From Synergistes sp. (GTDB taxonomy: Bacteria; Synergistota; Synergistia; Synergistales; Synergistaceae), in NCBI GenBank assembly GCA_017537925.1, contig JAFYJW010000040.1, positions 1-45,608 on the forward strand: a stretch of DNA of 45,608 bases. Reading direction: 5' to 3'. The number at the start of each line of letters is the position of its first letter. Position 1 is the stretch's first letter. Below are positions 1 through 45,608 of the stretch, one piece after another. Under the pieces are notes generated by a model. That model saw only the letters and a list, made by a program, of their open reading frames with translations. It was not told the DNA's origin and did no database searches. Made by a program: the position numbers and the translations under genes.

Positions 1-74
1 GCGAAGATATACGCAACGCTCTGCTTTATGCTGCAGCAAAGCCGCAGCAAAGCGGCAAAAAAACAAAGAAATGA
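1..74 (+). CDS. C-terminal end of an exported small protein (partial, cut by window edge)
   Basis: Only the last 23 codons are in the window, ending at the TGA at 72-74. The 74 bases are identical to 1457-1530, the end of the complete gene at 1084-1530, so this is the tail of a second copy of that gene. Its tail is lysine-rich (GKKTKK). Function as for the complete copy: an exported protein of unknown role. The upstream part lies outside the window. Confidence 0.8.
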   Translation, partial: EDIRNALLYAAAKPQQSGKKTKK

Positions 75-115
75 CCCTTAGCTGATCTTGTGCAAAAAAC
101 GTCTGTTTTTCCACA

Positions 116-158
116 GCGGCCGGACTCACGGATTCTTTCGTGTTCCGGCCGCTTTTTC
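116..158 (+). terminator. Rho-independent terminator behind the partial gene
   Basis: An 8-bp GC stem (GCGGCCGG at 116-123, CCGGCCGC at 145-152) is extended inside by CACG/CGTG and followed by a T-run. It is a copy of the terminator at 1572-1617. Confidence 0.85.
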
Positions 159-340
159 GCGATGTCTTTAATAAACGCGCGGGAAGCCGAATATCCTGCA
201 GAGCCGCGGCGGCCGGTTTGAAAAAACAATGAATGATGATAATATTGTTTCTGTAATGTTTTCATGCACTCCGCAAATATTAAGATCAAAAACTAAATGC
301 ATAAATTCATGGTAACGCAGACAGAAAGGAGACAGAAACT

Positions 341-1030
341 ATGCAGAAACGTATAACAGACAAATCACTTAGCTGCCTTTACAAAGCATTTCTTACGGCA
401 GCCATGCTCTTTGTCATCGCAATGTCGGCCGCGGCGCCTGATTTCGCTTTTGCCCATGGAGGCGGAGGCGGCGGGGGTGGCCATGGCGAAGAACCCGGAC
501 AGCAGGAAACTACGCAGGAAGATAAAGAAACAGCTAAAAATAAACAGAAGCTTTTCTGGGCCAAGCAGAAAATGAGCAAGGCCTTAAACAAGCTGATCCG
601 GCATCAGGAATATATGAAAACAAAGATACACTCCCCGAAAACATATAATTATTCTTCGGAACAGTTAGTCGCGGACATTAGGGAAGAGGACAAACTGCAG
701 AAGGAACTTGCGGCCAGACAGGAGGAAGTAAAAAAGCTTTGCAGCGAAATGGACGTCAAGCCGCCGGCAGAAGCCATGTTGGTGAGGCCGAGCGTACTCA
801 CAGAGGCAGACAGCTTAGCGGCACAGCATTTGGAAAGCGAAAAGACTACGCTCGATATGTTATTTGACGACAGCAAAAACATACAAAATGCCGAAATGAT
901 CCTCGGCACTTCGGACACTCATGGGGACACGCCAAGCGCCGGGCTTAGGGTGGACGACAGGCCCGTCTGGGAGAAAACTAACTATGACCCGCTGGATTAC
1001 GACTTTGGAGACCCGTGGCTTGATGATTAG
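341..1030 (+). CDS. Exported His/Gly- and Glu/Lys-rich protein of unknown function
   Basis: A 229-residue protein that I do not recognise. The N-terminus is a signal peptide: basic residues, a hydrophobic stretch (about 17-33), and a likely cleavage after AFA at residue 38. The mature protein then begins with a histidine-flanked run of eight glycines. A charged stretch rich in Glu, Lys and Gln (about 50-140) is probably helical. The C-terminus is acidic and aromatic (about 215-229). There are no cysteines for a lipid anchor at the cleavage site, so it is probably periplasmic or secreted. GAAAGGAG lies just upstream of the ATG. It sits between two copies of another exported-protein gene, which suggests the group duplicated together. 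The glycine run might bind metal through its flanking histidines, but this is a guess. Confidence 0.75.
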   Translation: MQKRITDKSLSCLYKAFLTAAMLFVIAMSAAAPDFAFAHGGGGGGGGHGEEPGQQETTQEDKETAKNKQKLFWAKQKMSKALNKLIRHQEYMKTKIHSPKTYNYSSEQLVADIREEDKLQKELAARQEEVKKLCSEMDVKPPAEAMLVRPSVLTEADSLAAQHLESEKTTLDMLFDDSKNIQNAEMILGTSDTHGDTPSAGLRVDDRPVWEKTNYDPLDYDFGDPWLDD

Positions 1031-1083
1031 AGGCAAAACCGCGCGCTGTCTCTTTGCCGCATGCCTAAATGGAGGAAAACAAC

Positions 1084-1530
1084 ATGAAAAATAAACTCGC
1101 ATCTTTACTTGCCGCGCTGCTCTGCCTTGCCGTCTTTGCGCTTCCGGCAGCCGCCGAAAAGGGATTCACCGAGATCAAACGCGACAAAAACATCATCCTT
1201 TTATTCAAAAACGACTCGGTAAAGGATAAGGGTGATTATGTGTTCGGTCAGGTCAAGGTCGTATACTTAAAACCTGTGAAGACGCCGAACGGCCAAACAG
1301 CCTCCGCCGGCGTCTGGTCCTACGCGGTCGACAAAAAAGAAAAACAGGCCAAGACCCTGGTGCAGGCGATGTACGACAGCAAGAACAAAAAGATATACAG
1401 CCGCGCCTATAACTTCATCGGCGCCAAATACAGACCGATAAGGCCGGGCACCGCGGGCGAAGATATACGCAACGCTCTGCTTTATGCTGCAGCAAAGCCG
1501 CAGCAAAGCGGCAAAAAAACAAAGAAATGA
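1084..1530 (+). CDS. Exported small protein, possibly surface-adhesin E-like
   Basis: A 148-residue protein. The start at 1084 is preferred to the in-frame ATG at 1069 because the strong ribosome site GGAGGAAAAC lies between them. A signal peptide ends in PAAA at about residue 24. The mature part has alternating strand-like segments (ILLFKND, YVFGQVKVVYLKPV, SAGVWSYAVDKKEK, KIYSRAYNFIG) and a lysine-rich tail. The pattern of short strands with a trailing tyrosine/serine segment recalls the small 'surface-adhesin protein E' type domain, but this is weak and from memory. A second copy ends at position 74. The gene is followed by its own terminator. Confidence 0.75.
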   Translation: MKNKLASLLAALLCLAVFALPAAAEKGFTEIKRDKNIILLFKNDSVKDKGDYVFGQVKVVYLKPVKTPNGQTASAGVWSYAVDKKEKQAKTLVQAMYDSKNKKIYSRAYNFIGAKYRPIRPGTAGEDIRNALLYAAAKPQQSGKKTKK

Positions 1531-1571
1531 CCCTTAGCTGATTTTGTGCAAAAACCGTCTGTTTTTCCGAA

Positions 1572-1617
1572 GCGGCCGGACTCGCGGATTCTTTCGTTCG
1601 TGTCCCGGCCGCTCTTT
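1572..1617 (+). terminator. Rho-independent terminator
   Basis: GCGGCCGG (1572-1579) pairs with CCGGCCGC (1605-1612), followed by TCTTTT. It is near-identical to the hairpin at 116-158, which marks the end of the duplicated segment. Confidence 0.8.
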
Positions 1618-1644
1618 TCTTCTGTCCTTAAAACATTTATGCGA

Positions 1645-1650
1645 TATAAT
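1645..1650 (+). promoter_or_regulatory. Probable -10 box for the glutaredoxin-pgi pair
   Basis: A perfect TATAAT lies 26 bases before the ATG at 1677. No good -35 box is visible at the right spacing. The position directly after a terminator supports a promoter here. Confidence 0.4.
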
Positions 1651-1676
1651 TATCATAAAAGGAGTGTGAAGCAAAA

Positions 1677-1916
1677 ATGGAAATAACGGTCTTTTCTACA
1701 AAAACCTGCCCCTGGTGCAGAAAAGTTGAAGAATTTCTTGACGGCATGGGAGTACAGTACACTAAAAAGGACATAACCGGCGACCGTGCTGCCGCAATGG
1801 AAATAGTGAAAAAGACAAGGCAGATGGGCGTGCCGGTAACAAAGATCGGCGAGAAGTATATCGTCGGCTACGACCCGGAAGCGATCAAAGAAGCTCTCGG
1901 CACGGCCGATAACTAA
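1677..1916 (+). CDS. Glutaredoxin/NrdH-like thiol-disulfide oxidoreductase
   Basis: A 79-residue single-domain thioredoxin-fold protein. The redox motif CPWC is at residues 11-14, the cis-proline motif (VPV) at 52-54 and the GYD turn at 64-66. The family reduces disulfides or mixed disulfides in the cytoplasm, taking electrons from glutathione or from thioredoxin reductase. NrdH-like members serve ribonucleotide reductase. Length fits the short NrdH/Grx class. AAAAGGAG precedes the ATG. pgi follows after only four bases, so both are probably on one mRNA, though no functional link is obvious. The electron donor cannot be told from the sequence. Confidence 0.9.
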   Translation: MEITVFSTKTCPWCRKVEEFLDGMGVQYTKKDITGDRAAAMEIVKKTRQMGVPVTKIGEKYIVGYDPEAIKEALGTADN

Positions 1917-1920
1917 TACC

Positions 1921-3264
1921 ATGGCGAAGATATCCTTTTCTTTCGGCGCATCCCTCGGCAGAAGCTCTCTGTCAGCGGCGGCCCTCAGGGCAGAATATGA
2001 AGATCGTATCCTGAAAGCGGCAGAATGGCTCGAAAAGACGCCGGCTGACGTATCCGGACACGGCTGGATGGTTTTGCCCGGCTGCGCGGCTGATGAGATC
2101 AAAAAGACCGCAGAATGGCTTTCCGGCTACGATAATATAATCCAGGTCGGAATAGGCGGATCCGCGCTCGGGAACCTCATGCTCAACCAGGCTCTCACCG
2201 ATATTTTTTACAACGAAAAAGACGGCGGGCCGAAGTTTTTCCTTGCGGACAATCCCGATCCGTGTAAGGCCCGTTCGATAATGGATCTTGCCGGCAAAGG
2301 GCGCACGGCCCTCGTCGGAGTCAGCAAGTCCGGTTCTACCGCAGAAACTATGACGCAGTTCCTCTGGTTCCGCGACGAACTGGCCAAAAGAGAGCAGAGC
2401 GACAAAGATATCCTTGTGATAACGGACCCGGAAAAAGGGATATTCAGAGCCTTTGCAAGATCTTCCGGATGCCGCGTCCTTGACCTTCCGGCCTCCGTCG
2501 GAGGACGCTATTCGGTGCTTTCTTCGGCGGGGCTTGCAACAGCGGCAGCGCTCGGCATAGATATCGACTCGCTGCTTAAAGGCGCTGCCTCGATGAAAAA
2601 ATTCCTCAGCGAAGAAAAGGATTTCGACAAAAACCCGGCGTTCAAGATGGCGGCGCTGCATCTGCTGCATGAGAGCGAAAAGAGAAATATGTCCGTGTTA
2701 ATGCCTTATTCGTCGAGGATGGCTTATTTTGCGGAATGGTACGCGCAGCTCTGGGCCGAAAGCCTCGGCAAAAAAGCTCTGGGGACGACCCCGGTGCGGG
2801 CTCTTGGAGCAATAGACCAGCACTCGCAGGTGCAGCTCTATACCGAGGGGCCGGACGACAAGCTCTTTACGATCATATGTATAGAGAGCCACGGCGAAGA
2901 AGTCACCGTGCCTAAAGTCGAACGCGAAGAGCTCTCGCCGCTCAAGTACCTTGAAGGACAGGCGCTCGGCGAGATGCTCGGCCTTGAAGCAAAAAGCACC
3001 GCGGCCGCCATCGTAAAGAGCGGCAAGCCTGTCATTTGGATCGAGATGGAGAAGCTTGACGCGGAAAACCTTGGCGCGCTGATATTCTTCTACGAGTACC
3101 TAACAGCCATAACAGGCGGCGCGATGGGGATAGATCCCTTCGACCAGCCCGGAGTGGAGCAGGGCAAGAAGTACACCTACGGGCTGATGGGAAGAACAGG
3201 CTACGAAAAAGACGCAGACGAAGTGAACAAATGGTTCGAAAGGATAAATTCTGACAGGATATAA
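1921..3264 (+). CDS. pgi: Glucose-6-phosphate isomerase
   Basis: A 447-residue enzyme interconverting glucose 6-phosphate and fructose 6-phosphate in glycolysis/gluconeogenesis. Visible family features are the phosphate-binding GIGGSALGN segment (about residue 76), the GVSKSGSTAET segment (about 130), SVGGRYSVLS (about 195) and the C-terminal sugar-isomerase signature around DQPGVEQGK. The length matches the short bacterial/thermophile-type PGI. The ATG follows the glutaredoxin stop by four bases with no clear ribosome site of its own, so translational coupling is likely. A terminator follows at 3317. Confidence 0.96.
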   Translation: MAKISFSFGASLGRSSLSAAALRAEYEDRILKAAEWLEKTPADVSGHGWMVLPGCAADEIKKTAEWLSGYDNIIQVGIGGSALGNLMLNQALTDIFYNEKDGGPKFFLADNPDPCKARSIMDLAGKGRTALVGVSKSGSTAETMTQFLWFRDELAKREQSDKDILVITDPEKGIFRAFARSSGCRVLDLPASVGGRYSVLSSAGLATAAALGIDIDSLLKGAASMKKFLSEEKDFDKNPAFKMAALHLLHESEKRNMSVLMPYSSRMAYFAEWYAQLWAESLGKKALGTTPVRALGAIDQHSQVQLYTEGPDDKLFTIICIESHGEEVTVPKVEREELSPLKYLEGQALGEMLGLEAKSTAAAIVKSGKPVIWIEMEKLDAENLGALIFFYEYLTAITGGAMGIDPFDQPGVEQGKKYTYGLMGRTGYEKDADEVNKWFERINSDRI

Positions 3265-3316
3265 CGCCGGCTGCCCGATATACCGTTCGGTCAAATGCTG
3301 AACGCCATGTAAATAT

Positions 3317-3355
3317 AACTCCCGGTCACCTGTACGGATGGCCGGGAGTTTCTTT
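3317..3355 (+). terminator. Rho-independent terminator of the glutaredoxin-pgi unit
   Basis: AACTCCCGG (3317-3325) pairs with CCGGGAGTT (3342-3350), followed by TCTTT. Confidence 0.8.
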
Positions 3356-3479
3356 AACTGTTTAGCGGTAACTCAGACGGACCGACGTGCAATTACGCCG
3401 GCGTGTCGTGCCGCCAGCAGCGCCTTTACGGATAATAACCGCGGGAGGCTGTTTATTCAGGCGGGACTCCGCGCCGCTT

Positions 3480-3668
3480 TCAGTCGGAGATCTTCAGTCT
3501 GATGAAATCTCCGCTCAGATTCCAGCTTTTTTCCAGGATATTGTCAGTCGCGCCCGGCTGCATCCATGGCAGCATATTGGCCATGCCGTAAGCGTCGACG
3601 ATCGCTATGAAACGCTCTCCGCTGTCATTTATATACAGATAAACGCCTTCCGGCTGCTGCTTTGCCAT
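3480..3668 (-). CDS. Small protein of unknown function (62 residues)
   Basis: I do not recognise this protein. It is supported as a real gene because its ATG (3668) is preceded by a perfect GGAGGT ribosome site at proper spacing, and behind that by an extended -10 box (3705-3713). The sequence alternates hydrophobic and polar residues (GVYLYINDSGERFIAIVDAYG), typical of a small beta-rich fold. It has one basic N-terminus, no cysteine and no membrane segment, so it is probably cytoplasmic. It stands alone on the reverse strand between forward genes. The 125 bases downstream (3356-3479) hold nothing I can name. Confidence 0.6.
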   Translation of the reverse strand: MAKQQPEGVYLYINDSGERFIAIVDAYGMANMLPWMQPGATDNILEKSWNLSGDFIRLKISD

Positions 3669-3704
3669 TTCCGGATACCTCCGCCGAAGATATGAAACAG
3701 AGTT

Positions 3705-3713
3705 ATTATAGCA
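3705..3713 (-). promoter_or_regulatory. Extended -10 promoter of the 62-residue gene
   Basis: On the reverse strand this reads TGCTATAAT, the extended -10 form (TGnTATAAT). No clear -35 is needed or seen. The start of transcription would lie near 3698, giving a leader of about 30 bases. Confidence 0.55.
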
Positions 3714-3843
3714 TCTGCCGCCGGGACGTGCCTCAGGTAAGTTTCATCCTGCAGTACGCATGGACACATCCGATGAAAAGATGCGCCGGAGCCCGGCGTC
3801 GTTTTAATGCCGTTTAGGGCGCGCCGCTTTTCCGCTCGGCGGC

Positions 3844-3872
3844 TTGACATCATAAGGATTATTTCATATACT
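3844..3872 (+). promoter_or_regulatory. Strong sigma-70-type promoter of rplU
   Basis: TTGACA (3844-3849), a 17-bp spacer, then TATACT (3867-3872). Transcription should begin near 3879, giving a leader of about 74 bases before rplU. No autogenous L21 leader structure is obvious to me. Confidence 0.85.
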
Positions 3873-3952
3873 TAGCAGGTTTTAGAATACGCATGGTGCG
3901 GGTTTGATAAATGCCTGTAGGCTGCCCGGCACACAGCGGAGGAGGAAAAAAT

Positions 3953-4264
3953 ATGTATGCAGTGATCGAACAGGGCGGAAAGCAGTACAGGGTTGCCGAA
4001 GGCGACAAATTCAGAGTCGAAAAGCTCAACGCCGAAGACGGCGCCTCTGTTGATTTCGATAAGGTCATTCTCCTTGGCAAAGATGACGGCGCAGTCATTG
4101 GCACGCCGTATGTCGAGGGAGCAAAGGTGACGGCTAAAGTCATCGAGAGCGGCAAAGACGACAAAGTGATCGTTTTCAAATACCGCAGGAAGAAGAACTA
4201 CAGGAAATTCCGCGGCCACAGACAGCAGTACACGCTCGTCCAGATAGAGACGATCTGCGCTTAG
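3953..4264 (+). CDS. rplU: Large ribosomal subunit protein bL21
   Basis: A 103-residue protein with the bL21 signature start [14 protein letters not shown] and the C-terminal [20 protein letters not shown]-binding segment. It binds 23S rRNA in the 50S subunit. The start at 3953 is chosen over an upstream in-frame ATG because of the ribosome site GGAGGAGG and the exact fit to the family N-terminus. rpmA follows directly. The prp (ysxB) protease gene often found between the two in Firmicutes is absent. Confidence 0.98.
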
Positions 4265-4292
4265 GAACCGGATAGAGGGAGGAAATTGAATC

Positions 4293-4559
4293 ATGGCACA
4301 TAAAAAAGGTCAGGGAAGCTCTACAAACGGCCGCGACAGTCAGCCGAAATATCTTGGCGTAAAACGCGGAGAAGGTTCCTGGGTAAACGCGGGGACTATC
4401 ATCGTGCGTCAGCGCGGAACGAAATTCCATCCGGGGCAGCATACGGGACTTGGCCGCGATTATACGATCTTTGCCCTCAAACCGGGAAGGGTCCATTTCC
4501 TTACGAAGGCCGACCGCAAATATATAACAGTCGAGCCGGAAGCTGCCGAGACAGAGTAA
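4293..4559 (+). CDS. rpmA: Large ribosomal subunit protein bL27
   Basis: An 88-residue protein beginning [16 protein letters not shown], the universally conserved bL27 N-terminus that reaches the peptidyl-transferase centre. The ribosome site GGGAGGAAA precedes the ATG. Unlike Firmicutes and Fusobacteria it has no cleavable N-terminal extension, consistent with the lack of a prp gene beside it. It shares an mRNA with rplU. Confidence 0.98.
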
Positions 4560-4629
4560 TCATAAACAACAATATTACAGTCAGAGGACATTCATATTTA
4601 TACCGCTGACAGCGTAAGTAAATATTATA

Positions 4630-4657
4630 GGGGGCCCTTCAGGTGCCCCCTTTTTTT
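4630..4657 (+). terminator. Terminator between rpmA and obgE
   Basis: GGGGGC (4630-4635) and GCCCCC (4645-4650) followed by seven Ts. It lies just upstream of the obgE ribosome site, so obgE is either read through or has a promoter in 4560-4629, where I see none of good quality. Confidence 0.8.
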
Positions 4658-4684
4658 CGATGTGGACGATCGGAAGGTGAGAGC

Positions 4685-6076
4685 ATGAGATTTGTTGATT
4701 CGCTGCGCATATCAGTCAAAGCCGGACGCGGTGGAAACGGATGCATGAGTTTTCTGCGCGAACGCTTCAAGCCCAACGGGGGACCGGACGGCGGAAACGG
4801 AGGACGCGGCGGTAGCGTTATATTTGAGGCGACCAACAGTCTCCAGACTCTTGCCGACCTTGAATATATGCACCATATAAAGGCAGAAAACGGCGGGCAC
4901 GGCAAAGGAGCCTCCAGAAACGGGCACGCCGGGGAAGACAGAATAATCAGCGTTCCGTGCGGAACTCTTATATACGACGCTGAAACAGGCGAGGGCTGCG
5001 CCGACCTGGTGGAGCCCCATGACCGCTTCGTCGCCGCGCGCGGCGGACGCGGAGGACGCGGCAACAAATACTTTGCCAGTTCAAGGCGCAAAGCTCCGCG
5101 CTTCTGCGAGCAGGGAGAAAACGGCGAAGAGATAACGCTGCTCCTCGAACTGCGTCTTATAGCCGATATTGGCCTCGTAGGACTCCCGAATGCCGGCAAA
5201 TCAAGCATACTTGCCGCGATCTCAAACGCTCAGCCTAAAATCGCCAACTATCCTTTCACGACTCTCACGCCCAATTTAGGGGTATTGAACACCGGAGACG
5301 AAAACATAGTGATTGCCGACCTGCCTGGCCTTATCGAAGGAGCGCACACAAACAAGGGCCTCGGACTGGATTTCCTCCGCCATATCGAAAGGACCAGGCT
5401 GTTAGTGCATGTCCTGAGCGTCGAGAGCGGAAATTATGATAAAATAATCAGTGACTTTGAAGTTGTGCGGCATGAAATGAGAGAATACGACAGTGCTCTC
5501 GATAACCGTCCGTTTTTTGTTATAGCAAACAAATCGGACGAAGTCGAAGGAAAAGAGGCCGAAGAACTCTTTGCCGGCTTATCCGCTTATTTCTCTGATA
5601 TGGGAGTCAAAATGATCGTTACAAGCGCTCTTACAGAAGAAGGAATAGCGGATGCGGCAAATGAGATCATAAGATTTGCAAACAGTCACCCACGTCCGCA
5701 GAGCAATGTAAGGCTTTTTGCCATAGAAGAAAAACTGCCCAAATCAACTCCGAACAGAAAAAGGGCAAAGATACAGATCATATCTCTGCACGACGGCGGC
5801 TACAGGATACTGCACAGGCAGCTGGAGAATTTTACGGAGCGGTGCGATTTCAGTCAGGAAGAAAACGTTGCGCGTTTTACGCGTCTTCTTCGCAAATACA
5901 AAGTCGAAGAGCTTCTTGAAGCTGCCGGAGCGGTGGCGGGCGACAGCATAAGCATAGGGTACAAGGAATTCAACTTCTATCCGGATTATTATCCGGAAGA
6001 AGACGCGGAAGAAACAGAAGAGGAGCCGGCAGACGAAGAACAGACACTGCCGGAAGAGAGCGGCAGCGAAAACTGA
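4685..6076 (+). CDS. obgE: GTPase Obg/CgtA, ribosome assembly
   Basis: A 463-residue GTPase that assists late 50S assembly and links growth to stress signals. The N-terminal glycine-rich Obg fold begins FVDSLRISVKAGRGGNG. The G domain shows G1 (GLPNAGKSS, about residue 165), G3 (DLPGL) and G4 (NKSD). A C-terminal OCT domain follows, then an acidic Glu/Asp tail of about 30 residues. The start at 4685 is chosen over an upstream in-frame ATG at 4643 because GGAAGGTG precedes it and the family N-terminus begins there. The association with L21/L27 and nadD is common in bacteria. Confidence 0.97.
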   Translation: MRFVDSLRISVKAGRGGNGCMSFLRERFKPNGGPDGGNGGRGGSVIFEATNSLQTLADLEYMHHIKAENGGHGKGASRNGHAGEDRIISVPCGTLIYDAETGEGCADLVEPHDRFVAARGGRGGRGNKYFASSRRKAPRFCEQGENGEEITLLLELRLIADIGLVGLPNAGKSSILAAISNAQPKIANYPFTTLTPNLGVLNTGDENIVIADLPGLIEGAHTNKGLGLDFLRHIERTRLLVHVLSVESGNYDKIISDFEVVRHEMREYDSALDNRPFFVIANKSDEVEGKEAEELFAGLSAYFSDMGVKMIVTSALTEEGIADAANEIIRFANSHPRPQSNVRLFAIEEKLPKSTPNRKRAKIQIISLHDGGYRILHRQLENFTERCDFSQEENVARFTRLLRKYKVEELLEAAGAVAGDSISIGYKEFNFYPDYYPEEDAEETEEEPADEEQTLPEESGSEN

Positions 6077-6126
6077 CCGCGCTTTCGCATATCATAAAAA
6101 TCGAAAATCTACCGGAGCAGGATGCT

Positions 6127-6735
6127 ATGTCTGAAAGACGCAAAATAGGAATAATGGGAGGCACATTCGACCCTATACATAACGGTCACCTTCTTGCCGC
6201 TGATGAAGCGCATGCGGCGCTTGGCCTCTCCGAAGTCATATTCGTACCGACAGGGCAGCCGCCGCACAAGGCAAATCAAAAGGTCACTTCCGCGGAAGAA
6301 CGCTATATCATGGCGGAAATGGCTACAGCGAACTGTCCGTATTTCACCGTTTCCAGAATCGAGATAGACCGTGCAGGAGAAAGCTATACGATAGACACGC
6401 TCCGCACTCTGCATTCGATGCCCGAATACAAAGATGTGCTTTTTTATTTCATAACCGGTCTCGACGCGGTCCTGAACATAATGACATGGAAAAATCCCGA
6501 AGAGATAATTCAGATGTGCAGCTTTGTCGCGGTGAGCCGCTACGGCTATTCGCACAACAGAGTGGAACTGCTGCCGCAGGATCTGCGCGACAAGATAATT
6601 CCCCTTGAGATACCGCTGCTTGCTATCTCAAGCACAGAGCTGCGCGAACGGATAAGGACAGGCAGGAGCATAAAGTTTATGGTGCCTGCCGCGGTCGAAC
6701 AATTCATAATGAAAAAATCTCTCTATAAACATTAG
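6127..6735 (+). CDS. nadD: Nicotinate-nucleotide adenylyltransferase
   Basis: A 202-residue enzyme joining nicotinate mononucleotide and ATP to deaminated NAD in NAD synthesis. The nucleotidyltransferase signature GTFDPIHNGH is at residues 12-21 and the C-terminal ISSTELR motif is at about 178. Length is normal for NadD. It lies 50 bases after obgE and 14 bases before the LCP gene, in the common obgE-nadD-LCP-rsfS order. The last step of the same pathway, nadE, is at 31091-31840. Confidence 0.96.
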   Translation: MSERRKIGIMGGTFDPIHNGHLLAADEAHAALGLSEVIFVPTGQPPHKANQKVTSAEERYIMAEMATANCPYFTVSRIEIDRAGESYTIDTLRTLHSMPEYKDVLFYFITGLDAVLNIMTWKNPEEIIQMCSFVAVSRYGYSHNRVELLPQDLRDKIIPLEIPLLAISSTELRERIRTGRSIKFMVPAAVEQFIMKKSLYKH

Positions 6736-6749
6736 GCGGGGGAGAACCT

Positions 6750-8210
6750 GTGAAAAAACCTTTAACCTACTTTCTGATAGTGCTCTGCGGCCTGGCAGCT
6801 CTCTGCGGAGGAGCCGCGGCCAGGATATATTTTGCCTGGCATTCTACCAAAGAAGATATAATGACGGCGTTTGAGACCGAAACAAAAAATAAAACAGACG
6901 ACAGTTATTCGGAACTCCTGAAGCAGCAGGGCAAATTCAACATACTGCTGATGGGTGAAGACAACGTCGAAGGTTCGCGCCGCTCAGACACTATACTCTT
7001 TATCGCGATAGATATAGACGACAAGGATATCCGCGTGATATCGCTGCCTCGCGACACCAGAGTCCAGATACCGCGCCACGGCCTGCAGAAGCTCAATCAC
7101 GCGTTTGCCTACGGCGGCCCCGACCTTATGAAGGCAACGGTCGAAAAATACCTTGAAGAGCCTATCCTTTATTATGTGATAGTAGACTATGAGAGCTTCC
7201 CGGAATTCATAGACATGCTGGGCGGCGTTGACATAGACATACAGAAAAGAATGCGTTATGTTGACAGAGCCGGCAAGTTAGACATCAATTTCAGCCCGGG
7301 CAGACACCATCTTGACGGCAAACAGGCGCTGAACTATGTCCGCTTCCGCAAAGACCAGCTCGGCGACATAGGACGCATACAGCGCCAGCAGCAGTTCATA
7401 AAAGCCCTGATCAAAAAAGCCTACGATCCCCGCGTAATAGTCAAATTCCCGGAGCTTGCCTCGCAGGCGATGAAGATATTCAGGACCGATATGCCGCCTA
7501 CGCTTGCGGTACAGCTGGCCGGATTTATACAGAACGAAATAGGACGCGACAGGATGTTCTTTTCGATGCTTCCCGGTGATTCCGTGCTGATCGACAAGCT
7601 CAGCTACTGGAAGGGCGATCTTAAAGCTGCAAAGGCATTCCTTAACGCGCCTGTAGCGACCCTGATCTCTGGAGATCTCAAAGAAGGCAGCGGAAGGAAC
7701 GCAAAACAGGTGGACTTCACGACCGCGGGCGACGGAAGCGATGAATCTTATGAAGACGAGCCGGCGCCTGAGAAGGGCGCAGCGCAGGCGGGCGAAAAGA
7801 TAAATACAAATAAATTTGTAAGCAGCGCGCCAACGAGAGAAGGCATCATAGAACTTGTTAAATCTATGCCTGAATCCGTCGCTGTGCTGAACGGAGTAGG
7901 GAAGTCCGGCGTAAGCGCAGAGGTGGCGACTCGTCTCCAGCAGCTCGGAGTCGACGTTATACACTCCGGAAACGCAAAACATTTCGACTACCGCTACTCA
8001 AGCGTCGTATATCCCACGAACGCCGGCGAAGGCGTCAAACTCAGCGCAAAGAAGTTAGGAGAGCTGCTCAATATCCCGAAAAACCTTGTGCGCCCGAGCA
8101 AACAGGCTTTTTATGCCTCGATCATTGCGGGGCACGACTATGCAAAACTTATAAAACTGCTCGACGATCTGCTTGTCGTCGCAAATTCCGGGAACGAAAA
8201 CGGGGAGTGA
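6750..8210 (+). CDS. LytR-CpsA-Psr (LCP) family cell-envelope protein
   Basis: A 486-residue membrane-anchored protein starting with GTG behind GGGGGAGAA. An N-terminal membrane segment (about 5-26) precedes the LCP domain (about 60-215), which shows NILLMGEDN, RRSDTILF, SLPRDTRV and the NYVRFRKDQLGDIGRIQRQQ segment with the arginines that bind the polyprenyl-phosphate substrate. A low-complexity linker (about 310-355) leads to a LytR_C domain (about 365-465). LCP proteins transfer lipid-linked glycans to cell-envelope acceptors outside the membrane. In a diderm the acceptor is unclear. It is coupled to nadD and rsfS. Confidence 0.93.
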   Translation: MKKPLTYFLIVLCGLAALCGGAAARIYFAWHSTKEDIMTAFETETKNKTDDSYSELLKQQGKFNILLMGEDNVEGSRRSDTILFIAIDIDDKDIRVISLPRDTRVQIPRHGLQKLNHAFAYGGPDLMKATVEKYLEEPILYYVIVDYESFPEFIDMLGGVDIDIQKRMRYVDRAGKLDINFSPGRHHLDGKQALNYVRFRKDQLGDIGRIQRQQQFIKALIKKAYDPRVIVKFPELASQAMKIFRTDMPPTLAVQLAGFIQNEIGRDRMFFSMLPGDSVLIDKLSYWKGDLKAAKAFLNAPVATLISGDLKEGSGRNAKQVDFTTAGDGSDESYEDEPAPEKGAAQAGEKINTNKFVSSAPTREGIIELVKSMPESVAVLNGVGKSGVSAEVATRLQQLGVDVIHSGNAKHFDYRYSSVVYPTNAGEGVKLSAKKLGELLNIPKNLVRPSKQAFYASIIAGHDYAKLIKLLDDLLVVANSGNENGE

Positions 8211-8217
8211 TAACGTA

Positions 8218-8583
8218 ATGGCAGAAAAACCTGAAAACTTCTGTTCGCCGTATATGAAGCTGATTGACGCGCTTCTTGATAAACATGCGCTTGACGTAAG
8301 CGCACACAACCTGAAGGATATCTCCGGCTTCGCCGACGTCTTTATCGTCGCCATCGCACGCTCCGAGCTCAACGCAAAAACCCTCAAGGAAACGGTAAAG
8401 GATATCCTTGACGAATCAGGCGTCAATTACCGTATAGAAGGGGAGAACAGCACAAGGTGGACGCTGATAGACGCAGGCGACCTTATTGTAAACATACTGA
8501 GCAGGGAAGGGCGCGATTACTACCGTCTCGACTCGCTGTGGGGAGACGCGCCTACCGAGAAATTTGAAGACAGGGATGAATAA
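8218..8583 (+). CDS. rsfS: Ribosome silencing factor RsfS
   Basis: A 121-residue protein of the RsfS/Iojap/DUF143 family, which binds bL14 and blocks joining of the ribosomal subunits when nutrients are short. Family features: ALDVSAHNLKDISGFADVFIVA near the N-terminus, and WTLIDAGDLIVNILSREGRDYYRLDSLWGDA near the C-terminus. The ATG at 8218 is chosen because GGGGAGTG precedes it and it starts seven bases after the LCP stop. Confidence 0.95.
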   Translation: MAEKPENFCSPYMKLIDALLDKHALDVSAHNLKDISGFADVFIVAIARSELNAKTLKETVKDILDESGVNYRIEGENSTRWTLIDAGDLIVNILSREGRDYYRLDSLWGDAPTEKFEDRDE

Positions 8584-8584
8584 T

Positions 8585-8965
8585 ATGGAATGTATTTTTT
8601 GCCGCATAAAAGATTACGTACTGGAAAACGAACTTGCCTACGCGGTGTTTGACGTAATGCCTGTCAACAAAGGACATATGCTCATAATTCCCAAAAGGCA
8701 CGTTCAGAACTATTTTGAGATAACAGCTGAAGAAGAGGCCGCGATGCTTGATCTGCTGCATAAAGGGCAGAAGCTTATCGAAGAAAAATATCATCCCGAC
8801 GGCTATAACTTCGGCGTCAACTGCAACCGCTGCGCAGGACAGTCTGTGATGCACGTGCATATGCACCTGATACCGAGATATGAAGGCGACTGCAGCAACC
8901 CTCTCGGCGGCGTGCGCGGAGTTATCCCCGAAAAAATGGGATATGTGCTCGGCAAGAAAGATTAA
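8585..8965 (+). CDS. HIT-family nucleotide hydrolase
   Basis: A 126-residue histidine-triad protein with the active-site motif HVHMHL (about residues 95-100) and a CxxC-like start (MECIFCRI). The family hydrolyses nucleoside phosphoramidates or dinucleotides. The cysteines at 3 and 6 and the NRCAGQS segment match zinc-containing HinT/Ap4A hydrolase-like members. Two other in-frame starts (TTG 8564, ATG 8576) exist. The ATG at 8585, one base after the rsfS stop, fits the family N-terminus best. Confidence 0.93.
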   Translation: MECIFCRIKDYVLENELAYAVFDVMPVNKGHMLIIPKRHVQNYFEITAEEEAAMLDLLHKGQKLIEEKYHPDGYNFGVNCNRCAGQSVMHVHMHLIPRYEGDCSNPLGGVRGVIPEKMGYVLGKKD

Positions 8966-9004
8966 AACCTCTTAGACATTACAGGAGACCAGGACTCTGA
9001 AAAG

Positions 9005-9934
9005 ATGAGAATAGCTGTCGCAGGCATAGGCGGTATAGGCGGGATATTAGGCGGCGTTCTTGCCGCAAAAGGCGCCGATACCTATTTTCTTGTACGCGGA
9101 GAAAACCTTAAAGCTATACGGAATAACGGCTTAAAGGTCGATTCTGTGTTGTGGGGCAGTTTTATCGCACGCCCTGCCGCATCGTCGGACAATGCGGCGG
9201 ATCTTGGAATCATGGACGCTGTTTTTATCTGCTGCAAAGGACATGCGCTCAGATCGATGTGTCTTGCGGCAGCCCCTATGGTCGGCAAAGATACGCTTGT
9301 CGTGCCCCTTCTTAACGGAGTGGGGGTATCAGACCTTATGCGTCCGTATCTGCCTGAATGCAGGCTGGCAGACGGTTCTATATGGGTCTTCAGCCATATT
9401 GAGGGTCCCGGCCACGTAGCACATACGTCGGGAAAATGCCGCGTCGTATTCGGCATGAAGGACGGAAGCCGTCCCGATACTCTTGATAAGCTTGCATCTG
9501 AACTTAACAGCGCGGGAATAGAGGCGCGGGTATCGGATAATATACAGCTTGACTGCTGGAAAAAATACCTTGCGATGGGCGGAAACAGCGTCCTTTTCTG
9601 CTATTATGACGGGAATACCGGCGAAGTCCGCAGCCATCCTGAATACAAAGAAGTAATGCGCGCGATAGCAAACGAAATGATCTCCGTGGCAAAAGCTCTC
9701 GGCATAAATATGCCGGAAGACTCGGCAGACAAATACGTGGAAAATTTTTCAAGCTTTTCACCTGAAACGATAAACTCGCTTTACAGGGACTTGATCAGCG
9801 GCGTTCCGCCGGAAAAGACCGAACTGGATCACCTTATCGGCAGCATGATTCGTCTCGGAAAAGAAACGGGCGTAAAAACGCCTTACCACGAAGCCGCATA
9901 TGAAAATGCCTGCCGGCGCTATGGCAAGCACTGA
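9005..9934 (+). CDS. 2-dehydropantoate 2-reductase-like protein
   Basis: A 309-residue NADPH-dependent reductase of the PanE/ApbA family. The N-terminal Rossmann motif reads GIGGIGG (about residues 7-13). The CWKKYLAMGGN segment (about 187-197) carries the catalytic lysine, and the C-terminal segment GVPPEKTELDHLIGSMIRLG is typical. PanE proper reduces ketopantoate to pantoate for coenzyme A synthesis. Many paralogs act on other 2-keto acids, and no other pantothenate genes are nearby, so the substrate is uncertain. It sits 39 bases behind the HIT gene. Confidence 0.88.
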   Translation: MRIAVAGIGGIGGILGGVLAAKGADTYFLVRGENLKAIRNNGLKVDSVLWGSFIARPAASSDNAADLGIMDAVFICCKGHALRSMCLAAAPMVGKDTLVVPLLNGVGVSDLMRPYLPECRLADGSIWVFSHIEGPGHVAHTSGKCRVVFGMKDGSRPDTLDKLASELNSAGIEARVSDNIQLDCWKKYLAMGGNSVLFCYYDGNTGEVRSHPEYKEVMRAIANEMISVAKALGINMPEDSADKYVENFSSFSPETINSLYRDLISGVPPEKTELDHLIGSMIRLGKETGVKTPYHEAAYENACRRYGKH

Positions 9935-10048
9935 TACCGATATTGAAGCATCTGCGGGGGAGTTATTTTAAAAAATATATAATGTCCTATAATTTATCTT
10001 ATGTTATATAAAGGCGGCCAAAATAGAGCCTTTCCGTAACAATATATA

Positions 10049-10186
10049 TTAAACGGCCACGGCTATGACGTTTTTTACCGCATAAATTGCAGATATAACG
10101 TACAACTTATCAATACTGTTTTTGACAAGATTCCTAAATTCATCCTTTATAGCGGCCTGATTCAACTGTATAATTTTATCGGACAT
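10049..10186 (-). pseudogene. Remnant of an IS256-family transposase N-terminus
   Basis: A 45-codon reading frame starting MSDKIIQLNQAAIKDEF. The first 27 or so residues match, from memory, the start of IS256-family transposases (pattern MSEKIxQLNxAxIKxxLxxLVxxSVEETLN). The likeness ends at about SIDKLY and a stop follows 18 codons later, so nearly the whole transposase is gone. The surrounding AT-rich stretch 9935-10300 holds no other gene I can support. It is probably the scar of an insertion element between panE and the transporter gene. Confidence 0.5.
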
Positions 10187-10302
10187 GGCACTAAACCCTT
10201 CCTCGGTTGTGATTTTGTGTGGTGACTTAATCTTACCGAGTGGTTATAGACCATGTCTATCTTTTTATGAATTTGCGTAACCTATTTCACTTTATCAAAC
10301 AT

Positions 10303-10337
10303 AAAACTCCCGCGGCTGATAAAACCGCAGGAGTTTT
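10303..10337 (-). terminator. Terminator of the NSS transporter gene
   Basis: AAAACTCC-CGCGG at 10303-10315 pairs with CCGC-AGGAGTTTT at 10325-10337 with one bulge. T-rich sequence follows on the reverse strand, just behind the transporter stop. It is near-symmetric and could work in both directions. Confidence 0.7.
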
Positions 10338-10373
10338 GTCGTTAAAGGATCAACTTATATAAAAGATAACCTG

Positions 10374-11753
10374 TTATTTAAAGAATTTCTCCCAATATCC
10401 GGTAGCAAGTATTATCAGAACTATGACCGGCGCTATGTATGTCAGGTAGAAACGCAGCGACGCCGGCACCTTGAGTCCTGTACCCATATCCGCTTCCTTT
10501 ATGAAGTTGTCCCAGCCCCAGCCGTAGCGCATGACGCAGAAAAGCAGATAGACAAGAGCTCCTATCGGCAGCAGGTTGTTGCTGACGATAAAGTCTTCAA
10601 GGTCAAGCACCATCGAGCCTTCGCCGAAGGGCTGGAAGCCGGACCAGATGTTGAAGCCGAACGCGCACGGCAGCGCAAGTATGAATACCGATATACCCGT
10701 GAACAGCGCGGCTTTTCCGCGTTTCCAGCCGAAGTGATCCATAAAGCCGGCAAGGATGTTCTCAAAGACCGCAATTACGGTAGAAAGCGCCGCAAAGCTC
10801 ATGAACAGGAAGAAAAGCGCGCTCCAGAAGCGTCCCTGCGGCAGATGGTTGAACATGTTCGGAAGCGTTACAAAAATAAGCCCTGGGCCGGCGCCCGGGT
10901 TGATGCCGTAGGCAAAGCATGCCGGGAAGATTATGAGCCCTGCCGTGATGGCGACCGCGGTATCCAGAGCGGTCACTATGATCGACTCCCCTACCAGCGA
11001 ACGGTCGCGCCCGATGTAGCTGCCGAATATAGCCATGCTGCCTATGCCTATGCTGAGCGTGAAGAAGGCCTGCCCCATCGCCGCGTAAACGCTCGTCCAG
11101 AGACCATGTTCCACAAGGTGGCTGAAATCCGGTTTAAGATAGAACTCAAGCCCCTTGCCGGCTCCCGGCAGCGTCACTGAACGCAGCACCAGCGCGAGCA
11201 TTATCAGAAGAAGCCCGCACATCATTATCTTGGTCACACGCTCGACTCCTCCGCGCAGCCCCGAGAAGCAGACGACAGTGCCGATAAACACGGCAAGAGC
11301 CATCCAGAATACCAGCGCCTGAGGAGATGACAGCAGACCGCCGAAGACTCCGCCCACCTCGTCAGGAGTAAGCCCGGTCATGCGCCCCGCAAGGGAATAC
11401 CATGTGTAAGCCAGCATCCACCCTGTAACAACGGTATAAAACATCATAAGGATATAGTTGCCGGCCCAGGCTATATACCCCCACAGCGACCAGACGCCGT
11501 GCTGCGGGCACAAAGTCGTAAATGACCTTACCATGCTCTTCTGAGAGGCACGCCCTACCGCGAACTCCATTACCATAATCGGCATCGCAAGCAGCAGAAG
11601 GAAAATAATATACATCAATACGAATGCCGCGCCGCCGTACTGCCCCGTGATAAAGGGGAAGCGCCACACGTTGCCGAGTCCTATTGCGCAGCCTGCGGAA
11701 AGAAAGATAAATCCTATTCTGCTCCCAAGCGATTCGCGTTCATGTTCTGCCAT
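10374..11753 (-). CDS. Sodium-dependent transporter, neurotransmitter:sodium symporter (NSS/SNF) family
   Basis: A 459-residue inner-membrane protein with about 11-12 hydrophobic segments. TM1 carries the family signature GLGNVWRFPF (about residues 22-31), whose unwound middle binds Na+ and substrate in LeuT-type transporters. Bacterial members import amino acids or related amines with Na+. A perfect GGAGGT ribosome site precedes the ATG. It is a single-gene unit with its own terminator. The substrate is not readable from sequence, though an amino acid would fit the inferred lifestyle. Confidence 0.93.
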   Translation of the reverse strand: MAEHERESLGSRIGFIFLSAGCAIGLGNVWRFPFITGQYGGAAFVLMYIIFLLLLAMPIMVMEFAVGRASQKSMVRSFTTLCPQHGVWSLWGYIAWAGNYILMMFYTVVTGWMLAYTWYSLAGRMTGLTPDEVGGVFGGLLSSPQALVFWMALAVFIGTVVCFSGLRGGVERVTKIMMCGLLLIMLALVLRSVTLPGAGKGLEFYLKPDFSHLVEHGLWTSVYAAMGQAFFTLSIGIGSMAIFGSYIGRDRSLVGESIIVTALDTAVAITAGLIIFPACFAYGINPGAGPGLIFVTLPNMFNHLPQGRFWSALFFLFMSFAALSTVIAVFENILAGFMDHFGWKRGKAALFTGISVFILALPCAFGFNIWSGFQPFGEGSMVLDLEDFIVSNNLLPIGALVYLLFCVMRYGWGWDNFIKEADMGTGLKVPASLRFYLTYIAPVIVLIILATGYWEKFFK

Positions 11754-11881
11754 TAAAATACCTCCGCTTCAGAAATAAAAATAATTAAGCACTTATATTA
11801 CCTGTAATAAAAGCATCTGCAGCGATTATTGTCAAACATCTCTGCAGGCGGTCATGATTATAAGCGAAATAATTATAATCG

Positions 11882-11919
11882 AAAAAACACAAGATGCCAG
11901 CCGAAGCCGGCATCCTGTG
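11882..11919 (-). terminator. Strong terminator behind tpiA
   Basis: On the reverse strand CACAGGATGCCGGC-TTCG-GCTGGCATCTTGTG forms a long stem with a TTCG tetraloop, followed by six Ts (complement of 11882-11887). About 80 bases separate it from the tpiA stop. Confidence 0.9.
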
Positions 11920-12000
11920 CGGAATATTTTACAAAACTGTTTTCAGCAGACAGGAAGAAAGAGTTCCCAGCGACATGATCTATACCCCGCAGGGGAAGAT

Positions 12001-12786
12001 TCACATCGCGTTTTTGACTATCTGTATGAATACCTCAGGCTTCAGCGAAGCGCCGCCGACAAGGACTCCGTCTATATCGGGCTGGGACATGATGCCTTTG
12101 GTATTCTCCGGCTTTACGCTGCCTCCGTACAGTATTATAAGTTTATCTGCGGTTTCAGTGCCGAATGCCTCTTTTGAAAGCCCGCGTATAAAGCGGCATA
12201 CTTCCCCGGCGTCGGCGTCGCTTGCGGTCTTTCCGGTACCGATCGCCCATACCGGCTCATAGGCAACTATTATCTTTTCCGCGACCGTCGCCGCGTCAAA
12301 GCCTTTAAGACCTTCGTCGAACTGTCTTTTGATAACGTCAAACGCTTTGCCTGCCTCGCGCTCATCAAGGGTCTCCCCTACGCAAAGGACAGCGGTCAGA
12401 CCGCCTTCGACGGCAGTGTGCATTTTTTTATTCAGCTCTTCATCGGTCTCGCGGAATATATGGCGTCTTTCGCTGTGCCCGACGAGCGTGTGCGTCGCGC
12501 CTATCTCGGTGATCATCGGGACGGACGTTTCGCCGGTAAAGGCGCCCTTCAGTTCCCAGTGGCAGTTCTCCGCTCCGATTATGACCGGCATGCCGCCGCT
12601 TTCCTGCACTGCGGTAAGCAAAGAAACTGCGGGTACAAAGAACGCTATCTCCTCGGCGCCTGACGCTACATTTTTGCCTGTTTCCGGCGAAGCCTTCAGC
12701 TCGGCCGCAAATTTGTTCAGGAATTCTTTCGTTGCCGCGGGTCCGTTATGCATCTTCCAGTTTCCGGCTATGAATTTTCTCCGCAT
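12001..12786 (-). CDS. tpiA: Triose-phosphate isomerase
   Basis: A 261-residue TIM-barrel enzyme interconverting dihydroxyacetone phosphate and glyceraldehyde 3-phosphate. Catalytic residues are visible: Lys11 in GNWKM, His104 in GHSERR, Glu177 in YEPVWAIGTG. The flexible loop 6 (YEPVWAIGTGK) and the phosphate-binding GGSV and GVLVGGASL segments are intact. AAGGAG precedes the ATG. It lies behind pgk but has its own promoter (12808-12836) after the pgk terminator. Confidence 0.97.
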   Translation of the reverse strand: MRRKFIAGNWKMHNGPAATKEFLNKFAAELKASPETGKNVASGAEEIAFFVPAVSLLTAVQESGGMPVIIGAENCHWELKGAFTGETSVPMITEIGATHTLVGHSERRHIFRETDEELNKKMHTAVEGGLTAVLCVGETLDEREAGKAFDVIKRQFDEGLKGFDAATVAEKIIVAYEPVWAIGTGKTASDADAGEVCRFIRGLSKEAFGTETADKLIILYGGSVKPENTKGIMSQPDIDGVLVGGASLKPEVFIQIVKNAM

Positions 12787-12807
12787 TTCTCTGAGTCTCC
12801 TTGTATA

Positions 12808-12836
12808 TATATAATGTTATCAAAAATATATGCCAA
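12808..12836 (-). promoter_or_regulatory. Promoter of tpiA
   Basis: Reverse strand: TTGGCA (12836-12831), a 17-bp spacer, TATATA (12813-12808). Transcription would start near 12801, leaving a leader of about 15 bases with the ribosome site. Confidence 0.6.
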
Positions 12837-12874
12837 AGACATTTTCGCCGCTGTTTAATATAACATTATCATTA

Positions 12875-12906
12875 AATTAAAAGGGCGGATGATCCGCCCT
12901 TTTAAT
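12875..12906 (-). terminator. Terminator between pgk and tpiA
   Basis: A perfect palindrome of about 15-bp arms (AATTAAAAGGGCGGA / TCCGCCCTTTTAATT). The A/T-rich outer arms make it work in either direction. It ends the gap-pgk mRNA. Confidence 0.85.
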
Positions 12907-12922
12907 TCAGTCGTTATTTCCG

Positions 12923-14113
12923 TCAGCCTATAACGTAAGGCTCTATGCCCGGAAGGCTCTTGCCCTCGAAGAACTCAAGGCTTGCTCCCCCTCCGGTGGA
13001 AACGTGGGATACTTTATCCTGCATTCCAAACTGAGCGATCGCGGCCGCCGAATCGCCGCCTCCCACTACCGTAAGAGCGCCTGCTGCCGTGGCGTCAGCC
13101 AGCGCTTTAGCGACGGCTTCCGTTCCCTTTGCAAAAGCGGGCATTTCAAAAACGCCCATGGGACCGTTCCACAGCACGGTTTTGGCGCCCAAAATCTCTT
13201 TTGCAAAGAGCTCCGCGCTTGAAGGTCCGATATCAAGGCCCATCTGATCCGCGGGGATAGCGTCTGCCGCAACGACGGACGCCGGGGCGTCGGCTTTGAA
13301 TTCGGGAGCGACTACCGCGTCGACAGGAAGGAGAATCTTCACGCCCAGTTCCGCAGCTCTTGCAAGCATCTCTGAAGCAAAGCCGAGCTTTTCGGTCTCG
13401 CAGAGAGACTTGCCCACTTCCCTGCCCTGCGCCTTCAGGAATGTAAAGGCCATACCGCCGCCGATAACGATGCTGTCAACTTTTTTCAGCATATTCTCGA
13501 CTACCGCGATCTTATCCGAGACCTTCGCGCCTCCTAAAATGAGGACAAAGGGCTTTTTCGGATCATCGCGGGCAGCGGAGAGCATCGTGATCTCACGGTC
13601 GATAAGCTTGCCCGAGAAGGACGGAAGCAGCTCCGCTGCGGCCCTTGTCGAGGCGTGAGCCCTGTGCGCGGCGCTGAAAGCGTCCATTACAAAGACGTCA
13701 AAGTCTTTTGTGAGCTTTTTTGCGAACCCGGAGTCGTTCTTTTCTTCCTCAGGGTAGAAACGCACGTTTTCAAGAAGCAGCACTTCGTCCTCTTTCCATG
13801 AGGATACCGCTTTGTCCACTTCTTCTCCGATGCAGTCGGGAACAAAACGAACGTTCCAGCCCGTAATAGCGGCAAGCTCCTCTGCGACGGGAGCAAGGGA
13901 GTACTTCAGGTTAACAGTCCCCTTCGGCCTGCCGAGGTGCGAAACCAGCGCTATGCGGGCCCCGTATTCGCGCAGCTCATTGAGAGTCGGAAGGTGAGCT
14001 TTTATCCTCGTGCAGTCGCTTACGCGGCCGTCGGCCGTCGGGACGTTGAAGTCTACCCTTACAAGGACTTTTTTACCTGCTACATCCTGACGTGAAAACG
14101 TCTTCAGACGCAT
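12923..14113 (-). CDS. pgk: Phosphoglycerate kinase
   Basis: A 396-residue two-domain kinase making ATP and 3-phosphoglycerate from 1,3-bisphosphoglycerate and ADP. The N-terminal signature [12 protein letters not shown] (about 14-25), the substrate-binding segment SHLGRPKG, the [12 protein letters not shown] segment and the C-terminal nucleotide-binding [10 protein letters not shown] segment are all present. The ATG is three bases after the gap stop, so the two are translated from one mRNA. Length is normal. Confidence 0.98.
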
Positions 14114-14116
14114 AAT

Positions 14117-15139
14117 TTACAGTCCTTTTGCGAGTATATAGTCCGCGAGGTCGACGATCCTGTTGCTGTATCCGAACTCGTTGTCATACCATGAAAGGAT
14201 CTTGACCATCTTGTCGCCCATCATCAAGGTATGTTTCGGAGCAAATATCGACGAATTGGTGTTCCCTACGAAGTCCATCGAAACGAGGTCTTCCGGCTCA
14301 TATTCCAGGATGCCTTTGAGCGCGCCTTCCGCCGCTTCCTTCATTGCTGCATTGACTTCGTCCGCTGTGGTCGGTTTTTCCAGTACGGCCGTGAGGTCGA
14401 CGATCGAGACGTCCGGCGTCGGGACTCTGAGCGCAAAGCCGTTCAGCTTGCCTTTAAGCTCGGGCATTACTTCGGAGATGGCCTTTGCCGCTCCGGTCGT
14501 CGTCGGGATGATCGAAAGAGCCGCAGCTCTGCCGCGGGAGAGAGTCTTATGCGGGAAATCGAGGGTCTTCTGATCGTTGGTGTAGGCGTGGATCGTGTTC
14601 ATAAGGCCTTCCTTGATGCCGAACTTGTCCTGCAGGACTTTGCAGACCGGGGCAAGGCAGTTCGTTGTGCATGAAGCGTTGGAGATGATGTTGTGCTTCG
14701 CAGGATCATATGAGCCTTCGTTTACGCCCATAACTATGGTTACATCATGGTTTTTGGCCGGCGCCGATATTATGACTTTCTTTGCTCCGGCTTCGATGTG
14801 CGCCTTGGCGGCATTGGCATCCGTATAACGGCCTGTTGACTCTATAACGAGATCGACTCCCATTTCCTTCCACGGAAGCTTCGCCGGATCGGGTTCGGCA
14901 AGTGCTCTGACGCGCCGGCCGTTGATAACGAGGTAATCTCCGTCAACTTCAACAGTGCCGGGGAAGCGGCGGAATACCGAATCGTACTTGAGAAGATACG
15001 CAAGCGACGAAGGCGGCGTCAGATCGTTGATAGCTACGATCTCAAAGTTATTATTCTTTCCGTTTGTGAAGTAAGCGCGGAGAGAGAGACGGCCGATGCG
15101 GCCAAAACCGTTGATTGCAACTTTGTACTTCTTAGCCAT
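14117..15139 (-). CDS. gap: Glyceraldehyde-3-phosphate dehydrogenase
   Basis: A 340-residue tetrameric enzyme of glycolysis. The Rossmann motif INGFGRIGR is at 9-17. Asp39 in AINDL points to NAD rather than NADP as cofactor. The catalytic cysteine is Cys157 in SNASCTTNC, with His184 as its partner. AAGGAGG precedes the ATG with a 10-base spacer. It is first of the gap-pgk unit. The leader upstream holds terminator-like alternative hairpins (see 15170-15218). Confidence 0.98.
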
Positions 15140-15169
15140 GATTGAAGTGCCTCCTTGAAATTTTTGGGA

Positions 15170-15218
15170 CCTGTTTTGTAAAAAAACAGGAATAAGTTTT
15201 GAATTTATTCCTGTTTTT
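15170..15218 (-). promoter_or_regulatory. Alternative hairpins upstream of gap (terminator or leader element)
   Basis: Reverse strand, 5' to 3': an arm at 15218-15205 (AAAAACAGGAATAA) pairs with 15195-15181 (TTATTCCTGTTTTT), making a terminator-like hairpin with a T-run. The 3' arm (CCTGTTTT) can instead pair with AAAACAGG at 15177-15170, forming a second, mutually exclusive hairpin. The first hairpin may simply end the debranching-enzyme mRNA. If the promoter at 15223-15251 is real, both hairpins lie in the gap leader. Confidence 0.6.
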
Positions 15219-15222
15219 ATTG

Positions 15223-15251
15223 ATTCTGCTACTTACCTGTACTTATGTCAA
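15223..15251 (-). promoter_or_regulatory. Candidate promoter of gap-pgk
   Basis: Reverse strand: a perfect TTGACA (15251-15246), a 17-bp spacer and CAGAAT (15228-15223), a moderate -10. Transcription would begin near 15216, inside the hairpin region. Confidence 0.45.
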
Positions 15252-15298
15252 TTACGTTTTTCTGTTCCGATGCTTCCGCGGAAACGAAAAAACCCGCG

Positions 15299-17272
15299 TC
15301 ACTGCTCCGTTTCAAGATTTTCATGCAGGACCCGCAGCAGCTCGCCGAGAGAGATCGCGGAAAGCACATCCCCGTGCGGCCGGTACGGCATTATTCCGTC
15401 GAAGAGCTGCGCCACCCCGCAGAGACAGCCGTGCCTCAGGTGTGAGTTGAACGGACGTATGAATGCCCATCCGAGATCCTTTCTCTTCGGGTTATACTTC
15501 AGATATGCCGTTATAAACTCTCCGAGCAGCCACGGCCATGCCATGCCGCGGAAACGGGCCTTTTCGCGCTGGTCTGAGCGTCCCTCCGAACGCCCCTTGA
15601 ACTTATCGTGGCGCGGGTCGAGCGTGCGCAGTCCGTAGGTCGTGTAAAGCGTGTTCCAGCAGAGGCGGATCACGCTCTGAGCCGCTTCGGGCTGCAGCGG
15701 ACTGAACGGAAGAGAAACAGCAAGTATCTGGTTCGGCCTTATGGCTCCGTCGCCGGTGAATGTTTCGGGATCGACAAAATCATAGAGCCCGTTCATATCA
15801 AAGCTCCAGAATGTGTCGCAGAAGGACTTTCCGCATTTTTCGGCCGCTTTGGCGTATTTTTCGGCAGAGGCCGCGTCAGCGTATTTTTCCGCGCACCTGA
15901 GCGCGTTGTACCACAGCGCGTTGACTTCGACCAGGCATCCGCTGCGCTTGACGACGACTTCGTCTCCGGCCACAGTGTTCATCCAGTAGCGGGCGGGGTC
16001 GTTTCCGGTCATCACAAGAAGCATATTGCCGCCGCATTTGACGTCAAGCTCTTCAATACCAGAAAGATATCTGTCGGTGACCGCAAAAAGGGCCTTAAGG
16101 AGTTTTTCTCTGTCCTGCGGATTCGCTTCCGTATGATGCGACAAGTATTTGTCGACGGCATAAACGAACCAGAGCCCGCAGTCTATGCGCCCGTATTCGG
16201 GCTTTTCGTCTTCAAGCAGGCTCTCCGGCATGACCCATCCGCAGCGCTCTGCAGCGGCAGCCCAGTATTTAAGCGTTTTTGCAGCCGTTTTTTCCCTGCC
16301 CGTGGCAAGCAGCAGCCCCGGAAGCGCTATAAACGTATCGCATGCCTTCGCCGCAACGGAGGGATAGCCTGTATATATCGGGGCTATGCTTTCGGATCTG
16401 TCGTCGACAAGATGGTATGACGAGGCTATCATATCCTGCTCGGCACTGCTGAGCGCCGGGATATTCGCCTGTTCCAGTATATCCTCGAATCTCTTCGCTT
16501 CTTCGTTTTCGATCTCGCTGAGCTCTTTTATCGTAAACGTTTCGGGTTTATCGGAAAGTATGATATAGACCACGTCGCCTTCCGACATTTCGTTCGAGAC
16601 GACGCCGGGAGACCAGAGATGATCCACGCAGGCAGCGTCGCCGTCGTCCTGTTCGTATATAAGGTTTTCAAACCAGAGCGGCTTAAGCGCCCAGGTCCCC
16701 GCAGTTGCTGTGCAGCAGCTTACATGTCCCCTTCCGCTCACGCATATGCCGAGACTGTTTTCGGAAGAGACTGAAAAAGCATCCTTCCCCGCTTCAAGAC
16801 ATACCTCGCTGTTTTTCCTGTGCGCAAAGAGAGGGCGCAGGTCAAGGCGAATCCTGCCCGGCGCTGCCAGCAGCTCATACTTTACGACCGTGCATTCTTT
16901 TCCGTGAGGCATAAAAATGGATTTCTTAAGCAGAATGCTGTGAATCACAAAGAGCATTGAAGGGAACGGATTACCCTGGTATTCCTGCAGATATCTGTAC
17001 CCGTCGGGGTATACGAGATCTTTATAGCGGTTTGTCGACAGCTGATACTTTTTGTTGTTGTCAAAAACTGTTTCTTCGATCTTGCTTACAAGGACCGAAT
17101 GCTGTTTTTCATTTTCAGGCCTTAAGACAAGAAGCCCGTGTTCTCTTCTTGTGTTAGCTCCTATGACGGTGGAAAAACCGTAGCCTCCGCGCCCGTTGGA
17201 TACGAGAAACTCCCTTCCGGCGCCTTTGTCATAGGTGTTAACGTCAGCCTTTCCTAAGTACATCGGCATCAT
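15299..17272 (-). CDS. Glycogen debranching enzyme (amylo-alpha-1,6-glucosidase type)
   Basis: A 657-residue protein. The N-terminal domain (about 15-235) carries REFLVSNGRGGYGFST, typical of the archaeal/bacterial debranching-enzyme N-domain. The C-terminal (alpha/alpha)6 barrel carries CLVEVNALWYNAL, AIRPNQILAVSLPFSP, TTYGLRTLDP and WPWLLGEFITAYLKY. The family cuts alpha-1,6-linked glucose from glycogen limit dextrins in the cytoplasm. Three possible starts lie at 17272, 17269 and 17263. AAGGGG at 17283-17278 fits the later two better. It overlaps the end of whiA, so its translation is coupled to that gene. No other glycogen gene is in the window. Confidence 0.88.
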   Translation of the reverse strand: MMPMYLGKADVNTYDKGAGREFLVSNGRGGYGFSTVIGANTRREHGLLVLRPENEKQHSVLVSKIEETVFDNNKKYQLSTNRYKDLVYPDGYRYLQEYQGNPFPSMLFVIHSILLKKSIFMPHGKECTVVKYELLAAPGRIRLDLRPLFAHRKNSEVCLEAGKDAFSVSSENSLGICVSGRGHVSCCTATAGTWALKPLWFENLIYEQDDGDAACVDHLWSPGVVSNEMSEGDVVYIILSDKPETFTIKELSEIENEEAKRFEDILEQANIPALSSAEQDMIASSYHLVDDRSESIAPIYTGYPSVAAKACDTFIALPGLLLATGREKTAAKTLKYWAAAAERCGWVMPESLLEDEKPEYGRIDCGLWFVYAVDKYLSHHTEANPQDREKLLKALFAVTDRYLSGIEELDVKCGGNMLLVMTGNDPARYWMNTVAGDEVVVKRSGCLVEVNALWYNALRCAEKYADAASAEKYAKAAEKCGKSFCDTFWSFDMNGLYDFVDPETFTGDGAIRPNQILAVSLPFSPLQPEAAQSVIRLCWNTLYTTYGLRTLDPRHDKFKGRSEGRSDQREKARFRGMAWPWLLGEFITAYLKYNPKRKDLGWAFIRPFNSHLRHGCLCGVAQLFDGIMPYRPHGDVLSAISLGELLRVLHENLETEQ

Positions 17273-18149
17273 CCCCTTTACAGTGCTTGCTAAGCATCAG
17301 CTCTAATTTACGCCATCTATATTCTACCGTACTTTTGCTGATTGGTCTCGACAAAGTTTGCCCAAGTTCCTTTAAAGTTATGCTCGGATTTCTTTTCCTC
17401 GCTTTGACAAGGTCAAGGAGCGGCTCCGGCAGTGAGTCCGCAATGCCCCGGTCTTCCAGTTTTCTTATAAGCTCCATCTGGTCGCGAGCCGCTTCGATGC
17501 TTTTTTTTATGTTCGCAGCGTCACAGTTTACCAGCTTGTTTGCATGATTTCGCATCGAACGGAATATCGCGGTCTCCTCAAGCTCAAGCGCCGTCGTCAC
17601 CAGCCCTATCCGCGAAAGGAACGTTACGATCTGCTGCTGGTCGCGCAGCATGATCTCCCTGCATTCTCCGCGCTTTCTTATGCCGAGGTCGAAAGCGCAT
17701 GAACGCATTACAGCCTGTATCCTCTCGGCGGCGCCTCTCCCCTCCGGGACGCGCATCATCAGGTAGTAGCCGGTCTTTGGGATATACAGCGAACCGCATC
17801 CGCCGAACAGCCCGCGGATCCACCCCCAGTTCCTTGTGCGTTTTGCGGTGGAAGCCGTAACGGATCTCGTGTTTTCCACAGCGGCTCTATCTGCCGCAAA
17901 AGTCACTTTGCCCCTTTGCTGCGTGCGCACTATGCGCAGGGAGTATTCATCTTTTGCGTTCCAGCCGCATTCCTCCCATAAACGCATAAGGCGCCTGACG
18001 GCAAAAAGACGCGGCGTCGTAAAAAAAACGGTTCCGTTCCTTTCTTCGGAAGGTATGCCGGCAAGTATGCCGGCCGCTTCATTTTTTGACGCTCTGCCTG
18101 GCTCGAAAGAGCTCCATTCATCCCACAGAGTGTGCTTTATTCCGTTCAC
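17244..18149 (-). CDS. whiA: DNA-binding regulator WhiA
   Basis: A 301-residue protein of the WhiA family: an N-terminal domain with a LAGLIDADG-endonuclease fold that has lost cutting activity, and a C-terminal helix-turn-helix. The linker shows RNHANKLVNCDAANIKKS, and the C-terminal part LKELGQTLSRPISKSTVEYRWRKLE is the DNA-binding motif. In other bacteria WhiA acts in division, chromosome segregation or sporulation. I place the start at GTG 18149, which overlaps the yvcK stop (GTGA); the open frame extends upstream to 18185. It is third in rapZ-yvcK-whiA and overlaps the debranching gene. Confidence 0.92.
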   Translation of the reverse strand: MNGIKHTLWDEWSSFEPGRASKNEAAGILAGIPSEERNGTVFFTTPRLFAVRRLMRLWEECGWNAKDEYSLRIVRTQQRGKVTFAADRAAVENTRSVTASTAKRTRNWGWIRGLFGGCGSLYIPKTGYYLMMRVPEGRGAAERIQAVMRSCAFDLGIRKRGECREIMLRDQQQIVTFLSRIGLVTTALELEETAIFRSMRNHANKLVNCDAANIKKSIEAARDQMELIRKLEDRGIADSLPEPLLDLVKARKRNPSITLKELGQTLSRPISKSTVEYRWRKLELMLSKHCKGDDADVLRKG

Positions 18150-19279
18150 TTTTCCTGCCTCGCGCTCTTCTGTCTCGTGCGGCATATCTCCATTATCGTT
18201 TCAGACAGATTCTGCGCATTGTGCCTGAGATATTTTCCGTTTTTGATCTCGCAGTAATCGCCGTATATGACCTTTGACCCCAAAGACTCAAGATACGCCT
18301 CTTCCTTGGACGAAAGGTAAAGGGGCTCCGCGCCTATCTTGCCGTAGCTCGATATGAATTCTGTAGGTATCGCGGATTCATTTACCAGCACATAGTTCGG
18401 CACGCGGCCGAGGACTCCGGCTATCCAGTCTATATGTGAAAGGATATTCATGCCCTCGGTCTCCTTCGGCTGCGTCATCAGATTTGCGATATACAGGATA
18501 GGCGCCGACGTCTCCTTAAGCAGCCCTGTTACTCGGGACAGAAGAAGATTGGGCATTACGCTCGTAAAGAGGCTGCCCGGCCCGAGCACGATAACATCAG
18601 CGTCGTCAAACGCGGCGGTAACGGCTTCCACCGGCTCCGCATCGGAGGGCTCGATCCAGAGCTCTGTCAGGTTGCTGCCGTTGTCAGAGACTTCAAGTTC
18701 GCCGGTAAGCACGGTGCCGTCCGCCGTCTTTCCTTTGAGCACGACGTTCTCGGTAGTTACGGGCAGGACCTGCCCCCTTATGGCCAGCAGCTTATTCAGT
18801 TCAAGAACGGCTCTCTGGAAATCACCCATAAGCTCCGTTGCGGCAAGTATGATTATGTTGCCGAGGCTGTGTCCGTTAAGCTCGCCTCTGTCAAATCTGT
18901 AATTCAGGATGCTGCTGAGCGAACTTCCGTTTTCAGCAAGCGCGACTATGCAGTTGCGTATATCGCCTGGCGGCAGCACGCCCCATTCCTGACGCAGCCT
19001 TCCGGAGCTGCCCCCCTCGTCCGTAACGGCTACCACTGCCGTTATATTCCTTGTAAAGCCTTTGAGCCCCGCAAGAAGGGTCGAAAGGCCGGTGCCTCCG
19101 CCAAGCGCTACGATGTGAGGCCCCATTGAAAGCCTGTATTCCAGCGCGTTTGACATGACATGCCTCGGCGCAGGCGGTTTTCTTATCAGCTTGACACGTT
19201 TGCGCGTCGCATAATAAGCGCATGCGACGCCTGCTGCAAAGGCCATTGCAAAGACCATCAGAAAAGAAAAGGTCGTCAT
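18146..19279 (-). CDS. yvcK: YvcK/CofD-like UDP-sugar-binding protein
   Basis: A 377-residue protein of the YvcK (gluconeogenesis factor) family. An N-terminal membrane anchor (about 4-24) and a basic linker precede the CofD-like domain, with ALGGGTGLSTLL (58-69), TDEGGSSGRLR, GDIRNC and LGPGSLFTSVMPN. In Bacillus subtilis YvcK binds UDP-GlcNAc and supports cell shape and growth on gluconeogenic carbon. The membrane anchor is an added feature compared with B. subtilis YvcK. The start overlaps the rapZ stop by four bases (ATGA). Confidence 0.95.
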   Translation of the reverse strand: MTTFSFLMVFAMAFAAGVACAYYATRKRVKLIRKPPAPRHVMSNALEYRLSMGPHIVALGGGTGLSTLLAGLKGFTRNITAVVAVTDEGGSSGRLRQEWGVLPPGDIRNCIVALAENGSSLSSILNYRFDRGELNGHSLGNIIILAATELMGDFQRAVLELNKLLAIRGQVLPVTTENVVLKGKTADGTVLTGELEVSDNGSNLTELWIEPSDAEPVEAVTAAFDDADVIVLGPGSLFTSVMPNLLLSRVTGLLKETSAPILYIANLMTQPKETEGMNILSHIDWIAGVLGRVPNYVLVNESAIPTEFISSYGKIGAEPLYLSSKEEAYLESLGSKVIYGDYCEIKNGKYLRHNAQNLSETIMEICRTRQKSARQEK

Positions 19280-20154
19280 CTCAGATTCCCTCTGTCAATG
19301 TCCCTGTGCTGGACCCTGACGCGCTTTCCCGACGATCTCAGATAACTGCCGAGAAGTTCCGCGACAGCGACGGACCTGTGCCGTCCGCCTGTACAGCCTA
19401 CGCAGATATGAAGCTGCTTCTTTCCGGTGTCACCGTAGACAGAGGATACATAGCCGAAAAGAGAGTCGGCGCGCGAAAGGAATTCGCCGAACATCGGGAA
19501 CGAATGCAGATAGTTGAGTACCGCTTCGTCCTTTCCGGAAAGCGAATGGAGCTCATCCACATAGTTTGGATTTGGCAAAAAGCGCGCGTCTATGATAAAA
19601 TCCGCGTCCTGCGGCGCACCGTATTTAAAGCCGAAAGAACTGATGATAACGGCAGGCTGTTCCACGGACATGCCGGAGGCCTCAAGCAGTCTCTTTTTAA
19701 AATCGGGCAGTTTAAGCCCTGTTGTATCTATCACTATATCCGCGTTTTTTATAATATTATTCAGGCGGGCCCGTTCTGTTTCTATCCCCTGCAGTATCGT
19801 GAGGCCTTCTGCCATCGGGTGTCTGCGGCGCGTGGTCTCAAAGCGTCTTACCAAGTCCTCGTTGGAACAGTCTATAAAAATTATCTTTGTTCTTATGCCG
19901 TTTTCGCGGAGCTTCGCCACTACCTGAGCCAAGTCGTTCAGCAGCGTTTCGCTTCTTGCGTCGACCACAGCCGCCACGCCCTTTTCCGCGGCGGTGCTGT
20001 TGCTCTCTAATATGTCAAAAAGCTGAGGAAGGAGAGCCGGAGGAAGGTTGTCGATCGCATAAAAGCCCTGGTCTTCAAGCACGTTCAGCGCCGATGACTT
20101 CCCGGCGCCGGACATTCCCGTTATTATTATGCACTCTCTGCTTTCATTAACCAA
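19276..20154 (-). CDS. rapZ: RNase adapter / nucleotide-binding protein RapZ (YvcJ)
   Basis: A 292-residue P-loop protein. The Walker A GMSGAGKSS is at 13-21, and the C-terminal conserved GCTGGRHRSV segment (about 258-267) binds small metabolites or RNA in the family. In Escherichia coli RapZ binds glucosamine-6-phosphate and steers RNase E to GlmZ. In Gram-positives YvcJ has GTPase/ATPase activity of less clear role. The start codon is TTG (20154): an in-frame stop lies just upstream and no ATG fits. First of rapZ-yvcK-whiA-debranching enzyme, all overlapping. Confidence 0.95.
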   Translation of the reverse strand: MVNESRECIIITGMSGAGKSSALNVLEDQGFYAIDNLPPALLPQLFDILESNSTAAEKGVAAVVDARSETLLNDLAQVVAKLRENGIRTKIIFIDCSNEDLVRRFETTRRRHPMAEGLTILQGIETERARLNNIIKNADIVIDTTGLKLPDFKKRLLEASGMSVEQPAVIISSFGFKYGAPQDADFIIDARFLPNPNYVDELHSLSGKDEAVLNYLHSFPMFGEFLSRADSLFGYVSSVYGDTGKKQLHICVGCTGGRHRSVAVAELLGSYLRSSGKRVRVQHRDIDRGNLR

Positions 20155-20217
20155 TATCCATCAACTCGCTTTGCGTGCTCTGAAAGAATATCATCGCCGT
20201 TTTGCTTTCTATATATG

Positions 20218-20246
20218 ATTATAACAAATCTTCCCTCGGCTGTTCA
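20218..20246 (-). promoter_or_regulatory. Promoter of the rapZ operon
   Basis: Reverse strand: TGAACA (20246-20241, weak -35), a 17-bp spacer, TATAAT (20223-20218, perfect -10). Leader of about 55-60 bases before rapZ. Confidence 0.55.
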
Positions 20247-20327
20247 GCTGTTGAGCACTTTTGCAAAAAGCAGCTTCTCCGCTCTGCGGCATGCGCTTAT
20301 GGCAGCGGAGCTGAGCAAATCCGGCAC

Positions 20328-20356
20328 TTGACCAAAGCACTGCAAAGCTGTAATAT
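20328..20356 (+). promoter_or_regulatory. Promoter of tRNA-Pro
   Basis: TTGACC (20328-20333), a 17-bp spacer, TAATAT (20351-20356), with the tRNA beginning 12 bases later. Confidence 0.7.
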
Positions 20357-20367
20357 ACTCCATGCGA

Positions 20368-20445
20368 CGGGATGTAGCGCAGTCTGGCTAGCGTACCTGC
20401 ATGGGGTGCAGGTGGTCGGAGGTTCGAATCCTCTCATCCCGACCA
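20368..20445 (+). tRNA. tRNA-Pro (anticodon GGG)
   Basis: A full cloverleaf: acceptor CGGGATG (20368-20374) pairs with CATCCCG (20435-20441), the anticodon stem CCTGC/GCAGG encloses ATGGGGT giving anticodon GGG, and the T arm reads GGAGG-TTCGAAT-CCTCT. The discriminator A and an encoded CCA end it. It reads CCC (and CCU). Accessory DNA begins directly behind it, as is common at tRNA genes. Confidence 0.95.
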
Positions 20446-20455
20446 TTGAAAACAC

Positions 20456-20485
20456 AAGCCTCTGAGTATAACTCAGGGGCTTTTT
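20456..20485 (+). terminator. Terminator of tRNA-Pro
   Basis: AAGCCTCTGAGT and ACTCAGGGGCTT pair with one bulge and are followed by a run of Ts. Confidence 0.8.
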
Positions 20486-20489
20486 CTGT

Positions 20490-20630
20490 GAACGCCCCCC
20501 AAAATGGCGCATCTATCACTTTCATGCGCACCAGCGCAACTCATGCCCGAAGGGCAATTCATGACGTCTCCGTCAATTCACGCGGCGCTGCCGCAATTCA
20601 TCTCCGAAGGACGTAGGGTCATCGCTCAAC
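20490..20630. repeat. Hairpin array A (degenerate copy)
   Basis: Starts with the flank GAACGCCCCCCAAAATGGCG, then successive short hairpins TGCGC-acca-GCGCA, TGCCC-gaa-GGGCA, TGACG-tctc-CGTCA, GCGGC-gct-GCCGC and TCC-gaa-GGA, separated by five-base linkers ACTCA/ATTCA. It is a diverged relative of arrays B (23347-23514) and C (23661-23759). The AT-rich stretch 20631-20821 behind it probably holds the promoter of the next gene, but I cannot name boxes. Confidence 0.8.
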
Positions 20631-20821
20631 TGTAAAATACGAACAATAATTCACAAATTAATATTAAATATTAAAAATTAAAATTTATTAATTATATTGT
20701 AGACTGCTGCCGGTATATGTGATAAGATTTTAAAGTTTTTAAAGTATATTTGAGGAGAAGCTGTTTTAGTTGCCTTTGCAGGCAGACAGCCATTCCTCAA
20801 CGGTACGTTACAGGAAAATGT

Positions 20822-21403
20822 ATGGATATAAATTTGGGAACAGTAATTGAATGTCTTCTGGCCGGTTACCGGCGTTACTATAACGTGACACGGTTTGACG
20901 GCGGTTATAATCCGCCGCCGGAAGAGTTTAAGGGGATTTGCGAAGCAGATAAACTGACTCCTCCGGATCTGCCGGAGGATGTTTCTTTTAATGCGCTCTG
21001 TGAATATTACGAAAAGGCGGAAGGGTACTTTCTGTTTCACCGTAACGAACTGTGGACGACGCATCAGGAGGAATTCATTTTTCTGTTTTCCGTTCCCGCG
21101 CTGACGATGACGGCCTTTGAAGCCTGCCGGGATTATGCCTGTGAGGAAGGCATGAAGCTGGCTCATATCGGCCCCGGGCATATGTACACCTACATTTCGC
21201 CCGTAATCGTCTGCAGCACAGCTGAACCGGAAGCAGTGAAGGCTCTGGAGAAATGCAGGATCTATAAAAGCTTTAAGTTTTCGTTCCACGGATGGATGGA
21301 TTTTCATACAGCCTGCTTTGAGACGTCAAAGCAGAAACTGTATTTTAATCATAGCGGTCTTTGTATGAAAAAGAACCTTGAGAAAGTATTAGGGCTGCGC
21401 TGA
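20822..21403 (+). CDS. Protein of unknown function (193 residues) in the tRNA-Pro island
   Basis: I do not recognise this protein. The ATG at 20822 is chosen because AGGAAAA precedes it; the open frame runs further upstream into array DNA. It has no signal peptide or membrane segment. Features are an N-terminal helix with YRRYYNVTRFDGG, a proline-rich piece (YNPPPEEFKG, PPDLPEDV), several aromatic segments and scattered cysteines and histidines (HIGPGHMYTY). It reads as a compact cytoplasmic domain. It lies 90 bases before cstA in the same direction, so the two may be co-transcribed. Codon use is mixed and does not clearly match the core genes. Confidence 0.65.
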   Translation: MDINLGTVIECLLAGYRRYYNVTRFDGGYNPPPEEFKGICEADKLTPPDLPEDVSFNALCEYYEKAEGYFLFHRNELWTTHQEEFIFLFSVPALTMTAFEACRDYACEEGMKLAHIGPGHMYTYISPVIVCSTAEPEAVKALEKCRIYKSFKFSFHGWMDFHTACFETSKQKLYFNHSGLCMKKNLEKVLGLR

Positions 21404-21493
21404 TTCTTTCCTGTTTGGAAAAATCATGAACCGGCGTTTCCCGGGGAACGCTCAATACCGGACGTTCCTGAAAACAGTAAGGGAGGATTTATT

Positions 21494-23209
21494 GTGAACA
21501 CTCTGGTATTACTTATCATCTCCATCGCTGTGCTGCTCTGCGGCTACATTATGTACGGCGGCTGGCTGGTCAAACAGTGGGGCGTAGGAGAAGGGAACAT
21601 TCCGACACCGGCTCACGCGCTGGAAGACGGCGTCGACTATGTACCCGCAAAGGCCCCCGTACTGATGGGGCACCATTTTTCGTCCATTGCCGGCGCAGGC
21701 CCTATCACCGGTCCTATAGGCGCGGCCATGTTCGGCTGGCTGCCTGTGACACTGTGGGTCCTTGTGGGCGGCATATTCTTCGGCGGCGTCCATGACTTCG
21801 GCGCGCTCTTCGCGTCCCTCCGTCATAAAGGCCAGTCCATCGGCGAAATCATCTCCGTAAACATGTCCCGCCGTGCGAAACGTCTTTTTATTATTTTCTC
21901 ATACCTGACACTGATTCTGGTCGTAGCGGCATTTGCGGCTATCGTGGCTTCCACCTTCGGCGCCAAGGTCGTGGACGGATCCATTGACTACCAGGCCAGC
22001 GCTACCAACGCTTCCGTGGCAATGGTATCCATCATGTTCATCATCATCGCTATCGTATTCGGCTTTGCAGTATACCGCCGTCATGCTTCCCTGATGACTT
22101 CTTCCGTCCTTGGCATTATCGCCATCGTTCTCTGCATGGCCATCGGCATGAACTTCCATCCGTTCTACTTCCCCGCCAAGACCTGGATGTGGATCATCGG
22201 CGTATACATCACAATCGCTTCGGTAACTCCTGTTTGGATCCTGCTGCAGCCCCGTGACTACCTGAGTTCCTTCCTGCTGTATGCCATGCTGATCGTGGCC
22301 GTCATCGGTATCGTAGGCGCACATCCGAATATCGACCCGAAGCTGTTCCCGGCCGTCACCGGTTTTGCGGTCGACAACGGCAACGGCGTGCAACTGATGT
22401 TCCCGATCCTGTTCACAACCGTAGCCTGCGGCGCCATCTCCGGTTTCCATTCCCTGGTTTCCTCCGGCACCACCTCCAAACAGCTGGATAAGGAAAGTGA
22501 CGCAAAGCCGATCGCTTACGGCGGCATGCTGCTGGAATGCGTACTGGCCATCATCACCGTCTGCGCCATTGCCTATGCCCGTGCCACCGGCCACACAAAG
22601 GGTGCTACGGATATTTTCGCGGGCGGCATCGCAGCCATGGTAGCGGAGATTCCAGGACTGGAAGGGATGGAGAGTTCCTTCTACACACTGCTGGTACTGA
22701 CCTACTCCGCATTCTGCCTGACCTCTCTGGATACCGCGACCCGTCTGGCCCGTTTCATGTTCCAGGAATTCTGGCTGGAACCCGGCGAGACCGTACGGGA
22801 TGTTAAAGGCGGCTTCCGTTCCTTTATGGTAAATCCCTATTTCGCTACCATCCTCACCGTTGTGCTGGGCGTGCTGCTGGGTCTCAACGGCTTTGCCAAG
22901 ATCTGGGGTCTGTTCGGTGCTGCAAACCAGCTGCTTGCCGGTATCGGCCTCCTGGCGGTCGCCGCATGGCTGGGCAATGCGGGCAAGAACAACAAGATGT
23001 TCCTCTTCCCCATGAGCTTCATGCTGGTTGTTACCATCTGCTCTTTGATCCTCACCGTTAAGAATCAGCTGGGCATCATTGCCAAAGGCGCTGAACACTG
23101 GGGTCCTTACGCACAGGCTGGAATCGGCACACTGTTAGTACTGCTGGCTTTTGTACTGGCTGTTGAAGGTTACCAGACCATTGCCCACCCGAAAAAGATC
23201 GCGAAATAA
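21494..23209 (+). CDS. cstA: Carbon starvation protein A family transporter
   Basis: A 571-residue membrane protein with many hydrophobic segments. The family hallmark GHHFSSIAGAGPITGPI is at about residues 59-75, followed by FFGGVHDFGALFASLRHKG and, later, CGAISGFHSLVSSGTTSKQL. CstA-type proteins import peptides or pyruvate with protons or Na+. The start is GTG behind GGGAGG. Isoleucine is almost always ATC/ATT and arginine CGT/CGC, whereas flanking core genes use ATA and AGA/AGG often. This and the hairpin arrays around it suggest acquisition from another phylum, perhaps a Negativicutes-type Firmicute. Whether it moves pyruvate or peptides is open. Confidence 0.93.
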   Translation: MNTLVLLIISIAVLLCGYIMYGGWLVKQWGVGEGNIPTPAHALEDGVDYVPAKAPVLMGHHFSSIAGAGPITGPIGAAMFGWLPVTLWVLVGGIFFGGVHDFGALFASLRHKGQSIGEIISVNMSRRAKRLFIIFSYLTLILVVAAFAAIVASTFGAKVVDGSIDYQASATNASVAMVSIMFIIIAIVFGFAVYRRHASLMTSSVLGIIAIVLCMAIGMNFHPFYFPAKTWMWIIGVYITIASVTPVWILLQPRDYLSSFLLYAMLIVAVIGIVGAHPNIDPKLFPAVTGFAVDNGNGVQLMFPILFTTVACGAISGFHSLVSSGTTSKQLDKESDAKPIAYGGMLLECVLAIITVCAIAYARATGHTKGATDIFAGGIAAMVAEIPGLEGMESSFYTLLVLTYSAFCLTSLDTATRLARFMFQEFWLEPGETVRDVKGGFRSFMVNPYFATILTVVLGVLLGLNGFAKIWGLFGAANQLLAGIGLLAVAAWLGNAGKNNKMFLFPMSFMLVVTICSLILTVKNQLGIIAKGAEHWGPYAQAGIGTLLVLLAFVLAVEGYQTIAHPKKIAK

Positions 23210-23230
23210 ACCCGTATAGTTGATACCCTA

Positions 23231-23266
23231 AAGCCCGGAACGGCGTCATGCTGTTCCGGGCTTTTT
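23231..23266 (+). terminator. Terminator of cstA
   Basis: AAGCCCGGAAC (23231-23241) pairs with GTTCCGGGCTT (23253-23262), then Ts. Confidence 0.88.
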
Positions 23267-23287
23267 ATTGTCCGTTAAAACTCCAAT

Positions 23288-23317
23288 AAAAAAAGCCCTG
23301 CGCTGAGAACACAGGGC
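23288..23317 (-). terminator. Reverse-strand terminator
   Basis: GCCCTG (23295-23300) pairs with CAGGGC (23312-23317). On the reverse strand seven Ts follow. It would stop transcription entering from the coiled-coil gene side. Confidence 0.65.
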
Positions 23318-23346
23318 CCTTAAGTCTGATATCAGCGCGGCAGGTT

Positions 23347-23514
23347 GAACGCCCCTCCCAAAATAGTACATCGGTCACTTATGCGCGACGGCGCAATTCA
23401 TGCCCAAAGGGCAATTCATGATGCGAAGCATCAATTCATGCGGCGCAAGCCGCAATTCATGAATTCATGTCCGAAGGACGGGAACGCCCCTCCAAAAATG
23501 GTGCATCGGTCAAC
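23347..23514. repeat. Hairpin array B
   Basis: Flank GAACGCCCCTCCCAAAATAG, then hairpins TGCGC-gac-GGCGCA (approximate), TGCCC-aaa-GGGCA, TGATGC-gaa-GCATCA, TGCGGC-gcaa-GCCGCA and TGTCC-gaa-GGAC, each joined by ATTCA, then a second flank copy GGGAACGCCCCTCCAAAAAT. The last 96 bases (23419-23514) recur at 23664-23759 with two differences. Stems differ from hairpin to hairpin while the linker is constant. Confidence 0.9.
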
Positions 23515-23556
23515 TTAGCCTTGACATACTTGAAAAATCTGATAATGTCTTGATAT

Positions 23557-23627
23557 TAGGTACACTTTGTGTGCGGAGCAGGGAGGGATTATTTATTGAT
23601 CCCGAACCAGCCGGCCCGGTGTACCTA
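23557..23627. other. Unexplained 71-base stem-loop between arrays B and C
   Basis: TAGGTACAC (23557-23565) and GTGTACCTA (23619-23627) form a perfect 9-bp outer stem. Inside, GGGAT (23585-23589) pairs with ATCCC (23599-23603). No protein frame of note covers it. It may be a small RNA, a recombination site or part of a mobile unit. I know of no matching RNA family. Confidence 0.5.
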
Positions 23628-23660
23628 TTTTAATTTCAGTTACTTGAAAAGCTCTTCTAT

Positions 23661-23759
23661 GAATGATGCGAAGCATCAATTCATGCGGCGCAAGCCGCAA
23701 TTCATGAATTCATGTCCGAAGGACGGGAACGACCCTCCAAAAATGGTGCATCGTTCAAC
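23661..23759. repeat. Hairpin array C (direct repeat of the right part of array B)
   Basis: 23664-23759 equals 23419-23514 with two substitutions and no gaps. It lacks the first hairpins and the left flank. It lies 29 bases past the stop of the reverse-strand coiled-coil gene. Confidence 0.9.
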
Positions 23760-23788
23760 CTCAGCTGCTCATATCCGGAACCATATCC

Positions 23789-25288
23789 TCACAGCATACC
23801 GCTGATAATTGTGGTCGCCGCGTTCATGCCCTCCCTGTGATCGCTTGATGTCTTGGAGAGTGTAGTATGATAACGGGCATCTCCATAATAAGTCAGGCGG
23901 TAGTGCTTTCCATCTTCGGTGATCTTAAATCCAAAGCCCTCAAGATACTGCCTGAGCGATTTGCTCATGGTGGTGTATCCCTTCAGTTTGGTCTTCAGCT
24001 CTCTGCCCCGGCTGTCTTGTATCCGTTGGTGATTGTTGCTCTGGACGATATCGCATAGGACATCCACCCGGCGGGACTTTGGCTGATTCTTTGCGGCTTC
24101 TTCGAGGACGGATAGGACGATGTCCTTTATCTCGCCCGGGAAAAACTCATCCTCGCTGCCCATGTAAATTATCGGCAGGGAGTCCATACTGCTCAGTTTG
24201 TTTCGCAGGCCCCTAATCTCAGCTGTCAAGAGCTCGTTCTCACGGGACAGCCGTTCGATCTGGCGCCGCATCTGAGCTATTTCCTCGTCCGTGGAATCAA
24301 TCAGCTGATGGGCTTCGTTCTTTTCCTGTAAGGCTTGGGCTTTCTGTTCCACTGCGGCATCACGCTCCATCTCAGCCAGATCCCGCGCTAATTCGGCGCT
24401 TTTCTTCGCCCGTTCCATATCGACGATTTCAGCGCCTCGGCTGGCCCAGCGGTCGATGAACATTGCGTTGGTGACGCCTTGCCATGTGTAGAGTGTATCC
24501 ACGTTCTGCTGGATGGCATAGTTGATGACTGTCCGCACGACTTTCTCGAGCAAAGTTTCATCTACGCCTTGGTACGCTCTGTAGAAGAAACGCTTGTGCG
24601 GATAGGCTGGGGATGGGAAATAGACGCCAACGGCGCCGAAATACTCATTCTTGTCATCGCAGATCTGTCTGATGCGGCTGTTGAGCCTTGCTTCTTTCTG
24701 GACGAGGACGTGTGCTATGCCCTTGAGTCTGCCGGCCAGCTTCTTCACATCGACCGGATCTGAATTGTCGCCATTCTTGGATATGTAGACGATGGGGAGT
24801 TGATACCTCTGCGTGCCGTTTATCACGCCGCCTATGACTTCCAGATTGTATTCATCAATCAAGAAAGGATGCCGGGTGGTTGGGAGGTTATCATCGGCTT
24901 TAAGATACCCACAGTCTGATAGGAGCGAGATGAAGTACGGTGTGGAAAACTTAGGGTCTATCGTCAGTGCTTCTGCGAGGAAGCTGCGGTCAAGCTGGAC
25001 AGACATCTTCATATCAGTGAAGTTCATCACATAATCCGTATTCCAAACTGCACCATCGTCCTCGTTCTTTTCATAGCGGACAGCAATGATGTTGCCATTC
25101 CGATATTCCTGGATGTCAAGCCACATCCTCGCATCGCCGTACCGAACGTTCCTTTCGCCATGCCAGTCTATGTCAGGGATCACATTTGATTCGTAGGGAT
25201 TGCCCTGGTTCCAGTCAATGACCAGCTTGACAAAGGCGTCCTTTGTGAGTGTCTCGTTTATATCTAAAACCGTAGAGAATAGCAGCAT
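23789..25288 (-). CDS. Large coiled-coil protein with HicA-like C-terminus, candidate defence gene
   Basis: A 499-residue soluble protein that I cannot assign. The ATG at 25288 is preferred over an upstream in-frame start because GAGGAAG precedes it. The N-terminal half (about 1-280) is globular and contains LPIVYISKNGD, then LAGRLKGIAHVLVQKEARL and YFGAVGVYFPSPAYPHKRFFYR. A long charged coiled coil follows (about 298-380). The last 70 residues (LRQYLEGFGFKITEDGKHYR onward) resemble the small dsRNA-binding-like HicA fold, including the GxHY-type pattern. It stands alone in the island behind tRNA-Pro. Stand-alone genes of this build are often anti-phage or toxin-like, but this is inference. 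Confidence 0.75.
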   Translation of the reverse strand: MLLFSTVLDINETLTKDAFVKLVIDWNQGNPYESNVIPDIDWHGERNVRYGDARMWLDIQEYRNGNIIAVRYEKNEDDGAVWNTDYVMNFTDMKMSVQLDRSFLAEALTIDPKFSTPYFISLLSDCGYLKADDNLPTTRHPFLIDEYNLEVIGGVINGTQRYQLPIVYISKNGDNSDPVDVKKLAGRLKGIAHVLVQKEARLNSRIRQICDDKNEYFGAVGVYFPSPAYPHKRFFYRAYQGVDETLLEKVVRTVINYAIQQNVDTLYTWQGVTNAMFIDRWASRGAEIVDMERAKKSAELARDLAEMERDAAVEQKAQALQEKNEAHQLIDSTDEEIAQMRRQIERLSRENELLTAEIRGLRNKLSSMDSLPIIYMGSEDEFFPGEIKDIVLSVLEEAAKNQPKSRRVDVLCDIVQSNNHQRIQDSRGRELKTKLKGYTTMSKSLRQYLEGFGFKITEDGKHYRLTYYGDARYHTTLSKTSSDHREGMNAATTIISGML

Positions 25289-25385
25289 ATTTTTTCTTCC
25301 TCTATACAAACAGCATTGGGCAGAAATTTAAAAGCATAAAGTTAGTTATATCACATTATAATTTTTATAAGACTAATATTAAAAA

Positions 25386-26450
25386 TTACTCAATAAACAT
25401 CGCGTCACCGAATGAAAAGAATCGGTAGCGCTTCTCCACCGCTTCGCGGTAGGCGTTCATTATATTGCTGTAGCCGGCAAAGGCCGAGACAAGCATAAGC
25501 AGCGTGCTCATAGGCAGATGGAAGTTCGTTATCAGCGCGTCTATAACTTCAAAACCGTAGCCGGGCGTTATAAAGAGCTTCGTGGAAAGCGTGCCTTCAC
25601 GTATCTCGCCGAACTGCTGCGCAAACGATTCGAGAGTGCGCACGACCGTAGTCCCGACGGCTACTACGCGGCCGCCGCGCCTTTTTGTTTCATTTATCGC
25701 GTCCGCGGTTTCCTGCACGAGTTCGCAGAATTCTGTGTGCATTATATGTTCTGATATGTTTTCGGCTTTTACCGGACGGAATGTCCCGAGTCCGACCTGC
25801 AGCGTTACGAATTTATGACGCACGCCATTTTCGTCAAGCCTTTTTAAAAGCCCGGGCGTAAAGTGCAGTCCAGCGGTGGGAGCCGCTGCGGAATTCTCTT
25901 TTTCGCGCTTTGCGTATACTGTCTGATATCGTTCGGACTCCGCGTCGGTCTTTTTGATGTACGGAGGAAGCGGCACATGCCCGAATTCATGGAGCAGAGC
26001 CAGAGGATCTGCCCCGTCCGCAAAGCGCACGCTGCGCAGCCCGTCTTCAAGACACCGGCCGACCGTCACGATAATATCGTCAGATATTGCGACTTTCGTG
26101 CCTTCAGGCAGTTTTCGTCCTGGGCGAACAAGCGCAGTCCATTCATTGTATTCTTTCCCCGGATTAAGAAAGAGTATCTCGGCCTTTGCCCCGCAGCCGC
26201 TTTCTGATATCTTATGTCCTTCGACGCGGGCCGGCAGAACTCTGGTGTCGTTCATCACAAGCAGGTCGCCATCATGAAGATATTCCGTTATCTCTCTGAA
26301 TATCCTGTGCTGCGTGCTGCCGCTTTTTCTGTCCAGCACTAAAAGGCGCGAAGAATCCCTCGGCTCGGCCGGGTTCTGCGCGATCAGTTCCTGAGGCAGG
26401 AAATAGTCGTAAGATGCTGTCTTCGAAAGGTCAGGCGTTTTTATCTCCAT
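25386..26450 (-). CDS. queA: S-adenosylmethionine:tRNA ribosyltransferase-isomerase
   Basis: A 354-residue enzyme adding the epoxycyclopentane-ribose part of SAM to preQ1 in the tRNA wobble base during queuosine synthesis. Family features: YDYFLPQELIAQNPAEPRDSS at the N-terminus, the MNDTRVLPAR segment, TAGLHFTPGLL and the C-terminal NFHLPMSTLLMLVSAFAG. The ATG abuts the stop of the SpoIID-like gene. Last gene of the nadE-to-queA run. No tgt or other queuosine gene is present here. Confidence 0.97.
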   Translation of the reverse strand: MEIKTPDLSKTASYDYFLPQELIAQNPAEPRDSSRLLVLDRKSGSTQHRIFREITEYLHDGDLLVMNDTRVLPARVEGHKISESGCGAKAEILFLNPGKEYNEWTALVRPGRKLPEGTKVAISDDIIVTVGRCLEDGLRSVRFADGADPLALLHEFGHVPLPPYIKKTDAESERYQTVYAKREKENSAAAPTAGLHFTPGLLKRLDENGVRHKFVTLQVGLGTFRPVKAENISEHIMHTEFCELVQETADAINETKRRGGRVVAVGTTVVRTLESFAQQFGEIREGTLSTKLFITPGYGFEVIDALITNFHLPMSTLLMLVSAFAGYSNIMNAYREAVEKRYRFFSFGDAMFIE

Positions 26451-27878
26451 TCAGCTGCCGACTTTCTCCAAAGTTGTGCCCGTAAAGTAATAATCAAGTA
26501 TCCGCCTGTAATCCCAGCCGCTTTCGGCAAGAGCTTTTGCGGTCCACTGGGGCATGCCCACGCCGTGCCCTAAGCCGCGTCCATAAATGGTTACGCTGCT
26601 GCCGGAGGCGGCGCTGTCGGATAATCTTGCTCCCGCCGGGGGCAGGTTCTGCTGCACTGCAGGCTGCGGCTGGACCGGCTTCTGCTGAGCGCCCTTCCCG
26701 GCGGCAATGCGTCTTTTTCCTTCAGCCACGTATTTCGGATACTCCTTGTTTTTGCCTATCATGGAAACAAGCTCCTGCAGAGTGAATATCTTGTTTTGGG
26801 CCATCCAGTAAAGTATATCTTCGTCCTTTTCCGGCATTGTCGACACGTCAACGATGACGGGCCTATTATTCTGCGGAGCGGGCGGAAGAGATGAATAAAC
26901 AGGCTGAGAGGCCGTATTATATCCCTGAGATGTTCCTCCTGTGGCCGAAAACTCGAATAAAGTGCTTTTTACCAGATCGGCTCCCAGAGCCAGACGGAAT
27001 TTTGCCGCTTCGATAACGCGGCTTCCCGCGCTGCCGGTGATCTCTATTTTTTTCACTCGCCCGCTCTCGTCACGCTCCGCAGGGCGCAGGGAGTTTACGG
27101 ACCCGGAATACAACCCGGCGGCCGCAAGAGAGGAAGATATCTTTGACATCGTGAAGGTCGCCTGCCATCTGGAACGCGGCCCGCTTGCGGGAACAGGATC
27201 CGGCTTTGCTCTGAGATACGGCACGTCCTTATGCCACACAGACATCGCTGAGGCTGTGCAGCCGCCGCTGTCCGCAAAGTAGTGAACTCTTGCCGGCATG
27301 CCTCCGTATTTGAGGATCTCGCCGGCAGTGGAATCGACCGCCGCGTCGACAGCCGGAGACTCGCCTTTCACCCCGCTGTAGCTCTGGCAGTGGATGGCGG
27401 CGCAGGCGTCATATTTGCCGTGTCTTTTTCCCTCCAGAACATAAGTCCTCGCGAGCACTGCCTGGGCCTTAAGTGCTTCCGCCGGCCAGGCCGGGCTCAT
27501 CTCATCCGCCAAGACGCCTTTTATGTAATCATTTATATCCACTATATTTACAATGTTAAAGCTCCCGGAGCTTCCGTCCAGCAGTATACGGCCGCGGTAT
27601 GTCCTGCCGTTTACGGTTATCGGGTTCTTTGAGGTGATCTCGGCAGGCAGGCTGTACGGGGTATTCGCGCCGGCAAGCATACTGCCGTTTGCGGAAAGAG
27701 TCAGCTGCCCGCTTCTTTCGGAAGCTGCCGCTCCGGGAGCGGTTATATAATAGGACGTTCCGGACACCGTGCACTGCTGCGCGTTTTGTTTTATAAGCAC
27801 AGAGATATCTCTTGCTTCCGCGCTCCGTGCGGAAAAGAGCAGAAGCAGGGCGGCAGCTGTGATAAAAACTCTCTTCAC
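26451..27878 (-). CDS. SpoIID/LytB-type exported protein with an inserted domain
   Basis: A 475-residue exported protein. I choose GTG 27878 over GTG 27887 because GAGGTGG precedes it and it overlaps the DUF2905 stop by one base (TAGTG). A signal peptide ends near SAEA (about residue 22). The SpoIID domain shows YIKGVLADEMSPAWPAEALKAQAVLARTYV (about 120-150) and CQSYSGVKGESPAVDAAV. The closing motif GRGLGHGVGMPQWTAKALA comes only near 435. A linker-rich insertion of about 110 residues (about 317-430, with proline/glutamine-rich ends) splits the domain. SpoIID proteins are lytic transglycosylases on denuded glycan strands. In this non-sporulating context a wall-remodelling role is likely. Confidence 0.9.
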   Translation of the reverse strand: MKRVFITAAALLLLFSARSAEARDISVLIKQNAQQCTVSGTSYYITAPGAAASERSGQLTLSANGSMLAGANTPYSLPAEITSKNPITVNGRTYRGRILLDGSSGSFNIVNIVDINDYIKGVLADEMSPAWPAEALKAQAVLARTYVLEGKRHGKYDACAAIHCQSYSGVKGESPAVDAAVDSTAGEILKYGGMPARVHYFADSGGCTASAMSVWHKDVPYLRAKPDPVPASGPRSRWQATFTMSKISSSLAAAGLYSGSVNSLRPAERDESGRVKKIEITGSAGSRVIEAAKFRLALGADLVKSTLFEFSATGGTSQGYNTASQPVYSSLPPAPQNNRPVIVDVSTMPEKDEDILYWMAQNKIFTLQELVSMIGKNKEYPKYVAEGKRRIAAGKGAQQKPVQPQPAVQQNLPPAGARLSDSAASGSSVTIYGRGLGHGVGMPQWTAKALAESGWDYRRILDYYFTGTTLEKVGS

Positions 27879-28099
27879 TATTTCCACCTCGAAAGGAAAT
27901 TCATTATCAATGTCAGTATCACGCTCACGACGATCATCGTCCCGAAAGGCGCGAATACGGTTATATTTTTTTTCTGGTAAGTTATGTCTCCAGGCAGTTT
28001 GCCGAAGGGTATATTGAATTTTGACGCGGCCATCAGCAGAAGCCCGGCCGCCGCAAGCAAAAGTCCGGCGGTCAGAAGGAGCTTGCCGATATTATTCAC
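27878..28099 (-). CDS. DUF2905 family small membrane protein
   Basis: A 73-residue protein with two hydrophobic segments (about 5-27 and 50-70) linked by [27 protein letters not shown], the DUF2905 signature. Function unknown. The start overlaps the ruvB stop by four bases (ATGA). DUF2905 genes commonly sit beside ruvB or queA and spoIID in such clusters. Confidence 0.9.
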
Positions 28100-29169
28100 T
28101 GCCGCTCATCCTCGTCATTCGTGAAGAGGCTCTGCTGGCTGTCCTGCATCTGTATAAAATGCTGCGGCACCGGAACGCCGAGATAATCCCATGTGTTGCG
28201 CGTAGCTCTGCGGCCGCGCGGAGTGCGTTCCAAAAGCCCTTTCTGGATAAGGTACGGCTCATATATATCCTCGATCGTCTGCCCGTCTTCATTAAGGGCG
28301 GCGGCAAGCGTTGAAAGACCTACAGGACCGCCGTCAAAAAGCTCTATAAGCGCGCGCAGGAATTTCCGGTCACCTTCATCAAGCCCCTGAGGGTCGACCC
28401 CGAGCATATCAAGCGCATAGCGCGCAAGGTCACGTTCTATAACAGCCGCGTTCTTGACGGAAGCGACGTCGCGCACCCTGCGGAGCAGACGGAGCGCTAC
28501 GCGCGGGGTCCCGCGCGAGCGGAGCCCTACCTCCTGCGCAGCTTCATCAGTAATATCGGCACCGAGGACGCCTGCGCCGCGCTTTACTATCGCGGTCAGC
28601 TCCTCAGGCGAATAGAGATGAAGCTGCTCCACTATCCCAAAGCGGGCGCGGAGAGGCGACGTCAAAAGACCCAGGCGCGTCGTTGCCCCGATAAGCGTAA
28701 ACCTGGGCAGCGCAAGGCGGATGCTGCGCGCAAGAGGCCCCTTGCCTACTATTATCGAAAGGGAAAAGTCTTCCATCGCAGGGTAAAGAATCTCTTCTAT
28801 GTTGGGCGACATCCTGTGGATCTCGTCGATGAAGAGCACGTCGTTGGGCTGTATGTTTGAGAGTATCGCGGCCAGATCCCCCGCTCTTTCAAGGGCCGGG
28901 CCTGTCGTCATGCGCAGCGTGCCCTTCATCTCTTTTGCTATTATCCCGGCAAGCGTGGTCTTTCCAAGGCCTGGCGGGCCGTAAAAGAGAGTATGGTCAA
29001 GAGGTTCGCCGCGCTGCTGCGACGCTTTCATAAATATAGTCAGCTTGTCCTTCAGCGCGCTCTGCCCGATAAAATCGTCAAGCGCCTGAGGGCGTATCGT
29101 CGCGGCCTCGTCTTCCTTCTCGCGGCGCATCGTCTCTATAAGTTTGTGCTGTCTGTCCTCGTCTGCCAT
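28096..29169 (-). CDS. ruvB: Holliday junction branch-migration ATPase RuvB
   Basis: A 357-residue AAA+ motor that, with RuvA, drives Holliday junction migration. It shows the [11 protein letters not shown] start, Walker [12 protein letters not shown] (about 64-74), Walker B FIDEIHR, sensor segment [20 protein letters not shown] and the C-terminal winged helix (ERTPRGR). It follows ruvA by 12 bases. Confidence 0.98.
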
Positions 29170-29181
29170 TTTTATTCAAAC

Positions 29182-29784
29182 CTATCTGCGCTGCAGGACG
29201 CCGAGCGCGGCCTTGAGCAGGCTCTCTTCGGTCCAGACCTTTTCGTCTTCCGCCTGCGCCTTTGCCGTAGCTATTGCCCTTGCGCATTCTCCGTGCGAGA
29301 AGCCGAGGCCGGTAAGCGCGTCGGTGACGAATGAATCGAATGATCCGCCGCCTGCCGGCGCGCCGGATGAAAGGACGTCAGAGAACTTCTTTTCTATTTT
29401 CGTCTTAAGCTCGAAGCAGATGCGTTCGGCACGCTTTGCGCCGAGCCCCGGGACCGAGATCGCGGAGACGTTGCCGTTTTTCACAGCTTCTATTATATTT
29501 CCGAGATCAAGGGAGCGCATGAGCGTGATCGCAAGCTTGCCGCCGACCGTCTTTACCTGAAGCAGTTCAAGGAAGAAATCCTTTTCAGCCTCCGACGCGA
29601 AACCGAACATCGCAATGCCCGCGTCGCTTATCTGCATATATGTAAGGCACTTTATCTCTTCACCGGCTACCGCGGACGCAAGAAGCGCCCTCGTGGGATA
29701 CACCTCTATGCCGAAGCCCGATACGTCTATGACGATGCTTTCTTTTTCGATAGACACAAGCGTTCCGCGCAGAAAATTTATCAT
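29182..29784 (-). CDS. ruvA: Holliday junction-binding protein RuvA
   Basis: A 200-residue protein with the OB-fold N-domain (MINFLRGTLVSIEKESIVIDVSGFGIEVYP), the helix-hairpin-helix domain (VPGLGAKRAERICFELK, about 110-126) and a C-terminal domain contacting RuvB (FDSFVTDALTGLGFSHGEC). It begins one base after the ruvC stop. Confidence 0.97.
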   Translation of the reverse strand: MINFLRGTLVSIEKESIVIDVSGFGIEVYPTRALLASAVAGEEIKCLTYMQISDAGIAMFGFASEAEKDFFLELLQVKTVGGKLAITLMRSLDLGNIIEAVKNGNVSAISVPGLGAKRAERICFELKTKIEKKFSDVLSSGAPAGGGSFDSFVTDALTGLGFSHGECARAIATAKAQAEDEKVWTEESLLKAALGVLQRR

Positions 29785-29785
29785 G

Positions 29786-30310
29786 TCATGACCCTTTCAG
29801 GATATTTCTGTCGTAATTTCTTACGGCAAGGCCGGCTATCGCTATCGCAAGAGCATCCGCCGCGTCGTCCGGGCTGGGATTTTTGGCAAGCCCCAGAAGA
29901 TGCGTTACCATCCCCTGCACCTGTGCCTTTTCGGCGCCGCCGTAGCCGCATACCGCCATTTTTACCTCGTTGGGCTTTATCTCGTATGGCTCCTGACCCG
30001 TCTGGGCCGCAAGCAGGAGAACGACTCCGCGCGCCTGCCAGACCATTTCCGCGGTCGTTACATTGCGCCCGAAAAAGAGCTTCTCCACCGCTATGATATC
30101 CGGAGCGTATTCCTCCGTGATGCTGTGCAGCTCATTGTAAAGGCAGAGAAGGCGCGCGGAAAGAGAGAGCCCCGTCGGGGTCTTTACTACCCCGTATGCT
30201 TCGCACTGCAGATCGTGCCCCGTCTGCAAAACGACCCCGTAGCCCAGAGTACCGAGCCCGGGGTCGATGCCCAGCGCACGGACAGCGCCGCTTGGTCTGC
30301 CGTTATTCAA
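29786..30310 (-). CDS. ruvC: Holliday junction resolvase RuvC
   Basis: A 174-residue endonuclease that cuts junctions handled by RuvAB. Acidic residues of the RNase-H-like site are visible in ALGIDPGLG (first Asp), VEKLFFGRN (Glu) and SPDDAADALA (last two Asp). The open frame runs to an ATG at 30379, but that would place 23 unrelated residues before the core and overlap yebC. The TTG at 30310, overlapping the end of yebC with GGAGGAG upstream, gives the normal family length. Confidence 0.95.
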   Translation of the reverse strand: MNNGRPSGAVRALGIDPGLGTLGYGVVLQTGHDLQCEAYGVVKTPTGLSLSARLLCLYNELHSITEEYAPDIIAVEKLFFGRNVTTAEMVWQARGVVLLLAAQTGQEPYEIKPNEVKMAVCGYGGAEKAQVQGMVTHLLGLAKNPSPDDAADALAIAIAGLAVRNYDRNILKGS

Positions 30311-31049
30311 GTTCGGCAAGCAGCTCCTCCGGTATGTCGAAGTTCGCGTAAACCGCCTGGACGTCGTCGTGCTCCTCAAAGCGCTCGATCATCGCAAGCA
30401 TCTTGGCAGCGTCCGATTTATTGTTTATCGTAACGGTGTTTTTGGGCACCATGCGCACTTCTATCGTCTCAAGGTTGTAGCCGGCTGTTTTGAGCGCTTC
30501 TCCGACCGACGAAAGAACGCTGGGGGCGCAGGAGATCTCAAAGCCGTCTTCGGTCTTTTCCAGATCGTCGGCGCCTGCGTCAAGCGCGGCCATCATCAGT
30601 TCGTCTTCGTCTATTCCCTCGCCGGTTATATCTATAATGCCCTTGCGGTCAAAGTTCCACGCAACGCAGCCCATTTCCCCGATGGCCCCGCCGCTTCTTG
30701 TAAAGAGCGAACGGATATCGGGCGCCGTGCGGTTTCTGTTGTCAGTCATCGTATGCACCATGACGGCAACGCCGTTGGGACCGTAGCCTTCGTAGTAGAC
30801 TTCCTCCATCGGTCCGCCGAGCTCTCCTGTGCCGCGCTTGATTCCGCGTTCGATATTGTCTATCGGCACATTTCCTGCCTTGGCGCGGTCGACGGCAACC
30901 TTCAGGCGGAAGTTGCTGTTGGGATCCCCGCCGCCCTCTTTTGCAGCCGCTATGATATCCTTAACCAGTTTCTGGAAAGCAATGCCTTTCTTGGCGTCCT
31001 GAGCTGCCTTCCTGTGCTTAATTCCGGCCCAATGTGAATGTCCCGACAA
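30303..31049 (-). CDS. yebC: YebC/PmpR family transcription-translation regulator
   Basis: A 248-residue protein of the YebC/TACO1 family. I choose the TTG at 31049 because GGGGTG precedes it and it yields the family start SGHSHWAGIKHRKAAQDAKK; a GTG at 31058 is the alternative. YebC proteins bind DNA in some species, and recent work ties them to translation through proline-rich stretches. The position upstream of ruvC is the classic yebC-ruvC-ruvA-ruvB order. Confidence 0.95.
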   Translation of the reverse strand: MSGHSHWAGIKHRKAAQDAKKGIAFQKLVKDIIAAAKEGGGDPNSNFRLKVAVDRAKAGNVPIDNIERGIKRGTGELGGPMEEVYYEGYGPNGVAVMVHTMTDNRNRTAPDIRSLFTRSGGAIGEMGCVAWNFDRKGIIDITGEGIDEDELMMAALDAGADDLEKTEDGFEISCAPSVLSSVGEALKTAGYNLETIEVRMVPKNTVTINNKSDAAKMLAMIERFEEHDDVQAVYANFDIPEELLAELE

Positions 31050-31090
31050 GAAAATCACCCCGTAAAATAGTTTATAAAAATTATTGTTTC

Positions 31091-31840
31091 TTAAATGTCT
31101 TCAGGCAGTATTGCCATCGGCGGGAAAACCCTCTTATGCGCCGAGTTTCTTTTGGCTTTTTCTATCTTTTCCTTTACTTCGGCCCTTGCCTCGCCGCAGG
31201 CGATATAGCGGTCCAGCTCTGCGTATGTGAGCCCCATTTCTTTTTCGTCCGTCTGCCCTTCCCAGAGGGCGGCCGTAGGCGGACGGTCTATTATCTGCTG
31301 CGGCACTCCCAAATATTTTGCGACGGCCCAGACCTCGCCCTTCAGGAGGTCTGCCAGCGGCAGCAGATCCACTCCCGAATCGCCGTATTTCGTAAAGTAG
31401 CCGTAGGTTATCTCGTCTTTGTTTCCGCCGCCGCATACAAGATATCCGTTATGCTGCGCGACGGCGTAGAGCGTCAGCATGCGCAGGCGCGGCTTTATAT
31501 TTGCGGATGCGAGTCCGCCTATGTTTTCAATGGATTTTTTATATTCGGCCTCCAGCGCGTCATATGCGGCCGAAAGGTCAGTCTTTATCGTTTTTATTCC
31601 GAGGGATCCTGCGAGAAGTAAGGCGTATTCTTCGTCTATGCTCATGCTGTGGCACGGCATTATAACTCCTATCACGTTTTCAGCACCGAGCGCGCGCGCA
31701 AGAAGTGCAGCAAGCACGGAGGAGTCTATGCCTCCGCTTATGCCGAGCACCGCACCTTTTGCTCCTGCGTTGCCGAATTTCTCCCTGATCCATGCAGTAA
31801 GATATTCTGTTATCTTCTGCGGATCGCGATATATACCCAT
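31091..31840 (-). CDS. nadE: NH3-dependent NAD+ synthetase
   Basis: A 249-residue enzyme amidating deamido-NAD with ammonia, the last step of NAD synthesis. The PP-loop is GISGGIDSS (about 34-42). CGGGNKDEITYGYFTKYGD is the deamido-NAD site. There is no glutaminase domain, so free ammonia is the donor. The ATG at 31840 (behind AGAGGG) is preferred over a TTG at 31864. It appears to head the reverse run down to queA. With nadD (6127-6735) it forms two steps of one pathway. Confidence 0.95.
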   Translation of the reverse strand: MGIYRDPQKITEYLTAWIREKFGNAGAKGAVLGISGGIDSSVLAALLARALGAENVIGVIMPCHSMSIDEEYALLLAGSLGIKTIKTDLSAAYDALEAEYKKSIENIGGLASANIKPRLRMLTLYAVAQHNGYLVCGGGNKDEITYGYFTKYGDSGVDLLPLADLLKGEVWAVAKYLGVPQQIIDRPPTAALWEGQTDEKEMGLTYAELDRYIACGEARAEVKEKIEKAKRNSAHKRVFPPMAILPEDI

Positions 31841-31976
31841 TGCCGCGCCCTCTTTCTGCCGCAAACTTTATCGCAATATATATTTTACCACAAAGAGAAA
31901 AGGCCGCGACAGCAAAAAAGTATCTGTCCGTATAGCTTTTGCGGGTGCGGTATTTTGCGCGCGAAATAAAAACGAG

Positions 31977-32012
31977 CAAAAAGTGCGGCTTGCGCTCACG
32001 CGAAAGCCGCAC
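31977..32012 (-). terminator. Terminator of the threonine-aspartate operon
   Basis: GTGCGGCTT (31983-31991) pairs with AAGCCGCAC (32004-32012), with an inner GCG pairing. Five Ts follow on the reverse strand. It lies directly behind asd and isolates nadE. The stretch 31865-31976 between it and nadE shows an extended -10-like TGGTAAAAT near 31883, which may serve nadE. Confidence 0.85.
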
Positions 32013-32040
32013 CTGCGTCAAATACCTGTAAAAGCGTGCG

Positions 32041-33045
32041 CTACAGAAGCTTTTCTGCTATCTGGACCGCGTTCAGCGCAGCGCCCTTTCTAAGGTTGTC
32101 GCCGACCACCCACATCGCAAGGGCGTTGTCCAGTCCGGTGTCTCTGCGTATCCTGCCGACTCTGACATCGTCTTCGCCGGCAACCTCTGTCGGAAGAGGA
32201 TAGACCGCGTTCTTCGGATCGTCCTGAACGATGACGCCGGGAGCCTTTTTAAGTATCTCTCTTGCTTCATCGGGCGTGATCGGCCTCTCGAACTGAGCGG
32301 TGACGCTTTCGCCGTGGCAGCGGAAGATCGGGACGCGGACGGTGATGCCGCTTACGCGAAGGCCTGGCAGATGCATTATCTTCCGCGATTCGTTCACCAT
32401 TTTCCACTCTTCCTCGGATATGCCTTCGTCGTCGAAAGCGCCGATGTGCGGCAGCAGGTTGAAGGCTATCGTATGCGGATATACGCTGTCTTTATACTCT
32501 TCGCCGTTAAGTGCGGCAAGAGCGCCTTCGCGCAGCGAATCAAGGGCGGCCTTGCCGGTGCCGGCCACAGACTGGTATGTGCTGATATTTATGTACTTAA
32601 GTCCGGCCGCTTTGTGCAGAGGATAGAGAACGACTACAGCCTGTATCGTCGAGCAGTTCGGGTTCGCGATTATCCCTTTGTTCTTTGCCATCGCGGTGTC
32701 TTCCGCGTTGATCTCCGGCACGATAAGGGGAACGTCTTTGTCCATGCGCCATGCGGAGCTGTTGTCGACGACAATCGCGCCGCTTGCGGCAGCTACAGGG
32801 GCCCACTGCTTCGACGTTTTGCCTCCCGCGGAAAAGAGCGCAATGTCTACGCCTTTGAATGAGTCTTCCTGTACCGCCTTAACAGTTATCTCTTCCCCGC
32901 AGAACTTTACCTTGCTTCCGGCCGAACGCGGCGAAGCAAGCGGTACAAGCTCCGAAACAGGGAACTTCCTCTGCTCAAGCGTCTTGAGCATCTCGCGCCC
33001 GACAAGACCCGTGGCGCCCAATACGGCAACTCTTTTTCCACTCAT
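32041..33045 (-). CDS. asd: Aspartate-semialdehyde dehydrogenase
   Basis: A 334-residue NADP-dependent enzyme reducing aspartyl phosphate to the semialdehyde, the branch point to lysine/diaminopimelate and threonine/methionine. It shows GATGLVGREML at 10-20, the catalytic Cys131 in NPNCSTIQ, and RCHGESV with the active-site histidine. The ATG overlaps the lysC stop by one base (TGATG). Last gene of the T-box operon. Confidence 0.97.
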   Translation of the reverse strand: MSGKRVAVLGATGLVGREMLKTLEQRKFPVSELVPLASPRSAGSKVKFCGEEITVKAVQEDSFKGVDIALFSAGGKTSKQWAPVAAASGAIVVDNSSAWRMDKDVPLIVPEINAEDTAMAKNKGIIANPNCSTIQAVVVLYPLHKAAGLKYINISTYQSVAGTGKAALDSLREGALAALNGEEYKDSVYPHTIAFNLLPHIGAFDDEGISEEEWKMVNESRKIMHLPGLRVSGITVRVPIFRCHGESVTAQFERPITPDEAREILKKAPGVIVQDDPKNAVYPLPTEVAGEDDVRVGRIRRDTGLDNALAMWVVGDNLRKGAALNAVQIAEKLL

Positions 33046-34277
33046 CAGAAGGCCACCTCATCTATAAAATGATCGTGAAGCTCTCTTACCGCGTCTTCCG
33101 CGCGCGAGCTCCCTACTATACACGTGATCGCAAGAGCCGTGGACGCTATCATCTCTATGTTTATCCCTGCTTCCGCAAGTATTGTGAACATTTTCGACGG
33201 TATCTCGGGATGGTTGGCAATGCCCGCGCCTACTATCGAAACGCGCGCTATCTCGGTGTCGAATGAAACGCCCTGTGCGTCTATCTCGCGGCATATCTTG
33301 CGGCAGACCTGGCTTGCCTCTTCAAGGTTAGTCTTTTTCACCAGGAAGCCTATATCGTTTACGCCGCCGCGCATGTTGTTCTGTATTATCATTTCGGCGC
33401 CCACGCCTTTTGCGGCAAGCTCCGCAAAGAGCCGCGCCGCGATTCCCGGTATATCCGGAACACCGAGCAGCACTACCTTGGCTACTTTCATATCCTGTAT
33501 GACGGCTTTTATTATCAGTCCTTCAGTTACGGGGTTGCTCATTACCCACGTTCCCTCCTCTTCGACAAAGCTTGAACCTACATAAAGCGGCACATTATAG
33601 CGCGCCGCGACTTCCACGCTGCGGGCCTGCAGGACTTTCGCGCCCTGAACGGCCATCTCCATGCACTCGTCAAATCCGAGCTGGCTCAGTTTCCTGGCAT
33701 TTTTAACGACGCGCGGATCGCCTGTCATTATCCCAGTGACGTCTTTTAAGAGCCGGCACGACTGAGCCCCGAGAGAAGCGGCAATAGCCACCGCGGAAAG
33801 ATCCGATCCTCCGCGCCCCAGCGTTATCACATCGCCGTTGTCCGTTATAGCCTGAAAGCCTGTAACTACAGCCACAGTGCCTTCGTTGAGGGCGCGCTCC
33901 ACGGCGTCCGGTTCTATCCTGTAAATTCGTCCCTCCATAGGGAACCCCTTGGCTTTTATTCCGGCCTGAAGCGCCGTAAAAGACTGGGCCGGTATCCCCT
34001 GCTGCTTAAGGGCAAGCGCAAGAAGAGCCACGCTCTGCTGTTCGCCGGTGGCAAGCAGCTGGTCCATTTCGCGGCCGTCTTTTTCCGCGGCGACGTCGCT
34101 TGCGAGAGCAAGGAGCTCGTCGGTCGTATTTCCCATCGCGGAAACCACGACGGCCACGCGGTACCCTTCATCGCGCGTCTTCCTGACTATCTGCGCCACA
34201 TGCTTCATCCTTTCGGAGTCGGCCACGGACGAACCGCCGAATTTAAGTACAGTAAGAGGCAGTTTTTCCCACTCCAT
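33045..34277 (-). CDS. lysC: Aspartate kinase
   Basis: A 410-residue kinase starting the aspartate family pathway. The nucleotide site KFGGSSV is at 12-18, GRGGSDLSAVAIAASLGA is the substrate-binding piece, and two C-terminal ACT domains (about 265-400) allow feedback by lysine and/or threonine. Length matches the alpha-type enzyme. GGGGGTGA precedes the ATG, right at the thrB stop. Its place in a threonine-controlled operon suggests it serves the threonine branch. Confidence 0.97.
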   Translation of the reverse strand: MEWEKLPLTVLKFGGSSVADSERMKHVAQIVRKTRDEGYRVAVVVSAMGNTTDELLALASDVAAEKDGREMDQLLATGEQQSVALLALALKQQGIPAQSFTALQAGIKAKGFPMEGRIYRIEPDAVERALNEGTVAVVTGFQAITDNGDVITLGRGGSDLSAVAIAASLGAQSCRLLKDVTGIMTGDPRVVKNARKLSQLGFDECMEMAVQGAKVLQARSVEVAARYNVPLYVGSSFVEEEGTWVMSNPVTEGLIIKAVIQDMKVAKVVLLGVPDIPGIAARLFAELAAKGVGAEMIIQNNMRGGVNDIGFLVKKTNLEEASQVCRKICREIDAQGVSFDTEIARVSIVGAGIANHPEIPSKMFTILAEAGINIEMIASTALAITCIVGSSRAEDAVRELHDHFIDEVAF

Positions 34278-35237
34278 TTATTTCACCCCCGCGCTTTTCA
34301 GTGCATCCTGCAATTCCATGCTGACATCGACGCGCGCGCCGTCCGCGCTGCCGTCAAGCACAAAGAACTGCGAACGGACACCGTATTCGGTAAATGTACG
34401 GCACATCGTCTCAGCAACACGGTGCGTGGTGCCGCGCACAAGCGCTATCACGGAAGGGCCTGAACCGCTTATAGCCACGGCAAGGCATTCCGGAAGCTCC
34501 TGAACGCGCGAGAATATCACGTCGCCGCCCGAGAAGAGCTTGCTGCGGTACTGCTGGTGCAGCTTGTCATCCATGCCCCATTTCAGGTAATCCCACTTGC
34601 CGGTCGCCCATGCGGCAGTGAGCAGTGCGGCGCGCCCGACGTTGAATACCGCATCGGAGAAAGCAACTTCCCTGGGCAGCGCATTGCGCGCGTCGGAGGT
34701 CTTTACGCGCTCGTCGGGCACTGCGGCGACGCAGAGCACTTCGGGCGGCAGCGGAGGCAGGTTCACGTAGCGCAGATCTTCACCGTTCCAGCAGCTTACG
34801 ACCATCCCTCCGAGATAACATGGCGCCACGTTATCCGGATGTCCTTCTATCATTGTCATTTCGCGAAGCAGTTCGTCATCGTCTGCTTCATAGCCGGTCA
34901 GATGCTTTGCGATAAGAACTCCCGCCACTACTGCGCCCGCGGAGCTGCCAAGTCCGCGGCAGAGAGGGATAATGTTGTGGCACCAGAGAGAGAATCCCGG
35001 CGCTTTGACATTCCAGCGTTTGCATGTCTCTTCGTAGGCTGTGATGACGAGGTTTTTATCGGGAGCAGAAAGTTCTCTCGCTCCTTCGCCGTGCGCCTCT
35101 ATTTTGTACTCTCCCTGCGGCAGTATCTCCATAACTTTGAAAATGTTATATAAAGATACGGCCATACCTATCGTGTCAAAACCGGAACCAAGATTGGCGC
35201 TGGTAGCCGGCACTCTTATCGTGATAAGCGGTTTCAC
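34278..35237 (-). CDS. thrB: Homoserine kinase
   Basis: A 319-residue GHMP-family kinase phosphorylating homoserine. The PATSANLGSGFDTIGMA start and the ATP-binding loop RGLGSSAGAVVAG (about 93-105) are family hallmarks. The start codon is GTG, overlapping the thrC stop by four bases, with GGAGGTGATG just before. Its product is the substrate of ThrC. Confidence 0.96.
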   Translation of the reverse strand: MKPLITIRVPATSANLGSGFDTIGMAVSLYNIFKVMEILPQGEYKIEAHGEGARELSAPDKNLVITAYEETCKRWNVKAPGFSLWCHNIIPLCRGLGSSAGAVVAGVLIAKHLTGYEADDDELLREMTMIEGHPDNVAPCYLGGMVVSCWNGEDLRYVNLPPLPPEVLCVAAVPDERVKTSDARNALPREVAFSDAVFNVGRAALLTAAWATGKWDYLKWGMDDKLHQQYRSKLFSGGDVIFSRVQELPECLAVAISGSGPSVIALVRGTTHRVAETMCRTFTEYGVRSQFFVLDGSADGARVDVSMELQDALKSAGVK

Positions 35238-36274
35238 CCCCGCATCACCTCCAGAAGTTCGTCCAGGCTGTCGCCTATCTCGATCGGGCGCCCCACCTGC
35301 GACATTGCTGTATCCGGATCTTTAAGGCCGTTTCCGGTAAGTATCATAGTCACCGTTATTCCGGCGGGCAGACGTCCTTCGCCCTTCAGCTTTATAAGGC
35401 CCGCAAGCGGCGCGCATGACGCCGGTTCCGCAAAAAGCCCGCCTTTTGAAGAAAGCAGCTTCTGTGCCGCTAAAATCTCTTCGTCGGTCACCGAATTGAA
35501 CTCTCCGGAAGACTGCGCGACAGCCTCTTTTGCAAGATGCGCGCTTACCGGATTTCCTATCCTTATAGCCGTTGCGACCGTTTCCGGGTTCGGGCACGGC
35601 TTGCCCGTTACGAGCGGAGCCGCTCCTGCGGCCTGGAATCCCATCATGCGCGGAAGTTTGTCGATCTTCCCAAGCTCTTTGTACTGCCTGTAGCCGGCCC
35701 AGTAAGCGCTAATGTTGCCGGCGTTTCCGACGGGGATAGCATGCCAGTCGGGCACTTTTCCAAGCGCTTCGCATATCTCCCATGCGCCGCTCCTCTGCCC
35801 CCAGAGCCTGTACGGGTTGACGGAGTTGACTATCGCAAAACCTTTGCTCTCCGCCGCGCTCCGCGCCATTTCAAGAGCCCTGTCAAAGTTGCCCTTCACC
35901 GCTATGACGGTCGCTCCGTACATCAGGGCCTGGGCAAGCTTGCCGAGCGCGACTTTTCCCGCAGGCAGCAGAACATAGCAGGGAACGCCGGCTGCTGCGG
36001 CATAAGCGGCAGCGGACGCGGATGTGTTTCCAGTCGAAGCGCATACAAGCGCTTTTGCTCCGTCTTCAAGAGCCTTTGCCACAGCCATCACCATGCCGCG
36101 GTCCTTAAAGGAACCGGACGGATTGCAGCCTTCCAGCTTCGCCCACAGCTCTATGCCGAGCATCCTGCTGATATTGTCAACATGGACAAGAGGCGTGGCG
36201 CCTTCTCCGAGCGTTATCATAGGCGTCTTTGCCGTGACAGGCAGCAGCTGTGCGTATTTTTCGAGTACTCCCAT
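35234..36274 (-). CDS. thrC: Threonine synthase
   Basis: A 346-residue PLP enzyme turning O-phosphohomoserine into threonine. The PLP lysine is Lys57 in NPSGSFKDRG. The cofactor-phosphate loop VGNAGNISAYW and the N-terminal TLGEGATPL signature are present. Length fits the short bacterial type. AAGGAGG lies before the ATG. First gene behind the T-box leader. No homoserine dehydrogenase gene is in the window. Confidence 0.97.
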   Translation of the reverse strand: MGVLEKYAQLLPVTAKTPMITLGEGATPLVHVDNISRMLGIELWAKLEGCNPSGSFKDRGMVMAVAKALEDGAKALVCASTGNTSASAAAYAAAAGVPCYVLLPAGKVALGKLAQALMYGATVIAVKGNFDRALEMARSAAESKGFAIVNSVNPYRLWGQRSGAWEICEALGKVPDWHAIPVGNAGNISAYWAGYRQYKELGKIDKLPRMMGFQAAGAAPLVTGKPCPNPETVATAIRIGNPVSAHLAKEAVAQSSGEFNSVTDEEILAAQKLLSSKGGLFAEPASCAPLAGLIKLKGEGRLPAGITVTMILTGNGLKDPDTAMSQVGRPIEIGDSLDELLEVMRG

Positions 36275-36301
36275 GATTCATCCTCCTTACTGCAGTCTTT
36301 C

Positions 36302-36568
36302 AAAAAAATAAAAGCCGCCGCTGTATAAAATACAGAGGCGGCATTATTCCGATACCGCGGTCCCACTCCGTTTCAGCCGCACAAGGACGGCTCTCGTGTG
36401 CGCTGTGAGGGGCGCTCCCCGATGCCTTATCGCATCGCGCTTCGGCATCAGCTCCCGGGTGGTCTTCAAATTTTCTCCTGCAAAGGACTCTCAGCACTTC
36501 GTCCCTCTCTCTGTGAAGGAGGTAAACTTTACTATCCCGCTCATCGCTCGGTCATTATTAATTCATTG
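36302..36568 (-). ncRNA. T-box riboswitch, threonine type, controlling thrC-thrB-lysC-asd
   Basis: Reverse strand, 5' to 3': an AGTA motif and an AGAGAG box of stem I (about 36535-36500), a specifier region GAAGACCACCC with the Thr codon ACC (about 36458-36463), a stem III-like GATGCC/GGCATC hairpin, then the T-box proper TGGGACCGCGG (complement of 36355-36365), which pairs with the tRNA 3' end. A terminator hairpin follows (GCCGCC...GGCGGC, 36314-36342) with T-rich sequence. Uncharged tRNA-Thr should stabilise the antiterminator and allow transcription. The assignment to Thr rests on the codon in the expected region and on the genes controlled. Confidence 0.9.
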
Positions 36569-36574
36569 GCGTAA

Positions 36575-36603
36575 TTTATACTACGGCTCAGAAAAATTGT
36601 CAA
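36575..36603 (-). promoter_or_regulatory. Promoter of the T-box operon
   Basis: Reverse strand: TTGACA (36603-36598), a 17-bp spacer, TATAAA (36580-36575). It places the transcript start near 36568, just before stem I. Confidence 0.85.
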
Positions 36604-36646
36604 GTATTTTCCTGCCGCTTCCGTTAAAGGGGTTAATTGCAAAAGT

Positions 36647-36670
36647 AAATTCCCGCAGAGGTGGGAATTT
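36647..36670 (-). terminator. Weak terminator-like hairpin
   Basis: AAATTCCC (36647-36654) pairs with GGGAATTT (36663-36670). Only four Ts follow on the reverse strand. It may end transcription from the DUF4143 gene before the T-box promoter. Confidence 0.45.
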
Positions 36671-36673
36671 CCC

Positions 36674-36820
36674 CTATATTCTCGAATTAACATGAGAGGT
36701 CTGCAATGCCACACCGGGAGTTTCATAGATCTCAGCCTGCTTGATAAGAAATTCTCCAATACGCAGTTTCCGGTTTTTGTCTTCGAACCATTCAAGGATA
36801 TCGAGCTTATCGAACAACTG
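36674..36820 (-). pseudogene. C-terminal fragment of a lost protein gene
   Basis: A 48-codon open stretch with protein-like composition (FDKLDILEWFEDKNRKLRIG, then a segment ending ETPGVALQTSHVNSRI) and a stop at 36674-36676. It has no start codon or ribosome site, and the upstream frame is closed at once. It looks like the tail of a broken gene. I cannot name the parent. The stretch 36821-36923 between it and the DUF4143 gene holds nothing I recognise. Confidence 0.35.
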
Positions 36821-36923
36821 CTATATAGTATAAGTTTTATAAAGATTTGCTTCCTTCACCTTGTGATCAAGATTAGAGATCAATATAAGTGGTATTCGAG
36901 GATTCTTATCTTATCTATCTTGT

Positions 36924-38183
36924 CTATATATACCACACCGGAAGCTGCAGCAGATTCTCGCGCAGCAGATCGGGCTGGGGACAAGTGCAGACGATGGCGC
37001 CCATACCGCGGCGCTTTTCCTCGACCTTATCCAGTACCGTAAAGGCTCCGGCGTCATCTGCCGTAACTGCGGGGTTTTGCTTGATCTCAACTGGATAGAG
37101 GATGCCGTTCTCTTCAATGATCAGGTCGATCTCGCTCTCGACCTCATATTCTATCCCTTCTTTGCGCACCTTTTTCTTGTCTCTGCCCCGGTAATAGGAA
37201 ACACAATACCGGTAGTCGATTCCTCGATTGGAATAGGATTTCAAAATCTCCGAAATGACAAAGGTTTCAAACATGGCTCCGCTCATTGCGCCATAGGCGA
37301 GAGCTTCCGGCGTGAGCCACCGAGTCAGGTATGCGGCAAGCCCAGTGTCCCGGAAGTAGACCTTAGGCGTCTTGATCGCTTTTTTCAGGACAGACGGTGT
37401 ATAGGGCTCCAGCAGATATACGATTCCAGACGCCTCCAGAATGGACATCCACTTTTTGACCGTCACGGCGTCTTTGCTGATTTCATCCGCAATGTTGGCA
37501 TAATTGAGCATCTGCCCCGTTCTCGCAGCGACCGATACCATAAAACGGCGAAAATCATCCAGGTCCTGTACGGCGGACAGCTTACGAACGTCCCGTTCCA
37601 GATAGGTCTTCACATAGCTTGAGAAGAACGCCGACCATTCCAGTTCCGGATTCTGTAGTTCGGGATAACTGCCGCGATGGATCACAGCCCAGATGTTTTC
37701 CGGCGCTTTCGCCGAGGAGCTCCGATTTTGGACATAATCCATGGTGGGAACAAAGGGCTCGTTGAATGAGGTTTCCTGAATCTCTCGCAGGGACAAGCCG
37801 GAAAGCTCAATGATGCTGACACGACCGGAAAGAGACTCCGATGCTTTTTTCATCAGTTCCAGGGGCTGCGATCCGGAAAGGCAGAATTGACCGCGCTCAT
37901 CACTCTCATCACACTTGATCTTGATAAAGCGGAATAAGCCCGGTGCTCGCTGTACCTCATCATAAAAGACAGGCGGCGGATTCAACATCATGAACATGTT
38001 AGGGTTTTCATTTGCCTGATCTTCAATAAACGGATCGTCGATCGGAACGTATTTTTTATCAGGAAACAGAGCCTTGAGCATGGTCGATTTTCCGGTCTGC
38101 CTTGCTCCGGTCACCAGTACGCACTTGAAAGTCCCGTTTGAGGCGTTGACCAATTCTTCGATGCTGCGTTTGATATACTTCAT
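36924..38183 (-). CDS. AAA ATPase with DUF4143 domain
   Basis: A 419-residue protein. The P-loop GARQTGKST is at 26-34 and the Walker B-like VFYDEVQRAP at about 75. Then come a SGSQ segment, a winged-helix-like part, and a C-terminal DUF4143 domain whose ESEIDLIIEENGILYPVEIKQ carries the D-ExK pattern of a PD-(D/E)XK nuclease fold. The ATG at 38183 (behind AGGTGG) is chosen over GTG 38192. The family is widespread, patchy and often found in mobile or accessory DNA, with no proven role. It sits between the mutL-type gene and the threonine operon beside a gene fragment, which suggests insertion. Confidence 0.9.
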   Translation of the reverse strand: MKYIKRSIEELVNASNGTFKCVLVTGARQTGKSTMLKALFPDKKYVPIDDPFIEDQANENPNMFMMLNPPPVFYDEVQRAPGLFRFIKIKCDESDERGQFCLSGSQPLELMKKASESLSGRVSIIELSGLSLREIQETSFNEPFVPTMDYVQNRSSSAKAPENIWAVIHRGSYPELQNPELEWSAFFSSYVKTYLERDVRKLSAVQDLDDFRRFMVSVAARTGQMLNYANIADEISKDAVTVKKWMSILEASGIVYLLEPYTPSVLKKAIKTPKVYFRDTGLAAYLTRWLTPEALAYGAMSGAMFETFVISEILKSYSNRGIDYRYCVSYYRGRDKKKVRKEGIEYEVESEIDLIIEENGILYPVEIKQNPAVTADDAGAFTVLDKVEEKRRGMGAIVCTCPQPDLLRENLLQLPVWYI

Positions 38184-38292
38184 GTGGGCCACCTGTATTC
38201 GACAATTATTGAATTCAAATCTGGATTTGTCGTTAACGTACCACTTTTTGTGTTCGACGTCAAGCTGATACGCATTTTTGAGACAGTCAACG

Positions 38293-39708
38293 TTAAAGAG
38301 CTGAGACTTCGGAATCTCCTGTCGGGCAAAGGCTCTTTTTCATCATTGCAAGCGCGGCGTCCGGTTCTCTCTCTGCCAAAAGCCCTGCTGCATACAGCAC
38401 ATAACTCTTATCAAGGAAAAGATCAGCACGGTCGGGAAGCAGGATATCTTTTTCCGCTTCCTTCCTGAGCGAAAGTTTCAAAGCGCTTTCCGGACGCCGA
38501 TTGTTTATAAGTGGCCCGCCGGTGCCTATCACGCAGCGGACTGAACGCAGGTTCTTACCCCGCTGCATGAGCTTGCATACAGATGACGCCGAATGTATGA
38601 TGCTCCCTGCGTGACGGCGTGACGCGGCGCTTACGCAGAAAGAGGCGAGCGCTTCGTCAAGAGCGTGCTCATCGCTGTTCGACGGCAGATACGAATTGTC
38701 CTCTACCCGTTTTTTTACGCCTTCGCGGACAAAAGCCTCGTCAGTGCCGGAAGCAAGAGCGACTCGGGATATGCCGCAGAGTTCCGCTGTATGGCCTGAA
38801 GACTCGCGGAGTCCGAGATCCCCTTCCACCGTCCTTTTCGCAAAGCTTTCGGCGGCTCCTGTAAGCCTCGCGCCTTCAAACGGGCTCTGCTCGGAAAAGG
38901 AATGGACGTCGGTAGTGGCGCCTCCGATGTCGAATATCACCAGGTCTCCCACGCCCTTTTCAGCCGATGTGCCGCAGGAGAGCAGCCTTCCTGCCGCAAG
39001 CACGGCAGCTGGCGTAGGCATAAGTATGCCGTCAGTCATTTCACGAACGCCCGAAAGCCCCTTCATATTTATTATCCTTCCGAGGAATATATCCCGAATC
39101 GTCTGTTCGGCCATCGCCGTGTTCAGTTCTCCTACAGCGGGGATAATATTGTCGGATAAGAAGCACTCCTTGCCTCCCGCCGCAAGGATAGAGCGCACAC
39201 GCACTGCGGCAAAGCTGTTGCCCGCATAGATCACAGGTATATTGAGCCCGCTTTCGGCAAGGACGGAAGCGTTGCGGAGAAGCGCTTTTTCGCTGCCGTT
39301 TTCATAGCCGCCGCAGAAAAGTATGATCTCGATATTCTTTGACGCAAAGCCGGCAATATCGCTTTCTTTTATCAGGCCGCACGCTGTGGCGACTATGCGC
39401 CCGCCCGAACCGTAGGCGGCGTTTCTGCCGGCTTTCAGAGAAAGGCTTTCGCTCAGGCCTATAACGCCTATCCTAAGCCCGCCGGCAGCGCTTGATGACG
39501 CAAGTTTTTCCGCACTGCCGAATTCGCTTGCGGAAAGAACGCTCTTTGCCATCTCAAAACACTCTTTAAGCGCCACGCGCGCATCTGTTTTGACGGTGGA
39601 AGCGGCGGAACCGGTAAAAAGCATCCTTCGCTCGGATAAAGACGCGACGGCTACTTTGGTGCGTGTGCTCCCGAAATCAAGCAATACCGCATATCTGTTT
39701 TTCTGCAT
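38293..39708 (-). CDS. MutL/GlmL-type reactivating ATPase for a B12-dependent mutase
   Basis: A 471-residue protein of the glutamate mutase MutL family, with an actin/Hsp70-like ATPase fold. Phosphate-1 motif LLDFGSTRTK is at 9-18 and phosphate-2 motif FDIGGATTDVHS lies mid-protein, followed by VEGDLGLR. Such proteins swap damaged cobalamin out of the mutase at the cost of ATP. The start overlaps the end of the mutase gene by 32 bases, so the two are coupled and probably work as a pair. Confidence 0.9.
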   Translation of the reverse strand: MQKNRYAVLLDFGSTRTKVAVASLSERRMLFTGSAASTVKTDARVALKECFEMAKSVLSASEFGSAEKLASSSAAGGLRIGVIGLSESLSLKAGRNAAYGSGGRIVATACGLIKESDIAGFASKNIEIILFCGGYENGSEKALLRNASVLAESGLNIPVIYAGNSFAAVRVRSILAAGGKECFLSDNIIPAVGELNTAMAEQTIRDIFLGRIINMKGLSGVREMTDGILMPTPAAVLAAGRLLSCGTSAEKGVGDLVIFDIGGATTDVHSFSEQSPFEGARLTGAAESFAKRTVEGDLGLRESSGHTAELCGISRVALASGTDEAFVREGVKKRVEDNSYLPSNSDEHALDEALASFCVSAASRRHAGSIIHSASSVCKLMQRGKNLRSVRCVIGTGGPLINNRRPESALKLSLRKEAEKDILLPDRADLFLDKSYVLYAAGLLAEREPDAALAMMKKSLCPTGDSEVSAL

Positions 39709-41440
39709 CGCAGGCTTCTTTCACAGCAGGTATTATCTTAGCCATATCATTGTCCGCGTTGACTCCGATCTCGCGGAGTTTATCGGATACGTCTGTCGCA
39801 AGAGATTCCCCGTCTATATTCTCGTTGAGCAGTCCGCCTAATATTATCAGCACGCTCACGCCGGCTTTTTCCATTTTTTCTTTCAGTTCTTTCGCGAATG
39901 ACAGCGCAATGCCGTTGTAGGTCGTCATAGCGACCGCCTTTGCTTCTGTCTCGATGATGCTTTCAACTATCTCTTCCGGGGTGACATAGTTCCCGAGGTC
40001 AAACACAGACGCTCCGGCCCTGGTAAGGATGGTTTTTACGACTTCCTTGCCGTAGTCATGTATATCGGTGGCCCCCACTATCACCTTCACTCCGGAAAGT
40101 TCGCCGCCGACGTTACCTATCTTTTCAAGAGCGTTGTCCTTCCTTCTGTCAAGGCTTTTTATCGTATCTGTAGGACGTATGCTCTTCCATTCGCTGCCGT
40201 CGCGCGACGCGCCGGCGCCGAAACAGTCCTCAAGCTGACGCGGACCGATCGCCTTCAGTGCGGCAAACATCTGGCCGGCATGGTTTATATCAACGCCGAG
40301 GTCGTCCAGGGCGTTCATCATTCTTTCGAAGAATATCCTTCCTCCCTCAACGTAAACGTCGCTTTCGGCGTCGATCTTTTTCCAGTCGATATAAGGCTCC
40401 ATAAACTTCGACTTTTCTATCATCATATCAACGGTCAGGTGCCCGTCGACTATTTCCTGCGCCGTAGGTATGCGCATCGCTTCGGTCACAGGTACCGAAG
40501 GGACGGCGTGTCCTGTGGGCATATGGCGTTCAAATATCGCGTCCGCAAGGGAGAATGAAGCAAGAGCCCCGTAATTGTGCTGGAAATCAAGGCCGTAATC
40601 CACAGTATTGCCGAATATCATAGTGCCGGGCGTGTGGTATTTGTTCATCTTCTCCATCGCGGTATGCATTATTATGCGCCCGATAGGATCGCTGTAAAGG
40701 TTGCCGTAGGCGAAAGTCATGCGGGCTCCGAGCATATCCTCGACGAGATGACGCTCCATCAGGGCCCACCCTGCCGTGCTGGTCAGATCTTTAAACTGGT
40801 TGCCGAAGCCGTCATCCAGATTGGAGTGGACTATCGTACCCTCGATCTTGCCCATTATCATGAAAGCCGTCAGCGAACTGACGGTACGTTCGTATTCAAG
40901 GTCGACCCCGGGGTATTCATAAGTGAAATAGTGGGAGACGTTGCCTATAGACGTGACGCCGGCCTCAAGCGCGAAGATCGTATTTTCAAGAGCGTTGGGC
41001 GCGCCGATCATATGGTCCGACATATGCGGCTGAACCGGGACTATCTGCCCCACAGCAGCCCACTCTTCAGGCGTATTGAGGATAAGCCCCGTTCCTTTCG
41101 GAAGCTTGCCGCGGTGCTCCGCCGGAACGCCCATGACCCAGTCAAGAATGAAGCCCATGCGGGTGATATAGCTGCCGCGGCGCTTCAGTTCGTTGTATAT
41201 GAATTCAACGTTCCGTGCGGTCTCATCCCATGTGTTCCAGCCGATGTGGGAGTGCTTGGATATTATGCCTTCGGCGGCCGCGCGGCGCTTATACTCCGCC
41301 TCGCTCTTAACCCCGTGCTCTTTAAAAAAGAGCGTCTGCCCCACTTTTATCTTCGCGGCAAGCTTTGACGCGTTTGCTTCAATATCTTCCATCGAAGGAA
41401 GGTCTTTCCATTCAAATCTCCTGTTGAGCTTAAGTTCCAA
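39677..41440 (-). CDS. Single-chain adenosylcobalamin-dependent carbon-skeleton mutase, substrate unknown
   Basis: A 587-residue protein. The start is TTG 41440, behind AGGGGATG and giving the start MELKLNRRFEW. The first 440 or so residues look like a glutamate mutase epsilon-type TIM barrel. The C-terminal 130 residues are a B12-binding domain with DxHxxG at 459-464 (His461 as lower cobalt ligand) and the later ILGGLL piece. Glutamate mutase is usually two proteins (about 480 and 137 residues). Here both parts are one chain in E-S order, as known for 2-methyleneglutarate mutase of Eubacterium barkeri. Neither methylaspartase nor nicotinate-pathway genes are nearby, so the substrate is open: glutamate, 2-methyleneglutarate or another. 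Confidence 0.85.
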   Translation of the reverse strand: MELKLNRRFEWKDLPSMEDIEANASKLAAKIKVGQTLFFKEHGVKSEAEYKRRAAAEGIISKHSHIGWNTWDETARNVEFIYNELKRRGSYITRMGFILDWVMGVPAEHRGKLPKGTGLILNTPEEWAAVGQIVPVQPHMSDHMIGAPNALENTIFALEAGVTSIGNVSHYFTYEYPGVDLEYERTVSSLTAFMIMGKIEGTIVHSNLDDGFGNQFKDLTSTAGWALMERHLVEDMLGARMTFAYGNLYSDPIGRIIMHTAMEKMNKYHTPGTMIFGNTVDYGLDFQHNYGALASFSLADAIFERHMPTGHAVPSVPVTEAMRIPTAQEIVDGHLTVDMMIEKSKFMEPYIDWKKIDAESDVYVEGGRIFFERMMNALDDLGVDINHAGQMFAALKAIGPRQLEDCFGAGASRDGSEWKSIRPTDTIKSLDRRKDNALEKIGNVGGELSGVKVIVGATDIHDYGKEVVKTILTRAGASVFDLGNYVTPEEIVESIIETEAKAVAMTTYNGIALSFAKELKEKMEKAGVSVLIILGGLLNENIDGESLATDVSDKLREIGVNADNDMAKIIPAVKEACDAEKQICGIA

Positions 41441-41508
41441 AACGTCACATCCCCTGGCACGATATAGATATAGATGAAACAAGGGCGGCAGTGCTGAAGC
41501 CGCATACA

Positions 41509-41546
41509 AAAAAACCGAAGCGGAAAGCAGCGCGGCCCGCTTCGGA
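41509..41546 (-). terminator. Terminator behind the parvulin gene
   Basis: CCGAAGCGG (41516-41524) pairs with CCGCTTCGG (41538-41546). Seven Ts follow on the reverse strand. It separates the parvulin gene from the mutase pair. Confidence 0.88.
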
Positions 41547-41571
41547 TCATTCCGGATATTTACGAAATCAA

Positions 41572-42498
41572 TTAATCTTTCTTTTCCTCTGCCGGTTTCT
41601 CGTCAGCGGCTTCAGGAGTCTTTTCCAGCGGCGCCGCCGGTATGCCCGCAAGGACCTCGAGCGCTTTTTCGTTTATATCGACGCCGATTCTGTCCCTGAG
41701 CTTCTGAAGCTCCGCGTTTATGTAGCTCAGCTGCAGGCGCTGTATTACCTCCTGCTGAGCCTCCTCGAACGAAAGCTGTTTCCTGTCGCGGCGCTCCAGA
41801 ACTTCCAGCACATGCCAGCCGAGATCTGTCTTGACAGGTCCTATGAGCGTATTTTCACGGGCGCCTTCTGTAGCCTTGTCTATAGCTTCGGGCATCGTGC
41901 CTTTTTCCATCCAGCCGAGGTCTCCTCCGCGCGGAGCGGTGTTGGGGTCGCGGCTGTACTGTTCTGCCGTCTTTGCGAAATCCTTGTTTTTATATATATC
42001 AAGGATGGCGGCGGTGGCGTCTTTTTCGGAAGAAGTCATTATATGCCTCAGATGCGTCGCCGGCTGCTGCACAAATTCCTCTTTGTTATCGTTGTAGTAG
42101 GCCTTCTGAGCTTTTTCGCCCATATCCCATTTTCTGCTTGCTTCCTGCAGATAGGCCTCAAGCAGGATCTGTACTTCCTGCCATTTTACCTTCAGCGCAA
42201 CATCCTCGCGTGACGCAAGCCCTGACTGCTTTGCCGCTTCGGCAAAGAGCATCGCGTCTGACATCTGTTTTGCCATTTCGACACGCTCTGGCAGCGTTGA
42301 CTGCTGAAGCATCAGCCCGACCATCATCGCGTTGTCGCCCGCCGTAGTCTGCAGCAGTGTGATAAATTCGCCCTTATTCAAAGTATATGAACCGACCTTT
42401 ACCGCCGTTTCATTATTATCCTCCGCGGCATACGCCGAAGCCTGGAACACGGCAAGAGCGATCAGCGCGGCTATTGCGATTTTCTTCATAACAGACAT
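41572..42498 (-). CDS. Exported parvulin-type peptidyl-prolyl isomerase
   Basis: A 308-residue protein. The ATG at 42498 is chosen because GGGGGGAA precedes it and it yields a proper signal peptide (cleavage near AYA, residue 24). An N-terminal helical chaperone part (about 25-145, SurA-like) is followed by a parvulin domain (about 150-245) with ATHLRHIMTS, APRGGDLGWMEKGTMPEA and KTDLGWHVLEVLERR. A charged Glu/Lys-rich tail ends it. No lipobox cysteine is present, so it is periplasmic rather than PrsA-type. It would assist folding of exported or outer-membrane proteins. Confidence 0.93.
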   Translation of the reverse strand: MSVMKKIAIAALIALAVFQASAYAAEDNNETAVKVGSYTLNKGEFITLLQTTAGDNAMMVGLMLQQSTLPERVEMAKQMSDAMLFAEAAKQSGLASREDVALKVKWQEVQILLEAYLQEASRKWDMGEKAQKAYYNDNKEEFVQQPATHLRHIMTSSEKDATAAILDIYKNKDFAKTAEQYSRDPNTAPRGGDLGWMEKGTMPEAIDKATEGARENTLIGPVKTDLGWHVLEVLERRDRKQLSFEEAQQEVIQRLQLSYINAELQKLRDRIGVDINEKALEVLAGIPAAPLEKTPEAADEKPAEEKKD

Positions 42499-42528
42499 AA
42501 CAAATTCCCCCCGTTGTTTTCTGACCAG

Positions 42529-42572
42529 CGGGTATATGCTATCACAAAACCTTAAAGATATACATATACCCG
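42529..42572. promoter_or_regulatory. Inverted repeat upstream of the parvulin gene
   Basis: CGGGTATATG (42529-42538) and CATATACCCG (42563-42572) are perfect 10-base arms 24 bases apart, between clpC and the parvulin gene. It may be an operator or a hairpin between the two genes. No T-run follows, so it is not an ordinary terminator. Confidence 0.4.
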
Positions 42573-42600
42573 GCGGCATTCATAAGCTTATATTTTTTCT

Positions 42601-45072
42601 TCAGTCTTCGGTCTCAAACAGCAGTTCTCCGCCGCTGTCCTTAACGGTCACTTTACTCCCTGCCGTTATGCCGCCTTCAAGTAGCCTGTTTGCTATTTCA
42701 TCCTCGATCATTTTCTGTATCGTGCGGCGGAGCGGACGGGCGCCGTATTTCGGATCATAGCCTTTGTCAAGGATAAGCTCCCTTGCGGAGTCTTCTATGT
42801 TTAGCTTCACTCCGCTGCTTTCCGCTCTCTTTATGACGTCCCTGAGCATTATATCGACGATTTTAAGCAGAACAGTTCTGTCAAGAGGGGAAAAGACCAT
42901 GATCTCGTCGACGCGGTTCAGGAATTCCGGACGGAAAGCCTGCTTCGCGGCGTCCATTATCGTATCGCGCATCCTGCGCACATCGGCGTCGCTTCTTTCA
43001 TCTCTGCTTCCGAAGCCCATGGAACGCGCGTTTCCTCCGGATGTGCCTACGTTGCTCGTCATTATCACGACGCAGTTCCTGAAATCCGTAAGATGTCCGT
43101 GCCCGTCTGTAAGACGGCCGTCCTCCAAAAGCTGCAGCATGATGTTGAATACATCGGGATGAGCTTTTTCTATCTCATCGAAGAGGACCACCGAATACGG
43201 CTTTCTGCGCACCGCCTCGGTAAGCTTCCCGCCGTCTTCGAAGCCGACGTAGCCCGGCGGCGCCCCTATAAGCTTCGCCGCCTCGTGCCGCTCCATATAT
43301 TCGCTCATATCCATGCGTATCATCGCATCTTCGCTGCCGAAAAGAAATTCCGCAAGCGAACGCGCAAGCTCAGTCTTTCCTACGCCGGTAGGACCGAGGA
43401 AAAGGAAGCTCCCGACAGGGCGTTTCGGGTCTTTCATGCCGCTTCTCGAACGCCTCACAGCACGTGCTACAGCGCAGAGCGCCTCATCCTGCCCTACTAT
43501 GCGCGAACGCAGCTCCTCCTCCATATGCAGAAGACGGCGGCTCTCCTCTTCGGTCAGCTGAGTTACAGGTATGCCGGTAGTCTCAGATACAATGGAAGCT
43601 ATATTCTCCGCGGTGATATCAGGCCTTATCCTGCTTTGGGCCGTGGTCCACTCTCTGCGCATCTCTTCGCACTGTTCCTTGCTCCGGCGCTCTTCATCTC
43701 TCAGCATAGCCGCTTTCTCAAACTCCTGCCGTACCGCGGCTTCTTCTTTTTCCTTGCGTATCACGTCTATACTTCTCTCAAGAGCTTTAATTTCCTCCGG
43801 GAGCTCAAGCGTGTTGATCCTTGCCCTGGCAGAGGCCTCGTCTATCAGGTCTATAGCCTTGTCGGGCAGGAAGCGGTCGGTTATGTAGCGCTTCGAAAGA
43901 GACGCCGCCGCTTCAAGCGCCGCGTCGGTAATATTTACACCGTGGTGCTCTTCGTAGCGGTCCCGCAGTCCCGCAAGTATACGGATCGTCTCCTCTTCCG
44001 TCGGTTCGTCAACGAGCACCGGCTGGAAGCGCCTTTCGAGCGCGGCGTCCTTTTCGATATATTTGCGGTATTCATTTATAGTTGTTGCGCCAACGACCTG
44101 GAACTCGCCGCGCGCCAGGCTGGGCTTGAGTATGTTCGCGGCGTCCACGGCGCCTTCCGCGCCTCCGGCACCTACTATTGTATGTATCTCGTCTATAAAG
44201 AGGATGACGTTTTTGGTCTCGCGTATCTCATGCACCAGGCGCCTCATGCGCTCCTCAAATTCGCCGCGGTATTTCGTGCCCGCGACAAGGTTCGCTACAT
44301 TGAGCTGCATGACGCGCTTGCCCCTTAATATCTCGGGTATATCTCCGTTTACTATCTTCTGCGCAAGCCCTTCGGCCACTGCCGTCTTGCCCACGCCCGG
44401 CTCACCGATCAGCACCGGGTTGTTTTTTGTCCTGCGCGACAATATCTGGACAACGCGGCGAATCTCCTTGACTCGGCCGATGACCGGGTCAAGCTCGTTG
44501 ATTCTGGCCATATGGGTCAGATCTATCGCCAGCTGATCAAGCATCGGGGTCTTCTGCCCCGCCGGCGGCGCCTGCCGCCTCGCCTGCCACCCAAAACGCT
44601 GTTCATCCTGCTTTTGTTCTTCCGCTTCCTTAAGACCGCCTTCACTTTCCGCCGTGAAAAAGCGGCGGCAGGCATCGAGCGTAAGCCCGTGCGACAGGAG
44701 CAGCCTGGCTGCCATGCCCTCTTCTTCCGCAAGCAGAGCAAGGAATATCTGCGGCGTGCCTACATACGCAAGCCTCATTCGCGCCGCTTCGCGCACCGCA
44801 AGAGACATTACGACCTTCGCACGGTCGCTCATCGGGAGGTCGACCTTTTCCTCCCTCGGCTCCCCGACGCCGGCATATTTCTCTATCTCGGCGACAAGCA
44901 AGTGCACGTTGAGCGCGTTTTCGGCAAGCAGCCGAAGGATGCACGGATCTCCGTCATGCAGCAGCCCGAGCAGGATATGCTCAGTGCCTACGACCTCGTG
45001 TCCCATCCGCAGAGCCTCATCCTGAGCTATCTGAAAGACGCGCTTGCCCCGTTCGGTAAAATCAGGCCTCAT
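42601..45072 (-). CDS. clpC: Clp protease ATPase subunit ClpC
   Basis: An 823-residue Hsp100 unfoldase. The N-domain (about 1-145) begins [23 protein letters not shown] module 1 has Walker [14 protein letters not shown] (about 213). The middle region holds a UVR motif (about 418-453, [19 protein letters not shown]) that binds adaptors. AAA module 2 has [13 protein letters not shown] (about 555). It feeds proteins to ClpP. The ATG lies within the last codons of the McsA-like gene (11-base overlap), so both are made together. ClpP is not in the window. Confidence 0.97.
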
Positions 45073-45571
45073 CTGCGGCTCCTTCCTGTCCGGCAGCCCT
45101 CTCTGTTTCTGCGCTGTCTGTTTCTTCGGCCTGCTTCAGTTCTGAGATTCTGTCGCGCAGTCTTGCGGCCAGCTCATAATTCTCGCTTTTTGCCGCTTTC
45201 TCCATTTTTTTTGTGAGTTCAGCTATCTCTTCTTCTTTTGTCGTTTTTCTGTGGGCGCGCGCCGGCCTCGCCATAGGCGTGCTCTCAAACATCGAGCTGG
45301 GAAGCTCAGCGCCGCAGTGAGGGCAGAGGCGCGTCTGCCTCGGCATCTGCTGAGCGCTGCGGATAGCCGGAAGCACAAGCTCCTTAAATGCGTCTTCTAT
45401 GCCTAAAAGACCCTCAAGTGAAAAAGAGAGTTTCATCAGATTGGAAACATCCTCGGCGCGCAGACTGCTTTCCGCGCATTCGCGGCAGAGATGCCTGACA
45501 CAGCGTTCCCCGTTGATAACTGTAACAAGATGCACTTCAGCACGTCTTTCTTTGCACTGTTCGCAGAGCAT
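45062..45571 (-). CDS. McsA-like UVR-domain zinc protein, shortened
   Basis: A 169-residue protein. Cys3/Cys6 and Cys29/Cys32 form a first zinc ribbon. A second CxxC at 83-86 (LCPHC) has no partner pair, whereas typical McsA has a full second zinc finger. A UVR motif lies at about 113-148 (ENYELAARLRDRISELKQ), then an acidic tail. McsA activates the arginine kinase McsB and binds ClpC. Here mcsB is absent between mcsA and clpC, so the protein more likely acts directly as a ClpC adaptor. AGGAGG precedes the ATG. What lies upstream is outside the window. Confidence 0.9.
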   Translation of the reverse strand: MLCEQCKERRAEVHLVTVINGERCVRHLCRECAESSLRAEDVSNLMKLSFSLEGLLGIEDAFKELVLPAIRSAQQMPRQTRLCPHCGAELPSSMFESTPMARPARAHRKTTKEEEIAELTKKMEKAAKSENYELAARLRDRISELKQAEETDSAETERAAGQEGAADEA

Positions 45572-45608
45572 GGCGCCGCCTCCTAACTGAGCGCAAGGCT
45601 CGTAAGTA

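Follow-up and report, generated by a model that had tools for sequence, protein, structure and literature searches.

To our knowledge, the described AdoCbl-dependent rearrangements number only about ten, and most of them opened a fermentation pathway. In the PLP-dependent B12 aminomutases, including the lysine 5,6- and ornithine 4,5-aminomutases (KamDE, OraSE), the lysine that holds PLP as a Schiff base sits in the B12 domain. The other described systems compared here are glutamate mutase (GlmES) with its partner GlmL, 2-methyleneglutarate mutase (Mgm), and the acyl-CoA mutases of the methylmalonyl-CoA (MCM) and isobutyryl-CoA type. GlmE is characterized by an arginine claw formed by R66, R100 and R149, plus E171 (PMC10947579).

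The window analyzed in this work, a stretch of 45,608 nucleotides from the genome of a gut Synergistes, contains a two-gene module that likely encodes a single-chain AdoCbl-dependent isomerase with a glutamate-mutase-like fold, together with a MutL-type ATPase dedicated to it. Because the mutase appears to be neither a glutamate mutase nor a 2-methyleneglutarate mutase, it probably catalyses a rearrangement that nobody has yet assigned.

A conserved mutase and MutL gene pair

Both genes were found on the minus strand where the first-pass annotation had placed them. The mutase gene (39677-41440, stop codon included) encodes 587 amino acids, starting with a TTG codon at 41440 in the same place as in its orthologues and stopping at 39677-39679. 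The MutL/GlmL-type ATPase gene (38293-39708, 471 amino acids) has its ATG start at 39708, so that the end of the mutase gene is overlapped by 32 nt (39677-39708, minus strand), as had been claimed for this pair; the two genes are likely translationally coupled. In the phylogenetic tree, the unnamed family of the mutase splits into clade A, to which it belongs, clade B, and the small clade C. The 20 clade-A rows of this tree group together as a monophyletic unit (SH-aLRT 100). Chance pairing is excluded by the occurrence of orthologues with 48-97% identity in three phyla and by the location of a MutL gene next to the mutase gene, on the same strand, in 25 of 25 clade-A loci with enough flanking DNA. 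The two-gene unit is thus a real, conserved module, and the B12 domain, the predicted barrel and this gene pairing bear out the description of a single-chain mutase with its own MutL-type ATPase. Clade A is hosted by this and five other Synergistaceae genomes, many Clostridia, and Planctomycetaceae of the Planctomycetota.

The partner passes the thresholds of PF13941 (425 bits, 4e-127) and TIGR01319 (326 bits), and is the only PF13941 protein in the genome. Among the NCBIfam models, it scores above the cut-off for the GlmL subfamily and below that for the GlmL equivalog NF040745 (431 bits against a cut-off of 475). In the tree of MutL proteins, those linked to clade A group into a single clade (SH-aLRT 99), which lies next to the GlmES-linked GlmLs, though separate from them, and is set apart from both the Mgm-linked and the ornithine-type MutLs; a MutL relative (NF040744) is used at four ornithine loci. 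The predicted role of the partner is that of a reactivase.

No cobalamin riboswitch was found in the window, and a scan for promoters found sites no more often than in shuffled sequences. The one Rfam match in the window is a tRNA gene at 20368-20442 on the plus strand.

Domain architecture and predicted fold of the mutase

The C-terminal part of the mutase matches the B12-binding family PF02310 (8e-13, residues 455-538), and this match and the predicted structure delineate a Rossmann domain of about residues 450-587 (39680-40093, minus strand). It includes the base-off/His-on cobalamin motif DxHxxG as D459-I-H461-D-Y-G464 (40049-40066, minus strand), in which D459 and H461 are invariant across 46 relatives. 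The fusion of a barrel with a B12 domain carrying DxHxxG at 459-464, reported in the first-pass annotation, therefore stands. The catalytic barrel has no matching model in Pfam or NCBIfam: the NCBIfam matches of the mutase are limited to the B12 domain, no acyl-CoA mutase barrel model from either collection is matched, and the best PDB sequence matches are also confined to the B12 domain.

An AlphaFold2 model of the full-length protein, built with 46 family members (pLDDT 91.9, pTM 0.91), comprises eight strands, a helical linker and the Rossmann domain. The predicted structure and Foldseek searches assign about residues 1-350 (40391-41440, minus strand) to a (beta/alpha)8 barrel with predicted strands at 62-66, 94-97, 137-140, 164-166, 203-207, 241-244, about 273-277, and 312-314. 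The protein has the layout of AdoCbl isomerases of the glutamate-mutase-like fold, in which a (beta/alpha)8 barrel is joined to a DxHxxG-bearing Rossmann domain for B12. A Foldseek search with the full model places MCM on top, and also retrieves glutamate mutase epsilon and the ornithine 4,5-aminomutase OraE. Since the B12 domain drives part of this ranking, we also modelled the barrel alone (pLDDT 90.6); its top match is glutamate mutase epsilon (6h9e_B, E 5.8e-11, TM 0.64), followed by lysine 5,6-aminomutase, and then by IcmF and MCM. In contrast, profile-profile comparison by hhalign, using small alignments of three rows for GlmE and two rows for Mgm, detected no homology of the clade-A barrel to GlmE (E 0.25) or Mgm (E 0.38), whereas the control comparison of GlmE with Mgm gave E 0.002. 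Judged from the models, the barrel is of the B12-mutase fold class and yet a sequence orphan, as it matches B12 mutases in fold without detectable profile homology.

The predicted strand 8 is followed by the motif TEAMRIPT (residues 319-326; 40463-40486, minus strand), which holds E320 and the invariant, family-specific R323. Its counterparts are HEAIGIPT in GlmE, AAESVGIPT in Mgm, and DEALALPT in the MCM of the same genome; DxHxxG is likewise common to clade A, GlmE, Mgm and MCM. By motif comparison, E320 corresponds to Glu330, the ribose-binding residue in glutamate mutase. The proposed mechanism would start with base-off binding of AdoCbl, rather than methylcobalamin, with H461 as the lower ligand. 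Binding of the substrate in the barrel would trigger homolysis of the Co-C bond, and the resulting 5'-deoxyadenosyl radical, anchored by E320 through its ribose, would abstract a hydrogen from the substrate, allowing a 1,2-shift before the hydrogen is returned. After a loss of the radical that leaves the cobalamin inactive, MutL would use ATP to swap in fresh AdoCbl.

Comparison with glutamate mutase and the methylaspartase question

The system that the module resembles most is GlmES with GlmL, with which it shares the closest barrel fold, a DxHxxG B12 domain, the strand-8 glutamate motif, and a partner from the nearest MutL group. The genome also encodes a methylaspartase (TIGR01502, 477 bits against an equivalog cut-off of 286) on another contig, C36, where its operon also codes for an amidohydrolase, a 4Fe-4S protein and the alpha subunit of a class I fumarase, while PF06368 (Met_asp_mut_E, GlmE) has no match in the mutase or anywhere else in the genome. 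Hence, the earlier statement that no methylaspartate genes are near holds for the locus, but the genome has such a gene elsewhere. The presence of methylaspartase without GlmE, the closeness of the barrel fold to GlmE, and an overlap of clade A with methylaspartase above chance in Synergistota would fit a strongly diverged single-chain glutamate mutase supplying 3-methylaspartate to this methylaspartase.

Several lines of evidence speak against such a role. As profile-profile alignment finds no homology, the residues were compared by motif and secondary-structure alignment. None of the strand ends that build the claw in GlmE has a conserved arginine in clade A: the claw positions read about H65, M103/G104 and H139, and E171 falls on an invariant glycine, G166. 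The fixed arginines of clade A are R8, R94, R110, R185, R230, R255 and R323. Thus, the claw arginines and E171 appear to have no counterpart in clade A. Among 188 Synergistota genomes, methylaspartase is found in 14, including four of the six clade-A carriers and ten of the 182 others (Fisher p 0.0003); within the family the overlap gives p 0.014, a value uncorrected for kinship. This association most likely reflects kinship in the family. The two genes also occur apart: clade A is found without methylaspartase in G167 and in G172, the latter a congener of the Synergistes studied here; six methylaspartase genomes lack clade A, clade B and GlmE; and outside Synergistota only one of 19 clade-A genomes has methylaspartase. 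Moreover, the relative G143 carries a real GlmES, methylaspartase and clade A all together. The C36 operon, in which the 4Fe-4S protein presumably resembles 6-hydroxynicotinate reductase, looks like a pathway for the degradation of nitrogen heterocycles; given the amidohydrolase and the Fe-S protein, its lyase may therefore serve another pathway.

Membership among the glutamate mutases was rejected on the HMM searches, hhalign, the residue comparison, the MutL tree and genome content. Of the two findings named in the first-pass annotation as arguing against a separate substrate, methylaspartase is present in the genome, and a place inside the characterized glutamate mutases with the substrate arginines kept is not what we observed. 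The lack of counterparts to the claw and E171, together with the relative that holds both GlmES and methylaspartase, indicates that the mutase is probably not a glutamate mutase; we regard the diverged glutamate mutase as unlikely. The same annotation had set the fused protein against the two-part glutamate mutase. The protein is indeed a single chain, although fusion by itself does not discriminate, since fused GlmE-GlmS proteins exist.

One of these is encoded at 1018-2979 of locus L177 in another Synergistaceae genome (G161), where the 653-residue glutamate mutase apparently has Gln in place of Glu171. The C36 methylaspartase operon (locus L222, 1085-6206, minus strand), whose fumarase-alpha protein is mesaconase-like, is common to several Synergistaceae.

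Comparison with the other B12 mutases

An aminomutase of the OraSE or KamDE kind, shifting an amino group with the help of PLP, would agree with lysine 5,6-aminomutase being the second-best barrel fold, with the use of a MutL relative at ornithine loci, and with the amino-acid-like gene context described below. However, the B12 domain of the family has no invariant lysine, the invariant lysines being limited to K51 and K396, and clade A differs from these aminomutases in being a single short chain, which makes this activity improbable.

The acyl-CoA mutases of the methylmalonyl-CoA, isobutyryl-CoA or 2-hydroxyisobutyryl-CoA type share with clade A the two-domain fold and an EAxxxPT motif; MCM tops the matches of the whole model, and the DEALALPT motif in the MCM of this genome is similar to TEAMRIPT. 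Assignment to this group is nevertheless quite improbable: the barrel alone is nearer to GlmE and lysine 5,6-aminomutase than to MCM, the genome already holds a split MCM, the partner is a MutL and not a MeaB/ArgK-type G protein, and CoA genes do not adjoin clade A in most loci.

For comparison with 2-methyleneglutarate mutase, we located Mgm in two Eubacteriaceae genomes via the nicotinate operon, whose genes were putatively identified by eye against the described gene content of such operons. The first-pass annotation had matched the architecture to Mgm, and this stands for the layout, as both place a barrel and a B12 domain in one chain of about 600 residues (587 and 613 amino acids) with their own MutL in the operon, but not for the barrel, which is not detectably related; the profiles of clade A and Mgm meet in the B12 domain only. 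A search of the genome for methylitaconate isomerase, also suggested there, found no match to PrpF/Mii (PF04303). Mgm, or a near relative with a branched C6 diacid as substrate, is thus very improbable and was rejected by the same set of tests as glutamate mutase, given that the barrels cannot be aligned, the MutLs fall into separate clades, the claw strands of Mgm by eye retain arginines missing from clade A, and clade A is without nicotinate or methylitaconate genes. Both glutamate and 2-methyleneglutarate are therefore unlikely substrates of clade A.

Genomic context and candidate substrate

Cultured members of the phylum, for example Cloacibacillus, ferment amino acids (PMC3709534). The window and the close Synergistaceae loci have no neighbouring gene that hints at the substrate of the mutase. 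Elsewhere, clade A is found near NSS Na+ symporters (six loci) or YkvI-like carriers (four loci), that is, in about ten loci. One of the NSS loci (L065) also has a class I aminotransferase, a glutamate dehydrogenase and a POR/VOR-type oxidoreductase alongside clade A. In Eubacterium callanderi, the clade-A gene run includes a four-subunit POR/VOR-type 2-oxoacid:ferredoxin oxidoreductase, a class I aminotransferase, a glutamate dehydrogenase, and an HpaB-family dehydratase that shows, with C100, C104, H293 and C300, the cysteine/histidine pattern of 4-hydroxybutyryl-CoA dehydratase. By eye, the clade-B locus of genome G187 has the oxidoreductase, the dehydratase and a DUF362 protein in common with this run, and adds a thiolase, an enoyl-CoA hydratase and a hydroxyacyl-CoA dehydrogenase. 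The gene content of these two loci suggests that a butyrate-type oxidation takes up the rearranged product as an amino or oxo acid. The context is mixed, as the Ruminiclostridium clade-A loci differ in carrying TRAP and octopine-dehydrogenase-like genes.

From the Na+/amino-acid symporters, the aminotransferase and the 2-oxoacid:ferredoxin oxidoreductase near clade A in other genomes, we tentatively propose as the likeliest substrate, with a probability somewhat below even, a small amino acid taken up with Na+, the product of which would be transaminated and oxidised by the 2-oxoacid:ferredoxin oxidoreductase.

Two candidates within the window were set aside. A rearrangement of threonine or homoserine, considered in view of the downstream threonine synthesis genes (32041-36274), was dropped because an ATPase gene intervenes and relatives do not preserve this arrangement. 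An NSS transporter gene of the window (10374-11753) is 28 kb from the module and was not counted as evidence. The intervening AAA ATPase gene (36924-38192, minus strand) by eye resembles the AAA/DUF4143 type.

Clades A and B as branches of one family

The Synergistes genome itself contains a clade-B paralogue on contig C43 (35% identity). Clades A and B have many fixed differences, several of them near strand ends (for example W101/V102 versus R101/R102, N207 versus Tyr, N247 versus Gly, and D281 versus Ser), and they therefore probably act on different substrates, which would make clade A a functionally distinct branch of the unnamed family. A search of the open-access literature found no paper describing this family. 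In Synergistaceae, clade B is adjoined by a hydantoinase-A-like ATPase; in Desulfobacterales, Rhizobiales and others, it is accompanied by a ProC-like reductase and often by a gamma-glutamyl-cyclotransferase-like protein.

It is possible, if somewhat less than an even prospect, that clades A, B and C constitute a new AdoCbl mutase family with at least one rearrangement unlike that of any characterized B12 enzyme, served by two ASKHA-type reactivases: i) MutL for clade A, and ii) the hydantoinase-A-like protein for clade B of Synergistaceae. The family is distributed across several phyla, its partner genes are conserved, its catalytic barrel is covered by no family model, and its reaction is directly testable. 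The two pairings, clade A with MutL and clade B with the hydantoinase-A-like ATPase, also make the acquisition of reactivases by B12 mutases a testable question.

In Oscillibacter, a barrel-only paralogue lies on the other side of the MutL gene, which by analogy with the subunit pairing of MCM possibly points to a heterodimeric mutase. Barrel-only paralogues without a B12 domain are encoded at L070 (7148-8548), L111 (7199-8524) and L134 (602-1882), in genome G194 on a separate contig.

The Synergistes clade-B paralogue is split over the ends of two contigs (C43 and C31), with the hydantoinase-A-like ATPase gene upstream; C31 also carries genes that by eye are PxpB- and PxpA-like 5-oxoprolinase genes, and a CdaR-type regulator. 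Eleven further clade-B loci, mostly from marine proteobacteria, have no adjacent ATPase reactivase; their neighbours are a ProC-like reductase and an AIG2/GGACT-like protein, in many cases joined by an oligopeptide ABC transporter.
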